Shown: positions 1-64,000 of the stretch, in pieces
Layout of the letters: each line of letters begins with the position of its first letter
Numbering within the stretch: position 1 is the first letter of the stretch
From: Pedobacter sp.
Lineage (GTDB): Bacteria; Bacteroidota; Bacteroidia; Sphingobacteriales; Sphingobacteriaceae
Direction: 5' to 3'
DNA length: 64,000 bases
NCBI GenBank assembly: GCA_004211595.1
Contig: SEDO01000005.1
Coordinates: forward strand, 1-64,000
Translations under genes and position numbers: made by a program
Notes under the pieces: model-generated
Databases searched by the model: none
The model's input: the letters and a program-made list of their open reading frames with translations, nothing else
What the model was told of the DNA's origin: nothing

Positions 1-104
1 GTACATACACCTCTTCGCTGTGGACAGCTGTCCAACGCTGGAGACTTACTCTTGAACTCCAGTGCTACTCTACCTTTTCTAACTAATTGTTGAATGGTTG
101 GCAT
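1..104 (-). CDS. rpsL: 30S ribosomal protein S12, N-terminal 34 codons, truncated by window edge
   Basis: Reverse complement reads [34 protein letters not shown], the S12 N-terminus; ATG at 104-102. Not in the ORF track because it runs off the window. Confidence 0.96.
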
Positions 105-186
105 TTCTTGCTTTTTGTTATCTATTTTTTTTATTTAAAAATATCCCATAATCGCCCCATTTTTAATCAGGACACAATTCGGGATT

Positions 187-219
187 GCAAAGGTACTGAC
201 TTTACTTTTGATTATCAAG
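187..219 (-). promoter_or_regulatory. Predicted Bacteroidota -33/-7 promoter for rpsL
   Basis: On the minus strand CTTG (219-216), 20-nt spacer, TACCTTTGC (195-187); matches TTTG-N~20-TAnnTTTGC with one mismatch in the -33 box. About 80 bp upstream of rpsL ATG. Confidence 0.6.
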
Positions 220-271
220 GCCTTGCTATCTTTTTTTTCAATATAAAATGTTTACCACATTCCCTTTTAGC

Positions 272-501
272 TTCGGAACACATTCGAGTTATCTTCGGAA
301 CATATTATAGTTAACTTATAGCTAATAACCGAAAGAATTCGGGTGAGCTTCGAGTGTTGTTCGGGTGAGCTTCGGGAGTTGTTCGGAAAGTGTTCGGGTG
401 TTGTTCGGAAAGTGTTCGAGTGTTGTTCGGAAAAATAGGGGGTTTGTTCGGAAAGTGTTCGGAAAGTATTCGGAAAGATGTAGAAGCGCTCTCGAATTTG
501 G
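272..501. repeat. Degenerate 11-bp tandem repeat array, unit TTCGGAAAGTG / TTCGGGTGTTG, in the rpsL-histidine kinase intergenic region
   Basis: TTCG begins at 272, 283, 294, 338, 349, 360, 371, 382, 393, 404, 415, 426, 447, 458, 469; spacings are 11 or a multiple of 11 except one 21-bp step (426 to 447). Units at 305 (TTATAGTTAAC) and 316 (TTATAGCTAAT) look like decayed copies in phase. Confidence 0.93.
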
Positions 502-646
502 TATATAGTTAATTATAAGTTAGTAGGTAATTGACTCCTTAGTTAAATAATTCGAGTTTAATTTACCCTTAAGAAAATTCTAAAAAGTTCAAATTTATTT
601 AATAGCTTTATCGTAAGGCAACTGTCTAACCGAATTAAACCCTTAT

Positions 647-2068
647 ATGCGCTCCACGATCCCTTTTAAAAGTCTCACCAGTTTAACCTATATTATAGCA
701 ATATTAGGGTCGATTTTTTTCATCATTACTTTCAACTATTTTGCATTAAAAACCCTCAATGGCGTACGCTCGTTTATAAGTGGAGAATCGCAATTTGCAA
801 AAGGTCAGTTAGAAGCTAGCCGGTACATAATATTATATATTCATTCTGGCCAAGACAAATACTTTGAGTTATACGAAAAAAGCTTACAAGTTCCTATATC
901 GGATAGTTTAGCCCGTATAAACATGGATAATGGAGGACCTGATTCGATTACTACTAGGCTCTTGTTTCAAGGTAAAAATGACGCTCAAGATATTCCAGAA
1001 ATTATCTGGTTATACAAGAATTTTAAAGCCTTTAAACCCTTTCAGAAATCCATTAATATTTGGATTAAAGCCGATTTGAAGATCATGGAGTTGCAGAAGT
1101 TCGCAGATGCGGTATATCCCCTCATTAAATCCAAGCAAATCACTAATGTTCAAAGGCAACTATTTGAAGCTAAAGTGAATGCTATAAGCGAACAATTAGT
1201 TTTGATGGGAAATGACTTTGAAGATACCTTGGGTAATAATATTCGCTTTATAAATTCCTATGCGCTTTGGATAATCAATAGCATTGCCTTACTGATTATA
1301 GCAGGTAATATTTATTATTTTTACAGGCAAATTCATTTACTCTCCGTAATCAAAGAAAAAACCCAAATTCAAAACAAAATACTAAGGCAACTTAATTCAG
1401 AAATGGATTTATTTACTTATAGTGTTTCTCATGATTTAAGATCGCCCATTACCTCCCTGAAAGGCTTGGTGAATTTAGCTCAAGCTGAAAATCAATCTCC
1501 AGAGTTAAATCAGTATTTTCAATTCATGCAGATGACCTTAGATAGGCAAGATTTGTTTATACAAAATATCATCAACCTTACCAAGCACAAACGAACGCAA
1601 AATGAGATTGGGGAAGTTAACCTGGAAGATGTTTTCGATCAAATATTAACCGATATCGGTCATATGGTAGATAAATCCAAAGTAAATATCTATAAGGATT
1701 TAAACGTTAAAAGACTACATACGGATCGTTTTCGTCTTAAAATAATTTTGAATAATTTACTGTCTAATGCCTTTAAATACTCAGACCCAGAAAAACCTAT
1801 CTTAACGATAGGCATTACTTCAGAAAAAGTTGAAAATACTATAAAAATTATGGTTCAAGATAACGGACTGGGCATAAAACCAGAACATCATCATAAAATA
1901 TTTGACATGTTTTATGTCGTGAATCATCAAAGTAAAGGAACCGGCTTAGGATTATATTTAGTTAAAGAAACCATCCAAGCTTTAGGTGGAAGTGTTGAAA
2001 TGAATTCGGAAGTTGGTTTTGGAACTAGCTTTACAATTTATTTACCCATTGTCGAGCAGGGCGAATAA
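647..2068 (+). CDS. Membrane sensor histidine kinase (HisKA/HATPase_c)
   Basis: Two hydrophobic segments, H-box SHDLRSPITSLKGL, N-box LNNLLSNAFKYS, G-boxes DNGLGI and GTGLGLYLVK. Confidence 0.93.
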   Translation: MRSTIPFKSLTSLTYIIAILGSIFFIITFNYFALKTLNGVRSFISGESQFAKGQLEASRYIILYIHSGQDKYFELYEKSLQVPISDSLARINMDNGGPDSITTRLLFQGKNDAQDIPEIIWLYKNFKAFKPFQKSINIWIKADLKIMELQKFADAVYPLIKSKQITNVQRQLFEAKVNAISEQLVLMGNDFEDTLGNNIRFINSYALWIINSIALLIIAGNIYYFYRQIHLLSVIKEKTQIQNKILRQLNSEMDLFTYSVSHDLRSPITSLKGLVNLAQAENQSPELNQYFQFMQMTLDRQDLFIQNIINLTKHKRTQNEIGEVNLEDVFDQILTDIGHMVDKSKVNIYKDLNVKRLHTDRFRLKIILNNLLSNAFKYSDPEKPILTIGITSEKVENTIKIMVQDNGLGIKPEHHHKIFDMFYVVNHQSKGTGLGLYLVKETIQALGGSVEMNSEVGFGTSFTIYLPIVEQGE

Positions 2069-2083
2069 TCCACTTAATTGTAT

Positions 2084-2266
2084 TTATACGCGAACGGCGA
2101 TAATACTACCTGTAACCAGGGTGAATCTAAATTCTATGTAGATATCTAGATCATTTTTTTCAATGCTTTCTACTATCCCAGATTTACTAAAGGAATCCGT
2201 TACAAAGTCTCCGGGTTTAATTTCAGAAAGTATTTCTATGGAAGTTTCAGAGGTAATTCTTATCAT
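2084..2266 (-). CDS. Small hypothetical protein (60 aa)
   Basis: Protein-like composition (IKPGDFVTDSFSKSGIVESIEKND); preferred over the opposing ORF 2163-2453. No family recognised. Confidence 0.5.
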   Translation of the reverse strand: MIRITSETSIEILSEIKPGDFVTDSFSKSGIVESIEKNDLDIYIEFRFTLVTGSIIAVRV

Positions 2267-2288
2267 AATTAGGAATAGCTATTCAAAA

Positions 2289-2317
2289 ATAATGCCCCAG
2301 CTTTGCTGGGGCATTAT
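2289..2317 (-). terminator. Rho-independent terminator for the M1 peptidase gene
   Basis: AATGCCCCAGC TTT GCTGGGGCATT (2291-2315, extended by two pairs) followed on the minus strand by ATTTTTGAAT. Confidence 0.85.
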
Positions 2318-2336
2318 AGGCGTAATTAAAATTTAT

Positions 2337-4586
2337 TTAAGGCTTTTTAAAGGTAAAGCTTTCACCTCCTCCCGAAAGTATCAATTCTTTTTTATCGGCA
2401 ACAAATTGAAACTCGACATTACCGTCATTAGCCGTATAAGTGGTGCCGTTTAAAAATGTTAAAGGCATGGCAGGCTGATCTGCAAGTTGAACAAATAATC
2501 CATTATCCTTTTTAGAGATAGTGATTTTAAATGGCATTTCACTATTAGTATATACGCCTAAAAAAGGATCTAAATTGGCTGGTGGGGTATTTGAAGCATT
2601 AGCAGCAGCCGGATCTGCAGTCCATTTATTGTTGGTAGCATTTCCATCAGGAATTTGCTTGTCTTTATCAATCTCTACTTCAACAACTTCTTCCGTCGTA
2701 TTATATCGAACCGTCCAAGTAACATTTTTCATCCACACATCAATTGGTACTTTTACAATATCCGTTTTACCACTTTTTAAAGTAATGTGTAAAATAATTG
2801 GAAGAGGCATTTTTTCCATATTGGTGACTTGTATGGTATAGCCGACCTTTTGTCCATTTACCAACATTGGTTTTACATCGTTTAAAGCTAAATCTGCTTT
2901 CCATGAATTTAAGAACCAAGATTTCCAGAACCAACTTAAATCTTCTCCAGCTGCATTTTCCATCGTTCTAAAAAAGTCATATGGAGTAGGATGTTTGTAA
3001 GACCAGTTTTTAATATATTGCTTAAATGCAAAGTCAAATCGATCCTGTCCTAAAATTTGATTTCTCAAAAAGTTTAATGCATAGGCTGGTTTCGAATATA
3101 AATTATAACCAATATTTCCTTCTCTCATAGCATCAGGCATTTGCATCATATTCTCCAAATTAGGATTTCCTAAATTACGAGCCACATTATGCCAGTTTGT
3201 AACTCTCGGTTTATATTCCCCATTATTGAAGGCCGCTGATGATAAATCATTGATGTAGGTATTAAAGCCTTCATCCATCCAGCCAAACTTACGCTCATTT
3301 GAACCTACAATCATGGGAAACCAAATGTGTCCGAATTCATGATCAATTACGCCCCAGGCACTACCATTTTTAGCTGTCCAACCGCAAAATACAATTCCCG
3401 GATACTCCATTCCTCCAATATTAGTAGCTATATTCACAGCCATCGGATAAGGATATTCCATTAAGGTTTTAGAGTAAAATTCAATACTTGCTTTTACATA
3501 CTCTACTCCTCTTCCATAGCTATCTTGTCCATTACTTTCTACAGGTTGTGCTGAAACAGCTAAAGATTTTTTACCACTTGGCAAATTGATACGTGCTGCA
3601 TCTAATACAAAGGCTTTTGATGAAGCCCACGCTACATCCCTTGTATTTTGCATTTTAAATCTCCATGTTAATTTCTCTTTAGCCGGTCGGGATTTAGGAT
3701 CTGTAACCTCTTCTTCAGAGCGAATGTGAATTGTTTTATCACTTAATTTTGCGGCATTCCAACGTTGTAATTGCGTTGGGGTAAAAACTTCTTGTGGGTT
3801 TAATAATTCGCCTGACCCCATTACAATATGCGATCCAGGTACAGTGATAGCATAAGTTACATCGCCAAACTCACAGTAAAATTCACCGGCACCTAAATAT
3901 GGCATCGTATTCCAGCCAATGATGTCATCGTACACGCTCATTCGCGGAAACCACTGTGCAATTGCATAAATTTCACCATTTTTAGTTGTTAAATGACTTG
4001 TTCTATCTGAGCCTTCTTTAGGTACAATATAGGAATAATCCATTTTGATGGTAATGACATCTCCAGCTGGCGCCATGGGATTATCTAGTCTGATTTGCAT
4101 TCTAGCATCGTCAATCAAAGAGGTAAACTTAACTGGAAGATTTTTCTGACTTACTTGAATGTTACTGATTTTATAACCTGCATCAAACTTTTCTCCCTGT
4201 GCACCATAACGACTTCGGGGAGGAATCACGGCATAACCTCTAGATGTTTCTTGGAATGTATTTTGGTCTAATTGTAACCATAAGAAAGGTAATTTATCCG
4301 GACTATTATTTTTATAAGTAATGGTGACAGTACCGCTTACTTGATGTTTAGTTTCATCTAAATTGGCTGTAATATTGTAATCTACTCTGTTTTGCCAGTA
4401 TTTTGGCCCAGGAGCACCGCTTGCCGATCTGTACTCATTGCCATTTTGCGTATAAAACAAGGGAGAAAAAGCATCACTAGGCACAAAGTTACTAGCATTG
4501 GCTGGATTATTTTGCTGAGCATGGGCACTAAAAGTTATTCCCAAAATGCAAAATAAAAGAAAGGGTTTAATAAAAAATTTCAACAT
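2337..4586 (-). CDS. M1 family metallopeptidase, secreted
   Basis: Signal peptide; [10 protein letters not shown], zinc motif HEFGH with downstream DEGFNTYI. Confidence 0.93.
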
Positions 4587-4633
4587 AGTTTAGGTAATAA
4601 GGTATGAGGTAAATGATATGGTAATTTTTAAAA

Positions 4634-5359
4634 TTATGGATTTTCCTTTTTAGGGAGTGGTTTTAAGGTTACTTGTACTTTTCTTTCTTCGGGGCTTAAT
4701 TTTAACCAGGCACTATATTGTTGAGCAGTATAAAGCTCATAATCAAAAGGCCTTTCCCGCTTAACCATTTGTATAGTAGGCCGGTTTTTGTTCATAAAAT
4801 CTTTAAGTTCTTGGCCTTCAATTTTTAATAATTTAGACACAAATTCGGGAGTAAAAGTTTGATTAATTTCTGTTAAAAATTCATCATCCTCTTCTAATTC
4901 CTGCGTTTTAATTTGATTTCTACGGTATTTACCATATCCTAAGTTAAGTCTTAATCCTCCCCTATTTTGGGAGTAATCTACCGCCCTGGCTTCCGTGGCA
5001 TATGGGTCTTTAATAGTTAATAAAGGGGATATCTTCACGCCTTTAATATCGACAGCATCTAAAGTATTTACGTTACTTCGTAGGTAAATATTTTTGGGGA
5101 ATAAATTGATTAAATACAACGTATCGGTTTCGTATCCCAGGAGAGAAAAAGATACTAGATCGCCTACTTTTGCAGGGAGCGCAAAATGCCCATCCCGATT
5201 GGTGGTTGTAATTGCTTTGGTCGTTATATTTCGAACGGTAACTCCCTCTATACTGATATTTCGACTTTGGTTATCAAAAATATTTCCTGTAAAAGCCCCT
5301 TGAGCAAAAACTTGCAAGGCACTAAAAAGAACCCCTATAAATACACCTATAATCCGCAT
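4634..5359 (-). CDS. Carboxypeptidase-like regulatory domain protein, secreted
   Basis: Signal peptide then GNIFDNQSRNISIEGVTVRNITTKAITTTNRDGHFALPAKVGDLVSFSLLGYET (CarboxypepD_reg-like). ATG at 5359 preferred over TTG at 5365. Confidence 0.8.
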   Translation of the reverse strand: MRIIGVFIGVLFSALQVFAQGAFTGNIFDNQSRNISIEGVTVRNITTKAITTTNRDGHFALPAKVGDLVSFSLLGYETDTLYLINLFPKNIYLRSNVNTLDAVDIKGVKISPLLTIKDPYATEARAVDYSQNRGGLRLNLGYGKYRRNQIKTQELEEDDEFLTEINQTFTPEFVSKLLKIEGQELKDFMNKNRPTIQMVKRERPFDYELYTAQQYSAWLKLSPEERKVQVTLKPLPKKENP

Positions 5360-5391
5360 ATTCAAATGTACTAAAAACTCAGGTAAAATTG

Positions 5392-5781
5392 TTAGGCCAA
5401 TAACAGCATGTGTATAAAATCTTTAAATTTGGTGACATTTAAAGGTTTAGCTAAAAAATAATCAATACCAATATCTTTCTTCAAATCAGCTTCTGCGATC
5501 GATGTAGTAGAGATTACAATAATGGGCGTATTAGCTGAGATGGCCTTAATTTGTTTGGAAGCTTCAAAGCCATCCATTTCAGGCATGTAAAGATCCATGA
5601 TTACTAAGCTAATTTCCATCGCTTTAAATTTTTCGATGGCATCAAAACCATTATGAGCTACAATTAATTCGAATTGATAGTTTTTTAGAATCTGTTGTAT
5701 GAGCATAACACTCATGGGTTCATCCTCAACAATGAGGATCTTTTTCTTTTTCTTAGCTTGATCTTTAAAGTTAAATTTCAC
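5392..5781 (-). CDS. Single-domain response regulator
   Basis: REC domain: IVEDEPMS, VIMDLYMPEMDGFEASKQI, IVISTTS, FLAKPL. Confidence 0.92.
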   Translation of the reverse strand: MKFNFKDQAKKKKKILIVEDEPMSVMLIQQILKNYQFELIVAHNGFDAIEKFKAMEISLVIMDLYMPEMDGFEASKQIKAISANTPIIVISTTSIAEADLKKDIGIDYFLAKPLNVTKFKDFIHMLLLA

Positions 5782-5823
5782 TGTGTGCGGAGCTTGTTTT
5801 ACGTAAATATATTAAGAAAAAAA

Positions 5824-6180
5824 TTATTTAAAAAGTTCTATATAAGTATTTTCATCGAAGCCTAAACTGCAGGCTTTTCCATCAACTTCTAAAATTGGTC
5901 TTTTGATGGCTGAATTTTTAACTAATAAATAACTTCGAGCAGCTGTAGCATCCTGTATTTTAGACTTTTCCTCAGCCGACAATTGTTTAAAGGTAAGCCC
6001 CTTTTTATTTAACACATTTTCCCAACCAAAAACTTCAAACCATTCGTTCAATAGCTCAATTGTTACACCCATCTTTTTAAAATCATGAAACTCAAAGTTG
6101 ATTTCATTTCTTTTTAGGAAATCTTGTGCCTTTTTTACTGTGTTACAATTGGGAATTCCGTATAGTTTTATTACTTTCAT
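5824..6180 (-). CDS. ArsC/Spx-like reductase family protein
   Basis: MKVIKLYGIPNCNTVKKAQDFLKRN...FEFHDFKK..., KRPILEVDGKACSLGF. Confidence 0.88.
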   Translation of the reverse strand: MKVIKLYGIPNCNTVKKAQDFLKRNEINFEFHDFKKMGVTIELLNEWFEVFGWENVLNKKGLTFKQLSAEEKSKIQDATAARSYLLVKNSAIKRPILEVDGKACSLGFDENTYIELFK

Positions 6181-6284
6181 AACAGCATGTTTTATAATAA
6201 AGCAATTTTACACAAATAATTACAGATTTATGGTAATTTATAAAACATCCATTGTATTTAGCCATTTTTTTATCTAGCCTATTA

Positions 6285-7188
6285 ATGATAAAACTTTCTT
6301 TTAAACAGCAAGTAATTACAGGATTTACCATATCCTTGATTTTTGTATTATTTCAGCCTTAAGTTCTTATCTGAGCATAAATCAACTCAATGATTCATCA
6401 AAATGGCAAAGTCATACCTATGAGGTGATCAATAAGACTCAGGAGATAGATGCTTATATGATTAATTCAGAGGCTGAACTAAGAGGCTATGTGATATCCG
6501 AAAAAGCCAGTTATTTACAGCCTTTTCATGAAAATATAAACAAAATAAGTCCGGCAATTAGAGATTTAAAACGTACCATAACAGATAATCCTGAGCAAAT
6601 AAACCGGGTTGATTCATTACTAAAATATGCTGATTTAAAAGTGTCTGACATGCGCGAACTTTTAGCACTTTTTAACTCCAAAGGTTTTGAGTCATCTAAA
6701 AATTATATTTCTTTAGATAAAGGCAAGTTTTTCAAAGACAAAATGCTTGAAATTTCCAATGAAATTATTAAGACATAAAATGAATTATTAACTCAAAGAT
6801 CAGCTCTGACAGCCTATAATGGCACACGAACCATCTAGATTTATCGAAAATTGAGTCAGGAAAATTTAAAATAGCCAGATCTGAAACAAAATTGGCCGAT
6901 ATGTGTACCTCACTAGTCAATTTATTGCATATTGGAGCAAAAGAAAAAGGCATTGAGTTACAATTGAATATAGCCCATAATGTACCAACTTGGGTGATCG
7001 TTGATTCCTTGCGCTTAAATCAAATTTTGATGAATTTACTAGGCAATGCTATAAAATTTACTGAAAAGGGAAAAGTTATTCTAACAGTTGAGATGTTGAA
7101 ACAAAAAACTAATCATATTGAATTGGCATTCTCTGTAAAAGATACCGGTATTGGTAAGGAAATTCTTCAATCCAAACTTCAAACCTAG
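6285..7188 (+). pseudogene. Decayed CHASE3-type (probably hybrid) histidine kinase
   Basis: ATG at 6285 gives MIKLSFKQQVITGFTISLIFVLFQP then TAA at 6360; +1 frame continues SALSSYLSINQLNDSSKWQSHTYEVINKTQEIDAYMINSEAELRGYV (CHASE3-like). HisKA H-box absent; DLSKIESGKFKI...LRLNQILMNLLGNAIKFTEKGKV (HATPase_c) resumes and stops after DTGIGKEILQ. Confidence 0.88.
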
Positions 7189-7238
7189 ATAAAGACCTTT
7201 AATGTGGTAAAAGCTTCCTAGCTTTTGCCACTTACTTT

Positions 7239-7799
7239 TTATTTATTAAATAGAGTCATTGTTTGGGCAGGCCCAATAGATACAAAACTTTTTATTAAAC
7301 TGACAGCTCTATTTAATAAAATCGGTAAGTCTTTTTGTTCATTTTTATCAAATGGACCTAATACGTATTGGGCTTGCATGCCCTTTCTAAAATTATCCCC
7401 TATTCCAAAACGCACTCGAGCATAATTTTGGCCTCCACATACTTCTTCAATACTTTTTAAACCATTATGTCCGGCACTACTGCCTTGTAGTTTTAAGCGT
7501 AATTTGCCAAAAGGCAATGCTAAATCATCTACAATAACTAATACATTTTCAGGCGCTATTTTCAGTTCCTTCATCCAATAATTAACCGCCTTTCCGCTTA
7601 AATTCATATAGGTAGTAGGTTTGATTACATGAATCTTTTTACCTTTAAAACTCAATTCAGTATGATAGGCTAAACGTCCAATTTCAAACTGTCCTGAAAG
7701 GTCATTCGCCAATTGATCTGCTATTTCAAATCCAATATTATGTCTAGTCCCTACATATTCAGGGCCTATGTTGCCTAATCCTACAATTAAGAATTTCAT
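7239..7799 (-). CDS. pth: Peptidyl-tRNA hydrolase
   Basis: MKFLIVGLGNIGPEYVGTRHNIGFE, VIVDDLALPFGKLRLK, GSSAGHNGLKSIE. Confidence 0.97.
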   Translation of the reverse strand: MKFLIVGLGNIGPEYVGTRHNIGFEIADQLANDLSGQFEIGRLAYHTELSFKGKKIHVIKPTTYMNLSGKAVNYWMKELKIAPENVLVIVDDLALPFGKLRLKLQGSSAGHNGLKSIEEVCGGQNYARVRFGIGDNFRKGMQAQYVLGPFDKNEQKDLPILLNRAVSLIKSFVSIGPAQTMTLFNK

Positions 7800-7825
7800 A
7801 TTTCAAATTTAAAGTTTTATAGGTA

Positions 7826-7857
7826 TAAAAAAAGCGGCTCAAATATAATTGAGCCGC
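7826..7857 (-). terminator. Terminator downstream of rplY
   Basis: GCGGCTCAA (7834-7842) / TTGAGCCGC (7849-7857); minus-strand T tract follows. Confidence 0.88.
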
Positions 7858-7881
7858 CTGATTACTTTTTTTTACCTAGAA

Positions 7882-8463
7882 TTATTTTCCAGATTTAGCT
7901 GCTTGCTCAGCTTGTTTTAATGCTCTTGACATACCTACTGATACGATAGTATCTTCTGGAGTGTTTGTAATAACATAATCAGTTGCTTGTAAATCACGAA
8001 CGCGGAATAAGTTTCCAACTTCTAATTTAGAAATACTTACTTCTACTACTTGTGGCATATTTTTAGGCAATGCTTTAACACGTAGTTTACGTAATTTTTG
8101 AACTAATTTACCACCCATTTTAACACCAGGAGAAGTTCCTGTTAATTTAACTGGGATTTCCATTAATACTTCTTTATCATCAACTAATTGAAGGAAGTCT
8201 ACGTGGATTAATAAATCAGTTAAAGGATGGAATTGCGTATCTTTAATGATTGCATTATAAGATGTTCCATCTACTGTGATATTCACAAAGTTAGCTTCAG
8301 GAGTGTAAATAGCTTCATTTAAGTCAGTTCTAGATACTGATAAATGGATTTGCTCTTTTCCACCGTATAATACAGCTGGAACATTACCTTCATAACGAAG
8401 CGACTTAGCATCGCGTTTCCCTACGTTCTCTCTACGAGAACCGCTAATGGCGATTGTATTCAT
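7882..8463 (-). CDS. rplY: 50S ribosomal protein L25/general stress protein Ctc
   Basis: L25 domain (AVLYGGKEQIHLSVS..., VHVDFLQL) with C-terminal Ctc domain; adjacent to pth and prs. Confidence 0.95.
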   Translation of the reverse strand: MNTIAISGSRRENVGKRDAKSLRYEGNVPAVLYGGKEQIHLSVSRTDLNEAIYTPEANFVNITVDGTSYNAIIKDTQFHPLTDLLIHVDFLQLVDDKEVLMEIPVKLTGTSPGVKMGGKLVQKLRKLRVKALPKNMPQVVEVSISKLEVGNLFRVRDLQATDYVITNTPEDTIVSVGMSRALKQAEQAAKSGK

Positions 8464-8477
8464 AATTTGAAATTTGA

Positions 8478-8501
8478 GTTCGCCTATTTCCTAGGCAGAA
8501 C
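8478..8501 (-). promoter_or_regulatory. Possible 5'-leader hairpin upstream of rplY
   Basis: GTTC GCCTA TTTCC TAGGC (A) GAAC imperfect inverted repeat just upstream of the start codon; no T tract. Confidence 0.35.
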
Positions 8502-8542
8502 TGGGTTATATTTATTTAATTAATTACGCTTTATAAGGCTGA

Positions 8543-9484
8543 TTAGATTCTAAATAAATCACTAATCGAACCATGTTCATTTACATTAGCAATGGCTTTT
8601 GCAAATAATTTAGATGTACTCAACACTTTAATTTTTGAACTTTCTTGTTTTAATGGAATAGTATCGGTTACGATAATTTCATCCAATGCTGAGTTTTCTA
8701 TTGTTTCATAAGCCTTCCCAGATAATACAGCATGTGTACAGACTGCTCTTACACTATTTGCCCCATTTTCCATAATTAAGGCGGCCGCTTTTGCTAAGGT
8801 TCCGGCAGTATCACAGATATCATCTATAAGTACTACATCTTGCCCTTTCACCTCTCCAATAATTGACATAGATTCAATTTCATTGGCACGTTTACGACGT
8901 TTATCACAGATTATTACTTCTGCATTGAAAAACTTGGCAAAAGTACGAGCTCTATATGAACCACCCATATCTGGAGAAGCAATCGTTAAATTAGGTAAAT
9001 TCAAACTTTTGATATAGGGCACAAAAATTACAGAGCCATCTAAGTGATCTACAGGTATATCAAAAAAACCTTGAATTTGTGCAGCATGTAAATCCATCGT
9101 CATAATACGGTGAATACCAGCAGCTTTTAATAAGTTTGCAACTAATTTCGCCCCAATAGCAACTCTAGGCTTATCTTTACGGTCTTGACGAGCTAAACCA
9201 TAATAAGGAACCACGGCAGTTATATAATGTGCAGAAGCCCTTTTGGCAGCATCTACCATTAATAATAATTCTACTAAGTTGTCATTTGGTTGAAAAGTGG
9301 ATTGAACTAAAAACACATCACATCCTCGAATAGATTCATCAAAGGAAGGTTGAAATTCCCCGTCACTAAAGCGATTTAAGGTAATTTCACCGAGTGGCTT
9401 TCCGTATTGTTCAGCGATTTTACGCGCTAGATCTTCTGATCCAGAGCCAGCAAAAATCTTAACTGGGTTAAATTGCAATGGCAT
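8543..9484 (-). CDS. prs: Ribose-phosphate pyrophosphokinase
   Basis: VFLVQSTFQPNDNLVELLLMVDAAKRASA, YYGLARQDRKDKPR, DDICDTAGT. Confidence 0.97.
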   Translation of the reverse strand: MPLQFNPVKIFAGSGSEDLARKIAEQYGKPLGEITLNRFSDGEFQPSFDESIRGCDVFLVQSTFQPNDNLVELLLMVDAAKRASAHYITAVVPYYGLARQDRKDKPRVAIGAKLVANLLKAAGIHRIMTMDLHAAQIQGFFDIPVDHLDGSVIFVPYIKSLNLPNLTIASPDMGGSYRARTFAKFFNAEVIICDKRRKRANEIESMSIIGEVKGQDVVLIDDICDTAGTLAKAAALIMENGANSVRAVCTHAVLSGKAYETIENSALDEIIVTDTIPLKQESSKIKVLSTSKLFAKAIANVNEHGSISDLFRI

Positions 9485-9550
9485 GGTTGGCGTATAGCAA
9501 TGTGTTTAAATAAAAAACGGATTGACGTTTGTAGCGCAATCCGCAAAATG

Positions 9551-9621
9551 TTGTCCGACCTGGATTCGAACCAAGACAAACGGTACCAAAAACCGTTGTA
9601 CTACCCTTATACTATCGGACA
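9551..9621 (-). tRNA. tRNA-Gln (anticodon TTG)
   Basis: Minus strand TGTCCGATAGTATAAGGGTAGTACAACGGTTTTTGGTACCGTTTGTCTTGGTTCGAATCCAGGTCGGACA-A; 7-bp acceptor stem TGTCCGA/TCGGACA, TTCGAATC T-loop, loop TT-TTG-GT. Confidence 0.95.
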
Positions 9622-9657
9622 ATCTCCTAATTCTTTACTTTCGTTCTGAATTGGAAT

Positions 9658-9689
9658 GCAAATGTAGGCAAAATTTTAAATGGTGCAAA
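9658..9689 (-). promoter_or_regulatory. Bacteroidota -33/-7 promoter for tRNA-Gln
   Basis: Minus strand TTTG (9689-9686) - 19 nt - TACATTTGC (9666-9658); exact consensus. Confidence 0.75.
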
Positions 9690-9879
9690 TAGATTTTTAA
9701 AAAAAAATGAAAATTTAAAGCTAATTCATTGGTCTAGAACAAGAAATTTTGAGTTCTCAAATTTGCTTATTCTTAAAAAATGTTAAAGGCTTCAATAAAT
9801 AATGTTAAATTCAATCTAATTATTTATTTTCGGCAGCACATTAGGCCGCATGGCGTTTTAATAAAATAGCATTTCAAAA

Positions 9880-12800
9880 ATGATGAATTATAAAAAAGTA
9901 AATAATTTGATGGGTTGGCTATGTTTCTTTATAGCAACCATATCTTACACCCTAACCCTCGAACCTACTGTAAGTTTTTGGGATTGTGGAGAGTTCATTG
10001 CATCCGCATTGAAAATGCAGGTAGTTCATCAGCCCGGGGCACCCTTATTTTTAATGATTGAGCGCTTCTTTTCATTATTTGCTTTTGGAGACAATACCAA
10101 GGTAGCCTATTTCATGAACTTAGGATCTGCCATTGCTAGTGGAGCAACTATTTTATTTTTATTTTGGACCATTACTGCTTTAGCTAAAAAATTAATTGCA
10201 AAAACTGAGGCTGAGTTAAACACAGGAAAATTAATTGCTATCATGGGTGCTGGGGCTGTAGGTGCCTTAGCTTATACCTTTTCGGATAGTTTCTGGTTCT
10301 CAGCAGTGGAAGCAGAAGTATATGCCTTATCTTCCCTATTTACAGCTATAGTATTTTGGGCCATTTTAAAATGGGAAGCGGTTGCAGATGATCCACAATC
10401 TGATAAATGGTTATTATTCATTGCCTATATTATGGGGCTATCGATCGGTATTCACTTATTAAATTTATTAACGATTCCTGCGATTGCTTTTGTTTATTAT
10501 TTTAGAAAAGTTAAAAATCCAACGAATAAAGGTGTATTTAAAACTTTCCTTGTTGGGGTATTAATTTTAGCAATCATACAATATGGAATTATCCAATACT
10601 TAGTTTCATTAGGAGCTCATTTCGATTTATTCTTTGTAAATACTTTAGGATTAGGTTTTGGATCGGGGGTAATTGCATTTGCCATTATTTTGATTGCTTC
10701 TTTAGTATTTGGTATACGATATTCAATAAAAAAACAACACCGTGTATTAAATTTAGCCTTATTATCAGTTGTTTTAGTCATTTTTGGTTATACTTCTTTT
10801 GCGATGATTATCATCAGAGCACAGGCAAAACCTAATTTAAATAACTCTAACCCTGATAATGCCTTTTCTTTTTTAAGCTACTTAAATAGAGAACAATATG
10901 GAGACAGACCATTGTTATTTGGCCCAAATTACAATTCCATTCCACTTTATAAAGAGGACGGGAGCCGTCCGATAACCAAAGAAAAAGGAAAGGTTTATAG
11001 AAAAGGAGAATCTAAGTATGAAGTTGCAGGCTTAAGGACAAAAGATGTATATGCTCAAAATGCGGGTTTCCCAGATAGTTTAAGACGTTTACAAAAAGAA
11101 GTACTTTTCCCAAGAATGTATAGCGACGATAGTCGTCATGTAAATTATTATCAAGACATGATGAATTTATCGGACACAGATTTCCCAAGCTTCTTTACCA
11201 ATTTTGGATTCTTTTTAAAATATCAAACTGGCCTGATGTACATGCGTTATTTCATGTGGAATTTTGCGGGTCGGCAAAATGATTTGCATGGTCAGGGCAG
11301 TTTGTATGAAGGGCAATGGCTGAGTGGGGTTAAACCAATTGATGCCTTATTATTAGGAGATCAAAGTAATCTCCCTCCGACCATCAAAGAAAGTAATGCT
11401 TATAATAGATATTTCTTTTTACCTCTTATTATTGGTTTAATAGGTGCCTTCTGGCACTTTAAAAAGAATCAAAAAGATGCTGGGATTGTGGGCTTATTAT
11501 TTTTCTTTACAGGTTTAGCTATCGTAATTTATTTAAATCAAAAACCTTTAGAACCTAGAGAACGTGATTATGCTTATGTAGGATCTTTTTATGCCTTTGC
11601 TATTTGGATTGGAATTGGGGTATTAGCTATCACTGATTGGTTATCGAAAAAAGTCCAAGCAAAACAGGCGGCTATATTAGCAACCGCAGCCTGTATTTTA
11701 GCCGCTCCAGTATTGATGGCAGCCCAAGGCTGGGATGATCATGATCGTTCAGAGAAATGGCTTGCCAGAGATGTAGCCATAAATTACTTAGAATCATGTG
11801 CTCCAAATGCTATATTGTTTACTTATGGCGATAATGACACTTATCCTTTATGGTATGCGCAAGAAGTGGAAAATATCCGACCAGATGTGCGTTTAGTAAA
11901 CTTAAGTTTATTTGACACGGATTGGTATATAGACAATTTGCAACGTAAGGTACATGAATCAGAAGCACTCCCACTTTCCATGAAACCTGCTCAATATGTT
12001 TCAGGTGTGAGAGATGTGATGTATTTCCAAGATTATAAGATTGCAGAGCCAGTTGAACTTAAACAAATTGTAGATTTATTATTATCGGATGACGATGAAG
12101 ATAAAATGGCCTTGAGTAATAATACGAAAGTTAATTTTACCCCAACTTTAAATTTTAAATTGTCTGTAAATCCTTCCGAAGCTATTAAAAACGGAGCTGT
12201 GCCAGCCGCTGATTCGGCGCGAATTGCTACTGAAGTGGTTTGGAAATTTAATAAAAACTATATCACTAAAGGAAATTTAGCATTATTAGATATTCTAGCA
12301 CATAATAATTGGAAAAGACCGGTATATTTTTGTACAACGGTACCATCTGATCAATACATTGGTTTAGATAACTATTTATACAATGAAGGTATGGCTTATC
12401 GACTTATGCCTTACAAAGTTTCAGCTCAAGAAGATGAAACTAATCGCTTGAATACAGCTCCTATGTATGAAAATGTGATGAATAAATTCAAATGGGGTAA
12501 TATTAAATCTGCTAAATATCTAGATTTACAATCCCAAGATGATCTTTCAATCTTTAATAATTTGTTTACAGATTTAGCTAGAGCTCTAATTTTAGAAGGT
12601 AAAACTGTTGAAGCTAAAAAAGTAATGGAAAGAAGAGAGCAAGTTATTCCAGATAAACTTTATAGTATGCGTACCTTGATGAGCGTACCGAATATTATCG
12701 AGAATTTATATCTCTTAGGAGAAACTGAAAAAGCAAATGCACAAATCCGCAAAGCTGCAGATTTTGTTCGTAAAGAAGTAAATTACCTCGCCGACGTTTC

Positions 12801-12981
12801 TAAAAGTAAAAATACCTTGGTAGGTGGTCAAAATGTTCAAATTGCTCTTATCTACGGATTAGATCATATGAAAAAGATTGCAGAAGAGCATAAGCAAACG
12901 AAAATTGCAAAAGAATTAGATGATACATTCGGTGCTTTATATGATAGATTTTCACAGTATTTCGGTCCTCGTCCACAATAA
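9880..12981 (+). CDS. DUF2723 family multi-pass membrane protein
   Basis: N-terminus LTLEPTVSFWDCGEFIASALKMQVVHQPGAPLFLMIERFFSL is typical of DUF2723; many TM segments and a soluble C-terminal region. Confidence 0.9.
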   Translation: MMNYKKVNNLMGWLCFFIATISYTLTLEPTVSFWDCGEFIASALKMQVVHQPGAPLFLMIERFFSLFAFGDNTKVAYFMNLGSAIASGATILFLFWTITALAKKLIAKTEAELNTGKLIAIMGAGAVGALAYTFSDSFWFSAVEAEVYALSSLFTAIVFWAILKWEAVADDPQSDKWLLFIAYIMGLSIGIHLLNLLTIPAIAFVYYFRKVKNPTNKGVFKTFLVGVLILAIIQYGIIQYLVSLGAHFDLFFVNTLGLGFGSGVIAFAIILIASLVFGIRYSIKKQHRVLNLALLSVVLVIFGYTSFAMIIIRAQAKPNLNNSNPDNAFSFLSYLNREQYGDRPLLFGPNYNSIPLYKEDGSRPITKEKGKVYRKGESKYEVAGLRTKDVYAQNAGFPDSLRRLQKEVLFPRMYSDDSRHVNYYQDMMNLSDTDFPSFFTNFGFFLKYQTGLMYMRYFMWNFAGRQNDLHGQGSLYEGQWLSGVKPIDALLLGDQSNLPPTIKESNAYNRYFFLPLIIGLIGAFWHFKKNQKDAGIVGLLFFFTGLAIVIYLNQKPLEPRERDYAYVGSFYAFAIWIGIGVLAITDWLSKKVQAKQAAILATAACILAAPVLMAAQGWDDHDRSEKWLARDVAINYLESCAPNAILFTYGDNDTYPLWYAQEVENIRPDVRLVNLSLFDTDWYIDNLQRKVHESEALPLSMKPAQYVSGVRDVMYFQDYKIAEPVELKQIVDLLLSDDDEDKMALSNNTKVNFTPTLNFKLSVNPSEAIKNGAVPAADSARIATEVVWKFNKNYITKGNLALLDILAHNNWKRPVYFCTTVPSDQYIGLDNYLYNEGMAYRLMPYKVSAQEDETNRLNTAPMYENVMNKFKWGNIKSAKYLDLQSQDDLSIFNNLFTDLARALILEGKTVEAKKVMERREQVIPDKLYSMRTLMSVPNIIENLYLLGETEKANAQIRKAADFVRKEVNYLADVSKSKNTLVGGQNVQIALIYGLDHMKKIAEEHKQTKIAKELDDTFGALYDRFSQYFGPRPQ

Positions 12982-13053
12982 TTTGAAAAACTTATCATAG
13001 ATCAATAAAACTCACAGGAGTAAACTTTAAATTTGAAAAAAATTACAAAAAAT

Positions 13054-13641
13054 ATGAAATTAAAACACAGCTTGATGTTAGGATTTGCTGCTTTAGCAAG
13101 TTTTTTTTTAGTGGCTTTTGCGCCTAAAAATGATATTTATAATGTTGACTTATCAAAATCAAGTATTACTTGGGTAGGTAAAAAAGTAGGTGGTGGCCAT
13201 AATGGTACTGTAGATTTAGCTTCTGGTAATTTAGCTTTTAATGGTAAAAAATTAGTTGGAGGAGGTTTTATTGCTGATATGACAACTATAAAAGATGCCG
13301 ATAAAAGTGCAGGCTTAGAAAGACACTTAAAAAACCAAGATTTTTTTGGGGTAGATAAACATCCTCAGGCAAAATTTACTATAACGAAAATTGAAGGTTC
13401 AGGAGCCACTGTTAAAATTACTGGTGATTTAAATATAAAAGGCATTTCTAAGCCAGTTACTTTTCCTGCAACTTTAACATGGAATGCTGACAAAACAGTT
13501 ACTGCAGTAGCAGAGAATATAGAGATAGACCGTACTAAATATGGAATTGAATATCGTTCTAAATCAATCTTTGCGAATATTGGCGACAATTTTATTCACG
13601 ATAACTTTACAATTTCTGTCAAGTTAGTAGCTAGGAAATAA
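13054..13641 (+). CDS. YceI family periplasmic/lipid-binding protein
   Basis: YNVDLSKSSITWVGKKVGGGHNGTVDLASGNL... ITGDLNIKGISKPVTFPATL; ATG 13054 chosen over TTG 13033. Confidence 0.92.
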   Translation: MKLKHSLMLGFAALASFFLVAFAPKNDIYNVDLSKSSITWVGKKVGGGHNGTVDLASGNLAFNGKKLVGGGFIADMTTIKDADKSAGLERHLKNQDFFGVDKHPQAKFTITKIEGSGATVKITGDLNIKGISKPVTFPATLTWNADKTVTAVAENIEIDRTKYGIEYRSKSIFANIGDNFIHDNFTISVKLVARK

Positions 13642-13650
13642 GCATTTAAC

Positions 13651-13694
13651 AAAACAAAAAAGGTGTCCTAGCAAAATGACACCTTTTTTGTTTT
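13651..13694 (+). terminator. Terminator downstream of the YceI gene
   Basis: AAAACAAAAAAGGTGTC (13651-13667) / GACACCTTTTTTGTTTT (13678-13694). Confidence 0.92.
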
Positions 13695-13775
13695 GCTGTT
13701 ATTTGCGTTTATAAAATGCAAATCTTACCTTTAAAGAAAATAGGCGCAAAATTTGCTTTTAAATAAAAATCAAAA

Positions 13776-14174
13776 ATGCAAGAAAAAAAATTGCAATTAC
13801 TAGTTATAGATGATGACGATATCAATATTTTCATAATCCGAAAAATAGTTGAAAAAACTGGCGTGCCTATCGAAATGGTTTCCCGAAATAACGGACAACA
13901 AGCTATTGACTATTTAAAAGATGCCATTGCAAGTCAATTAGATCTACCTCAACTTGTATTAATAGATATTAATATGCCGGTTATGAATGGCTGGGAGTTT
14001 ATTGAAGCTTATCAGGATTTAAATATAGAACAACCTGTTAATATGTATATCTTGTCGTCTTCAGTATATGAAAATGACATCGAGAAAACGAAAACTTACC
14101 CCTTAGTAAAAGGCTTTATTTCAAAACCCCTCTCCATGGAAAGATTAAATGAATTAATCAATCTTTTGAAGTAA
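13776..14174 (+). CDS. Single-domain response regulator
   Basis: LLVIDDDDINIFI, LVLIDINMPVMNGWEF, YILSSSV, GFISKPLS. Confidence 0.92.
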   Translation: MQEKKLQLLVIDDDDINIFIIRKIVEKTGVPIEMVSRNNGQQAIDYLKDAIASQLDLPQLVLIDINMPVMNGWEFIEAYQDLNIEQPVNMYILSSSVYENDIEKTKTYPLVKGFISKPLSMERLNELINLLK

Positions 14175-14984
14175 AAACTTATCCCCTTCTTTTCCTATAT
14201 GGGCTTGCGACATCGTTTTCGCATGATAGAATAAACATTTCCAGTTTTCTGAAATTGCACGTTGAGCAAATTTTTCCCGTAGTTCCATAGCTAATCGACC
14301 ATCATAATCATATTTAGCAATAAATTTTCTTAAAATTTCCTCAGGTTCTGGCCAAACGTCTCCTCCAAAAAATATCGGATTAGTAAGTTGTTCATTTTGT
14401 GAAGCATTAGTAGAATCTGGTAAGCTTCCTAACAAATACACTATATGATTAGGGCAATGTGCGCCGGTAAACTCATAGTGAATGCCAGGTAAATACTCTC
14501 CTGAGCCCTCTATAAAATCCAGGCTGGCATTTCGTTGTAAGTAATCTAAAATTTCACGATCGTATGAGCGAGATTGGCTCGAGTAAGCAGCTTCCCATTC
14601 TCCCCTATTTATCACATATGTAGCTTGAGGAAAACTAAGTTCTATTTTATCACCATGGCGATGAACCATTCCCCCAGCATGATCAAAATGTAAATGGGAC
14701 ATTAATATATAATCTACTTCGTCGGGATTAAATCCAGCCCTCCGGATATTTTGATGAAGGATTAAAGCACCCGAATCATCAGAAAATCCTAAGCCCGTAT
14801 CTAATAACAATAATTTAGACCCAAACTTTACTAAGAAGGGTTGAACATGTACGAATAAGGACGCAGGACGATCTTTAGCTTGGTGAATTTTTGGATCAAA
14901 AGGAATAAATTTCTTTGACGCATCTACTGAATAAGAGCCTTCATATAATGTATAAACCTGCACATCCATAATACTTCCAAGCAT
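14154..14984 (-). CDS. MBL-fold metallo-hydrolase
   Basis: LLLDTGLG, HLHFDHAGG, FTGAHCPNH, FFGGDVWPEP; start may be 14969. Confidence 0.88.
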   Translation of the reverse strand: MLGSIMDVQVYTLYEGSYSVDASKKFIPFDPKIHQAKDRPASLFVHVQPFLVKFGSKLLLLDTGLGFSDDSGALILHQNIRRAGFNPDEVDYILMSHLHFDHAGGMVHRHGDKIELSFPQATYVINRGEWEAAYSSQSRSYDREILDYLQRNASLDFIEGSGEYLPGIHYEFTGAHCPNHIVYLLGSLPDSTNASQNEQLTNPIFFGGDVWPEPEEILRKFIAKYDYDGRLAMELREKFAQRAISENWKCLFYHAKTMSQAHIGKEGDKFLLQKID

Positions 14985-15007
14985 TTTTTAATATATTTAC
15001 GAAATCA

Positions 15008-16711
15008 ATGACAAAGATAGAAAAAAGATGGGTGCTTAAAGAGCCGGCCGAGCAATCTCTAGTTGAAAAATTGCAAGCTGAACTAAAAATAGAGCCTTCA
15101 TTATGTGCTCTTTTAGTACAAAGAAATATACATTCTTTTGATTCCGCAAGAGATTTTTTTAGACCGCAGATAGGCCATTTACATGATCCTTTTTTAATGA
15201 AAGGTATGGAACAGGCGGTAATACGTATAAAAGAGGCTCTTGAAAAAAACCAAAGAATACTTATTTACGGTGATTATGATGTTGATGGCACTACTTCGGT
15301 AGCTTTAATGTATCAATTTTTAAATCAATTTACTACAAATTTACTTTACTATATTCCAGATCGTCATGCAGAAGGTTATGGAATTTCTGAACAAGGGATT
15401 CAATTTGCGGCAGTCCAAAATTGTCATTTGATAATAGCATTAGATTGTGGAATTAGATCGGTAGATAAAGTAGCTTTAGCAAGTTCATTAGGCATAGATT
15501 TTATAATAGCTGATCATCATTTACCGGGTCAGGAAATTCCAGCTGCAATAGCGGTTTTAGACCCGAAGCAGACAGACTGCGCATATCCCTTTAAAGAGCT
15601 TTCAGGTTGTGGCATTGGCTTTAAAATAGCCCAAGCCTTTGCTATTTTAGAAAACTTAACCGAAGATACTTATTTACAATATTTGGATTTGGTAGCTTTG
15701 AGTATTGGGGCAGATTTAGTTGCCATGCAAGACGAAAACCGCATCTTAGCTCATTATGGATTAAAAAAAATAAACACTTCTCCATGCCCAGGTATACGTG
15801 TTTTAATAGAACAATCAGGGCGAAGTTTACCTCTTTCAATGAGTGATGTAGTTTTTCAATTGGCGCCTCCTATTAATGCTGCTGGTAGAATGGGGCATGC
15901 CTTAGATGCCTTAGCTTTACTCTTGTCAAATTCACAGGATGCCCAACAAAAAGCATCTAAAATATTAAATCAGAATACTCAAAGGAAAGAGGATGATCAA
16001 GAAATTACAGCTGCTGCTTTAAGTTTAATTGAACATGCCGAAGATTTTACGCAGAAAAAAACTACTGTTGTATACCATGAGTCATGGAACAAAGGTATAA
16101 TAGGTATCGTAGCTTCTCGGTTAACCGAAACTTATTACCGACCCACAGTCGTATTAACTGCTTCAAACGGTAAGTATACCGGTTCTGCACGTTCTGTAAT
16201 AGGATTTGATTTATATGAGGCTTTAGTTGGCTGTGCGGATTTACTAGAACAATTTGGAGGACATAAATTTGCAGCAGGATTAACCCTTGCTCCAGAAAAC
16301 TTAAATGCCTTTGCAAACCGCTTTGAAGAAGTGGTTAGTAACTCCATAAATCCACACTTACTATTGCCTGAAATCCATATAGACCTCTGCCTTATTCTAA
16401 ATCAAATTGACGCCAAATTTTATAGGATTTTAACTCAAATGGGGCCCTTTGGTCCAGAGCACACTTGTCCATTGTTTATGAGTACCGACTTGGTTTTAGC
16501 AGAAAAACCTCAAATATTAGGTAATAAACATTTAAAATTAAAGGTAAAACAACAAAATTCCATTATTTTTGATGTGATTGCATTTGGACAAGCTGGGGAA
16601 TACCAACAGCTATGTCATGCGAATTCCTTTTCTATGTGTTATCAGATTGAAGAAAATATTTGGCGAAATAAAAGTACCTTACAATTAAATGCTAAAGCTT
16701 TTAAGTTTTAA
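15008..16711 (+). CDS. recJ: Single-stranded-DNA-specific exonuclease RecJ
   Basis: RILIYGDYDVDGTTSVALM, IALDCGI, IADHHLPG, NAAGRMGHA, GGHKFAAGLTL. Confidence 0.96.
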   Translation: MTKIEKRWVLKEPAEQSLVEKLQAELKIEPSLCALLVQRNIHSFDSARDFFRPQIGHLHDPFLMKGMEQAVIRIKEALEKNQRILIYGDYDVDGTTSVALMYQFLNQFTTNLLYYIPDRHAEGYGISEQGIQFAAVQNCHLIIALDCGIRSVDKVALASSLGIDFIIADHHLPGQEIPAAIAVLDPKQTDCAYPFKELSGCGIGFKIAQAFAILENLTEDTYLQYLDLVALSIGADLVAMQDENRILAHYGLKKINTSPCPGIRVLIEQSGRSLPLSMSDVVFQLAPPINAAGRMGHALDALALLLSNSQDAQQKASKILNQNTQRKEDDQEITAAALSLIEHAEDFTQKKTTVVYHESWNKGIIGIVASRLTETYYRPTVVLTASNGKYTGSARSVIGFDLYEALVGCADLLEQFGGHKFAAGLTLAPENLNAFANRFEEVVSNSINPHLLLPEIHIDLCLILNQIDAKFYRILTQMGPFGPEHTCPLFMSTDLVLAEKPQILGNKHLKLKVKQQNSIIFDVIAFGQAGEYQQLCHANSFSMCYQIEENIWRNKSTLQLNAKAFKF

Positions 16712-16735
16712 GCAAAAAATATAAATTGCAGACGC

Positions 16736-17470
16736 ATGATATTAAAAGCCGAACACCTGGTTAAAAAATACAAACAAAGAGTCGTAGTAAATGATGTTTC
16801 ATTTGAAGTATCACAAGGGGAGATTGTGGGATTATTAGGCCCCAATGGCGCTGGTAAAACTACATCTTTTTATATGATTGTAGGTCTGATTAAACCCAAT
16901 GAAGGTACGATTTTATTAGATGGCCAGGATATTACCACCGATGCCATGTATAAAAGAGCCCAAAAAGGAATTGGGTATTTGGCCCAAGAAGCTAGTGTAT
17001 TCAGAAAACTTTCAGTAGAAGATAATATCAAGGCTATTTTAGAAATGACTAATTTATCTAAGGCAGAACAAAAAGATAAATTAGAAGAACTTATCAATGA
17101 GTTTAGTTTGCATAAAGTACGCAAAAGCAATGGAGATTTATTATCTGGGGGAGAAAGAAGGCGTACTGAAATCGCTAGAGCATTAGCCGCCAATCCTAAT
17201 TTTATTTTATTAGATGAACCATTTGCAGGGGTAGATCCGATTGCCGTGGAAGAAATTCAAAGTATTGTAGCTAAGTTAAAGCATAAAAATATTGGGATAT
17301 TAATAACAGATCATAATGTTCAAGAAACCTTATCTATTACGGATAGAGCCTATTTGCTATTTGAAGGAAAAATCTTAGAATCTGGAACACCTGAAGTTCT
17401 AGCTGCCAATGAAATGGTTAGAAAAGTCTATTTAGGTTCGAATTTTGAATTAAAAAGAAAAAAACTATAA
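16736..17470 (+). CDS. lptB: LPS export ABC transporter ATP-binding protein
   Basis: Walker [54 protein letters not shown]. Confidence 0.95.
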
Positions 17471-17476
17471 CATTTT

Positions 17477-18985
17477 ATGGCAATTGTAAACTCTCTCTTT
17501 ACTTGGTATATGAAAAAGCGCATCCATCAAATTGAGCTTTTTATTAAATATCCATTAGATGTTCAAGAAGAGTGGTTTCACAGTTTAGTCTCCAGCGCAG
17601 AAAATACAGAATGGGGCAAAAAATACGATTTTAAATCTATACTGTCAGTTTCTCAGTTTAAAGAGCGGGTGCCCATCCAAACTTACGACACCTTAAAACC
17701 CTATATAGAAAGGATGTTAAATGGAGAGGAAAATATATTATGGCCCTCGGAAATAAAGTGGTTCGCAAAATCCTCAGGAACCACCAACGATAGAAGTAAA
17801 TTTATTCCCGTTTCTGAAGAAGCGCTACAAGAATGCCATTTTAAAGGTGGTAAGGATATGATTTCCATCTATTGTAATAACAAACCAAACACTCAAATAT
17901 TCACGGGAAAGGGACTCGTATTAGGAGGGAGTCATCAAATCAATCAATATTGTAATGATATCAGATATGGGGATTTATCGGCTGTTTTAATAAAAAACTT
18001 ACCTTCTTGGGCCGAATATTACAGAACTCCTAACATGTCAATAGCCTTGATGGATAATTACGAAGAGAAAATTATTCGTATGGCGGAAGCCACTATCCCT
18101 GAAAATGTTACCAATATGGTGGGGGTGCCTACTTGGACCATTGTATTGGCCAAAAAAGTTTTGGAAATGACGGGCAAACAAAACCTTTTGGAAGTATGGC
18201 CGAATTTACAATTATACTTTCACGGGGCTGTTAATTTTGGTCCCTACAGAGATCAATTTAAGGCGCTGATTCCAAATGATAATATGTATTATTTGGAAAC
18301 CTACAATGCATCTGAAGGATTTTTTGGTATTCAAGATCAAAGTGATTCAGAAGAACTTTTATTAATGCTGGATTATGGAATTTACTATGAGTTTTTACCT
18401 TTAGAAAATATCCATGAAGAGAATCCTAAAACACTTAATCTGGATCAAGTTGAATTAAACAAAAACTACGCTTTAATAATTAGTACAAATGCAGGCCTAT
18501 GGCGTTATATGATTGGCGACACGATTCAATTTACGAGTCTTAACCCTTTCAGAATAAAAATCACTGGACGCACTAAGCACTTTATCAATGCATTTGGAGA
18601 AGAAGTAATTATAGACAATGCCGAAAGGGCGCTTGCTCAAGCCTGTGCTGAAACTGGCGCCAAAGTTAAAGATTATACTGCCTGTCCGATTTATTTTAAA
18701 GGAGAAGAAGCAGGCGGGCATGAATGGATCATAGAATTTGAACATCCTCCACACAACTTAGATAAGTTTATCGATGTTTTAGATAATACGCTACGAGAAG
18801 TAAATTCAGACTATGACGCTAAAAGATTTAAAGATATGGCATTGAAACGTCCAGTAGTTCACAATGCTCCCGAAAATACCTTTTACAATTGGCTTAAAAA
18901 GAATGGAAAGCTAGGCGGACAACATAAGGTTCCCCGCTTAGCAAATAATCGGGAATATGTAGAAGATATTTTAAGTAATATTTAA
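17477..18985 (+). CDS. GH3 auxin-responsive promoter family protein (acyl-adenylating-like)
   Basis: FAKSSGTTNDRSKFIPVS, YLETYNASEGFFGIQ, LWRYMIGDTIQF, ITGRTKHFINAFGEEV. Confidence 0.92.
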   Translation: MAIVNSLFTWYMKKRIHQIELFIKYPLDVQEEWFHSLVSSAENTEWGKKYDFKSILSVSQFKERVPIQTYDTLKPYIERMLNGEENILWPSEIKWFAKSSGTTNDRSKFIPVSEEALQECHFKGGKDMISIYCNNKPNTQIFTGKGLVLGGSHQINQYCNDIRYGDLSAVLIKNLPSWAEYYRTPNMSIALMDNYEEKIIRMAEATIPENVTNMVGVPTWTIVLAKKVLEMTGKQNLLEVWPNLQLYFHGAVNFGPYRDQFKALIPNDNMYYLETYNASEGFFGIQDQSDSEELLLMLDYGIYYEFLPLENIHEENPKTLNLDQVELNKNYALIISTNAGLWRYMIGDTIQFTSLNPFRIKITGRTKHFINAFGEEVIIDNAERALAQACAETGAKVKDYTACPIYFKGEEAGGHEWIIEFEHPPHNLDKFIDVLDNTLREVNSDYDAKRFKDMALKRPVVHNAPENTFYNWLKKNGKLGGQHKVPRLANNREYVEDILSNI

Positions 18986-20427
18986 TTTCCCCATCTCCAG
19001 TCACCTGAAATTTGTAAGGGTAACTTCAAATTATTTTTAATCAAAAAGGCCTCTAAAGTAACTTCATCCATTCTTTTCACTGGGATTTCTGTAACATTTG
19101 CCAAACTATAGGCTAACATAGCTCCATAGCGCGTGGTATTTTTGATACCTTGTTCATCAACCAATTTAAAACTATCCCCATCGGAATGATAATATGGTCC
19201 TGCATTATTGGGTAACCTTCCACCTGCGCCACCTCCCGTAGGGATACCCGCTAACATGAAGGGCTGGTGATCACTATGCAACCCCGCCCCTGCATGAAAT
19301 GAATTTTTAAAACCCGTATCAATTTTAGTAATATCGCCTCCCCAAGCTTTGAATAAACTTTCCATTTCGGCTCTACTTGTGGAAAATCCTTTAGGATCAT
19401 TAGTCATATCAAAATTCAACATATATCGAATTTGATCAATAGATTTATCTTTTTGAGCCTGCTCTACATAAGCTTTCGAACCTAATAGGCCTTGCTCCTC
19501 ACCCATGAACATGACGAACTCAATGCTACGCTTGCCAGCCAAGTTCAATTTTTTTAAAGTTCTAGCCATATCGATAACTGCAAATGAGCCGATTCCATTG
19601 TCGATTGCACCTGTTGCTAAATCCCAACTATCTAAATGCCCTCCAACTACAATTTTTTCATGAGGCAAACTCGATCCTTTTAATGTAGCCACTACATTGC
19701 GGGCTTTTATTTTACCTGAAAAATTTCGCATTGCTATTTGAGCTTGTTGGGGTTTAACTTTTAAAGCTTCTTTGAGTGCCATCCCATCCTCTAATCCAAT
19801 ACATATGGCAGGAATTGGTATTAATTTTCCAGTTACTGAAGCAGTTCCGGTCAATAATACCCCGTCTTTTACCGTATTAATAATGATTACGCCTTTGGCG
19901 CCATGATTAATTGCGATTGCTGTTTTTTCCGAGCGGTGTAAAGAAGGAGTGCCTTTGGGTGAACCAGGCAATACACCTAAATAAATCAAGGCTATTTTAC
20001 CTTTCACCATTTCTTTTTTATCCGCATAGTCAGCTTCCAATCCATTGCCGACATCCACAATATCGCCGATTATATCAGCCTTTACAGGCGAATGCGCTAA
20101 ACTTACCGATTTAACCATTTTAAGTTGATTAGCTTCGCCTATTTGTACGCTTAAAGATTCTCTGCTCCAACTTTCGACTTCGAAAGGCTGGTAGTTTACT
20201 TGATACCCAAAAGACTTAAACAATTGATAAGCAAACTCTTCAGCCTTTGCACCATTGGGTGAGCCAGTTAAACGATGACCGATTTCTTCTGTTGCCTTTT
20301 TTAATAAAGGATAAGCTTGACCATTTTGCTGTACTTCTGCATTTATCATTTTATATGCAGACTCAAATTGTGCATGTGCAGAACTGGCTAGCCATAACAA
20401 ACTAGCCCAAAGGAAATGTTTCTTCAT
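18982..20427 (-). CDS. M28 family metallopeptidase (carboxypeptidase Q-like, PA domain)
   Basis: Signal peptide; GGHLDSWDLATGAIDNGIG, FMGEEQGLLGSKAYVE, LHSDHQPF. Confidence 0.9.
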   Translation of the reverse strand: MKKHFLWASLLWLASSAHAQFESAYKMINAEVQQNGQAYPLLKKATEEIGHRLTGSPNGAKAEEFAYQLFKSFGYQVNYQPFEVESWSRESLSVQIGEANQLKMVKSVSLAHSPVKADIIGDIVDVGNGLEADYADKKEMVKGKIALIYLGVLPGSPKGTPSLHRSEKTAIAINHGAKGVIIINTVKDGVLLTGTASVTGKLIPIPAICIGLEDGMALKEALKVKPQQAQIAMRNFSGKIKARNVVATLKGSSLPHEKIVVGGHLDSWDLATGAIDNGIGSFAVIDMARTLKKLNLAGKRSIEFVMFMGEEQGLLGSKAYVEQAQKDKSIDQIRYMLNFDMTNDPKGFSTSRAEMESLFKAWGGDITKIDTGFKNSFHAGAGLHSDHQPFMLAGIPTGGGAGGRLPNNAGPYYHSDGDSFKLVDEQGIKNTTRYGAMLAYSLANVTEIPVKRMDEVTLEAFLIKNNLKLPLQISGDWRWGN

Positions 20428-20430
20428 AGG

Positions 20431-21483
20431 CTAAATATAGTCCTTTTTTTTCTTTGGAAACAAGAGGGAAGCGACTATACTGCTGGTCAGAATAAATAAA
20501 ATGATAATTAATGAATGTCCTGTTGTAAATCCCCAATCTTTCAAATAATCGTGTAACAGCATTTTTAATCCGATGAAAGTTAATAGGAAGGCTAAACCCG
20601 TTTTTAGGTAATGAAATTTATGAATAATATTAACTAGTAAAAAAAACATTGATCGCAATCCTAAGATGGCAAATATATTAGAAAAAAATACAATATAAGG
20701 GTCTTTGGTTACAGCAAATATTGCGGGTATAGAATCTACCGCAAATATTAAATCTGTAAATTCTACAATTAATAAAACGATGAATAAGGGAGTCATAATT
20801 TTTTTTCCACGAACTTTATGAAAAAACTTTTTACCCTCAAAATGCGGATGTATTTTAAAAAATTTACTAGCAATTTTGACCACAGGATGATTTTCTGGGT
20901 CAATCTTTTCATCTTCCTGTCGGGAGAAAAACATCTTTATTCCCGTAAAAATTAAAAATGCCCCAAAAATATAAAGGATCCATCCAAATTCTTTAATTAA
21001 AGCTGCCCCTAAGAAAATAAATAAGAAGCGCATCAAAATCGCCCCTAAGATCCCCCAAAATAAAACTCTATGATAGTATTTTTCAGGCACTGAGAAAGCT
21101 GAAAAAATAAGTACAATAACAAAAATATTGTCAATCGATAAGGCATATTCAATAACATAACCCGTTAAAAACTCTATCCCTAGATTGCGATTATAAACCT
21201 GTATACTTTCAGTTAAACTACTTGGAACTAGTGCTATATCATGTTTATGAGAAATAATCACTTGCTTCAACTTTGCGAAACTATCAATTCCATGCAATTG
21301 ATGTCCCTCAGCCAGTAGTAAAAAGTAGAATCCAATAGATAAACTTACCACCACCGCACTCATAATAGCCGCTTGTTTTAGGCTAATTACTTTCTCACGC
21401 TTACTGAACATACCTAAGTCTATACCTAATATCAAGGCTATAAACAGTAAAAATCCAGTAATAAACAAAACCTCGTTTGACAT
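20431..21483 (-). CDS. TerC family membrane protein
   Basis: EYALSIDNIFVIVLIFSAF, VEFTDLIFAVDSIPAIFAVTKDPYIVFFSNIFAILGLRSMFFLL. Confidence 0.95.
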   Translation of the reverse strand: MSNEVLFITGFLLFIALILGIDLGMFSKREKVISLKQAAIMSAVVVSLSIGFYFLLLAEGHQLHGIDSFAKLKQVIISHKHDIALVPSSLTESIQVYNRNLGIEFLTGYVIEYALSIDNIFVIVLIFSAFSVPEKYYHRVLFWGILGAILMRFLFIFLGAALIKEFGWILYIFGAFLIFTGIKMFFSRQEDEKIDPENHPVVKIASKFFKIHPHFEGKKFFHKVRGKKIMTPLFIVLLIVEFTDLIFAVDSIPAIFAVTKDPYIVFFSNIFAILGLRSMFFLLVNIIHKFHYLKTGLAFLLTFIGLKMLLHDYLKDWGFTTGHSLIIILFILTSSIVASLLFPKKKKDYI

Positions 21484-22454
21484 TATTTTTTTCTTTCTAA
21501 AGTAAAATCAACCAATTGTTCTAAGCCTAATCGAGCATCAGAGTTTTCAAACTCTTGTAATATCCCGAAGGCTAATTTTCTATACTCATGCATTTTTTCT
21601 TCAGCATGTTGTACCCCTTTTTTATCATTCACAAAGTCTATGATTTGTTGAATTTTTAGAGGATCCTCTTGATGATTTTTTACTAAATTAATCATCTTCT
21701 TTTTCTCCACAGAACTAGCGGCATTTAAGGCGTAAATTAAAGGCAATGTAACTTTCTTTTCTTTAATATCAATCCCGATAGGTTTACCTACATCATCAGT
21801 TCCAAAATCAAATGTATCATCTTTAATTTGGAATGCAATACCCACATATTCTCCAAATTGCCGCATCTTTTCAATCACTTCCTCAGAGGCTCCGGAGGAG
21901 GCCGCTCCACTCGCACAGCAAGATGCAATTAATGAGGCTGTCTTTTGACGAATAACTTGAAAATATAATTCCTCTGAAATATCCATCCGACGGACTTTTT
22001 CAATTTGCAACAACTCTCCTTCACTCATCTGTTGTACAGCTTCTGATACAATTTTTAACAAACGGTGTTCATTATGGTTTACAGAAAGTAATAATCCCTT
22101 TGCAAGTAAGAAATCTCCCACTAATACAGCTATCTTATTTTTCCACAGGGCATTAATCGAGAAAAAACCTCTTCTTTCATACGCATTATCTACCACATCA
22201 TCATGTACCAAAGTAGCTGTATGTAGAAGCTCGACTAAGGTAGCTCCTCTATGTGTTGCCTCTGTTATTCCCCCACATAGTTGTGCCGCAAAAAACACAA
22301 ACATTGGACGCATTTGCTTCCCTTTACTTTTTACGATATAGTGGGTGATTCGATTTAATAAAGGAGCCTCAGACTGCATAGCTAATTTGAATTTTTGTTC
22401 AAATGCTTTGATCTCGGATGCGATAGGTTTTTTTATCTGATTTATACTCAACAT
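21483..22454 (-). CDS. Polyprenyl synthetase family protein
   Basis: GKQMRPMFVFFAAQL, LLHTATLVHDDVVDNAYERRG, IAFQIKDDTFDF. Confidence 0.95.
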   Translation of the reverse strand: MLSINQIKKPIASEIKAFEQKFKLAMQSEAPLLNRITHYIVKSKGKQMRPMFVFFAAQLCGGITEATHRGATLVELLHTATLVHDDVVDNAYERRGFFSINALWKNKIAVLVGDFLLAKGLLLSVNHNEHRLLKIVSEAVQQMSEGELLQIEKVRRMDISEELYFQVIRQKTASLIASCCASGAASSGASEEVIEKMRQFGEYVGIAFQIKDDTFDFGTDDVGKPIGIDIKEKKVTLPLIYALNAASSVEKKKMINLVKNHQEDPLKIQQIIDFVNDKKGVQHAEEKMHEYRKLAFGILQEFENSDARLGLEQLVDFTLERKK

Positions 22455-22516
22455 TCTCCTGTAAATAGGGTTTGCAAACTTAAAGATTAAAAGCGTATTT
22501 TTATTAAAAATTGCGC

Positions 22517-23506
22517 GTGAAAAATTTCTTTAAATACTTACTTCTAAGTCTTGCAGGCTTAACACTCCTCTATTTCATGGGGCCACAACCAGCAAGTCCT
22601 CTATATAAACTTGATTTACCTGATGTGCCTGAAACCAATTCTATCACTGCATTTGTTAACCAGCTTGAAAGTAAGCATAAAATTAAGCCCGGTAATAAAG
22701 CAGAAATCATATGGGCTGACACAAACAATAAAACTAAAACCGAATATACTGTAGTTTATTTACATGGATTTTCGGCCTCCAAAGAAGAAGGAAATCCGGT
22801 GCATCTTAACTTAGCAAAATCCCTAAATGCTAACTTATATTTAGCTAGACTAGCCGACCATGGTATCGACACAGTACAGCCGATGCAATATATGACTGCT
22901 GATAGATTATGGGAATCTGCAAAAATGGCTTTTGCCATTGGCCAAAAGCTCGGTCAAAAGGTGATTCTTGTAGGGACCTCTACAGGTGGCACTTTAGCAC
23001 TTAAATTAGCTGCCCAATATCCTCAAGTACAAAGTTTGATTTTATTATCCCCCAATATTGCCATAAATGATGATAAAGCCTGGATGTTAAATAATCCTTG
23101 GGGCTTACAAATTGCGAGAAAAGTAAGCGGCGGACTAGAACGCCAAGTGGAAGGTAAGTCTGAACTTTATAAAAAATTCTGGTACACTAATTATCGTTTA
23201 GAATCTTTAGTAGAACTGGAGGAATTAGTAGAAAGCAGTATGAATTCCCATCTTTTTGCCCAAGTTAAACAACCCGTTTTATTACTCTATTATTATAAAA
23301 ATGAAAAAGAGCAAGATAAAGTGGTCAAAGTGGATGCCATGCTAAAAATGTATGAGCAATTAGGTACCCCACCCAACTTCAAACAAAAAATTGCACTACC
23401 CAATACAGGTAATCACGTGATAGGATCATATATTACCTCCCACGACATCCCTGCAGTGACCAGCGCAATTTTACAATATAAACCGATGCTTTTAGGTCAA
23501 AAATAA
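22517..23506 (+). CDS. Alpha/beta hydrolase
   Basis: VVYLHGFSASKEEG, VGTSTGGTLALKLA (GxSxG); GTG 22517 or TTG 22511 start. Confidence 0.88.
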   Translation: MKNFFKYLLLSLAGLTLLYFMGPQPASPLYKLDLPDVPETNSITAFVNQLESKHKIKPGNKAEIIWADTNNKTKTEYTVVYLHGFSASKEEGNPVHLNLAKSLNANLYLARLADHGIDTVQPMQYMTADRLWESAKMAFAIGQKLGQKVILVGTSTGGTLALKLAAQYPQVQSLILLSPNIAINDDKAWMLNNPWGLQIARKVSGGLERQVEGKSELYKKFWYTNYRLESLVELEELVESSMNSHLFAQVKQPVLLLYYYKNEKEQDKVVKVDAMLKMYEQLGTPPNFKQKIALPNTGNHVIGSYITSHDIPAVTSAILQYKPMLLGQK

Positions 23507-23529
23507 GTATGAAAGTTTACCGATATAGC

Positions 23530-24942
23530 TTATCTCATCAGTTTACTTTGACACATAAAGTCACTTCTTTTTAAGTTAGTGTTCTTAATAGCGCCATATC
23601 CTCCGGCTACATCAATTACGTTTGAAATGCCTCTCGCCTTTAAAATTGAAGCTGCAATCATCGAGCGATATCCTCCTGCACAATGTATAAAGTAAGTTTC
23701 GGCTGGATTTAAACTAGAAGTCCATTCATTAATATAATCTAAGGGTCTAGCTAAAGTAAATTCTAAATGCTCGGCTGCATATTCTCCTGGTTTACGAACA
23801 TCTAAGGTGGAAATATTTTCATTTTCCAGATAAGCATTTTCAAATTCTGATGCTGAAATGGATTCTATTGTGTCTACTTCTTTTTGCGCTGCTTGCCAGG
23901 ATTGCATGCCGCCTGCTAAATAGCCAATGGTATTGTCATAACCTACTCTAGCTAAGCGCGTAATTGCTTCTTGCTCTTTGCCTTCTTCTGTTATTAATAA
24001 AATGGCTTGTTTTAAATCCGGCACCAATGCCCCAACCCACGGGGCAAACTGTCCATTTAATCCTATATTTATAGCATTAGGGATAAATCCCTTTGCAAAA
24101 ACTTGAGGGTCTCTGGTATCTAAAAGTAATGCGCCACTTATATTGGCTAAATCTTCAAATGCCTGAGGATTTAAAGGTACTAAGCCCTTTTGATATACTG
24201 CTTCTAAGCTCTCATAACCTCCCTTATTCATTGCCACATTTTGCGCAAAATACTGAGGTGGAGGCAATATACCATCGGTAACTTCCGCTATAAATTGTGC
24301 TTTAGTACTTGCTTTCAAGGCATAATTAACTTCCTTTTGATGTCCTAAGGTATCAAAGGTTTCTTTACTCATATTTTTACCACAAGCAGAACCTGCGCCA
24401 TGAGCTGGATATACGATAACATCATCTGCTAAGGGCTTTATTTTTGTATTTAAAGAATCATATAGCATCCCTGCAAGATCTTCCATGGTTAAATCCCCTT
24501 TCTGAGCTAGGTCAGGACGGCCCACATCCCCAATGAATAAAGTATCACCAGTAAAAATACAGTGCTCATTACCATTTTCATCAATAAGTAAATACGTAGT
24601 GGACTCTAAAGTATGTCCAGGAGTATGAAGAACTTTAATTTTAATATGACCTATTTCAAAAATCTCCCCATCTGTTGCAATGTAAGCATCAAATGCTGTC
24701 TGAGCTGTTGGTCCATAGACAATCTTTGCGCCAGACTGTTTAGCTAAATCTAAGTGTCCCGATACAAAATCTGCATGAAAATGAGTTTCAAAAATATATT
24801 TAATGGTAGCACCTTGATCAACTGCCTTTTTAAGATATGGGGCGACTTCTCTCAAAGGATCGATGATTGCCGCTTCTCCATTTGATTCAATATAGTAAGC
24901 AGCCTCCGCTAGACAGCCGGTATAAATTTGTTCTATTTTCAT
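23530..24942 (-). CDS. MBL-fold hydrolase with two C-terminal rhodanese domains (persulfide dioxygenase/CstB-like architecture)
   Basis: FETHFHADFVSGHLDLA, HTPGHTLEST, FTGDTLFIGDVGRPDLA; first rhodanese-like LLDTRDPQVFAKGF without Cys in its loop (LLITEEGKEQEA), second with active loop HCAGGYRS. Confidence 0.9.
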   Translation of the reverse strand: MKIEQIYTGCLAEAAYYIESNGEAAIIDPLREVAPYLKKAVDQGATIKYIFETHFHADFVSGHLDLAKQSGAKIVYGPTAQTAFDAYIATDGEIFEIGHIKIKVLHTPGHTLESTTYLLIDENGNEHCIFTGDTLFIGDVGRPDLAQKGDLTMEDLAGMLYDSLNTKIKPLADDVIVYPAHGAGSACGKNMSKETFDTLGHQKEVNYALKASTKAQFIAEVTDGILPPPQYFAQNVAMNKGGYESLEAVYQKGLVPLNPQAFEDLANISGALLLDTRDPQVFAKGFIPNAINIGLNGQFAPWVGALVPDLKQAILLITEEGKEQEAITRLARVGYDNTIGYLAGGMQSWQAAQKEVDTIESISASEFENAYLENENISTLDVRKPGEYAAEHLEFTLARPLDYINEWTSSLNPAETYFIHCAGGYRSMIAASILKARGISNVIDVAGGYGAIKNTNLKRSDFMCQSKLMR

Positions 24943-25049
24943 CCTATTATGATTTCGTTTACACAAAAATACAGCTATTGAATGAAATTAATTCATGACC
25001 TAAATCATAATTACAATAGATTTACCTTATTTTTTAAATAAGAAAATAT

Positions 25050-26066
25050 CTAATTACTAAATTCTCCAGCTATACTTTGGTTTAATTTAGCTTTAATTTC
25101 TTCAATTGGCAAGTTTGAACCCAATAAATACATGAGTTTTGTTAAAGCTGCTTCAAAAGTCATATCATAGCCACTAAGTACGCCAATTCGTTGTAAATGA
25201 CGACTAGTTTCATAAACCCCTAACATTACTGAGCCACCTGCACATTGAGAAATATCTATAATTATTTTTCCAGAATCTATCGCCTTTTCTAAACAAGCTG
25301 TAAACCAAGAGGAAGTGGGTGTATTACCTGAACCAAATGCCTCGATAATGATCGCTTCTACGGCCGATTCTGTAACGGCTTTCACCATAACTTCCGAAAT
25401 TCCTGGAAACATTTTTAATATGCCGATATTAGTATTAAAATGCGTATTTAATTTTAAAGACTCCATAGGATGTGGCAATAAATAATTGGTATGGAATTCT
25501 AAATGCACGCCAGCTTCGGCTAATATCGGATAATTTGGGGAAGCAAATGCTTCAAATTTTTCCGCATCCATTTTCATCGACCGATTTCCTCTAAACAATT
25601 GATAATCAAAATACACACAAACTTCAGGCACCATGGCTTTGCCATTTTGCTTGGTAGCGGCAATTTCTAAAGCAGTAATTAAGTTTTCCTTCGCATCAGT
25701 CCGAATTTCTCCAATTGGCAATTGAGAGCCTGTTAGCACCACCGGTTTGCCTAAATTTTCGAGCATAAAACTTAATGCAGATGCCGTGTAGGACATAGTA
25801 TCTGAACCATGTAGAATAACAAACCCATCATAACTATCATAATTATTATAAATCAATTCAGCTAACTGCACCCAATCATGTGGATTCATATTAGAAGAGT
25901 CTAAAATAGGATCAAAAGAATGAATAGCTAATTGATAATCTAGGCGCGAAAGTTCTGGGACATTTTCAATGATTTGCTCAAAATCGAAAGGAATTAAGGT
26001 GCCTGTTTTAGGATCATTGACCATCCCTATGGTACCACCCGTATAGATAATGAGGATATTTGTCAT
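25050..26066 (-). CDS. ansA: Type I asparaginase
   Basis: NILIIYTGGTIGM, FVILHGSDTMSYTASALSFML, VVLTGSQLPIGEIRTDAKEN. Confidence 0.93.
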   Translation of the reverse strand: MTNILIIYTGGTIGMVNDPKTGTLIPFDFEQIIENVPELSRLDYQLAIHSFDPILDSSNMNPHDWVQLAELIYNNYDSYDGFVILHGSDTMSYTASALSFMLENLGKPVVLTGSQLPIGEIRTDAKENLITALEIAATKQNGKAMVPEVCVYFDYQLFRGNRSMKMDAEKFEAFASPNYPILAEAGVHLEFHTNYLLPHPMESLKLNTHFNTNIGILKMFPGISEVMVKAVTESAVEAIIIEAFGSGNTPTSSWFTACLEKAIDSGKIIIDISQCAGGSVMLGVYETSRHLQRIGVLSGYDMTFEAALTKLMYLLGSNLPIEEIKAKLNQSIAGEFSN

Positions 26067-26077
26067 AATTATAGCTT

Positions 26078-26845
26078 TTAAATTCCGAAAATTAATTTAG
26101 AATTGGCGGTGGTAATTTCAGCAATTTTTGCTAAATCTACCTGATATATTTCGGTTAATTTATTAGCAATATGAATCAGATAACTACTTTCATTTGGCTT
26201 TCCTCGAAAAGGTACGGGGGCTAAATAGGGGGAATCTGTTTCTAACACAATATGATCCAAGGAAATCTCAGACAATACTTGATCTAATCCTGATTTCTTA
26301 TACGTTACTACGCCTCCAATGCCTAAATAAAAGCCTAATTCAATAGCTCTATTAGCTTGTTCTATATTTCCTGTAAAGCAATGGAATATGCCTCTTAAGC
26401 CAGCATCCGCATAGCCTTCTAATACTTCAAACACCTCATCAAATGCTTCTCGACAGTGAATAACAATGGGTAAATTAACTGCTTTAGCCCATTCAATTTG
26501 CCTAGCAAAGGCTTCTCTTTGAATAGTTAAAGTGGATTTATCCCAATATAAATCTATACCTATTTCCCCAATTGCATAAATTTTCTGGGTTTGAACATGC
26601 GCTTTTATTTGGTCAATCTCTAGCTCGTAATTTTCCTTAACAGAACATGGATGTAAACCAGCCATAGCAAAACACATCGCAGGATAAGCCTGTACCAACT
26701 TATCTATCATGCCCTGGGAGGCTATATCTACATTAGGTAAAAATAAACGATGAATGTTTTGATCTACACAACGAGTAATCATGCCTAGCAAATTCAGTTC
26801 ATCTTGCTCGTAATAGATATGTGTATGGGTATCTGTTAATATCAT
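26078..26845 (-). CDS. TatD family hydrolase
   Basis: DTHTHIYY, AIGEIGIDLYWDKS, VIHCREAFDEV, LETDSPYLAPVPFRGKPNE. Confidence 0.95.
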   Translation of the reverse strand: MILTDTHTHIYYEQDELNLLGMITRCVDQNIHRLFLPNVDIASQGMIDKLVQAYPAMCFAMAGLHPCSVKENYELEIDQIKAHVQTQKIYAIGEIGIDLYWDKSTLTIQREAFARQIEWAKAVNLPIVIHCREAFDEVFEVLEGYADAGLRGIFHCFTGNIEQANRAIELGFYLGIGGVVTYKKSGLDQVLSEISLDHIVLETDSPYLAPVPFRGKPNESSYLIHIANKLTEIYQVDLAKIAEITTANSKLIFGI

Positions 26846-26915
26846 GTTCAAAATTACGAGTTTCCAAGCAGAATTAACTAAAAGTACATCCTAAAAACCA
26901 ATACATATACATATA

Positions 26916-26945
26916 AAAAAGGCACCCAAATCTGGGTGCCTTTTT
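26916..26945 (-). terminator. Terminator downstream of the FKBP-lipoprotein gene region or bidirectional
   Basis: AAAAAGGCACCCA (26916-26928) AATC TGGGTGCCTTTTT (26933-26945). Confidence 0.9.
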
Positions 26946-26972
26946 ATAATATAATCAATAATCCTGTTTAAA

Positions 26973-27959
26973 TTATTGAGCTGGCGCTACTGGAGGAGGT
27001 GGCATTACCGGACCAGTAGGCTTTTTAATATCTTTAATTTCAATATCGAATACCAATGGAGAATAAGGTGCAATTTGAGGTGCAACACCTTGCTCACCAT
27101 AAGCTAATGCAGAAGGCATAATAACTTTTATTTTACCACCTTTACCAATTAATTGTAAAGCCTCTACAAAACCTTTGGCGATATTTTCAGCTAATGGAAT
27201 AGGTGTCGGTGCAAATGGTTTTACGAATTGTGGTCCAATATTTTCTTTAGCAATTTTTTCCACACTAGTATCAAACACATTTAATTTTCCAGAAATCTTT
27301 TTATGTGTTAACTGACCTGTATAATCTACAATAGCTGTATCTCCCCAAATAGGTTTAGGGTCAGTTCCTGCATTTTCAATAACGTACATTAACCCACTTG
27401 GCGTAGTTTTCACAGCCATTTTATTCTCTTCAGCATACTTCTTCATTTTAGCTACTTCAGATTTTTTCCTATTGGCTTTATATTCTTCATAGTCTTTAGT
27501 AAAAAACTCTGTAGCTCTATTTTGGAAAGTAGAATCTGCCTCATTTTCCTTTTTAGGGAATACTTTATGAATTTTAATCACAAAGTTTAAATATTTTTGG
27601 TCTTTGTATTGCTCCGGACGTTTATCTTTATTATAAAACTCCATCGTGTCTAAGTTTAATCTTACAGCAACACTATCTCCTTCTTTAAAGTTTTTTAATA
27701 CACTATACATATCCCCATTATGGCTATTAGGACCAACTGGGATTACACGAGATTGATCATAATCGTAAGTAGCATCTAAAATTGAATCTTTATCATTTTT
27801 TTGAATAAAGTCAAACTTGATATAATCTCCTTCTTTAATTTGTGGCCCATTTCCCTCTTTTAATATGGTATAAAGCGCTCCACCTTCGGCTTTCTTTTCC
27901 TTAGAGCAGGCTGCTAATAAAGCAGAAGCAGCAAAAAGTACTAATAAACTTTTTTTCAT
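26973..27959 (-). CDS. FKBP-type peptidyl-prolyl isomerase lipoprotein
   Basis: Lipobox ASALLAAC; two FKBP-like modules; C-terminal LIGKGGKIKVIMPSALAYGEQGVAPQIAPYSPLVFDIEI. Confidence 0.9.
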   Translation of the reverse strand: MKKSLLVLFAASALLAACSKEKKAEGGALYTILKEGNGPQIKEGDYIKFDFIQKNDKDSILDATYDYDQSRVIPVGPNSHNGDMYSVLKNFKEGDSVAVRLNLDTMEFYNKDKRPEQYKDQKYLNFVIKIHKVFPKKENEADSTFQNRATEFFTKDYEEYKANRKKSEVAKMKKYAEENKMAVKTTPSGLMYVIENAGTDPKPIWGDTAIVDYTGQLTHKKISGKLNVFDTSVEKIAKENIGPQFVKPFAPTPIPLAENIAKGFVEALQLIGKGGKIKVIMPSALAYGEQGVAPQIAPYSPLVFDIEIKDIKKPTGPVMPPPPVAPAQ

Positions 27960-28019
27960 GTTAATTTTCAATTGTTTTAAATTTTAAGCAAATTAAGTAT
28001 TTAATTTATATTTTTTATG

Positions 28020-29030
28020 TTATTGCAATAATTGGACTTTATATTCTGGAAGGATTGCTTTAAACTGCTGAATGGTATCTTCAAAATTTGTATCTGATTG
28101 CCCCCCAGCCGCATTTCTATGGCCTCCCCCGTTGAAGTATTTTTTACAAATTTCATTAGCGGGAAAATCTCCAGTTGACCTTAATGAAAGTTTTACTTTA
28201 TCCTTTCTTTCTACAATAAAAGCGGCCAATTTTATGCCATTAATCGATAAGGCATAATTAACTATACCTTCTGTATCACCCGTTTGAACATCAAACTTTA
28301 CTAACTCATCCTTATCAACAGTAATCAACGCTGTATTGAAATCTCTTAATATCTCCAGTTTATGAGATAAACAATGACCTAAGAAACGAATTCTGTTTTC
28401 CGAAGAATTATCATAAACCAATTGGTGAATTCGCCAATGTTCGGCCCCTTTGTCAATTAAACATGCGGCTATTCTATAAACGTCTGAAGTAGCTGATGGA
28501 AATCTGAACGAGCCTGAATCCGTCATAATGCCAGTATATAAGCAAGTCGCCACTTCTTTATTTACATAGGATTCATCCTCTAAAACATTAACAATAAAAT
28601 CATACACTAATTGGGCCGCAGCACAAGCATTGATATCCCAATGTCTAAAATCATCAAAATCTTCAGGATCTAGGTGATGATCAATCATTACTTTTACTGC
28701 ATCCGTATTCCGAATACATTCTCCAAGCTCATTAATCCGGCTTAAGGTATTAAAATCCAAGCAAAATATAAGAGCTGCTTCAGCAACCAATTGCTGGGCC
28801 TTCGCTTGCTCCTCGGTATAAATTACTACGCTGGTGTGATAGGGCATCCAATGCAAAAAATCAGGATAATCCGTTGGCGTAATTACCGTTACGTGATGAC
28901 CCTTTTGTATCAGATAACAATATAGGCCTAAAGAAGAACCCATAGCATCCCCATCAGGTTTATGATGAGTGGTGATGACAATTTTTTGCGGTGTAGCCAA
29001 TAAGGCTTTTAAGTCAGACTTCGAAATCAT
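28020..29030 (-). CDS. DHH family phosphoesterase (NrnA-like)
   Basis: IVITTHHKPDGDAMGSSLGL, FCLDFN, IDHHLDPEDF, FNGGGHRNAAGG. Confidence 0.95.
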   Translation of the reverse strand: MISKSDLKALLATPQKIVITTHHKPDGDAMGSSLGLYCYLIQKGHHVTVITPTDYPDFLHWMPYHTSVVIYTEEQAKAQQLVAEAALIFCLDFNTLSRINELGECIRNTDAVKVMIDHHLDPEDFDDFRHWDINACAAAQLVYDFIVNVLEDESYVNKEVATCLYTGIMTDSGSFRFPSATSDVYRIAACLIDKGAEHWRIHQLVYDNSSENRIRFLGHCLSHKLEILRDFNTALITVDKDELVKFDVQTGDTEGIVNYALSINGIKLAAFIVERKDKVKLSLRSTGDFPANEICKKYFNGGGHRNAAGGQSDTNFEDTIQQFKAILPEYKVQLLQ

Positions 29031-29144
29031 ATAAAATACTTACAAAACTAATAAATAATTAGGATTACTACGCTTTTATCATGCCACTCTTTAATTTTTC
29101 TTTAAATAAATGTATTTTTGCAAAAAATTTGAAATTTTATTACC

Positions 29145-29564
29145 ATGACAACAAATAGAACATTCACCATGATTAAGCCTGATGCCGTAGCTAACGGACA
29201 TATCGGTGCCATTATTAACGACATCACATCGGCTGGTTTCAAAATTATTGCGATGAAATATACGCAGTTAAGCAAAGAAAAAGCGGGTGATTTTTATGCA
29301 GTTCACAAAGAGCGTCCTTTTTATGGAGAATTAGTTGATTTTATGTCATCTGGTCCAATTGTAGCAGCGATCTTAGAGAAAGACAATGCTATTGAAGAAT
29401 TTAGAAATTTAATTGGAGCTACTAACCCTGCGCAAGCTGCAGAAGGTACTATCCGTCAAAAATATGCTAAATCTATCGATGCAAACGCTATCCACGGATC
29501 GGATTCAGATGAGAATGCTCAAATCGAAGGAGATTTCTTCTTTGCAGTAGATGAGCGTTTTTAA
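29145..29564 (+). CDS. ndk: Nucleoside diphosphate kinase
   Basis: [42 protein letters not shown]. Confidence 0.97.
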
Positions 29565-29643
29565 ATAAAAAGCTTAAATAACATAAGATTTACGTAATAG
29601 GTTGTAGTTTTTATTTCCTATTCGCAAAAATTATTCTAAAATT

Positions 29644-29690
29644 GTCATTTCAAAAGGAATTAAAACCTGCATTGAAATGACTTTTTTTTT
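29644..29690 (+). terminator. Terminator downstream of ndk
   Basis: GTCATTTCAA (29644-29653) / TTGAAATGAC (29672-29681) followed by nine T. Confidence 0.92.
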
Positions 29691-29739
29691 GAAATTACAT
29701 TCAACCCATTAAATCACAAAACTCTAAACCCTAATACAA

Positions 29740-30492
29740 ATGAAAAAATTAGCCGTTGCTGGCCTATTAGCCTTCATGGTTAGTGGAGCCATGGCACAAA
29801 GCCCAGTAAAACCTAATACTACACCCAAACCTGTTCAAACCACCGCTTCAAGTCCCATCCTATCCTTTAAAAATACCTTAGACTCTGCCTCTTATGCCTT
29901 TGGATTTTCAATGGGTAGTCAGTTGAAATCAGGCGGTTTAAATGAAGTTAATTTAGATATCTTGGCTCAAGCTATAAAGCATGCCTTAAAAGGCGAGCAA
30001 CCCTTATTATCAGAGGAAGATGCACAAATCACTATCGGTAATCTATTTAATGCCATAAGCGCTAAAATTGAAGCAGAAAATAAAGCAAAATATGCTACCG
30101 AAATTAAAATTGCAGAAGATTTCTTAGCTAAAAACAAAATTCGACCTGAGGTAAAAACCACGGCTTCCGGATTACAATATGAAGTTATCCAAGAAGGAAA
30201 AGGAAATAAACCTGACCCACTAGATGCGGTGAGTGTTCATTATAAGGGAGCGCTAATTGATGGCACCACTTTTGACAGTTCATATGAGCGCGGAGAACCT
30301 GCTGAATTTCATGTTACCATGGTTATTAAAGGTTGGACAGAAGGCCTTCAGCTAATGACAGAAGGCAGTAAATACAAGTTTTATATACCTGCTGAGTTAG
30401 GCTATGGAGCAAAAGGCAATGGGCAAATTCCACCATATAGTGTACTTGTGTTTGAAGTAGAATTATTGAAAATTGTAGCCGACCCTGAATAA
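29740..30492 (+). CDS. FKBP-type peptidyl-prolyl isomerase (Mip/FkpA-like)
   Basis: Signal peptide, N-terminal dimerisation-like domain, VSVHYKGALIDGTTFDSSYERGEPAEFHV...WTEGLQLM...IPAELGYGAKGNGQIPPYSVLVFEVEL. Confidence 0.94.
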   Translation: MKKLAVAGLLAFMVSGAMAQSPVKPNTTPKPVQTTASSPILSFKNTLDSASYAFGFSMGSQLKSGGLNEVNLDILAQAIKHALKGEQPLLSEEDAQITIGNLFNAISAKIEAENKAKYATEIKIAEDFLAKNKIRPEVKTTASGLQYEVIQEGKGNKPDPLDAVSVHYKGALIDGTTFDSSYERGEPAEFHVTMVIKGWTEGLQLMTEGSKYKFYIPAELGYGAKGNGQIPPYSVLVFEVELLKIVADPE

Positions 30493-30557
30493 GCTTTAAA
30501 ACTTTTATTACTAGTAATTGTTCTTGAATGTATAAACTTAATTAAAGCACATTTACT

Positions 30558-30734
30558 ATGAAAAAGTTAGTTGTACCAAGCTTATTATTATTCACGATTA
30601 CTTTATTGTCCAGCTGTGAGTTAGTAGAAGGAATTTTTAAAGCCGGAGTTTGGACTGGAATAATTGTAGTCGTTTTAATCATTGCACTTGTCATTTGGTT
30701 ACTTGGAAAAGTATTCGGAGGACGCAGAAATTAA
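30558..30734 (+). CDS. Short lipoprotein with one C-terminal TM helix (58 aa)
   Basis: ATG at 30558: MKKLVVPSLLLFTITLLSSCELVEGIFKAGVWTGIIVVVLIIALVIWLLGKVFGGRRN stop; lipobox LSSC. Below the ORF-track length cutoff. Confidence 0.85.
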   Translation: MKKLVVPSLLLFTITLLSSCELVEGIFKAGVWTGIIVVVLIIALVIWLLGKVFGGRRN

Positions 30735-30748
30735 TTATCTAAATTAAT

Positions 30749-31021
30749 TTATAAAAATACAATATCTTGAATGACAAGGGCACCTGCCCTTTCATTCAAT
30801 TTTTGAATGATGCCTGATTTAACCATCAAAAGTTCATTTTTGATAACTGCAGATTCTATTCGTACAAACAATTTCTTATGGCTAACATAAATCTGGGTGG
30901 TTCGATTAGCCACAGCCGTACCCATTATTTCGGGCCAATGCTTAACTATTCCTGTTTCATCATATCGTCCTTTTAAGCGATAAACATTCAACATTTTAGC
31001 AATCGCCTCTTTGAGGGTCAT
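30749..31021 (-). CDS. DUF721 (DciA-like) domain protein
   Basis: MTLKEAIAKMLNVYRLKGRYDETGIVKHWPEIMGTAVANRTTQIYVSHKKLFVRIESAVIKNELLM; immediately downstream of recF. Start corrected from 31153. Confidence 0.85.
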   Translation of the reverse strand: MTLKEAIAKMLNVYRLKGRYDETGIVKHWPEIMGTAVANRTTQIYVSHKKLFVRIESAVIKNELLMVKSGIIQKLNERAGALVIQDIVFL

Positions 31022-31031
31022 ATCATTTGGT

Positions 31032-32135
31032 TTACGCAAGTTGCACTTCTCCTTTCTGAACTTCAAATAACCTGATGGGGGTGCCAATCTTTTGAAATAT
31101 CTCAGCAATTCGGGAAGCATTGGTATCGGTAATAAATATTTGTCCAAAATCATGAGCAGACACCATTTCCATTAATTCCTGAACTCGGGATTCATCTAAT
31201 TTATCGAAAATATCATCTAAAAGCAAGATAGGCTTAAATCCATTTTGCTGATCTAAAAAGGCATACTGGGCCAACTTTAAGGCAATTAAGAAAGATTTCT
31301 GTTGCCCCTGAGAACCAAACTTTTTTAATGGAAATCCACCGATACAAAAAAGTAAATCATCTTTATGTATGCCCACTGAAGTCCGTTCCAAATGTCTATC
31401 CTTACTTAAATTAGCTTGCAATAAAGAATCAAAATCAGCTTCATTTAAGGGCGAACTATAGCTTAATTCTACACTTTCTGCTTGTCCCGAAATACGTTTA
31501 TAATAGGCTTGAAAAAGTTCAATAAATATGGTTAAAAATGATTTCCGCTTTTGATAAATTTGATTACCTAAACCCACCAATTGAGCATCTAAGATCTCCA
31601 ATAGGTTCAAATCTAAATGAAAGCTGGTATTGGCCTGTTTTAACAATGCATTTCTTTGAAGTAAGCAACGATTATATGCTATTAAAGTGTCTAAATACTT
31701 AGCATCCGTTTGTGATATTACATTATCTAAAAACCTCCTCCGTTCTTCACTCCCCTCCATGATTATATTAATGTCATAAGGTGAAATCATAACTAATGGA
31801 AATAAGCCAATATGCTGCGCCAGTTTAGCGTATTCTTTTTTATTCCGCTTGAATTGTTTCTTTTGATTTTTTTTTAACCCGCATGTAATTTTTTCAGCTT
31901 TCGCTTGACGTTCAAAGTCCCCTTGAATCAAAAAAAGTTCTTCACCTTGCTTAATTTGCTGATTGTCAATAGGATTAAAATAACTTTTGCACAAGCACAA
32001 ATAATGGATAGCATCTAATAAATTGGTTTTCCCCGCCCCATTATTCCCTACAAAAGCATTTGCCCCTTCTGAAAAGCATAGTTCTGCAGAGGCACAATTC
32101 TTAAAATGTAAAAGGGTAAGGTTTTTGAGCCACAT
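31032..32135 (-). CDS. recF: DNA replication/repair protein RecF
   Basis: NAFVGNNGAGKTNLLDAIHYLCLCKS, SEERRRFLDNVISQ, GSQGQQKSFLIALKLAQ, PILLLDDIFDKLD. Confidence 0.97.
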   Translation of the reverse strand: MWLKNLTLLHFKNCASAELCFSEGANAFVGNNGAGKTNLLDAIHYLCLCKSYFNPIDNQQIKQGEELFLIQGDFERQAKAEKITCGLKKNQKKQFKRNKKEYAKLAQHIGLFPLVMISPYDINIIMEGSEERRRFLDNVISQTDAKYLDTLIAYNRCLLQRNALLKQANTSFHLDLNLLEILDAQLVGLGNQIYQKRKSFLTIFIELFQAYYKRISGQAESVELSYSSPLNEADFDSLLQANLSKDRHLERTSVGIHKDDLLFCIGGFPLKKFGSQGQQKSFLIALKLAQYAFLDQQNGFKPILLLDDIFDKLDESRVQELMEMVSAHDFGQIFITDTNASRIAEIFQKIGTPIRLFEVQKGEVQLA

Positions 32136-32144
32136 GCTATAATT

Positions 32145-33026
32145 TTAAAAATCGAATAAGTGCTTTTCGGCATGATATGAAGAACGTACTAAAGGTCCAC
32201 TCTCCACATATTTCAAACCTTTGGCTAGTCCGATTTCTTTATATTTAGCAAATTGATCTGGATGAATCCAGTCTACTACAGGATGGTGATTTCGGGTCGG
32301 CTGTAAATATTGACCTAAAGTTAAAATATGAACTCCATTGGCCACCAAGTCATCCATAGCTTCTAATACATCCGCTTCCGTTTCACCTAAACCTAGCATA
32401 ATTCCAGTTTTAGTGCGTAACCCAAACTCAGAAATGCGTTTTAGCGCATCTAAACTTCTATCATATTTTGCTTGGATTCTAACTTGACGGGTTAATCGAC
32501 GAACTGTTTCCATGTTGTGGGATACCACTTCAGGTCGCTCTTCCAAAACACGATAAAGATTATCCCATTGACCTTTAAAGTCAGGGATTAATGTTTCTAA
32601 TGTAGTTTCTGGGCTTTCTCTTCGAATGGCTTGTAAAGTTTCAGCCCAAATTATAGAACCTCCATCTTTTAAATCATCTCTATCAACAGAGGTAATTACA
32701 CAATGTTTCACACCCATTAATTTTACTGAGTTCGCCACTCTATTAGGCTCATCAGTATCGACAGCCAAAGGTCGCCCAGTAGCAACTGCACAAAATGAAC
32801 AAGAGCGAGTACAGATGTTACCAAGAATCATAAAGGTGGCTGTACCAGCCCCCCAGCATTCCCCCATGTTGGGACAATTACCACTTTCACAAATTGTATG
32901 TAATTTATGTGTATCAACTAAGCTACGTACTTGAGCATATTCCTTCCCTACAGGAAGTTTCACTCTTAACCAATCTGGTTTACGAGCTTTTTCGGTAACA
33001 GCGGCAACAACTGGTAATTCAATCAT
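32145..33026 (-). CDS. lipA: Lipoyl synthase
   Basis: [55 protein letters not shown]. Confidence 0.98.
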
Positions 33027-33149
33027 AATACAAAGTTACATAATCCATATTAATCCAGATAGCAGTATTCCTTAATAATTGTAAAATTATCAGTTTAGCA
33101 CAAGCTCAAAAAGCACAGATAATGATTAACTTTGAAAAAAAACAGTATC

Positions 33150-33557
33150 ATGGCAACTTCTAAAATAACTTATACCGGAGAACTCCGAACAGTTTCTGTA
33201 CATTTACAATCAGGCACGGAAATCATCACTGATGCTCCAATCGACAATCAAGGTAAAGGAGAGGCATTTTCTCCTACAGATTTGCTCGCCACCTCTTTAG
33301 GGAATTGTATGCTCACCATTGTAGGCATAGCTGCCCGTACCCATGGATTTAATATTGATGGCACAGAGGCTGAAATCACTAAAATTATGGCTTCCGACCC
33401 ACGTAGAGTATCAGAAATTCAGGTAAAATTAAAATTCCCAGCAAATAACTATAGTCAGAAAGATAAAGACATCATTGAAAGATCGGCAAAAACTTGTCCG
33501 GTAGCCTACAGTTTACATTCTGATATTACACAGGAAATTAATTTTGAATATCTTTAG
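33150..33557 (+). CDS. OsmC family protein
   Basis: APIDNQGKGEAFSPTDLLATSLGNCMLTIVGIAAR, CPVAYSLHSDI. Confidence 0.93.
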   Translation: MATSKITYTGELRTVSVHLQSGTEIITDAPIDNQGKGEAFSPTDLLATSLGNCMLTIVGIAARTHGFNIDGTEAEITKIMASDPRRVSEIQVKLKFPANNYSQKDKDIIERSAKTCPVAYSLHSDITQEINFEYL

Positions 33558-34035
33558 CAAATTGGATCATTTTAATGGCGGTGATAGCAGCTTCATCGCC
33601 TTTATTACCATGCTTACCTCCCGCACGATCTAATGCCTGTTCTTCTGTATTCGTAGTTAATACCCCAAAAATTACTGGTTTTTGATATTGTAAGCTAGCA
33701 TTCGAAATACCGTTCGCTACGGCATCACAAATAAAATCAAAGTGCTTGGTATCCCCTTGAATAACACATCCGATACAAATTACAGCATCTAAGTGGTTTC
33801 GTTGCGCCAATAACATACCAGCCGCAGCGGTTAATTCAAAACTTCCCGGAACTGCATAAGTTTCTAAATCGGAGGCGATAACCCCATGTTTTAAAAGCGT
33901 ATTAACAGCCCCATCATATAAAGCGCCTGTGATTTTTGCATTCCATTCTGCGACTACAATACCTACTTTAAACCCAGCTGCATTTGGAATTTCTGTGTGA
34001 GAGAAATCAGATAAATTTTTTAAATGTGTTGCCAT
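33538..34035 (-). CDS. ribH: 6,7-dimethyl-8-ribityllumazine synthase
   Basis: VAEWNAKITGALYDGA, VPGSFELTAAAGML, CIGCVIQGDTKHFDFI, FGVLTTNTEEQALDRAGGKHGNKG. Confidence 0.97.
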   Translation of the reverse strand: MATHLKNLSDFSHTEIPNAAGFKVGIVVAEWNAKITGALYDGAVNTLLKHGVIASDLETYAVPGSFELTAAAGMLLAQRNHLDAVICIGCVIQGDTKHFDFICDAVANGISNASLQYQKPVIFGVLTTNTEEQALDRAGGKHGNKGDEAAITAIKMIQFAKDIQN

Positions 34036-34055
34036 GCTGCAAATATGCTAAAAAA

Positions 34056-34083
34056 AAACAGCCTGAGTAAACCCAAGCTGTTT
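34056..34083 (-). terminator. Terminator or processing hairpin between ribH and the TPR gene
   Basis: Minus strand AAACAGC-T-TGGGT-TT-ACTCA-G-GCTGTTT followed by a T tract (34058-34051); reads as terminator of the upstream TPR gene. Confidence 0.85.
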
Positions 34084-34102
34084 CCATATCATTTTTATAA
34101 TC

Positions 34103-34771
34103 TTATTTTACTTGTAATTCTGCGCGAGCGATATAAGTTTCAATAGTAGCAGCTTCTTGACTATCTGCATATTGATTTTTAATTTTTTGGTACGCTTCTA
34201 CAGCACCTTTATAATCTTTTAAAGCTTCTTTTACTAAACCTAATTTTTTTAAGAACATCGGAGAAGTAAATTTATTACTTGCTTTATCGGCAGCTTTTTG
34301 GTAAAAACTAGCAGCTTTATCATATTCTTTTAATTCACTATGAGCATCACCTAATAAGCCTAATGCTAATGGATCAGCCACGATACTTCCAGTAGAAGAA
34401 TATTTATTTAAAGATTCAATCGCTTTATTGTATTCGCCTTTACGTAAATATATTCCACCTAAATACAAGTTAGCCAAATTTGCCGATTTCGTATTATCAT
34501 ACTCTTCTGCAATTTCTGCTAAACCAGGATAGCCACCATCTCCATTAATAGCTTTATTAGCTAATGAATCAACGCCAATATACTGTTCTGCTTTATACAT
34601 TTGAGCGGATGCTTTTTCAGCACGATTTGGTAAATAAGAAGCGAAATAATAAAGAGCAATGGCTCCTAATAAAAGTATAGCTCCTGCAATGAATAGTAAA
34701 CTTTTACCATTCTCCTCAACAAAAGATCCTTTCTTCACTGCTTTAGTTTCCGTTTGTTCGTTTTTAGACAT
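34103..34771 (-). CDS. Tetratricopeptide repeat protein with N-terminal TM helix
   Basis: LLFIAGAILLLGAIALYYF TM; LANLYLGGIYLRKGEYNKAIESL, LLGDAHSELKEYDKAASFYQKAADKA repeats. Confidence 0.9.
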   Translation of the reverse strand: MSKNEQTETKAVKKGSFVEENGKSLLFIAGAILLLGAIALYYFASYLPNRAEKASAQMYKAEQYIGVDSLANKAINGDGGYPGLAEIAEEYDNTKSANLANLYLGGIYLRKGEYNKAIESLNKYSSTGSIVADPLALGLLGDAHSELKEYDKAASFYQKAADKASNKFTSPMFLKKLGLVKEALKDYKGAVEAYQKIKNQYADSQEAATIETYIARAELQVK

Positions 34772-34855
34772 GTATTCAAAAATTAAGATTGCAAAAATAC
34801 ATTTTTAATGCAAAGTATCAACCCCCTTTTTTAACTATTTAAAAAAGAGCTGCTT

Positions 34856-37696
34856 TTATTTCATTTCTTTTTGTAAAAATTTACCAGTTAAACTCTTAGG
34901 ATGACGAATTAAATCTTCAGGCACACCCTCAAATAAAATTTTACCCCCACCAGCACCACCTTCTTCTCCTAAATCAATAACCCAATCAGCTACCTTCACC
35001 ACATCCAAATTATGTTCAATGACTAATACGGTATTACCTCTTTCTACCAATTCATTTAAAACCCCCATGAGCACCCTAATATCCTCAAAATGCAACCCTG
35101 TAGTAGGCTCATCTAAAATGTAAAAAGTTTTCCCCGTATCTTTTTTGGCAAGTTCTGTGGCTAATTTCACACGTTGCGCTTCCCCACCAGACAAAGTAGT
35201 TGAAGACTGACCTAACCGAATATAACCTAAACCTACATCATTTAAAGTTTTGATTTTGCGATAAATCGCTGGAATATGCTCAAAAAATTCACAGGCATCA
35301 GCAATGCTCATATCTAAAACATCACTGATGGATTTACCTTTATATCTTACTTCTAAAGTTTCTCGATTATATCTTTTTCCCCCACAAGATTCACAAGGCA
35401 CAGCTACATCAGGCAAAAAATTCATTTCAATAATTTTCATTCCACCACCTAAACAAGTTTCACATCTCCCACCTTTCACATTGAATGAAAAACGCCCTGG
35501 CTTATAGCCTCTAATTTTAGATTCAGGCAATTGCACATATAAATTTCTAATATCAGAGAAAACTCCTGTATAAGTACTTGGATTAGATCTTGGGCTTCTA
35601 CCAATCGGCGCTTGATCAATTTCAATTACTTTATCAATCTCATTTAAATGCTCAATCTTTTTATAGGGAAGAGGTTCTTTTTTAGCCCTAAAGAAATGCC
35701 TATTTAAAATAGGATATAAGGTATTCGTAATTAAACTAGATTTACCACTTCCTGAAACCCCTGTAACGGCAATTAATTTACCCAATGGAAAAGACACACT
35801 TATATTTTTTAAATTATGTCCTGTAGCGCCTACCAATTGAATAGATTTTCCATTTCCTACCCGACGTAATTCCGGAACTGCTATTTCCTTCTTACCATTT
35901 AAATAAGCGGCCGTTAATGTATTAGCTTTTAAAATAGCTTGAGGCTTACCTTGAGCTACAATTTCACCCCCATGTTCACCAGCAGCCGGACCCATATCTA
36001 TTACATAATCAGCTTCTAGAATCATATCCTTATCATGTTCCACTACTAAGACGGTATTTCCTAAATCCCTCAAGTTTTTTAAGGCTCCTATCAGGCGCTC
36101 ATTATCTCGTTGATGTAATCCAATGCTTGGTTCATCTAAAATATACATCACATTCATCAACTGTGAGCCAATTTGAGTAGCCAATCGAATACGTTGAGCC
36201 TCCCCTCCCGAAAGCGTACGTGCACTACGGTCCATGCTGAGGTAGTTTAAACCTACATCACTTAAAAACCCAATTCTAGCTTTTATTTCCTTGATTACTT
36301 CTCGGCCAATTATTTGTTGGCGCTCACTTAATCTAGATGCTAAACCTTCAAACCAATCTCGCAATGTTTGGATATCTAATTTGGCTAACTCCGAAATATT
36401 TTTTCCATCAATTTTAAAATGTAAACTTTCTTTTTTTAAGCGGGCCCCTTCACAAACCGGACAAACCTGAAGCTTTCTAAAAGACTCCATTTCTAAAGCA
36501 GCCGTTTCAGATTTCTTCTCCTCTTGTTCTTCCAACAACTTAATAATACCATCGAAACTTACATGGTAATTTTGAACATTCCACTTATTATATTCCACGG
36601 CTACCGAAAGTAAGTCTGGACAACCATTTAAAATATAATCTAATTGTTGTTCAGTTAACTTCTCAATGGGCGTGGACAAGGAAAAATTATATTTTTTGGC
36701 CAATGCTTTTAATACCTGAAATACCCATACGTCCCGATATTCTCCAATAGGAGCCAATCCTCCATTTAAAATACTTAATTTAGAATTAGGTATCATGGTT
36801 TCACGATCAATGACAAAAACATATCCTAAGCCATCGCAATTTTCACAGGCTCCATAAGGGGAATTAAAAGAAAAACTATTGGGTTGAGGCTCATCATACG
36901 AAATGCCTGAAGTTGGGCACATTAAATATTTGGAGTAATGAGCTACCTGATTATCTTTATCGACAATTTTTAATACTCCTTTACCCATTTTAAGGGCAGT
37001 TTGTAAGGAATCTAAAAGTCGTTTATGGTCATCTCTAGATATTAATAATCGATCGATTACCACTTCAATATCGTGGATTTTATATCTATCCACTTGCATT
37101 TTAGGGCTTAAATCTAAAATCTCTCCGTCTACCCTTACTTTAACGTACCCCTGCTTACGAACTTGTTCAAACAATTCCCGATAATGACCCTTTCTACCTT
37201 TAACCACCGGAGCTAGAAGATTGATAGGTTTGCCTTCAAATTTTTGATAAATGTTTTCAATTATTTGATCTTCTGCCATTCTTTCCATCCGCTCCCCTGT
37301 TACATAGGAAAAAGCCTCCCCTACACGGGCAAATAGCAAACGCATAAAATCATATATTTCAGTAATCGTACCAACGGTAGACCGGGGATTTTTACTAGTA
37401 GTTTTTTGTTCTATGGCAATGACAGGACTTAATCCTGAAACCTGATCCACATCTGGTCTTTCCATACCTCCCATAAATTGACGGGAATAGGCCGAAAAAG
37501 TTTCCATGTAACGGCGTTGCCCTTCAGCATATATGGTATCAAAAGCTAATGAAGATTTACCACTTCCACTTAAACCAGTGATGACAACTAATTCATTTCT
37601 AGGAAAACTAACATCAACATTTTTTAAATTATGAACCCTCGCACCAAAAACTTCAACCTCACTTTGTTCCCCTAAATCCACATGCTTTTCAGCCAT
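34856..37696 (-). CDS. uvrA: Excinuclease ABC subunit A
   Basis: VITGLSGSGKSSLAFDTIYAEGQRRYMETFSAYSRQF, VTGVSGSGKSSLI, CETCLGGGMKIIEMNFLPDV, ILDEPTTGLHFEDI. Start at 37696 preferred. Confidence 0.97.
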   Translation of the reverse strand: MAEKHVDLGEQSEVEVFGARVHNLKNVDVSFPRNELVVITGLSGSGKSSLAFDTIYAEGQRRYMETFSAYSRQFMGGMERPDVDQVSGLSPVIAIEQKTTSKNPRSTVGTITEIYDFMRLLFARVGEAFSYVTGERMERMAEDQIIENIYQKFEGKPINLLAPVVKGRKGHYRELFEQVRKQGYVKVRVDGEILDLSPKMQVDRYKIHDIEVVIDRLLISRDDHKRLLDSLQTALKMGKGVLKIVDKDNQVAHYSKYLMCPTSGISYDEPQPNSFSFNSPYGACENCDGLGYVFVIDRETMIPNSKLSILNGGLAPIGEYRDVWVFQVLKALAKKYNFSLSTPIEKLTEQQLDYILNGCPDLLSVAVEYNKWNVQNYHVSFDGIIKLLEEQEEKKSETAALEMESFRKLQVCPVCEGARLKKESLHFKIDGKNISELAKLDIQTLRDWFEGLASRLSERQQIIGREVIKEIKARIGFLSDVGLNYLSMDRSARTLSGGEAQRIRLATQIGSQLMNVMYILDEPSIGLHQRDNERLIGALKNLRDLGNTVLVVEHDKDMILEADYVIDMGPAAGEHGGEIVAQGKPQAILKANTLTAAYLNGKKEIAVPELRRVGNGKSIQLVGATGHNLKNISVSFPLGKLIAVTGVSGSGKSSLITNTLYPILNRHFFRAKKEPLPYKKIEHLNEIDKVIEIDQAPIGRSPRSNPSTYTGVFSDIRNLYVQLPESKIRGYKPGRFSFNVKGGRCETCLGGGMKIIEMNFLPDVAVPCESCGGKRYNRETLEVRYKGKSISDVLDMSIADACEFFEHIPAIYRKIKTLNDVGLGYIRLGQSSTTLSGGEAQRVKLATELAKKDTGKTFYILDEPTTGLHFEDIRVLMGVLNELVERGNTVLVIEHNLDVVKVADWVIDLGEEGGAGGGKILFEGVPEDLIRHPKSLTGKFLQKEMK

Positions 37697-37916
37697 ATAT
37701 ATCGTATCTAAAATTTCAACTCGCAAAAATACATAATTATCCTACAAAAAACCAGTCTGAAACAGAAAACCTTCCCTTTAAAATCAGCCCTTTTCTAATT
37801 CAAGGTCAAGCTTTTGTAAAATCATTTGAAAGGCTTTCCAGCTAAGATTTGCATAGGAAAAAAAATAAGAATAGTTTTGAAGATAAATTGGACGCCAATT
37901 CTTAATTTGAAAGACT

Positions 37917-39119
37917 ATGATTATTGAACCTAGAATGCGAGGTTTTATCAGTTTAACCACTCACCCAGTGGGCTGTGCACAAAACGTGAAAAACCAAATT
38001 GAATATGTAAAAGCAGCCGGACAAATAAATGGCCCTAAACGAGTATTAGTAATCGGTGCCTCAACTGGTTTTGGACTAGCCTCTAGAATCACCAGTGCAT
38101 TTGCCTGTGGCGCATCTACTATTGGGGTGTTTTTTGAAAAAGAACCTAAGGAAGGCAAGACCGCTACCCCAGGTTGGTATAATTCAGCTGCTTTTGAAAC
38201 AGAAGCACAGGCTGCAGGATTATACGCGAAGAGTATTAACGGGGATGCATTCTCTGATGCTATTAAAACCCAAACTATTGACTTAATAAAAGCCGACTTA
38301 GGTCAAATTGACTTAGTAGTTTATAGCCTGGCTTCTCCAGTTAGAGTACACCCTAAAACAGGAGTTACACATCGTTCAACCTTAAAACCAATTGGTTCTA
38401 CATTTACCAACAAAACGGTAGACTTTCATACGGGCTTAGTTTCCGAAGTGAGCATTGAACCAGCAGGTGAAGAAGATATTGCCAATACAGTACAAGTAAT
38501 GGGTGGTGAAGATTGGGAAATGTGGATTAACGAAATGAAAGCAGCGGGAGTGCTTGCTGAAAACTGTATAACAGTTGCCTATTCATATATTGGCCCTGCG
38601 GTAACCGAGGCGGTTTATAGAAGAGGAACTATTGGTAGAGCTAAAGATCATTTAGAAGCTACCGCTCATGTATTAGATAAAACCCTTTCAGATTTAAATG
38701 GGCATGCATATGTTTCGGTTAATAAGGCTTTAGTAACCCAAGCAAGTTCTGCGATTCCAGTTATTCCTTTATATATTTCATTGCTGTATAAAATAATGAA
38801 AGAAAAAGGCTTACATGAAGGCTGTATAGAACAAATCTATCGATTATTCCAAGATCGTTTATATACTTCTAAGGAAGTCGAAGTAGATGATAAGGGCAGA
38901 ATCCGAATTGATGATTGGGAAATGCGTGAGGATGTTCAAAGCGATGTTTCAAAGCTATGGGCTGAGGCTACTAGTGAAAATTTAACAGAGATTGGCGATT
39001 TAGCCGGCTATAGAAAAGATTTCTTTACCTTATTTGGTTTCGACATGGAAGGCGTAGATTATAATGCTGACGCCAATGAAATGGTTGAAATACCAGGATT
39101 ACAAAATCCACCAGCTTAA
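37917..39119 (+). CDS. fabV: Trans-2-enoyl-CoA/ACP reductase FabV
   Basis: MIIEPRMRGFISLTTHPVGCAQNV, VLVIGASTGFGLASRITSAF, Y-X8-K motif YRRGTIGRAK. Confidence 0.97.
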   Translation: MIIEPRMRGFISLTTHPVGCAQNVKNQIEYVKAAGQINGPKRVLVIGASTGFGLASRITSAFACGASTIGVFFEKEPKEGKTATPGWYNSAAFETEAQAAGLYAKSINGDAFSDAIKTQTIDLIKADLGQIDLVVYSLASPVRVHPKTGVTHRSTLKPIGSTFTNKTVDFHTGLVSEVSIEPAGEEDIANTVQVMGGEDWEMWINEMKAAGVLAENCITVAYSYIGPAVTEAVYRRGTIGRAKDHLEATAHVLDKTLSDLNGHAYVSVNKALVTQASSAIPVIPLYISLLYKIMKEKGLHEGCIEQIYRLFQDRLYTSKEVEVDDKGRIRIDDWEMREDVQSDVSKLWAEATSENLTEIGDLAGYRKDFFTLFGFDMEGVDYNADANEMVEIPGLQNPPA

Positions 39120-39130
39120 ATCCCTAAAAA

Positions 39131-40012
39131 TTGTCTAACATACAACATATCATACCCGAACGACCTACTCATATAGGTGACTTTTTAGTAGGTCGTTTAC
39201 TTCCTTTCAGAGAAAAAAGGATGGTAGGCCCATTTGCCTTTATTGATCATATGGGGCCAGCCCATCTTGCGGAAAACGAAAGTATAGATATACCTGCTCA
39301 TCCTCATATTGGGTTATCTACCCTAACGTTTTTATTTGAAGGGAGTATGATGCATCGTGATGGATTAGGTACAGCCATAGAAATATTTCCAGGACAAGTT
39401 AATTGGATGACCGCTGGAAAAGGTTTAGCACATTCTGAAAGAAGTCCCGAACGTTTAAAAGGCAAAGCCAAAAGTCTACATGGTTTACAAATCTGGGTAG
39501 CTTTGCCCAAGCATTTAGAAACCTGTGCACCTAGTTTTTATCATGCAGACGCCAAAGACCTGCCATTCTTCACTCGAGATAGCGTTCAATTCCAAGTAAT
39601 TGCCGGCGAAGCATTTGGTTATAAATCACCTATTCCTGTTCATAGCCCTCTTTACTTTGTGGAAATTATGGCCGCTCAAGATACACAGTTAAATTTAGGT
39701 CAAGAACTTTATGGTGAGAGCGGAATTTACATTTTAGAAGGAGAAATTGAAGTAGAAGGCAATCGATTTGGCCCTAAACAACTGTTAGTAGCACATGATA
39801 CGCAACTTTGCAGTTTTAAAATTTGTGCTGGAACAAAAATTTATATATTTGGTGGAGAACCCTTTCCTGAAGAAAGATTTATCTATTGGAATTTTGTTGC
39901 TTCTGATATAGCTTTAATAGAAGCTGCTAAAATTAAGTGGAAAAATCAAGCCTTTGACCCAATTCCCGGAGAAACTGAATTCGTACCGCTTCCAGAAACT
40001 AAGACCAAGTAA
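39131..40012 (+). CDS. Pirin family protein
   Basis: GDFLVGRLLPFREKRMVGPFAFIDHMGPA, PHIGLSTLTFLFEGSMMHRDGLGT; TTG start. Confidence 0.93.
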   Translation: MSNIQHIIPERPTHIGDFLVGRLLPFREKRMVGPFAFIDHMGPAHLAENESIDIPAHPHIGLSTLTFLFEGSMMHRDGLGTAIEIFPGQVNWMTAGKGLAHSERSPERLKGKAKSLHGLQIWVALPKHLETCAPSFYHADAKDLPFFTRDSVQFQVIAGEAFGYKSPIPVHSPLYFVEIMAAQDTQLNLGQELYGESGIYILEGEIEVEGNRFGPKQLLVAHDTQLCSFKICAGTKIYIFGGEPFPEERFIYWNFVASDIALIEAAKIKWKNQAFDPIPGETEFVPLPETKTK

Positions 40013-41066
40013 TGATTGTTTGATTTTCAGTAGGATGTCCAGTACAAATTAAAACTCGTCCTTGCGCAACTTCTGCATCGGTTAAAACTTCATTATAATC
40101 CATTCTTACCCCACCTTTAATACATGTAGCCGCACAGGTACTACATACACCTCCACTACAACTATAAGGTACTGCAATTTTATTTTCTAAAGCAACATCT
40201 AATATTCGCTTGGGATAAGGCACATCAAATTGATAGGTTTCACCTCTCAGTTGTAATATCACAGAATAAGTATTTTTATCCACTACCCTTTCGGTATTAT
40301 CATCCTCATCAATCTCATCCTCCGGCAACACAAAGGTTTCCCGCTTTATTTGTTCAGTTCCAAAGCCTGCGCTTAATAAAGTAATACGACACATATCCAT
40401 ATAATCCACAGGCCCACATGTATAAAATAAAGCTTGAGACATACTACCCTTTAAATATTGTTTAACTATATCTCGTAGTAAAATTCCATTTAAACGGGCT
40501 TTAGATAAGAGTTTGCTTTCACTAAATAAATACACAAGATGTAATCTATCTCTAAAGGCCTCTTCTAACTCTTGCAGTTCATTAGCAAAAATTACTGCAT
40601 CCGCATTTCGACTACTATACACCAATATTACTTGGGTTTGACTTTCTTGATGCAAAGCTGATTTTAAAATAGAAAATAAGGGAGTAATGCCTACGCCTGC
40701 AGCAAATAAAAATAAATACTTAGGTGCAGGGATTGAATTATTGAGGCTTTCTGGTACATAGGTAAAATTGCCATTGGGCTCTACCGCTTGTAAAATTTCA
40801 CCTACACTTAATTGATGATGTAAAAATCTAGAAATTTCACCATTCTCCACCAATTTAACGGCAATCGCTAAATCTTCATCCACATCGGGGGCGCTACAAA
40901 AAGAATATGACCTTCGTAATTCCTTATCTCCCCGATTAAATATTAAGGTTAGAAATTGTCCGGCTTGATATTTAAAAGGTTGTTCTCCCAACACCTCAAA
41001 ACTAATTTTTAATACTTCAGAAGCTTCTTGGGTGATGGATTTAACCTGTAAATCAAATGTCGTCAT
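39999..41066 (-). CDS. Ferredoxin-NADP reductase with C-terminal [2Fe-2S] domain (PaaE/Hmp-like)
   Basis: RRSYSFCSAP FAD motif, CGPVDYMDMC, 2Fe-2S motif CSGGVCSTC. Confidence 0.92.
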   Translation of the reverse strand: MTTFDLQVKSITQEASEVLKISFEVLGEQPFKYQAGQFLTLIFNRGDKELRRSYSFCSAPDVDEDLAIAVKLVENGEISRFLHHQLSVGEILQAVEPNGNFTYVPESLNNSIPAPKYLFLFAAGVGITPLFSILKSALHQESQTQVILVYSSRNADAVIFANELQELEEAFRDRLHLVYLFSESKLLSKARLNGILLRDIVKQYLKGSMSQALFYTCGPVDYMDMCRITLLSAGFGTEQIKRETFVLPEDEIDEDDNTERVVDKNTYSVILQLRGETYQFDVPYPKRILDVALENKIAVPYSCSGGVCSTCAATCIKGGVRMDYNEVLTDAEVAQGRVLICTGHPTENQTIITWS

Positions 41067-41084
41067 CTTACAAAATTACAATAA

Positions 41085-41122
41085 AAAAAGCCATCCTCAC
41101 ACAACCTAGAGGATGGCCTTTA
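41085..41122 (-). terminator. Terminator downstream of the transglycosylase gene
   Basis: GCCATCCTC (41090-41098) / GAGGATGGC (41109-41117); minus-strand T tract follows. Confidence 0.9.
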
Positions 41123-41135
41123 TATTTTTTGCTCA

Positions 41136-41924
41136 TTATTCCATCGTAAACGATGGATTTTCGTTATAAGCAATCAAAGCTTTTTGATTCTTATAACCAT
41201 TGCGTTTCGGATTTTCCAAAATTTCTTTCACCGACATCAACTTGTACACATAGGCACCGGTTTCGCGATTCAATTTCATTTTGAAATAGTTATCCTGATT
41301 CTGACGAGTAATCTGCTTTTTTAAATGATTATCGCCTACATTATAAGCAGCTGCGACTAAAGTCCAGCTCCCAAATATTCGATGTAACTCTTTCAAGTAC
41401 TTACAAGCTGCCTCCGTAGATTTTTTAAGATTGTATCTTTCATCTACTTTTGCATTTACCTTTAACCCATATCCTTTGGCAGTGGCAGGCATAAATTGCC
41501 ATATTCCTGCTGCCCCCTTTGGAGATACGCCTTCCCTAAAGCCTGATTCCACTAAGGGAATATACTTAAAGTCATTTGGTATGCCATGCTTTGCTAAAAT
41601 GGGTTCTATAACAGGAAACCATTCAGTTGCTTTGCGATACAAACGGGTACTTTGCAAATTTTCATAGCCATAAGAGGCTAAAACTTGTTTCATCTTGTTT
41701 GCAACACGTTGGTCGCCCTCCGGCAGGCCTTCGTTTGCAAATTCGAGGTCTTCAATAGTGAATTCCTCTTCTTCTTCTTCATAATTTGTTTTAACAGTAT
41801 TATCTGCCAAAACGATACTGTTTTTTAGATTTGTTTTTCCAGTTGGTTGTGTATGAGCGAACACTTTTGCCATCACCAAAAGGCTTAAGCCAATGGCGAA
41901 TGGTATGAGGTGTTTCCTAATCAT
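41136..41924 (-). CDS. Lytic transglycosylase (SLT domain)
   Basis: IPNDFKYIPLVESGFREGVSPKGAAGIWQFMPATAKGYGL, AAYNVGDNHLKK; ATG 41924 preceded by AGGAGG. Confidence 0.94.
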   Translation of the reverse strand: MIRKHLIPFAIGLSLLVMAKVFAHTQPTGKTNLKNSIVLADNTVKTNYEEEEEEFTIEDLEFANEGLPEGDQRVANKMKQVLASYGYENLQSTRLYRKATEWFPVIEPILAKHGIPNDFKYIPLVESGFREGVSPKGAAGIWQFMPATAKGYGLKVNAKVDERYNLKKSTEAACKYLKELHRIFGSWTLVAAAYNVGDNHLKKQITRQNQDNYFKMKLNRETGAYVYKLMSVKEILENPKRNGYKNQKALIAYNENPSFTME

Positions 41925-41961
41925 CTTCCTCCTTTTTTTGGTGAACAATTAAAAAGCGGGG

Positions 41962-41994
41962 GCAAAGATACAAATTATTAATCTAATTATCAAA
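41962..41994 (-). promoter_or_regulatory. Bacteroidota -33/-7 promoter for the transglycosylase gene
   Basis: Minus strand TTTG (41994-41991) - 20 nt - TATCTTTGC (41970-41962); exact consensus. Confidence 0.75.
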
Positions 41995-42141
41995 TAGTTA
42001 CCAAAATCTCCCTTCTTTCGAGGCTATAAAGTATTGATAACAAGAAGCTAAGCAAAAAGTTTTAATGAGAGCAAAAAGCTGTAATTCCCGAATAATTTCT
42101 TAATTTTGCAAGCGCATAGTACATGCAGATAATTTGACATC

Positions 42142-43425
42142 ATGATAAAGAAAAATCAAAGGAACAGTCGGGATGACAAGTCCGGCTCGGGTAACGGCAG
42201 AACAGGAAAAAGAACGAGCCAAAATAGTAACTTCAGAGATAAAACTACAGACAAGAGAGAACGTTCATCTGAAGGCAATAAAGAATACAAAAATAGGGAT
42301 ACAGAAAAAGAAGGCAGAAAGCCTTTCACGGATTCTAGACCCTTCCGCAAAAGAGAAAGTCCTTCTTATTCCAGACAAGGTCAATCTGACTCCAAAAACT
42401 CCTTTAAAGAAAATAGTCGCCGACCATTCGGAGACGACAAACGTAAATCGTTTAATGATGACAAAAGAAAGTCATTCGGAGAGGATAAGAGAAAGTCATT
42501 CGGGGATGATACGCGAAAACCCTTTAATTCTGATAATCGTAGAGAAAGTGGTTTTGAGAAGCGTAGAGAAGGTGGATTCGAAAAACGTAGAGAAGGTGGT
42601 TTTGAGAAACGTCCAGGCTTCAAAGGTAGAAACTTTAGTGATAAGGCAAGCAGCGCTGAAAAATCTGCACCTATTTTAAGATCTCGTAAAAAGGAAGTTG
42701 AAAACGATGACTTAATTCGTTTAAATCGGTATATCGCCAATTCTGGCATTTGTTCTCGTAGAAAAGCAGATGAGCTGATTGCGGCAGGTGTAATCTCCGT
42801 AAATCATGTTATTATCTCAGAATTAGGCCATAAAGTAAATCCATTCAAAGATGAAATCAGATACAATGGAGAACTTTTAAAAAGAGAAAAAAAGGTTTAT
42901 GTATTATTAAACAAACCTAAAGACTATATCACCACGACAGATGATCCGCAAGAAAGAAAAACAGTCATGCAACTCGTAGAAAAGGCCAGTCGTGAAAGAA
43001 TTTATCCAGTAGGTCGTTTAGATAGAAATACTACCGGATTATTACTAATGACGAATGATGGCGATTTGGCGGATAAATTATCCCACCCTAAAAACGGGAT
43101 TACTAAAATATACCATGTAGAATTAGATAAAAACTTAAGCCAAGGCGATTTTAATAAAATTGAATTTGGGTTAGAACTTGAAGACGGAATTATTAAGCCT
43201 GATAACATACAATACGTTACAGGTGCTAGCAAGAAAGAAATCGGCATCCAGATTCACAGTGGTAAAAATCGTATTGTTAGAAGAATTTTTGAACACTTAG
43301 GGTATGATGTAGTAAAACTGGATCGTGTGGTGTATGGGAATTTAACAAAAAAAGATTTGCCAAGAGGTCGTTGGAGATATTTGGACGAAAAGGAACTAAT
43401 TCAAATCAAACATCTTATAAAATAG
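42142..43425 (+). CDS. rRNA pseudouridine synthase (RsuA/RluB family) with long basic repetitive N-terminal extension
   Basis: S4 domain RLNRYIANSGICSRRKADELIAAGVISVN; catalytic GRLDRNTTGLLLMTNDGDLA; about 195-residue K/R/D/S/G-rich N-terminus. Confidence 0.94.
   Translation: MIKKNQRNSRDDKSGSGNGRTGKRTSQNSNFRDKTTDKRERSSEGNKEYKNRDTEKEGRKPFTDSRPFRKRESPSYSRQGQSDSKNSFKENSRRPFGDDKRKSFNDDKRKSFGEDKRKSFGDDTRKPFNSDNRRESGFEKRREGGFEKRREGGFEKRPGFKGRNFSDKASSAEKSAPILRSRKKEVENDDLIRLNRYIANSGICSRRKADELIAAGVISVNHVIISELGHKVNPFKDEIRYNGELLKREKKVYVLLNKPKDYITTTDDPQERKTVMQLVEKASRERIYPVGRLDRNTTGLLLMTNDGDLADKLSHPKNGITKIYHVELDKNLSQGDFNKIEFGLELEDGIIKPDNIQYVTGASKKEIGIQIHSGKNRIVRRIFEHLGYDVVKLDRVVYGNLTKKDLPRGRWRYLDEKELIQIKHLIK
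42429..42612 (+). repeat. In-frame 24-bp repeats encoding DDKRKSFG-like and GFEKRREG octapeptides
   Basis: Translation DDKRKSFN DDKRKSFG EDKRKSFG DDTRKPFN SDNRRES GFEKRREG GFEKRREG GFEKR. Confidence 0.88.
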
Positions 43426-43481
43426 TTTCGTCAAGCAGAAAATTAACGCTGTAAGAAACTTAGAAACTGCTAATAATTTAG

Positions 43482-43512
43482 AAGCCCCCAAAAGCTATAC
43501 TTTTAGGGGCTT
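43482..43512. terminator. Bidirectional terminator between convergent pseudouridine synthase gene and bshA
   Basis: AAGCCCC-C-AAAAG CTATA CTTTT-A-GGGGCTT with T/A tracts. Confidence 0.87.
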
Positions 43513-43533
43513 TTATAATTTTTGATAAATCGA

Positions 43534-44691
43534 TTAACCTTTACAATCCTTCCACTGACATCCATAATCTCTCAGTACTTCTTGATAGTGATTTACATAT
43601 AAAGGCAAAATCTGCGCTAAATCAAATTCTTTTGCCCGCGTATAAGCGTTATCTTTAAAGCTAGTTAAACGCGTATCATCCGATAAAATTTTAATCGCAT
43701 TATTCGCCATATCATCCACATCCCCGATATTACTCATATATCCACAGAATCCATCAATATTTAATTCTGGCAAGCCTCCTGCATTTGTACTAATAACAGG
43801 TACCCGACAGGCCATCGCCTCTAAGGCAGCTAAGCCAAAACTTTCAGATTCGGAAGGCATTACAAACAAATCTGAAACTGATAAAATTTCTTCAATAGCA
43901 TCTTGTTTACCCAAAAAGCGCACATGCTCCGCAATTCCCAATTCCCGGCATAATTGCTCGTTCATATTTCTTTCCGGCCCATCTCCTACCATGAGTAATT
44001 TTGCAGGAATTTGTGCTAATACCTTTTGAAACATTAATATCACATCCCCTGTCCGCTTTACCTTTCGAAAATTAGATGTATGAATTAAAATCCGTTCATT
44101 GTTAGGAGCTATCGCCTTTTTAAAATGGTCTTTAGGCTGCAAACTAAATCTCGAAAAATCAATAAAATTTGGGATCACCCGAATTTCTTTGTGTATGTCA
44201 AAGTGATTATAAGTATCTTCTTTTAAACTTGCTGATACTGTGGTAATTCCATCACTTTTATTAATAGAAAATGTGACTACAGGTTTGTAAGTAGCATCCT
44301 TCCCCACCAAAGTAATATCCGTACCATGTAATGTCGTTACAAAGGGAATCTGAATTCCATAGGTGCTGGCTAAAATCTGTTTAGCCATAAAGGCTGCCGA
44401 TGCATGTGGAATGGCATAATGTACATGTAGTAAATCTAATTTCTCAAATCGAACCACATCTACCAATTTACTAGCCAAAGCCGATTCATAAGGCGCATAA
44501 TCAAATAAAGGATAATCCCTTACAGATACCTCATGATAAAATAAATTCTCCGAAAAGAAGTCTAATCGTGCGGGTTGACTATAGGTAATAAAATGAACTT
44601 GATGACCAGCTTTTGCTAAGGCTTTTCCAAGCTCCGTAGCAACAACCCCAGACCCACCGAAGGTGGGATAACAAACCATTCCTATTTTCAT
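43534..44691 (-). CDS. bshA: N-acetyl-alpha-D-glucosaminyl L-malate synthase BshA
   Basis: MKIGMVCYPTFGGSGVVATELGKALAKAGHQVHFITYSQP, LHVHYAIPHA, VPVISTNAGGLPELN. Confidence 0.95.
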   Translation of the reverse strand: MKIGMVCYPTFGGSGVVATELGKALAKAGHQVHFITYSQPARLDFFSENLFYHEVSVRDYPLFDYAPYESALASKLVDVVRFEKLDLLHVHYAIPHASAAFMAKQILASTYGIQIPFVTTLHGTDITLVGKDATYKPVVTFSINKSDGITTVSASLKEDTYNHFDIHKEIRVIPNFIDFSRFSLQPKDHFKKAIAPNNERILIHTSNFRKVKRTGDVILMFQKVLAQIPAKLLMVGDGPERNMNEQLCRELGIAEHVRFLGKQDAIEEILSVSDLFVMPSESESFGLAALEAMACRVPVISTNAGGLPELNIDGFCGYMSNIGDVDDMANNAIKILSDDTRLTSFKDNAYTRAKEFDLAQILPLYVNHYQEVLRDYGCQWKDCKG

Positions 44692-45173
44692 AAAGAAGCT
44701 AATTCATTTTTAATAACTAAATAGAGTTCATTAGGCCTTTGCGTACCAATAAAGTATTCTAAGCCATCCCTATCAGTTAATACAACAGCATCCTTGCCTG
44801 AAGCATAAAAACGAATAGAACCATTTCGATGAAGGTTATAAACCGGATTATTAAATAAATAATGACTATATACATCCTTACGAATGTCTACAATACTATT
44901 TAAATCGATTTTAACTTTTTTAGTAGTCCAAAGTCCATCTAGAATGACACTTTTATTCTCTACAACAGTTTTGTATTGAATCATAAATAACATTAAGATG
45001 GAGACGGCAATAATGCCAAAACCTACGACTAAAAATAAATCTACAGTATTATTTCTATCTCGTTCATAAACATAGGCAGCAAAACAAAATGCAGCCATAA
45101 TTAATCGGATGCAAATCCGAATATAATCTCTACCTATATATTGTTTTTCGCTAAATGCTGGTTTATTTTCCAT
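44688..45173 (-). CDS. Hypothetical membrane protein, two TM segments
   Basis: MENKPAFSEKQYIGRDYIRICIRLIMAAFCFAAYVYERDR; translationally coupled to tilS (11-nt overlap) and bshA (4-nt overlap). No family recognised with certainty. Confidence 0.75.
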   Translation of the reverse strand: MENKPAFSEKQYIGRDYIRICIRLIMAAFCFAAYVYERDRNNTVDLFLVVGFGIIAVSILMLFMIQYKTVVENKSVILDGLWTTKKVKIDLNSIVDIRKDVYSHYLFNNPVYNLHRNGSIRFYASGKDAVVLTDRDGLEYFIGTQRPNELYLVIKNELASL

Positions 45174-46545
45174 GTTTAAAATTCCATTCGAATATAGCAA
45201 CTTTTTTGGTGTCGTTAGTAATTTTATAATGATTGTCCATACGATATGGAATTACCCAGACAATTCTATCTTGTGCATCACACAACAGCGGGATACGATG
45301 CTTTTGATGCTGAGGAATTTTCAAGCCAATAAAAAAGTCACTAATTTTTTTTGAACCTTGCATCCCTAAAGGTTTAAATTTATCTCCCGGCCTATAATAG
45401 CGTAATTGCAGGGGAAATTCCAAGCGATCAGCATCCAATCTAATTTGTTGAGACTGAATGCCTTCACCAGCCTTAAATCCAGCATTCTGAACCGAATTTT
45501 CAATATCCTGGGTGGCTTCAGTTATGACAAATGACAAGTAACCAGTGCCAAAATTATTATCTCCCAACTGAACAGATAATTGCTCCACCATATTCCCTGA
45601 ATGAGGCAATAAGTAAACCTTATCACGGTCAATTCTCAATTGAAAGCTATCATTCTCAAAATAACGACCGCTCTCTCCCCTTTTTAGGCAGTCAATAATA
45701 TCCCTAATATTAGTACCTGAAAATCCATAAGGCTTTAACAATTGAAAGAGTAAGAGACCAATGGGATTTAAATTAAGAGCATCTTGTTTATTAAAATAGA
45801 CAATTCCTCCTTCATCCTTGGCGAAAAATTGCACTTTTAAACTTTCCACCTGTAAGTCTAAAAATTGCTCTATTTCAGCAAAGCGACGTATATTTTCCTG
45901 AAAGCATTCTTCTAATTTGGGATTCAATTGCTTTAAAACAGGCACCACCTCATGCCGAATTAAATTTCGACTATAATCTGTCTTGGCATTAGAACTATCT
46001 TCTACAAATGCTAGCTTTTCCTGGTATACAGTTTTTTCAATCTGCTCTGCCGTTAAAAACATCAATGGTCTCACCAAATTCTTCCGTTTAGGTAAAATCC
46101 CATGTAACCCAGCAATCCCAGTACCTCTTACTAAGTTCCACAATAAGGTTTCCATAGCATCGTTTTGATGATGTGCCGAGGCGATATAATCAAAGTCTTC
46201 AGCCTCACATAAGGAATTAAACCAATGATAGCGTAAATCTCGAGCAGCCATTTGAATAGATACTTGATTATTTTCGGCATAAGATTTGGTTTCAAATCTT
46301 TTTACAAAAACAGGCACTTGAAGTTGCTGAGCAAATTGACGTACAAAGGCTTCGTCTCTTTCAGACTCTGCACCCCTCAATTGAAAATTACAATGCGCTA
46401 TAGCAAATGAAAAACCAGCTTTTGAAAATAAATGAGCCATCAATACTGAATCCTTACCGCCTGAAACAGCTAATAAAATGCGGTCTTGAGGTAAAAATAA
46501 ACCCTGAGAATCAATATATTCTTGAAAGGCAGCTAAGACGTTCAT
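45163..46545 (-). CDS. tilS: tRNA(Ile)-lysidine synthetase
   Basis: ILLAVSGGKDSVLMAHLF PP-loop, IASAHHQNDAMETLLWNLVRGTGIAGLHGI, PLGMQGSKKISDFFIGLKIPQHQKHRIPLL. Confidence 0.97.
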   Translation of the reverse strand: MNVLAAFQEYIDSQGLFLPQDRILLAVSGGKDSVLMAHLFSKAGFSFAIAHCNFQLRGAESERDEAFVRQFAQQLQVPVFVKRFETKSYAENNQVSIQMAARDLRYHWFNSLCEAEDFDYIASAHHQNDAMETLLWNLVRGTGIAGLHGILPKRKNLVRPLMFLTAEQIEKTVYQEKLAFVEDSSNAKTDYSRNLIRHEVVPVLKQLNPKLEECFQENIRRFAEIEQFLDLQVESLKVQFFAKDEGGIVYFNKQDALNLNPIGLLLFQLLKPYGFSGTNIRDIIDCLKRGESGRYFENDSFQLRIDRDKVYLLPHSGNMVEQLSVQLGDNNFGTGYLSFVITEATQDIENSVQNAGFKAGEGIQSQQIRLDADRLEFPLQLRYYRPGDKFKPLGMQGSKKISDFFIGLKIPQHQKHRIPLLCDAQDRIVWVIPYRMDNHYKITNDTKKVAIFEWNFKHGK

Positions 46546-46616
46546 TGCTCAAAAATATTTAAATAATTCCAGCATTACTTGCTCCAACAAAAAAAAATTA
46601 AACATAACTTTGTAAA

Positions 46617-48821
46617 GTGTTAAAAACTCGTTTTTTATTAATTTTAATATGCCTTCCAGTCTTCCTATTTGGGCAGGCCACTACGCAGATTCAATTAACA
46701 GAATCTGAAAATCTTGAAGTAGATGTTGCGAAAGGTTTATCGCGAGTTAAAAAGCCTGTTTTCGTACATCAAGGGGCCATCATGACCTGTGATAGTGCTC
46801 ATTATTGGAAAGAGAAAAATTACTTTGAAGCCTTTGGGAATGTGCGTATTAATCAAGATACCATCAACATAAGTTCAGATTTATTGAATTATAATGGGAA
46901 TACGAAAGATGCACATCTCATCCGAAATGTACGCATGTCTGATCCTTCTAGTATACTCACCACTAATATTTTTTATTATAATACCGCTACTCGTATTGGA
47001 CGCTACCTTACCAATGGTAAAATTCAAAATAAAGAAGCCACTGTAACAAGTAAAAGAGGCTATTATTTTGCCAGTTCAAATGATGCCTATTTTAGAGAAA
47101 ACGTGGTAGTAGTAACTAACCAAGTTACCGTTAAATCAGATACATTGCGCTATAACACTAATACCAACGAAACCTATTTCTATGGCCCCACCGATTTATT
47201 TGGTAAAACGGATACCCTTTATACCGAAAACGGTCAATACAATACCAAAACCCAACGCTTTTTTGCAGGGAAAAATAATCTCTATACGCAAAATACCAAA
47301 ACCCTTCGGGGCGATAGCTTATATTATGACGGAATAAAAGGTTACGGCAAAGCGGTTCGAAACATTGTCTTCACGGATTCCCAAGATCAATTAGAACTCC
47401 ATGGGCAATTAGGGGAATACTTTAAAGAGAGTGAGAAAGTCAGGGTCACCGATAGAGCCTATGTTGCCCTATCCACCCAAGATTCTATTTCAGTAAATGG
47501 GAAAAAAGTAGCAGATACCTTATGGCTAGGCGCTAAAGTGTTGGAAGCTGAAATGATGCTCCAGTCGAAGCTAAAATTAGTGGCCAAACCTGTAGTGATT
47601 GCCGATGAGGAAATAGGAAAAGATCCCGATCCGGTTCCATTACCTCCACTCCCGGGCTCCATTCCAAAAGTTTCAGACAGTGTGGCTATTCAAAAAAATA
47701 AAATAGCCGACAGCTTAAATATTAAAGGTTTGAGTCCGGTAGATAGTTTAAAACTTTTAAATCTTAAATTACCGGATAGCCTTCATCTACTTACTCAAAG
47801 CACACTCGACAGCTTAAAACAATGGAAGTTAAAACTTCCTGATAGTGTAAAAAACTTGACCCAAGCCAAACTGGATGTACTTAAACAATTCAATAAGTTT
47901 CCATTAGACACCAATAAAGTGATTCAGGCAAATCCCGCAGATAGTTTAATTTCTGTGGTTACCAAAACAGTGGATTCCACAACTAAACTTACCAGCCCTA
48001 AAATTCAGGAGGTCATAGATCCCAAAGTAATAAACATACCTAAAGACAGCCTAAAAGCGGCTCCAGTAGACACCGTAAAAACGAGGATAATCCGGGCGTA
48101 CGAAGGCACTAAAATCTTTAAATCTAATCTTCAGGCTAAAGCAGATTCACTCTTCTTTGCAGCTGCTGACTCTACCTTGAGGCTCTATCGAGAACCCATC
48201 ATTTGGTCGGATAGTACGCAGCTATATGGGGACACGATACATGTACAAATTAGGGGCAAAAAAATTGATAATGCCCAGCTATTTCAAAATGCTTTTATTG
48301 CTTCCCAACAAACTGATACAGCCAAGTTTAATCAAATTAAGGGGTCAGTTATAACTGCCTTTTTCGAGGAAGGTGAAATTCGAGATATGTATGTGGATGG
48401 GAATTCAGAATCAGTGGTGTATGAAAAAAATGAGAAACAGCAATATAGTTCTAATCAAACGGTATCTGCTCGTATTAGATTATTATTTAAAAATAAAGAG
48501 CTTCACGAAATCCATGCCATTAAAGTGATGGCAGGAGATTTTACCACTGCTGAAGCAGGAGCTAGTAATATTATACTTACGGATTTTATTTGGAAACCCG
48601 AACTCAGGCCACTGGATAAAAAAGAAATAACCGGCGTGATTAAACCAGCACAAATACCTGTTAAGGGCAAAGCCTCCACAGCAACTAAAACCCCAACTAA
48701 AGCACCAGTAAAGACACCTGTTAAAACTACGGCGAAACCAGATACAAAACCAACAGCTAAACCAGTCACAAAACCGGAAGCTAAGCCGGAAGCAAAACCG
48801 GCAGCTAAACCAGCAGCTTAA
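46617..48821 (+). CDS. OstA-like/LPS-assembly (LptA/LptD N-terminal-like) protein with low-complexity insert and KP-rich tail
   Basis: GAIMTCDSAHYWKEKNYFEAFGNVRINQDTINISSDLLNYNGNTKDAHLIRNV... repeated OstA modules; GTG start. Confidence 0.87.
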   Translation: MLKTRFLLILICLPVFLFGQATTQIQLTESENLEVDVAKGLSRVKKPVFVHQGAIMTCDSAHYWKEKNYFEAFGNVRINQDTINISSDLLNYNGNTKDAHLIRNVRMSDPSSILTTNIFYYNTATRIGRYLTNGKIQNKEATVTSKRGYYFASSNDAYFRENVVVVTNQVTVKSDTLRYNTNTNETYFYGPTDLFGKTDTLYTENGQYNTKTQRFFAGKNNLYTQNTKTLRGDSLYYDGIKGYGKAVRNIVFTDSQDQLELHGQLGEYFKESEKVRVTDRAYVALSTQDSISVNGKKVADTLWLGAKVLEAEMMLQSKLKLVAKPVVIADEEIGKDPDPVPLPPLPGSIPKVSDSVAIQKNKIADSLNIKGLSPVDSLKLLNLKLPDSLHLLTQSTLDSLKQWKLKLPDSVKNLTQAKLDVLKQFNKFPLDTNKVIQANPADSLISVVTKTVDSTTKLTSPKIQEVIDPKVINIPKDSLKAAPVDTVKTRIIRAYEGTKIFKSNLQAKADSLFFAAADSTLRLYREPIIWSDSTQLYGDTIHVQIRGKKIDNAQLFQNAFIASQQTDTAKFNQIKGSVITAFFEEGEIRDMYVDGNSESVVYEKNEKQQYSSNQTVSARIRLLFKNKELHEIHAIKVMAGDFTTAEAGASNIILTDFIWKPELRPLDKKEITGVIKPAQIPVKGKASTATKTPTKAPVKTPVKTTAKPDTKPTAKPVTKPEAKPEAKPAAKPAA

Positions 48822-48863
48822 GATATCTAAAAACTAGGATTGAAGCACAACAATATACCGTAA

Positions 48864-49442
48864 TTAAACTTGAGCTTTTAAAAAGTCTCTTAATTTGGCA
48901 ACCGCAAGGGCTCTATGGCTTATTTTATTTTTTTCCGTAGCGTCCATTTCAGCAAAGGTTTGAGCATAGCCTTCCGGCACAAAGATAGGATCATATCCAA
49001 ATCCAGCCTTACCTCGTGGGGCTGTTAATAAATTTCCGAATACTTTTCCTTCAAATAGATAAGCCTCTCCCCGAAATTGAAGGGAAATAGCACAAGTAAA
49101 ATTGGCTCTTCTATTTGCTATCCCAGCCATCTTATTTAGCAAAAATTCCATATTCAACACATCCCCTCTTGCTCCTGCGTAACGAGCTGAATAAATGCCC
49201 GGTTCACCATTTAAAACCTCTACTTCTAAACCACTATCATCTGCAAAACCATCTAATTTATAATGGGTTTTAATGTACGCTGTTTTTAACGCTGCATTTT
49301 CTGCAAAACTAATTCCTGTTTCAGGGATATCAGCCATACACCCTATATCGGCCAAATTCAAAATTTTATATTCCGGAGCTAATAAAGCCTGCATTTCCTC
49401 CGTCTTCTTTTTATTCTGACTGGCAAAAACCATTTCTATCAT
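48864..49442 (-). CDS. rdgB: Non-canonical purine NTP pyrophosphatase
   Basis: MVFASQNKKKTEEMQALL, FADDSGLEVEVLNGEPGIYSARYAG, GFGYDPIFVPEGY, KNKISHRALA. Start 49442 forms an ATGA overlap with the upstream gene. Confidence 0.96.
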   Translation of the reverse strand: MIEMVFASQNKKKTEEMQALLAPEYKILNLADIGCMADIPETGISFAENAALKTAYIKTHYKLDGFADDSGLEVEVLNGEPGIYSARYAGARGDVLNMEFLLNKMAGIANRRANFTCAISLQFRGEAYLFEGKVFGNLLTAPRGKAGFGYDPIFVPEGYAQTFAEMDATEKNKISHRALAVAKLRDFLKAQV

Positions 49443-49990
49443 GGAAATAATACTTTTAATTGTGACCAAAAAGCTCGTTTGGCTTGTACATCATCTTTAA
49501 GAGCTGTTAAATGATGTGTTAAAATAAATTTCACCCCAGCTTGTTCATGAATAGCATTAAAAGGAAGTTCACCTAAGCCTAAAAGCTCACTATTCATCCC
49601 AAAAGACAATACCCGTTGAGAGGTTAATACACGCGTAAAATCCTGAAATAAATAATCCGTATGGGCATCCCAAAATACTAAAGCATAATCGGATACTTTA
49701 ATTTTGATAGCCTCTAAAATAGCCATTAACAATTTTCGTTCTTCCGCATGTAAATCTTTATGCAAAGTATCCTTTAAAAGAATTAAAATTCTCTGTCCAT
49801 TCCCTCCTAAATAATTTAATGGCGCTAAGGATTTTTCTGCCTTCCCTACACCAGTCTCCGCTATTTCTGAAATAAGTTCTTCTTGTTTAACTTCATCTTG
49901 AGAATTTAGCTTGGTATCAGGAAACACATAAAGCTCCTCTTGGAAAAATAAACGAAGCGCCTGAGCGTTATCAATTTGTAATGGATTCAT
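49439..49990 (-). CDS. Hypothetical protein
   Basis: 183-aa ORF, coupled to rdgB; no recognised motif. Confidence 0.75.
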   Translation of the reverse strand: MNPLQIDNAQALRLFFQEELYVFPDTKLNSQDEVKQEELISEIAETGVGKAEKSLAPLNYLGGNGQRILILLKDTLHKDLHAEERKLLMAILEAIKIKVSDYALVFWDAHTDYLFQDFTRVLTSQRVLSFGMNSELLGLGELPFNAIHEQAGVKFILTHHLTALKDDVQAKRAFWSQLKVLFP

Positions 49991-50047
49991 CTTTTTGATA
50001 AAAAATTCTGTTAAAATTAGTTAAATATCTTATTATAGCCTGCTAAA

Positions 50048-50683
50048 TTGTTATTTTTATATCTTCAACAAATATTGTCATCAGCTTTAGTGAAAAAAGT
50101 AATTCTTCTATTAATTCTCTTTGGAGTCCCAATATGGGTTCAAGCACAGGTTGTTGCCACTATCAACGACAAAAGTATCAGCAGTAAAGAGTTTTTGTGG
50201 GTTTACAAAAAAAATAACCTCGGCAAAAATCAGCCTAGTTATGAGGAATTGTCAAAATACCTCGACCTTTATCTTAATTTTAAATTAAAAGTACTGGATG
50301 CTAAAAATTTAGGCCTTGATAAAGACCCTTCATATCAAGCTGAAATCGAAGGTTATGAAAAAGCCCTAAAAGCCCAAAAAAAATCAGCCCCTAGAAATTC
50401 AGAATTCGATTTTATCATGAATGAATATCGCGAAGGCGTACTCATGTTTAATATATCTGAACAAAAGGTATGGAATAAAGCCACTGAAGATGAAGAAGCT
50501 TTAAAAGTAATTTATGAAAGTCGCCAAAAAACAGAATACCTCGAAAAATCTTTTGAAGAAGTAAGAGGAGAAATCAGCATGATTTATCAATCCCAATTAG
50601 AAAATGCTTGGCTCACCCATCTTAAAAATAAATACACCATAAAAATTAATGAATCTGAATTGCGAAAGTTAGCAAAACTCTAA
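50048..50683 (+). CDS. PpiC/SurA-type N-terminal chaperone-like protein lacking a recognisable rotamase domain
   Basis: VVATINDKSISSKEFLWVYKKNNLG...YLDLYLNFKLKVLDAKNLGLDKDPSYQAEIEGYEKALKAQ, then YREGVLMFNISEQKVWNKA...and a C-terminal EVRGEISMIYQSQLENAWLTHLKNKYTIKI. Confidence 0.8.
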   Translation: MLFLYLQQILSSALVKKVILLLILFGVPIWVQAQVVATINDKSISSKEFLWVYKKNNLGKNQPSYEELSKYLDLYLNFKLKVLDAKNLGLDKDPSYQAEIEGYEKALKAQKKSAPRNSEFDFIMNEYREGVLMFNISEQKVWNKATEDEEALKVIYESRQKTEYLEKSFEEVRGEISMIYQSQLENAWLTHLKNKYTIKINESELRKLAKL

Positions 50684-50693
50684 GCCTTATTTA

Positions 50694-50702
50694 TAACTTT
50701 GC
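50694..50702 (+). promoter_or_regulatory. Possible -7 element upstream of the SurA-like gene
   Basis: TAACTTTGC matches TAnnTTTGC; no clear -33 TTTG. Confidence 0.4.
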
Positions 50703-50724
50703 AGTCGCAATACGTAGTACGAAC

Positions 50725-52083
50725 ATGAAGAGAATTTTATATATCCTAATCGCCTTTATCGCCTTGGCAAACAATAGCCAAGCTCAACAAAAAAACTTAG
50801 ATAAAGTAGTTGCTGTAGTAGGCAATAACATTATTCTATTATCCGAGTTAAACCAACAATACGCTATATATTTAAATCAAGGTAATCCAGCCGATGAGCG
50901 GGTTAAATGCATGTATCTTCAGCAAATGCTTATCCAAAAGCTTTTGAAGCAACAAGCTGAAATAGACTCTATCATTGTAGATGAAAAACAAGTAGATGAT
51001 GAATTAGATAAGCGTATGCGTTACCAAATGCAACGTATGGGCGGACAGGAGAAATTAGAGCAATTTTTAAATAAATCTATTCTGCAATATAAAGATGAAA
51101 TGCGGGGCGATGTAAAAGAAGGCTTAATTGCCCAAAAAATGCAAGCTAAAATTACAGAAAATGCAACCATCACACCTCATGAAGTAAAAAAGTATTTCGA
51201 ATCTTACCATAAAGATAGTTTACCAGATATCGGAGCAGAAGTAGAAGTAGGTGAAATTGCGCTTTATCCTAAATTAACCAAAGCGGAAAAACAACCTTAT
51301 ATCGATAAATTAGAGGAACTCAGAAAACGTATCGTAGCCGGCGAAGATTTTGGATTCCTAGCGAAAAGTTACTCCGAAGATCCAGGTTCAGCATCAGAAG
51401 GTGGCGATTATGGCTTTATCGACCGTACTATGATGGTAAAAGAATTTACAGCCTGGGCATTTAAATTAAGAGCCGGTGAAATATCCCCTGTATTTGAAAC
51501 TGACTTTGGATTTCACATTGTTCAGGTAATTGAAAGACGAGGAGAACAAGCGCATGTGCGTCATATTTTAATAAAGCCTAGATTTACTGCCGAAAGTATT
51601 GAGCGTTTAAAATTGAAAGCAGACTCTATTTATAATGACATCAACGCTAAGCGTTATCCATTCTCTTATGCTGCATCTACATATTCAGACAACAAAGAAA
51701 CTCAATATAATGGTGGGATGCTTTTATATGCAGATAATGTAACGAATAGAACCACTTTTATTCCAGTTGAGAAATTAGATCCTAATGTGTTTATGGTAAT
51801 TGATACTATGCAGGTAGGTCAAATTTCTAAACCTTTTTATTTTGCACCAGACAAGATGGGCAACGAGGGTTATAAAATCCTATATTTAAAATCTAAAATC
51901 CCTCCTCATAAAGGTAGTTTAGAATTAGATTATCCAAAATTCAAGGAACGCGCCCAAAAAGAAAAAGAAGATAAAATTGTGAGTGAGTGGTTTGAAAAAC
52001 GTAAAGAAACTACGTATATCAAAATTGATGAAGAATTTGGGGGTTGCAACGAATTAAAACTCTGGTTTAAAAACAATAAATAA
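50725..52083 (+). CDS. SurA-like peptidylprolyl isomerase
   Basis: NLDKVVAVVGNNIILLSELNQQ; two parvulin-type modules incl. SEDPGSASEGGDYGFIDRTMMVKEFTAWAFKLRAGEISPVFETDFGFHIVQVIERRGEQAHVRHIL. Confidence 0.94.
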   Translation: MKRILYILIAFIALANNSQAQQKNLDKVVAVVGNNIILLSELNQQYAIYLNQGNPADERVKCMYLQQMLIQKLLKQQAEIDSIIVDEKQVDDELDKRMRYQMQRMGGQEKLEQFLNKSILQYKDEMRGDVKEGLIAQKMQAKITENATITPHEVKKYFESYHKDSLPDIGAEVEVGEIALYPKLTKAEKQPYIDKLEELRKRIVAGEDFGFLAKSYSEDPGSASEGGDYGFIDRTMMVKEFTAWAFKLRAGEISPVFETDFGFHIVQVIERRGEQAHVRHILIKPRFTAESIERLKLKADSIYNDINAKRYPFSYAASTYSDNKETQYNGGMLLYADNVTNRTTFIPVEKLDPNVFMVIDTMQVGQISKPFYFAPDKMGNEGYKILYLKSKIPPHKGSLELDYPKFKERAQKEKEDKIVSEWFEKRKETTYIKIDEEFGGCNELKLWFKNNK

Positions 52084-52120
52084 GCCCCTTGATTGCGGAA
52101 CAAATTATTAAAAATATGTT

Positions 52121-53131
52121 TTAGTGGGGCTCATCAGACAGAAGTTGATTCCTTAAATTTGGATAATCAGTTACAATTCCATCCACGCCTAAGGACCTGA
52201 AATAATGAACCTTATCAATTGCGTTTACGGTCCAGGGCACCACTTTCATACCCATTTCATGGCACTTATCAACCAATGATTTCCCAATCAATACAAAATA
52301 AGGACTATAAATATCAGGTATGAAACCCAAGCGATCGATATAATCTTGAACTTCCTCTTTACCATCCACCATTAAAGCAGTTCGTACCATAGGATAACGC
52401 TGTTTAATAGTTTGTAAAACCCGCATATCAAAGGCTTGTAAAATCACCCGCTTCTCTAAAGATTTAGCTTTTACAATACCCATGACTAAATCTACAAATT
52501 CTGCTGGAGCCGGATGAAAGACCTCATCCCCTTGGGGAATCATTCGAAATTCTATACAGAACTCGGGTTTAGCTAAGCCTTTTTGCTTAGCATACAACTC
52601 CGCTTGCTCTAACACTTCGATTAGCAGGGGTGCATGTGCTTTATATTTTTCTTGACCAGGAAAAGCAGAAACTTTTTTTGAACCTACATCATACTGCTTT
52701 ACTTTAGCATATTCCATCGCATATATATTATGCTTGCGTTCATCTTTAAAAGGAATATCAGTACCTGATGGCGTTCGTACACTCGCGCTTTGCATAAAAG
52801 GCTCAGGAGCCAAAAGCACTTGTTTATCTTTTGAAATGACCACATCCATTTCTAATACTTCCACACCTAAATCCAAAGCTCTGAACATGCCTTCTAATGT
52901 ATTTTCGGGCATAATCGCACGAGCCCCAGCTTTTCCAAACCACTGCATTTCTTTAGGCGCGGGGGCTGACTGCATGTTTTTGCGTGAGGTTTGCTTACTT
53001 AGACGGGCTTGCCTTTTTGCTTCTCGAAAATTAGCCTTTGCCACCCGCAGGGTAGTATCTGAACTTATCTGCGCAAAACTTACAATACTGAATAGAGAGA
53101 GCGCTAAGTATATACTTAGGCTTTTAAACAT
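52121..53131 (-). CDS. Glycerophosphodiester phosphodiesterase family protein
   Basis: AGARAIMPENTLEGMFRALDLGVEVLEMDVVISKDKQVLLAPEP, VVPWTVNAIDKVHYFRSLGVDGIVTDYP. Start at 53131 removes the apparent overlap. Confidence 0.92.
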   Translation of the reverse strand: MFKSLSIYLALSLFSIVSFAQISSDTTLRVAKANFREAKRQARLSKQTSRKNMQSAPAPKEMQWFGKAGARAIMPENTLEGMFRALDLGVEVLEMDVVISKDKQVLLAPEPFMQSASVRTPSGTDIPFKDERKHNIYAMEYAKVKQYDVGSKKVSAFPGQEKYKAHAPLLIEVLEQAELYAKQKGLAKPEFCIEFRMIPQGDEVFHPAPAEFVDLVMGIVKAKSLEKRVILQAFDMRVLQTIKQRYPMVRTALMVDGKEEVQDYIDRLGFIPDIYSPYFVLIGKSLVDKCHEMGMKVVPWTVNAIDKVHYFRSLGVDGIVTDYPNLRNQLLSDEPH

Positions 53132-53133
53132 AA

Positions 53134-54030
53134 CTAGCGTTCGGCTAAAGTGTACAACTGAACTAATAAATTCCAACTATAATCCGCCTGTTTTTCCCAA
53201 ACATAGAGATAATTGAAACTTTCCCTTAAATCATTTTTATAATCAATGGTAGCTAAACCATAAGAATAAGCTAAATCTCCTCCTAAGGCCTTATCGAAGC
53301 CACTATTTTTCAAAACAATTTTATCAATCATCCGGTTATTAAATGCTTGGATATTCTCCTTCCCAATAATGGGATCAGTTCCTGGAAATAATAATCTCGA
53401 ATTATTATCTATAAAACCGGAAAATGCATTTGCACCATATGTTTTCAAAGTGGCATTCAGGGTTTTCTCTGTAGTCAGAATAATTTCCTTACTGGCTTTT
53501 CGTTCTTTTTCTTTAGCAAATACAGGCGTGTATTTTTCTTTAGGTTCTATTACCACTGGGGCACCTAAATTCAAAGGTTTATTGGTTTCTGTGCTCATAT
53601 CTAAAATTAATTCCCAATTACCATCAGCACCTCTCCAAATGGATAAATAATGTCCATAACCAGTAGTATTCCCACCCACTGTATATATACCGGTGGTGAA
53701 TCCGAAATCTCTACTTTTTGAAATACGCGTATATTGGGGAACCCAGGATATAATTTTAGTATCCGTTTGAGGTTTATTGTAATGGGCTGAAGCTAATACT
53801 GGATTAGGCCTAAAAACTAAGGCATCCTTTGCTGCAAAAGTTGCGTAAGCAGCATTTGTACCATCTTTGCCGGCTTTAGCTGAAAAAGCTAATTCTGCTT
53901 TTTCTAAAGACTTTGCACTTCCATCCGATTTTTGAGCTTTGGTATCAATGGCTATAAAACTCATACTCAAGCTTAGCACAATAGCTAAACTACTTGGCAA
54001 ACCTTTTAACATTCCGTTCACTTTTCTCAT
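53134..54030 (-). CDS. Secreted hypothetical protein (possible NTF2-like/DUF4440 domains)
   Basis: Signal peptide; AAYATFAAKDALVFRPNP... and a repeat-like second half FNYLYVWEKQADYSWNLLVQ. Confidence 0.7.
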   Translation of the reverse strand: MRKVNGMLKGLPSSLAIVLSLSMSFIAIDTKAQKSDGSAKSLEKAELAFSAKAGKDGTNAAYATFAAKDALVFRPNPVLASAHYNKPQTDTKIISWVPQYTRISKSRDFGFTTGIYTVGGNTTGYGHYLSIWRGADGNWELILDMSTETNKPLNLGAPVVIEPKEKYTPVFAKEKERKASKEIILTTEKTLNATLKTYGANAFSGFIDNNSRLLFPGTDPIIGKENIQAFNNRMIDKIVLKNSGFDKALGGDLAYSYGLATIDYKNDLRESFNYLYVWEKQADYSWNLLVQLYTLAER

Positions 54031-54040
54031 AATTAATTAT

Positions 54041-55069
54041 TTATTTTTCATTATAAATAGCTGTCATTACTACTCTTCCAACTGCATTTAAAGCATTTTT
54101 ATCAATATGCGCTAAATTGTCAAATTGGGTATGCCAATTCGAGTAAAATCCCGCATCACTAAAATGTATAATATCAATAGTTGGAATACCAGCCTTATTC
54201 ATCCAATAATGGTCATCCATTATAGCGGACGAATTAACCGGGAGAAAGAATCTATTATAACCTAATTGTTCGGCAATACCCCAAACCTTATCCACTACTT
54301 GTGGAGCGAATTGGCGAGAATACTCTTCCATAGTAAACTGTGCATTTTCACCTCCAACCATATCTAAATTAATAGCATACAGCGGCTTGTATCCTTTAAC
54401 AGGCATATTTTTCGCCCAATACTGTGACCCTAAACAATAACTAGTTTTACCGTTACCATCTCCATTAGGATTGCCATAATCCTCAATATCCCATAAAATA
54501 AAATCGACGCCTACCTCTGGCTGCTTGAGTTGTATCTGGCGAGCCATTTCTAAAATCACAGCCACACCCGACCCACCATCATTAGCTCCATCAAAGGTTT
54601 TTTCATGATTATTATGATCCGGATCCTGATCAGAGAATGGCCTTGTATCCCAATGTGCAGAAATCAATATGCGCTTAGCTTTTTCTGGAGCTATAGCTGC
54701 TATTATATTCTTTAATTGATGGGTTTTACCATCGTAGGTTTTAATCGGAGCTGTTTGCACAAATACAGAGGCCCCATAGGATTTTAATTTCTGTTGTAAA
54801 TAGTTTGCACAAGCAGCGTGAGCTGCTGTTGATGGAATTCTAGGGCCAAAATCAACTTGAGCTTTCACAAAAGCATAGGCCGAATCGGCATTGAATTCAA
54901 CAGCCGGTAGAGCGGGTACTGCATCTGTGTAACTGTGTTCTGATTCAGCTGGGTTTGCACCTGTATTAGCATCCTTAGTATTAGAATTTGGCCGAATACA
55001 AGCAAATAAGCTACTTGCGATGAAGCAAGCTACATAAGCGTATTTAAATGGATTTAATCTATTCTTCAT
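54041..55069 (-). CDS. M28 family peptidase (glutaminyl-peptide cyclotransferase-like), lipoprotein
   Basis: ILISAHWDTRPFSDQDP...FDGANDGGSGVAVILEMAR, FILWDIEDYG, DDHYWMNKAGIPTIDIIHF. Confidence 0.92.
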   Translation of the reverse strand: MKNRLNPFKYAYVACFIASSLFACIRPNSNTKDANTGANPAESEHSYTDAVPALPAVEFNADSAYAFVKAQVDFGPRIPSTAAHAACANYLQQKLKSYGASVFVQTAPIKTYDGKTHQLKNIIAAIAPEKAKRILISAHWDTRPFSDQDPDHNNHEKTFDGANDGGSGVAVILEMARQIQLKQPEVGVDFILWDIEDYGNPNGDGNGKTSYCLGSQYWAKNMPVKGYKPLYAINLDMVGGENAQFTMEEYSRQFAPQVVDKVWGIAEQLGYNRFFLPVNSSAIMDDHYWMNKAGIPTIDIIHFSDAGFYSNWHTQFDNLAHIDKNALNAVGRVVMTAIYNEK

Positions 55070-55070
55070 A

Positions 55071-56528
55071 TTATATTTTGGTCCATGTGGTACCTTCTTT
55101 ACTATCTTTTAATTGAATCCCAATTTCGGTTAAGCCAATTCTAATTTTATCGGAAGTCACATAATCCTTATTCTCCTTAGCGGCTTGCCGAATATTGATT
55201 AATAAATCCATTACCTCCTGAAAATCTCCCGATTGACTCATTTCGTCTTGTAATCCTAAAATATCATATACAAATACTGGCAAGAAAGTTCTTAATTCAA
55301 GCAAATCTTGTTCCGATATTTGAGCTTTCTTATCATATATAGAATTTATCCATCGAACTGCTTCAAATAATTCAGCAATAGCTACTGGCGAATTAAAATC
55401 ATCGTTCATGGCTTGCTCAAATCTCAGCTTTAAACCTTGCACATCAAAATCACTCGTTTCCCCCGCATGTAATTTAGGTAATAAATTCATGGCCGACATC
55501 AATCGACGGAAGCCTTTTTCGGATGCATCTAAGGCTTCATTAGAAAAATCTAAAGTACTTCTATAATGGGCTTGGAGCATAAAGAACTTCACCGTCATCG
55601 GGCTGTAACCCTTATTTAATAAAGGATGATCCCCTGTAAATAACTCTCCAGGTAAAAAGCCATTCCCCGCTGATTTTGACATACGGGTACCATTCACCGT
55701 CAACATATTAGTATGCATCCAATATTTCGCTGGTTGAACATGATTACAAGCCTCTGATTGGGCAATTTCATTCGTATGATGAGTAGCCGCTAAATCCATT
55801 CCACCCCCATGGATATCAAAAGTTTGACCTAGATATTTAGAACTCATGGCCGAACATTCTATATGCCAACCCGGAAATCCCCAACCCCACGGAGAGGGCC
55901 ACTGCATCAATGTTTCAGGCTTAGCTTTAATCCAAAGAGCAAAATCCAAACGTCCTCTTTTATCATCCTGCCCTGAAAGTTCACGCGTATTGGCTAACAT
56001 TTCTTCTAAATTCCGATTTGTCAGCAAGGTATAATTATGGTCTTTATTATATTTCTCCACATCAAAGTAAACGGTTCCATCAACTTCATACGCAAAGCCA
56101 TTAGCCAAAATTTCTTTAACCATTTCTATCTGCTCAGCAATATGACCCGTAGCGGTAGGCTCGATACTTGGAGGCAAGGTATTAAACATGCGCATCACAT
56201 CCCGAAAACCTAAGGTATATTTTTGTACAATTTCCATTGGTTCCAACTGCTCTAACTTTGCACGTTTTGCAAATTTATCATCTCCCTCATCCCTATCGCC
56301 CTCTAAGTGCCCGGCATCCGTTATATTTCGAACATAGCGAACTTTATAGCCCGCATACATTAAATACCTATAAATTAAATCAAAAGATATAAACGTTCTA
56401 CAATTCCCTAAATGGACATCCGAATAAACTGTTGGACCACATACATATAAGCCCACATGAGGAGCATGGAGCGGTTCAAATATTTCTTTTTTTCTACTTA
56501 AGGTATTGTATAGTTGTATATTTTGCAT
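55071..56528 (-). CDS. cysS: Cysteinyl-tRNA synthetase
   Basis: GLYVCGPTVYSDVHLGNCRTFISFD, WPSPWGWGFPGWHIECSAMSSKYLG, KMSKS-type motif RMSKSAGN. Confidence 0.97.
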   Translation of the reverse strand: MQNIQLYNTLSRKKEIFEPLHAPHVGLYVCGPTVYSDVHLGNCRTFISFDLIYRYLMYAGYKVRYVRNITDAGHLEGDRDEGDDKFAKRAKLEQLEPMEIVQKYTLGFRDVMRMFNTLPPSIEPTATGHIAEQIEMVKEILANGFAYEVDGTVYFDVEKYNKDHNYTLLTNRNLEEMLANTRELSGQDDKRGRLDFALWIKAKPETLMQWPSPWGWGFPGWHIECSAMSSKYLGQTFDIHGGGMDLAATHHTNEIAQSEACNHVQPAKYWMHTNMLTVNGTRMSKSAGNGFLPGELFTGDHPLLNKGYSPMTVKFFMLQAHYRSTLDFSNEALDASEKGFRRLMSAMNLLPKLHAGETSDFDVQGLKLRFEQAMNDDFNSPVAIAELFEAVRWINSIYDKKAQISEQDLLELRTFLPVFVYDILGLQDEMSQSGDFQEVMDLLINIRQAAKENKDYVTSDKIRIGLTEIGIQLKDSKEGTTWTKI

Positions 56529-56583
56529 AATGCACAAAGTTAATACTATTATTTAATCCTCCCCAACCGCCAAATCGCTGATT

Positions 56584-57705
56584 TTACTTTAGGTCGGATT
56601 TCCAAGAAAAGTCGGCTCTTACAGGGAAATGATCCGACAACTTTTCCTTTATAATAAGATAATTCTGAACCTCAAGATCGGTCGTACTTGCAATATAATC
56701 AATTTGAAAATTTGGAAATTTACCATTGTAGGTTCGTCCTAAACCCCAACCTTTTTTTTCAAAGGCATTATTCAAGGAGTCGGTTAATTGCTGTACGGCA
56801 TAGGAAGCTGGGGTATCATTAAAGTCGCCTGCAATGATGTAGGGAATATTACTCTCCCTCATATGTGCCTTCATCACCGCTACTTGTTTACTTCTCTTTT
56901 CAAAAGCAATTTTTAGCATCCTTAAAATCCGTTTAGCAGGGTCTATTTGAGCTTGGTCCATATCCACACTCACTTGGTCGATATAGTCATAATCCTCCCG
57001 GTTAAATGAAATGGATTGCAAATGCACATTATACACCCGTAAAATTTTATCATCCACTTTTAAATCAGCATATATGCTGGAATTCCCTCTGGATTTATAA
57101 AACTCTATTATCCCAGTATTTATAATTGGAAATTTAGAAAAGATAGCTAAGCCTGATAAATGTCGTCCTGAACTCATGGTGGGTTCAAAATAAACATAGG
57201 GTGTATTCAAAACAGCTTTCAAAGAATCTAAGGTATCATAGGTGCCTTCGTTTCTAGTGTAATACTCTTGAAAGCATACTATATCAGGCTGATTCGTTTG
57301 AAGCAATGAAAAGAATTGTTTTAAAGTTTCCTCTGAAATTTTTTCCCCATATGCACTAAATCCGTGAACATTATAGGTCATAACCCGTAAATGTGCTGGA
57401 TCAGACTTTTGGGCTTCTCCCTGCTCCCCCCAAAATCCAAAACTATCTTGCATAGGTACATACCCATATCCTAAAATTATTAAAAGGGGAAGGATAAAGA
57501 ACCACTTTTTGCGAGAAATCCAATAAATGAAAACTACCAGATAGCCAACCAATAGAAAAGGAAAAGCTAAGCCAAAAAAAGCATAATAGGGATTTTCTAA
57601 AGGATCTACCTTACCTGCCCAAATACCGAAAAGTACAGCTAATGCTATACCCACAGTGATGACAGTCATGAACCCATCAAAAAATGTAAACTTTCTTTTT
57701 CTCAA
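56584..57705 (-). CDS. Endonuclease/exonuclease/phosphatase family membrane protein
   Basis: RVMTYNVHGFSAYGE, PDIVCFQEYY, YIIAGDFNDTPASYAV, LSDHFPVRADF; N-terminal TM segments. Confidence 0.93.
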   Translation of the reverse strand: MRKRKFTFFDGFMTVITVGIALAVLFGIWAGKVDPLENPYYAFFGLAFPFLLVGYLVVFIYWISRKKWFFILPLLIILGYGYVPMQDSFGFWGEQGEAQKSDPAHLRVMTYNVHGFSAYGEKISEETLKQFFSLLQTNQPDIVCFQEYYTRNEGTYDTLDSLKAVLNTPYVYFEPTMSSGRHLSGLAIFSKFPIINTGIIEFYKSRGNSSIYADLKVDDKILRVYNVHLQSISFNREDYDYIDQVSVDMDQAQIDPAKRILRMLKIAFEKRSKQVAVMKAHMRESNIPYIIAGDFNDTPASYAVQQLTDSLNNAFEKKGWGLGRTYNGKFPNFQIDYIASTTDLEVQNYLIIKEKLSDHFPVRADFSWKSDLK

Positions 57706-58592
57706 TTTTTACTTGCTTTAAACAAGGTTTCCTTTTCAGCCCTTGTCAATTTCTCATATCCTGATTTTGATATCTTATCTAGAATCGCATCAATTTCAGC
57801 TTGGTCTACCGCATTTAAACCTGTTCCGGCTTTACCCGAACCTTCCTTTTTAGTTGGATTACTAGCTTTGGAAGCAGTCGCCTTTACCACCTTTATTTTG
57901 GGTTTAGCACTTCGCTTAAAAAATTTCCCATTTAACTTATAGAGGTTCGCTTTTACCCATAAAAAAGCAAAAAGTCCGCCACTTAAATGAGCAATAGTTG
58001 CCCCTGCTTTTCCATTTTCCACACCCAATAAATCGAATGCTATATAAGCTATAACTAAATATAATAATTTTACCCGACCAAATAAAAATAGCTGAATCTG
58101 ATAATGTGGTACTAAAGTAACCGTTGCTACTAAAATGCCTAATACGGCCGCTGCAGGGCCGGCTAAATATGCCTGTTGTACGGCTAAAGCTGGTAAAAAC
58201 TGATGCGCAACTAAAAAGCCTATGCCCCCTAAAATCCCTGAGCCTAAATAAATCCAGTAAAAATCCTTGGTTTTAAAAAAACTTAAAAAGATTTGTCCAA
58301 ACCAGAACAACCAGAGCATATTAAACAGTAATGTAAATACATCAATGCCAAAAAATAGATGCGTCAGCAAGGTATAAGCTAACCAAAATTGATCTCCCCA
58401 TTGGGCAGGTAGCAGTAAATAAGATTGAATAATAGGCTTTAAACCTTGTGGACTGCCGCCTAAAAACACAAATAAACTCAGGATGGAACTTAAAAGAAAC
58501 AAGCCTACATGCAATACAATAAAATATCGAGTGACATCCTTTGTTTGCAAAAACATAGCTTTTAAGCCCTCCCCAAAACGGTAATTATTCAT
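57702..58592 (-). CDS. Rhomboid-fold protein, predicted catalytically inactive
   Basis: Rhomboid-like TM pattern; GxSG position reads LAGPAAAVLGI (no Ser); TM6 AHLSGGLFAF; C-terminal AEIDAILDKISKSGYEKLTRAEKETLFKASK. Confidence 0.87.
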   Translation of the reverse strand: MNNYRFGEGLKAMFLQTKDVTRYFIVLHVGLFLLSSILSLFVFLGGSPQGLKPIIQSYLLLPAQWGDQFWLAYTLLTHLFFGIDVFTLLFNMLWLFWFGQIFLSFFKTKDFYWIYLGSGILGGIGFLVAHQFLPALAVQQAYLAGPAAAVLGILVATVTLVPHYQIQLFLFGRVKLLYLVIAYIAFDLLGVENGKAGATIAHLSGGLFAFLWVKANLYKLNGKFFKRSAKPKIKVVKATASKASNPTKKEGSGKAGTGLNAVDQAEIDAILDKISKSGYEKLTRAEKETLFKASKN

Positions 58593-59271
58593 AATAATCG
58601 TAATATGTATTATTGTTTCTCCAGCGTTTTACTAAAAAGTATCCAATCAATGCGCCCCCTAGATGCGCAAAATGCGCCACTGAGTCGCCCTGAATTTTTC
58701 CCAATCCCAAAAACAATTCTATAACGATATAAACGGGAATAATATATTTCGCCTTAACAGGAACTGGGATAAACATGATATACATCTCCACATTCGGGTA
58801 GAGCATGGCAAAGGCGACTAGAATTCCAAAAATAGCACCTGATGCTCCTACCATAGGGGTTCCATAAATACTAAATAATTCGGCTGATCCGGAAGCCTCA
58901 ATTGCTGCCACCGAATTGATGGCAGAACCAGTGATCTGAGCCACTTCATAGGCCTGTACTAACCATTGTAACACCAAAGCACCCAAGCCTGTTAATAGGT
59001 AGAAATTTAAAAATCTTTTGCCTCCCCAATGATATTCTAAGATGGAACCAAATGAAAATAATGCGAACATATTGAAAAATATATGCATTAAACTTCCATG
59101 CATAAACATATAAGAAATAGGCTGCCACATTTTAAAGAACGGAGAATCTATATAATAAACCGCCAAATAAGCAGAAATATCTAATCCTTGATTTCCAAAA
59201 AACCAGGTAACTACAAACATCAACACATTTAAAATCAAAAGATTTTTTACTACGGGACTTATTGGTTGCAT
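58585..59271 (-). CDS. Rhomboid family intramembrane serine protease
   Basis: MHGSLMHIFFNMFAL, GASGAIFGILVAFAM, AHFAHLGGALIGY. Confidence 0.94.
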   Translation of the reverse strand: MQPISPVVKNLLILNVLMFVVTWFFGNQGLDISAYLAVYYIDSPFFKMWQPISYMFMHGSLMHIFFNMFALFSFGSILEYHWGGKRFLNFYLLTGLGALVLQWLVQAYEVAQITGSAINSVAAIEASGSAELFSIYGTPMVGASGAIFGILVAFAMLYPNVEMYIMFIPVPVKAKYIIPVYIVIELFLGLGKIQGDSVAHFAHLGGALIGYFLVKRWRNNNTYYDYYE

Positions 59272-59312
59272 AGTTGTTTAATTTTTAAAGGCGAGCGCTT
59301 AGCTCTCCATTG

Positions 59313-61157
59313 TCAATATTTTTCAAATTTTTGTGCAATTTCTGCTAAAGATAAGGTTTGCACAACCCATTTTCCATTTAAACTAAAGTTGGGATTTTGG
59401 CAAGCAAATAATTCATCTACTAATACATTCATCTCTTGTTGACTTAACACTTGCCCAATTTTTATAGCCGCATTTTTAGCCATGCTCTTAGCTAAACTAT
59501 CCCTTTTAGATAACTTTAATTCTTGCTGATTTTGTTTGTAACTTTCCAATAATTGTTCAAACAATTCTATCTCATTGATTTGCGCGGCGCCAATATCCAC
59601 CGGAATTCCTTCAATAACTAAAGTATTTTTTCCAAACTCCCTCACTTGAAAGCCTAAACTTCGGATATCTTCAAGTAAACCCTGAACTAAAACAAAATCA
59701 CTGGCACTCAAATTAATGGTTTGCGGGAATAAACTTTGTTGAGAAGCCCCTTTCCGATCCTCTAAATGAGCCAAGAATTTTTCATATAATACTCTTTCAT
59801 GGGCTGCTTGCTGATCAATAATCATGATCCCGGATTTTATTTGTGACACAATGTATCGTCCATGCCATTGCATATAAGATTTTGCTACATTGGTGGCTTC
59901 TTCCGCTTCCTCCCAGTTTAATTTTTCTTGGATTGGCTCAGGTTCTTTGGCCGTAATTTTATACAAGTCATCCCATCCTGAAGGGGATGGACTTAACCTT
60001 GAACCTAAAGTTGCATAGGCTTGCTCTCGCTTAGGTTTTTGTTCAGCCGCAAAGGGATTAAAGTCAGGATTAAAACTAATACTTGGAGGCACGATGTCTT
60101 CCATTGCCTTTGGCGTAATCAATTGAGAAAATCCAGTTTCCTGATTAAAATCTATACTAGGACTAATATTAAAACGACCTATGGAGCGCTTAATAGCAGC
60201 ATGTAAAATTGCATAGATAGATTTTTCATCGACATACTTTATTTCAGTTTTAGTCGGATGCACATTCACATCTACCTGAGCCGGATCTATTTCAATAAAT
60301 AAAACATAAAAAGGGAAATGGTCATCGGGAAGGATTTCTTCGTAGGCTTTTAATATAGCATGGTTTAAATAGGCATCTTTAATAAACCGGTTGTTTACAA
60401 AGAAAAACTGTTCTCCCCTAGTTTTTTTAGCATATTGGGGTTTCCCAATAAATCCCTTTAAATTAATAATGGTAGTTTCTTCTTCAACGGGGATTAAGCG
60501 CTCATTATAATTATTCCCGAAGAGATGTACAATCCGCTGCTTTAATGTAGAAGGTGGCAATCTATAAATTTCTGCCCCTTCACTATGTAAGCTAAAATTA
60601 ATTTCAGGATGTGCTAAAGCTACTCGCTGAAATTCATCCAAAATATGTTTCATTTCAGCCGCATTACTTTTTAAAAAGTTGCGTCGTGCAGGCGTATTGT
60701 AAAATAAGTTTTTAACTAAAATTTGAGTCCCTTGTGCACAGGCAGTAGGTTCTTCACCCACAAACTCAGACCCTTCAATACGGATGCAAACGCCTAATTC
60801 TGCGGTAGCTGTTTTCGTTTTTAATTCTACCTGAGCGATAGCTGCAATTGAAGCCATAGCCTCCCCCCTGAATCCCATGGTACGAATGGCAAACAAATCT
60901 TCAGCTTTACGCAATTTAGAGGTAGCATGCCTGGCAAAACATAACTTAGCATCCGCTACACTCATCCCCGAACCATTATCAATAACCTGAATCAATGCCT
61001 TTCCAGCATCTTTTAAAATCAATTGAATTTTATCCGCTCCAGCATCTATGGCATTCTCTAGTAATTCTTTTACAGCCGAAGCTGGACGTTGAACTACTTC
61101 ACCGGCAGCTATTTGATTGGCAATATGATCAGGTAATAATTGTATGATATCCGACAT
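59313..61157 (-). CDS. mutL: DNA mismatch repair endonuclease MutL
   Basis: IANQIAAGEVVQRPASAVKELLENAIDAGAD, TMGFRGEAMASIAAIA, DVNVHPTKTEIKY; C-terminal DQQAAHERVLYEKF. Confidence 0.97.
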   Translation of the reverse strand: MSDIIQLLPDHIANQIAAGEVVQRPASAVKELLENAIDAGADKIQLILKDAGKALIQVIDNGSGMSVADAKLCFARHATSKLRKAEDLFAIRTMGFRGEAMASIAAIAQVELKTKTATAELGVCIRIEGSEFVGEEPTACAQGTQILVKNLFYNTPARRNFLKSNAAEMKHILDEFQRVALAHPEINFSLHSEGAEIYRLPPSTLKQRIVHLFGNNYNERLIPVEEETTIINLKGFIGKPQYAKKTRGEQFFFVNNRFIKDAYLNHAILKAYEEILPDDHFPFYVLFIEIDPAQVDVNVHPTKTEIKYVDEKSIYAILHAAIKRSIGRFNISPSIDFNQETGFSQLITPKAMEDIVPPSISFNPDFNPFAAEQKPKREQAYATLGSRLSPSPSGWDDLYKITAKEPEPIQEKLNWEEAEEATNVAKSYMQWHGRYIVSQIKSGIMIIDQQAAHERVLYEKFLAHLEDRKGASQQSLFPQTINLSASDFVLVQGLLEDIRSLGFQVREFGKNTLVIEGIPVDIGAAQINEIELFEQLLESYKQNQQELKLSKRDSLAKSMAKNAAIKIGQVLSQQEMNVLVDELFACQNPNFSLNGKWVVQTLSLAEIAQKFEKY

Positions 61158-61248
61158 TCCTCATTTCTATTTTGCTAAAATAAAGAAAAAATAGCTTTTG
61201 GGAGATAAAAAGCCTAAAAGTTAAATTACTTAATCCTATCTTTAAAAT

Positions 61249-62883
61249 ATGAAAAATTTCGCCTTTATATTCCTTTGTTGTCTCCTTGGCTTAAGCGCTT
61301 GTAAATCAAACCAAGTAGACCTAATTGTATACAATGCACGCATTTATACAGTCAATGAAAATTTTGATATTGTAGAAGCTATGGCCATTCAGGATGGCAA
61401 AATTTTAGCTACCGGAACAACTGCTGAAATTCAGGAGCAATTCAGTGCTAAAGAAAGCTTAGATGCTCAGGGTAAGGCTATTTACCCAGGCTTTATTGAT
61501 GCCCATGCTCATTTTTATGGACTCGGCGAATCTTTACAATATGCTGACCTTAGAGAAGCTCAGTCTTGGGATGAAATCTTATCCCGTTTAAGTGATTTTT
61601 CCAAAACTCATCCTGAAGGCTGGTTATTAGGAAGAGGCTGGGACCAAAATGATTGGCCAGGCAAAGAATTTCCAGACAAAGCAAAATTAGATGAATTATT
61701 CCCGGATCGCCCGGTTATGTTAACGCGTATTGATGGGCATGCAGCTATTGTGAATCAGAAAGCTTTTGAAATGGCTGGATTAACAAGCGCTGTACCGATT
61801 GTGGGAGGAGAAATACAGGTTAAAAACAATCAACTTACTGGAATTTTGATTGATAATGCCATGGGCTTAATAGCCGAAAAAATTCCTTCACCTGATTTAG
61901 ATAAACGCAAACAACTTTTAAGGGATGCCCAACAAGCAAGTTTTGAGATGGGCTTAACTACCGTAGTAGATTGTGGTTCTGATTTCGAACTAGTAGAATT
62001 AATGGAAGCTATGCAATCTGAAAATGACCTCAAAATGCGTCTGTATGTGATGCTTTCAGATGCCGAAAAAAATTACGATTACCTTATTAAACGAGGTGCC
62101 ATTAAAACTGACCGCATGAATGTGCGTTCCTTTAAAGTATATGGAGATGGAGCCTTAGGTTCTAGAGGCGCATGCTTATTACACCCTTACTCCGATAAAC
62201 CTACACAATCGGGCTTTTTATTATCCAATTTAGAGCATTATGAAAAAGTAGCTCAGAAAATTTATGACAATGGCTTTCAAATGAACACCCACGCCATTGG
62301 AGATTCAGCTAACCGAGCTATCTTAAAAATATATCAAAAAGTACTTGGCGGGAAAAATGATAAAAGGTGGCGAATTGAACATGCTCAAGTAGTCAATTCA
62401 GCAGATTTTGAGCGCTTTGGACAAGCTAGTATTATCCCTTCTGTACAACCAACTCACGCTACTTCAGATATGTATTGGGCCGAAGATAGATTGGGCGCAA
62501 GCCGTGTAAAAGGAGCTTACGCTTATAAACAATTATTAGCTCAAAATGGCTGGATGCCTTTAGGTACGGATTTCCCGGTTGAACACGTAAATCCTATGTA
62601 TACTTTCTTTGCAGCTACCTTTAGGCAAGATGCAAAATTATATCCTGCCAAAGGTTATCAAATGGAAAATGCATTAAGCCGCGAAGAAGCCTTAAAAGGC
62701 ATGACCATTTGGGCTGCTAAAGGAAATTTTGAAGAAGGTGAAAAAGGCAGTTTAGAAAAGGGAAAATTTGCTGATTTTATTCTACTCGATCAAGATATTA
62801 TGAAAGCCGATGCCAATCAAATTTTAAATAATAAAGTAATTAAAACCTATATCCAAGGAGAAAAAGTTTATGAACGTCCTTAA
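61249..62883 (+). CDS. Amidohydrolase family protein (YtcJ-like), lipoprotein
   Basis: Lipobox LGLSAC; ARIYTVNENFDIVEAMAIQDGKILATG, YPGFIDAHAHFYGLG, MNTHAIGDSANRAIL, LGTDFPVEHVNPM. Confidence 0.94.
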   Translation: MKNFAFIFLCCLLGLSACKSNQVDLIVYNARIYTVNENFDIVEAMAIQDGKILATGTTAEIQEQFSAKESLDAQGKAIYPGFIDAHAHFYGLGESLQYADLREAQSWDEILSRLSDFSKTHPEGWLLGRGWDQNDWPGKEFPDKAKLDELFPDRPVMLTRIDGHAAIVNQKAFEMAGLTSAVPIVGGEIQVKNNQLTGILIDNAMGLIAEKIPSPDLDKRKQLLRDAQQASFEMGLTTVVDCGSDFELVELMEAMQSENDLKMRLYVMLSDAEKNYDYLIKRGAIKTDRMNVRSFKVYGDGALGSRGACLLHPYSDKPTQSGFLLSNLEHYEKVAQKIYDNGFQMNTHAIGDSANRAILKIYQKVLGGKNDKRWRIEHAQVVNSADFERFGQASIIPSVQPTHATSDMYWAEDRLGASRVKGAYAYKQLLAQNGWMPLGTDFPVEHVNPMYTFFAATFRQDAKLYPAKGYQMENALSREEALKGMTIWAAKGNFEEGEKGSLEKGKFADFILLDQDIMKADANQILNNKVIKTYIQGEKVYERP

Positions 62884-64000
62884 GTCGACCAAATATTTGG
62901 GCCTGGTGTGGGCGGTAATGCTTAGTTTTACTGCATGCGCGCAAGACCACTCGCAAAATTTAAAACAATTAGATAAAATACAACACATTTCTAAAACCAG
63001 CGTATTACTTAATAACGCGGCTGGTTTAATCCCTATTAAACAAATTAACCAACAGCAATTTGCATCGGTAGATTTAGGATTTGCCTATCAGCTAGCTTTT
63101 GATAGTTTACTGAACAAATATGCGGTGGTGGATCGAATTTCTGCTTCAAAATATATCGATTCCGCACATTTAAATGATTTAGAGGATGATTTGAGATTTC
63201 ACCAGCAAATTATAGTGGCCTTATCGGAAACGCAAGCCAAGCAGGGTAAATACCTGAATTTTATTCAAAGCTTAGCTAAATCCAAAAAAGTAATTGTAGC
63301 ATTATTTGGCGAAGGAGACAACTTAAAATCCTTTGACACGGCTGCTTTTCCTATCATTTGGTCGCCAACTGACTCCCAGTTAGCCGCCGAATTAGTACCT
63401 CAAATTATTTTTGGTGGAATTGCTGCGCAAGGGAGGTTAGCTAAAACCTATAGTCCACAATTTAAAAGTGGCCTAGGATTTACAACGACTGTTTCCCGAT
63501 TAAAATATACCATACCAGAGGATGCTGGCGTAAATGCGGATGATTTAAAAGAAATTGAACAGATTGTTCAAGAAGGTATTAAGGGTAAAGCGGCGCCTGG
63601 GATGGTCGTATTAGTGGCCAAAGATGGGAAAGTAATTTACAATAAAGCTTTTGGTTCACACACATATGATAATTCGCAGGCCGATAGGGTTGATGATATT
63701 TTTGATTTAGCTTCAGTTACCAAGGTAACCGCTACAACCCCTAGTGTGATGCGCTTGGTTGAACAAAAAAAGTTAAACCTTGACAATATAGTAGGGCAAT
63801 ACATAGCCAAAGCCCGAAACACCCCAATGAATACCAGTAGTGTAAGAGATGTGATGATGCACCAAGCTGGATTTATTCCATTTATCCCCTTCCATAACTT
63901 CGTTAAAGAAGGTGATTATAGCCGGGATTCATCGGCTGCTTTTCCCACCAAAGTAGCTGATAATTACTATATCAAAAAAGGCTTCTTTGAAAATTTTATG
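62870..64000 (+). CDS. Serine hydrolase (beta-lactamase family) fused to a GH3 C-terminal-like domain; truncated by window edge
   Basis: ATG at 62870 overlaps the amidohydrolase stop by 14 nt; MNVLKSTKYLGLVWAVMLSFTACAQ signal; SVLLNNAAGLIPIKQ...VIVALFGEG (GH3_C-like), then AAPGMVVLVAKDGKVIYNKAFGSHTYD...FDLASVTKVTATTPSVM (SxxK). Open at window end, so absent from the ORF track. Confidence 0.9.
   Translation, partial: MNVLKSTKYLGLVWAVMLSFTACAQDHSQNLKQLDKIQHISKTSVLLNNAAGLIPIKQINQQQFASVDLGFAYQLAFDSLLNKYAVVDRISASKYIDSAHLNDLEDDLRFHQQIIVALSETQAKQGKYLNFIQSLAKSKKVIVALFGEGDNLKSFDTAAFPIIWSPTDSQLAAELVPQIIFGGIAAQGRLAKTYSPQFKSGLGFTTTVSRLKYTIPEDAGVNADDLKEIEQIVQEGIKGKAAPGMVVLVAKDGKVIYNKAFGSHTYDNSQADRVDDIFDLASVTKVTATTPSVMRLVEQKKLNLDNIVGQYIAKARNTPMNTSSVRDVMMHQAGFIPFIPFHNFVKEGDYSRDSSAAFPTKVADNYYIKKGFFENFM

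Follow-up and report, generated by a model that had tools for sequence, protein, structure and literature searches.

An 11-bp phased TTCG array upstream of rpsL in Pedobacter belongs to a dispersed element with relatives upstream of DUF6266 genes

The window analysed here is a stretch of 64,000 nucleotides from Pedobacter sp., and its first part carries the 5' end of rpsL, an array of 11-bp TTCG units, and a divergent sensor histidine kinase gene (Table 1). The array lies between the two genes, 168 bp upstream of the rpsL ATG (position 104, minus strand). The initial annotation had described 15 TTCG cores at 11-bp spacing with a single 21-bp step, and this layout is borne out. The cores start at 272, 283, 294, 338, 349, 360, 371, 382, 393, 404, 415, 426, 447, 458, and 469, with steps of 11, 11, 44, eight times 11, 21, 11, and 11, and the array holds 12 lag-11 pairs against about 0.05 expected (mean 0.052, maximum 2, in 2000 dinucleotide-preserving shuffles). 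Its lag-11 peak (z 7.3) is the sole strong one within the 64-kb window, where the next reaches 3.5, and in the 464-kb sample including the window, on which the array density figure is based, there is one further array, a TGTGGTTCAAC copy. The helical phasing and the non-coding nature of the array, both claimed earlier, hold as well. The position given to it, 272–501, is right, but the element runs past 501, to about 535. The units at 305 and 316 do keep the phase, as had been noted, but they are not decayed, since TTATAGTTAAC recurs in related copies elsewhere.

Table 1. Features of the array and its neighbourhood in the window.
Feature	Position	Strand	Remark
rpsL 5' end, cut by the contig end	1..104	-	GCAAGAAATGCCAACCATTCAACA..., conserved in 60/61 same-genus genomes
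Main arm of the element, 11-bp TTCG units and in-phase non-TTCG units	272..479	+	15 cores, 12 lag-11 pairs
Units in phase, of words other than TTCG: TTATAGTTAAC, TTATAGCTAAT, AACCGAAAGAA	305..337	+	keep register between 294 and 338
21-bp step TTCGGAAAAATAGGGGGTTTG	426..446	+	landmark common to four copies
Dyad region with the final TTCG unit and, after it, the first inverted core (CGAA at 493)	469..496	.	register alignment
Right degenerate arm CGAATTTGGTA TATAGTTAATT ATAAGTTAGTA GGTAATTGACT	493..535	-	exact right end uncertain
Divergent sensor histidine kinase (HisKA + HATPase_c)	647..2068	+	

Bases 1–107 of the window, which hold the rpsL 5' end, are found a second time, identical at 100%, at C29:25512-25618 in this assembly, and because of these 107 identical bases the contigs C68 and C29 probably join there. 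Tandem repeats with 24-bp and 12/24-bp units, multiples of 3 and perhaps coding, are present at 42466–42612 and 48735–48818 of the window. The genome G000 is a 2.65 Mb assembly with 100% completeness, and most same-genus genomes have 3.5–6.9 Mb.

The TTCG word family occurs at seven further loci of the source genome, on C4, C21 (twice), C25, C27, C47, and C52. They were found with four-unit and three-unit patterns, for which a reversed control pattern gave 0–1 matches. The window copy and the copies on C25, C47, and C21 (the second copy, C21b) have in common a 21-bp step, TTCGGAAAGaatnGGnGTTTG, just ahead of the dyad. Its versions are TTCGGAAAGAATGCGGCGTTG in C25, TTCGGAAAGAATAGGTGTTTG (twice) in C47, and TTCGGAAAGTTGTGGGCTTTG in C21b, each followed by TTCGGAAAGTG and the dyad, and at the place of the window's dyad region these three copies have TTCGGAAAGnTTCCGAAG. 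Moreover, both the C25 copy, which is linked to a DUF6266 gene, and C21b have TTATAGTTAAC or a near variant in phase, and the right-arm units TATAGTTAATT and ATAAGTTAGTA of the window copy are similar in sequence and register to the corresponding arms of C21b and C25. As these landmarks are shared, the TTCG copies have a common descent and did not arise by independent slippage at each site. Judged by sequence, the window array is one copy of a dispersed homologous element.

Three TTCG elements (C21 ~78890–78936, L012; C27 ~93785–93860, L015; C52 ~36050–36110, L017) have at one end an additional 11-bp array, whose word is GTCCCTATAAG, and in C27 it keeps the same register. The right neighbour of L012 was considered as a distant DUF6266 gene and found no support. 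In G023, three elements that look alike, at the loci L029, L037, and L041, measure ~200 bp each; they are dyads phased at 11 bp that end in TTCG/CGAA and have a TTGGACTCATA word at their centre. When TTCG arrays were compared with DUF6266 presence across the class, five genomes only were positive, and those of G101 and G164 are plain perfect tandem repeats.

A link to the regulation of rpsL or of the kinase had been proposed for the array and is not supported, as 27 of 30 same-genus rpsL regions are without it. A dedicated regulator of these two genes can hardly be credited, although the array stands close upstream of rpsL and the other two genomes with an 11-bp array at rpsL, G023 and G064, offer some support. 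The same element sits at many unrelated sites, and an rpsL-specific regulator was rejected on the orthologous regions that lack the array. Solitary copies, too, sit in intergenic DNA of every orientation. The gaps that hold the 18 solitary copies of the source genome lie between convergent genes in 3 cases, divergent genes in 6, and codirectional genes in 9, which is about the mix expected for random intergenic placement. The solitary copies are thus neither dedicated promoters nor terminators.

What the initial annotation missed altogether is the link of related arrays to DUF6266 (PF19781) genes, along with the dyad structure and the solitary relatives. A DUF6266 gene adjoins the array at 3 of the 18 loci fetched. 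The source genome has five DUF6266 genes above the curated PF19781 cut-off, and four of them have an 11-bp array upstream, with words of the TTCGGAAAGTG type at C25, TTCGGTCGGAT at C68:67590, TTCGGTGAAGA at C31, and TGTGGTTCAAC at C11. Within the genus, DUF6266 was found in 46 of 61 genomes. Among 114 listed DUF6266 genes with both flanks, drawn from the upper end of a ranking by score, a lag-11 z above 4 is reached by 48 upstream and 0 downstream regions. All 48 belong to lead genes (48/98 upstream, 0/98 downstream; Fisher 3e-18), roughly half of the lead genes listed being without an array at this threshold, and none of the 16 listed tandem followers has an upstream array. Upstream regions of other genes, used as controls, reach z>3 in 2 of 80 cases, one of them in the rpsL-array locus of G023. 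These counts have to be read with three points in mind: the genes of the 48 arrays form 37 groups below 60% identity and so are not independent, the lag statistic was picked once the pattern was known (the searches in G206 and for TTACC, described below, came later), and the flank shuffles used dinucleotide blocks, which are rougher than the dinucleotide-preserving shuffles of the window array. Of the lags tested, 7–30, those enriched upstream of DUF6266 are 11, 22, and weakly 10, and no other.

The linked words vary widely among loci, while the 11-bp period is constant and the arms turn over at a dyad. In several families the linked copy stands 56–326 bp upstream of the DUF6266 gene. An array also precedes DUF6266 in another genus of the same family (L232, z 11.8) and in another family (L235, z 5.4). 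The neighbours of DUF6266 loci, read by eye, vary and none is constant. A small helix-turn-helix gene lies ahead of some of these loci; that at L100:922-1248 is HTH_17, and genes like it, judged by eye, stand upstream of the arrays in L116, L119, L124, L130, and L171. Before some DUF6266 genes (L128, L127, L129; e.g., TTTAGCTCAA) 10-bp phased repeats replace the 11-bp ones, and a lag-10 z above 3 occurs upstream of 14 of the 114 listed genes and downstream of 0. In three other families (L228–L230), proteins that match the Pfam model of DUF6266 with E below 1e-96 have only two or three 11-bp units ahead (AAGTCCGTGTC). In addition, the 150 bp ahead of the gene contain the palindrome ACCGGT, often as TACCGGTA, in 18 of 98 lead genes, versus 2 of 98 downstream, mostly at one distance, about -53 to -62 from the DUF6266 ATG.

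Several linked words have solitary relatives of their own. The TGTGGTTCAAC word, which is unrelated to TTCG, has seven copies in the whole genome, one linked (the C11 DUF6266) and six solitary, and the TTCGGTCGGAT word of this genome is found once beside a DUF6266 gene and five times alone. The only DUF6266 gene detected in G206, which is of another genus, has the word CTAACTATATG; 1+8 loci of this word were present in G206, as predicted before the search, and 0 loci in three other genomes searched. Together with TTCGG, four word families thus comprise a linked copy and solitary relatives in the same genome. TTACC arrays behave similarly across the genus, with 0 matches to the control pattern, and they are also present in G009, G059, and G061, where the DUF6266 search found no match; because of these three genomes, solitary copies can outlast the gene. 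Word similarity rises with DUF6266 identity, from 0.38 (<40%) to 0.54 (40–50%) and 0.61 (50–70%), the pairs above 40% being few (40 and 15) and related, and the similarity of downstream DNA is flat at 0.36–0.38 over the same classes. The correlation is absent among DUF6266 pairs below 40% identity and is no stronger for the N-terminal half of the protein than for the C-terminal half. The rise is compatible with a cognate pair of word and protein.

A functionless minisatellite born of slippage would explain tandem 11-mers and a unit number that varies among copies. It is scarcely tenable, however, for an element that has homologous landmarks at several loci and a dyad structure, that retains core and phase although the unit bodies have diverged, and whose counterparts with unrelated words and the same period are concentrated upstream of DUF6266 genes.

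The copies are dyads with one uniform arm and one degenerate arm, the latter keeping core and phase only. Inverted-repeat z exceeds 3 in 31 of 48 DUF6266-linked arrays versus 3 of 48 downstream regions. Of the two arms in the G206 copies, one is almost perfect; the second retains only GTTA (the inverted core TAAC) and an A, at fixed places every 11 bp. Complementarity between arms in G206 is 19.4/33 within a copy versus 19.0 between copies, and no compensatory base changes between the arms were seen in this one family of 8 copies. Since the arms of a copy fit each other no better than those of other copies, it is core and phase that are kept, and not base pairing. Selection on core and spacing instead of unit bodies, as proposed earlier, is upheld, and the kept core and phase would be the trace expected from protein binding once per helical turn. 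Looping assays in E. coli likewise put the helical period of supercoiled DNA in vivo at 11 bp (PMC3922697). Protein binding by the window array, suggested from the start, remains likely, and no named element with this unit was found, in line with the same first reading.

An RNA hairpin element with pairing arms, whether leader, terminator, or sRNA, would account for some copies whose folds are much better than those of shuffles (z -9.0, -5.1, and -4.8). Such an element is nevertheless highly improbable, given a z of -1.4 for the window copy folded as DNA, the G206 arms without compensatory pairing, and the lack of an orientation preference relative to genes; moreover, no Rfam match above the gathering score was found at the arrays. 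It was rejected on Rfam, folds, and compensation. UUCG tetraloop hairpins from paired units were rejected as well: judged by eye, few pairs fit (GGTTTTC-ttcg-GAAAACC) and most do not.

DUF6266 proteins have about 213 amino acids, and the AlphaFold2 model (pLDDT 94) consists of an N-terminal part with three strands and helices and a C-terminal FN3-like domain. Residues 1–65 have a mean charge of +8.2 and the remainder -1.4. The N-terminal part alone has no PDB match and resembles no known DNA-binding fold. A comparison with Pfam transposase and nuclease families gave no match, PF19781 being the only family found; there was no significant match in PHROGs or PADLOC, and no catalytic fold resembles the model. 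DUF6266 was not found in phage records, in 72,556 plasmid records queried with the protein, or at close range on viral contigs, and no paper of the literature searched names it.

Taken together, the arrays and DUF6266 probably represent an undescribed DNA-binding or self-spreading system, and the best reading of the arrays is as phased protein-binding sites, each probably cognate to a DUF6266 protein. The account preferred here, held tentatively and as somewhat short of probable, is that the window array is a solitary scaffold copy, and that DUF6266 reads and assembles on its own word, controls its own gene, and occupies solitary copies in trans. The DNA-binding scaffold would consist of a dyad flanked on either side by short cores (here TTCGG), one to each helical turn. 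A protein could then bind turn after turn along the same DNA face, its orientation reversing from one arm to the other. Each DUF6266 protein would recognise the word of its own array and bind the cores turn by turn; the linked copy would act as the operator of its own DUF6266 gene, and the solitary copies would be the sites occupied in trans. Binding, assembly, and autoregulation by DUF6266, as well as the cause of the dispersal, are what we infer, whereas the phasing, the dyads, the dispersal itself, the gene linkage, and the word-protein correlation are observed. The scaffold reading is supported because arrays are concentrated upstream of lead genes as against downstream regions, followers, and controls. 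It is further favoured by the words with linked and solitary copies, the dyads, the core and phase kept without arm pairing, the rise of word similarity with protein identity, the positive charge of residues 1–65, and the agreement of 11 bp with the helical period in vivo. Against it stand the N-terminal domain unlike any solved DNA-binding fold, the lead genes listed without an array at the threshold, the persistence of TTACC arrays in three genomes with no DUF6266 match, the missing word-protein correlation below 40% identity and its failure to be stronger for the N-terminal half, and the kinship among the genes counted.

The arrays away from DUF6266 and those in genomes without it would also suit a host protein that binds them, with DUF6266 genes merely as frequent clients that have such promoters, and the HTH_17-like gene ahead of the array at some DUF6266 loci would supply a candidate. 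This is rather unlikely, because the words track DUF6266 similarity and nearly all other genes are without arrays. Furthermore, the families of a single genome have different words, and it is hard to see how one host protein would read them all by sequence.

On the other hand, the arrays may be non-autonomous mobile DNA, copied or inserted by DUF6266 itself or by DUF6266 together with a nuclease or integrase of the host, with the solitary copies as the outcome, in the manner of REP/RAYT, a minority possibility that deserves to be kept in sight. Each word has one linked copy and relatives scattered over unrelated intergenic sites, the copies can be aligned over ~110–150 bp and, in one family, stop sharply on the right (CAACCCCCTAG), and the layout mirrors REPIN flavours beside their RAYT (PMC3116915). 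DUF6266, however, has no transposase or nuclease Pfam match, no significant PHROGs or PADLOC match, no likeness to a catalytic fold, and no record in phages or plasmids, and no target-site duplication has been established. A further conjecture, of low probability, is a word-specific self-spreading system of Bacteroidia made up of DUF6266 proteins and their phased dyad arrays, in which each protein would polymerise on its own array and thereby let it be copied into further intergenic positions by a mechanism unlike known transposases.

With the preferred scaffold account, the uncharacterised DUF6266 family gains a first candidate target and many naturally varied pairs of protein and word. If DUF6266 does read a word at each helical turn, it would be a new sequence-specific scaffold with fast-changing specificity; if it also spreads the arrays, these would be a new kind of mobile repeat.

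Among known systems, REP/REPIN with its RAYT (TnpA_REP) is alike in its dispersed intergenic inverted repeats, with a flavour beside its own gene and many solitary relatives (PMC3116915), and a word beside a putative cognate gene with relatives in the same genome is seen here in four word families. The two differ in that no Y1 (HUH) tyrosine transposase gene is adjacent here, the neighbour being PF19781 only, and in that the copies are phased 11-bp arrays of ~110–400 bp whereas REPs are short hairpins; the copy number found per word is ~6–9. In R1-type parC, direct repeats of about one helical turn stand upstream of the gene and are bound cooperatively, with a specificity that varies by family (PMC9426499). 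The direct repeats of ~10–11 bp upstream of the DUF6266 gene resemble this centromere for ParR, but the arrays are chromosomal, dispersed, and dyadic, DUF6266 is not ribbon-helix-helix by Pfam or model, no ParM was seen among the neighbours read by eye, and the system is not plasmid-borne, as DUF6266 is absent from the plasmid records. As far as sequence and model indicate, the array/DUF6266 system would fall outside both REP/RAYT and parC/ParR by the proteins that define them. Phased A-tracts give bacterial genomes a periodicity of ~10–11 bp (PMC3940949, PMC7537859); the helical period is alike, and theirs appears as a weak genome-wide composition signal whereas discrete arrays with sequence-specific cores are present here. 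Minisatellites share the head-to-tail units of fixed length, and the arrays differ from them in their homologous landmarks, their dyads, and their linkage to a gene.
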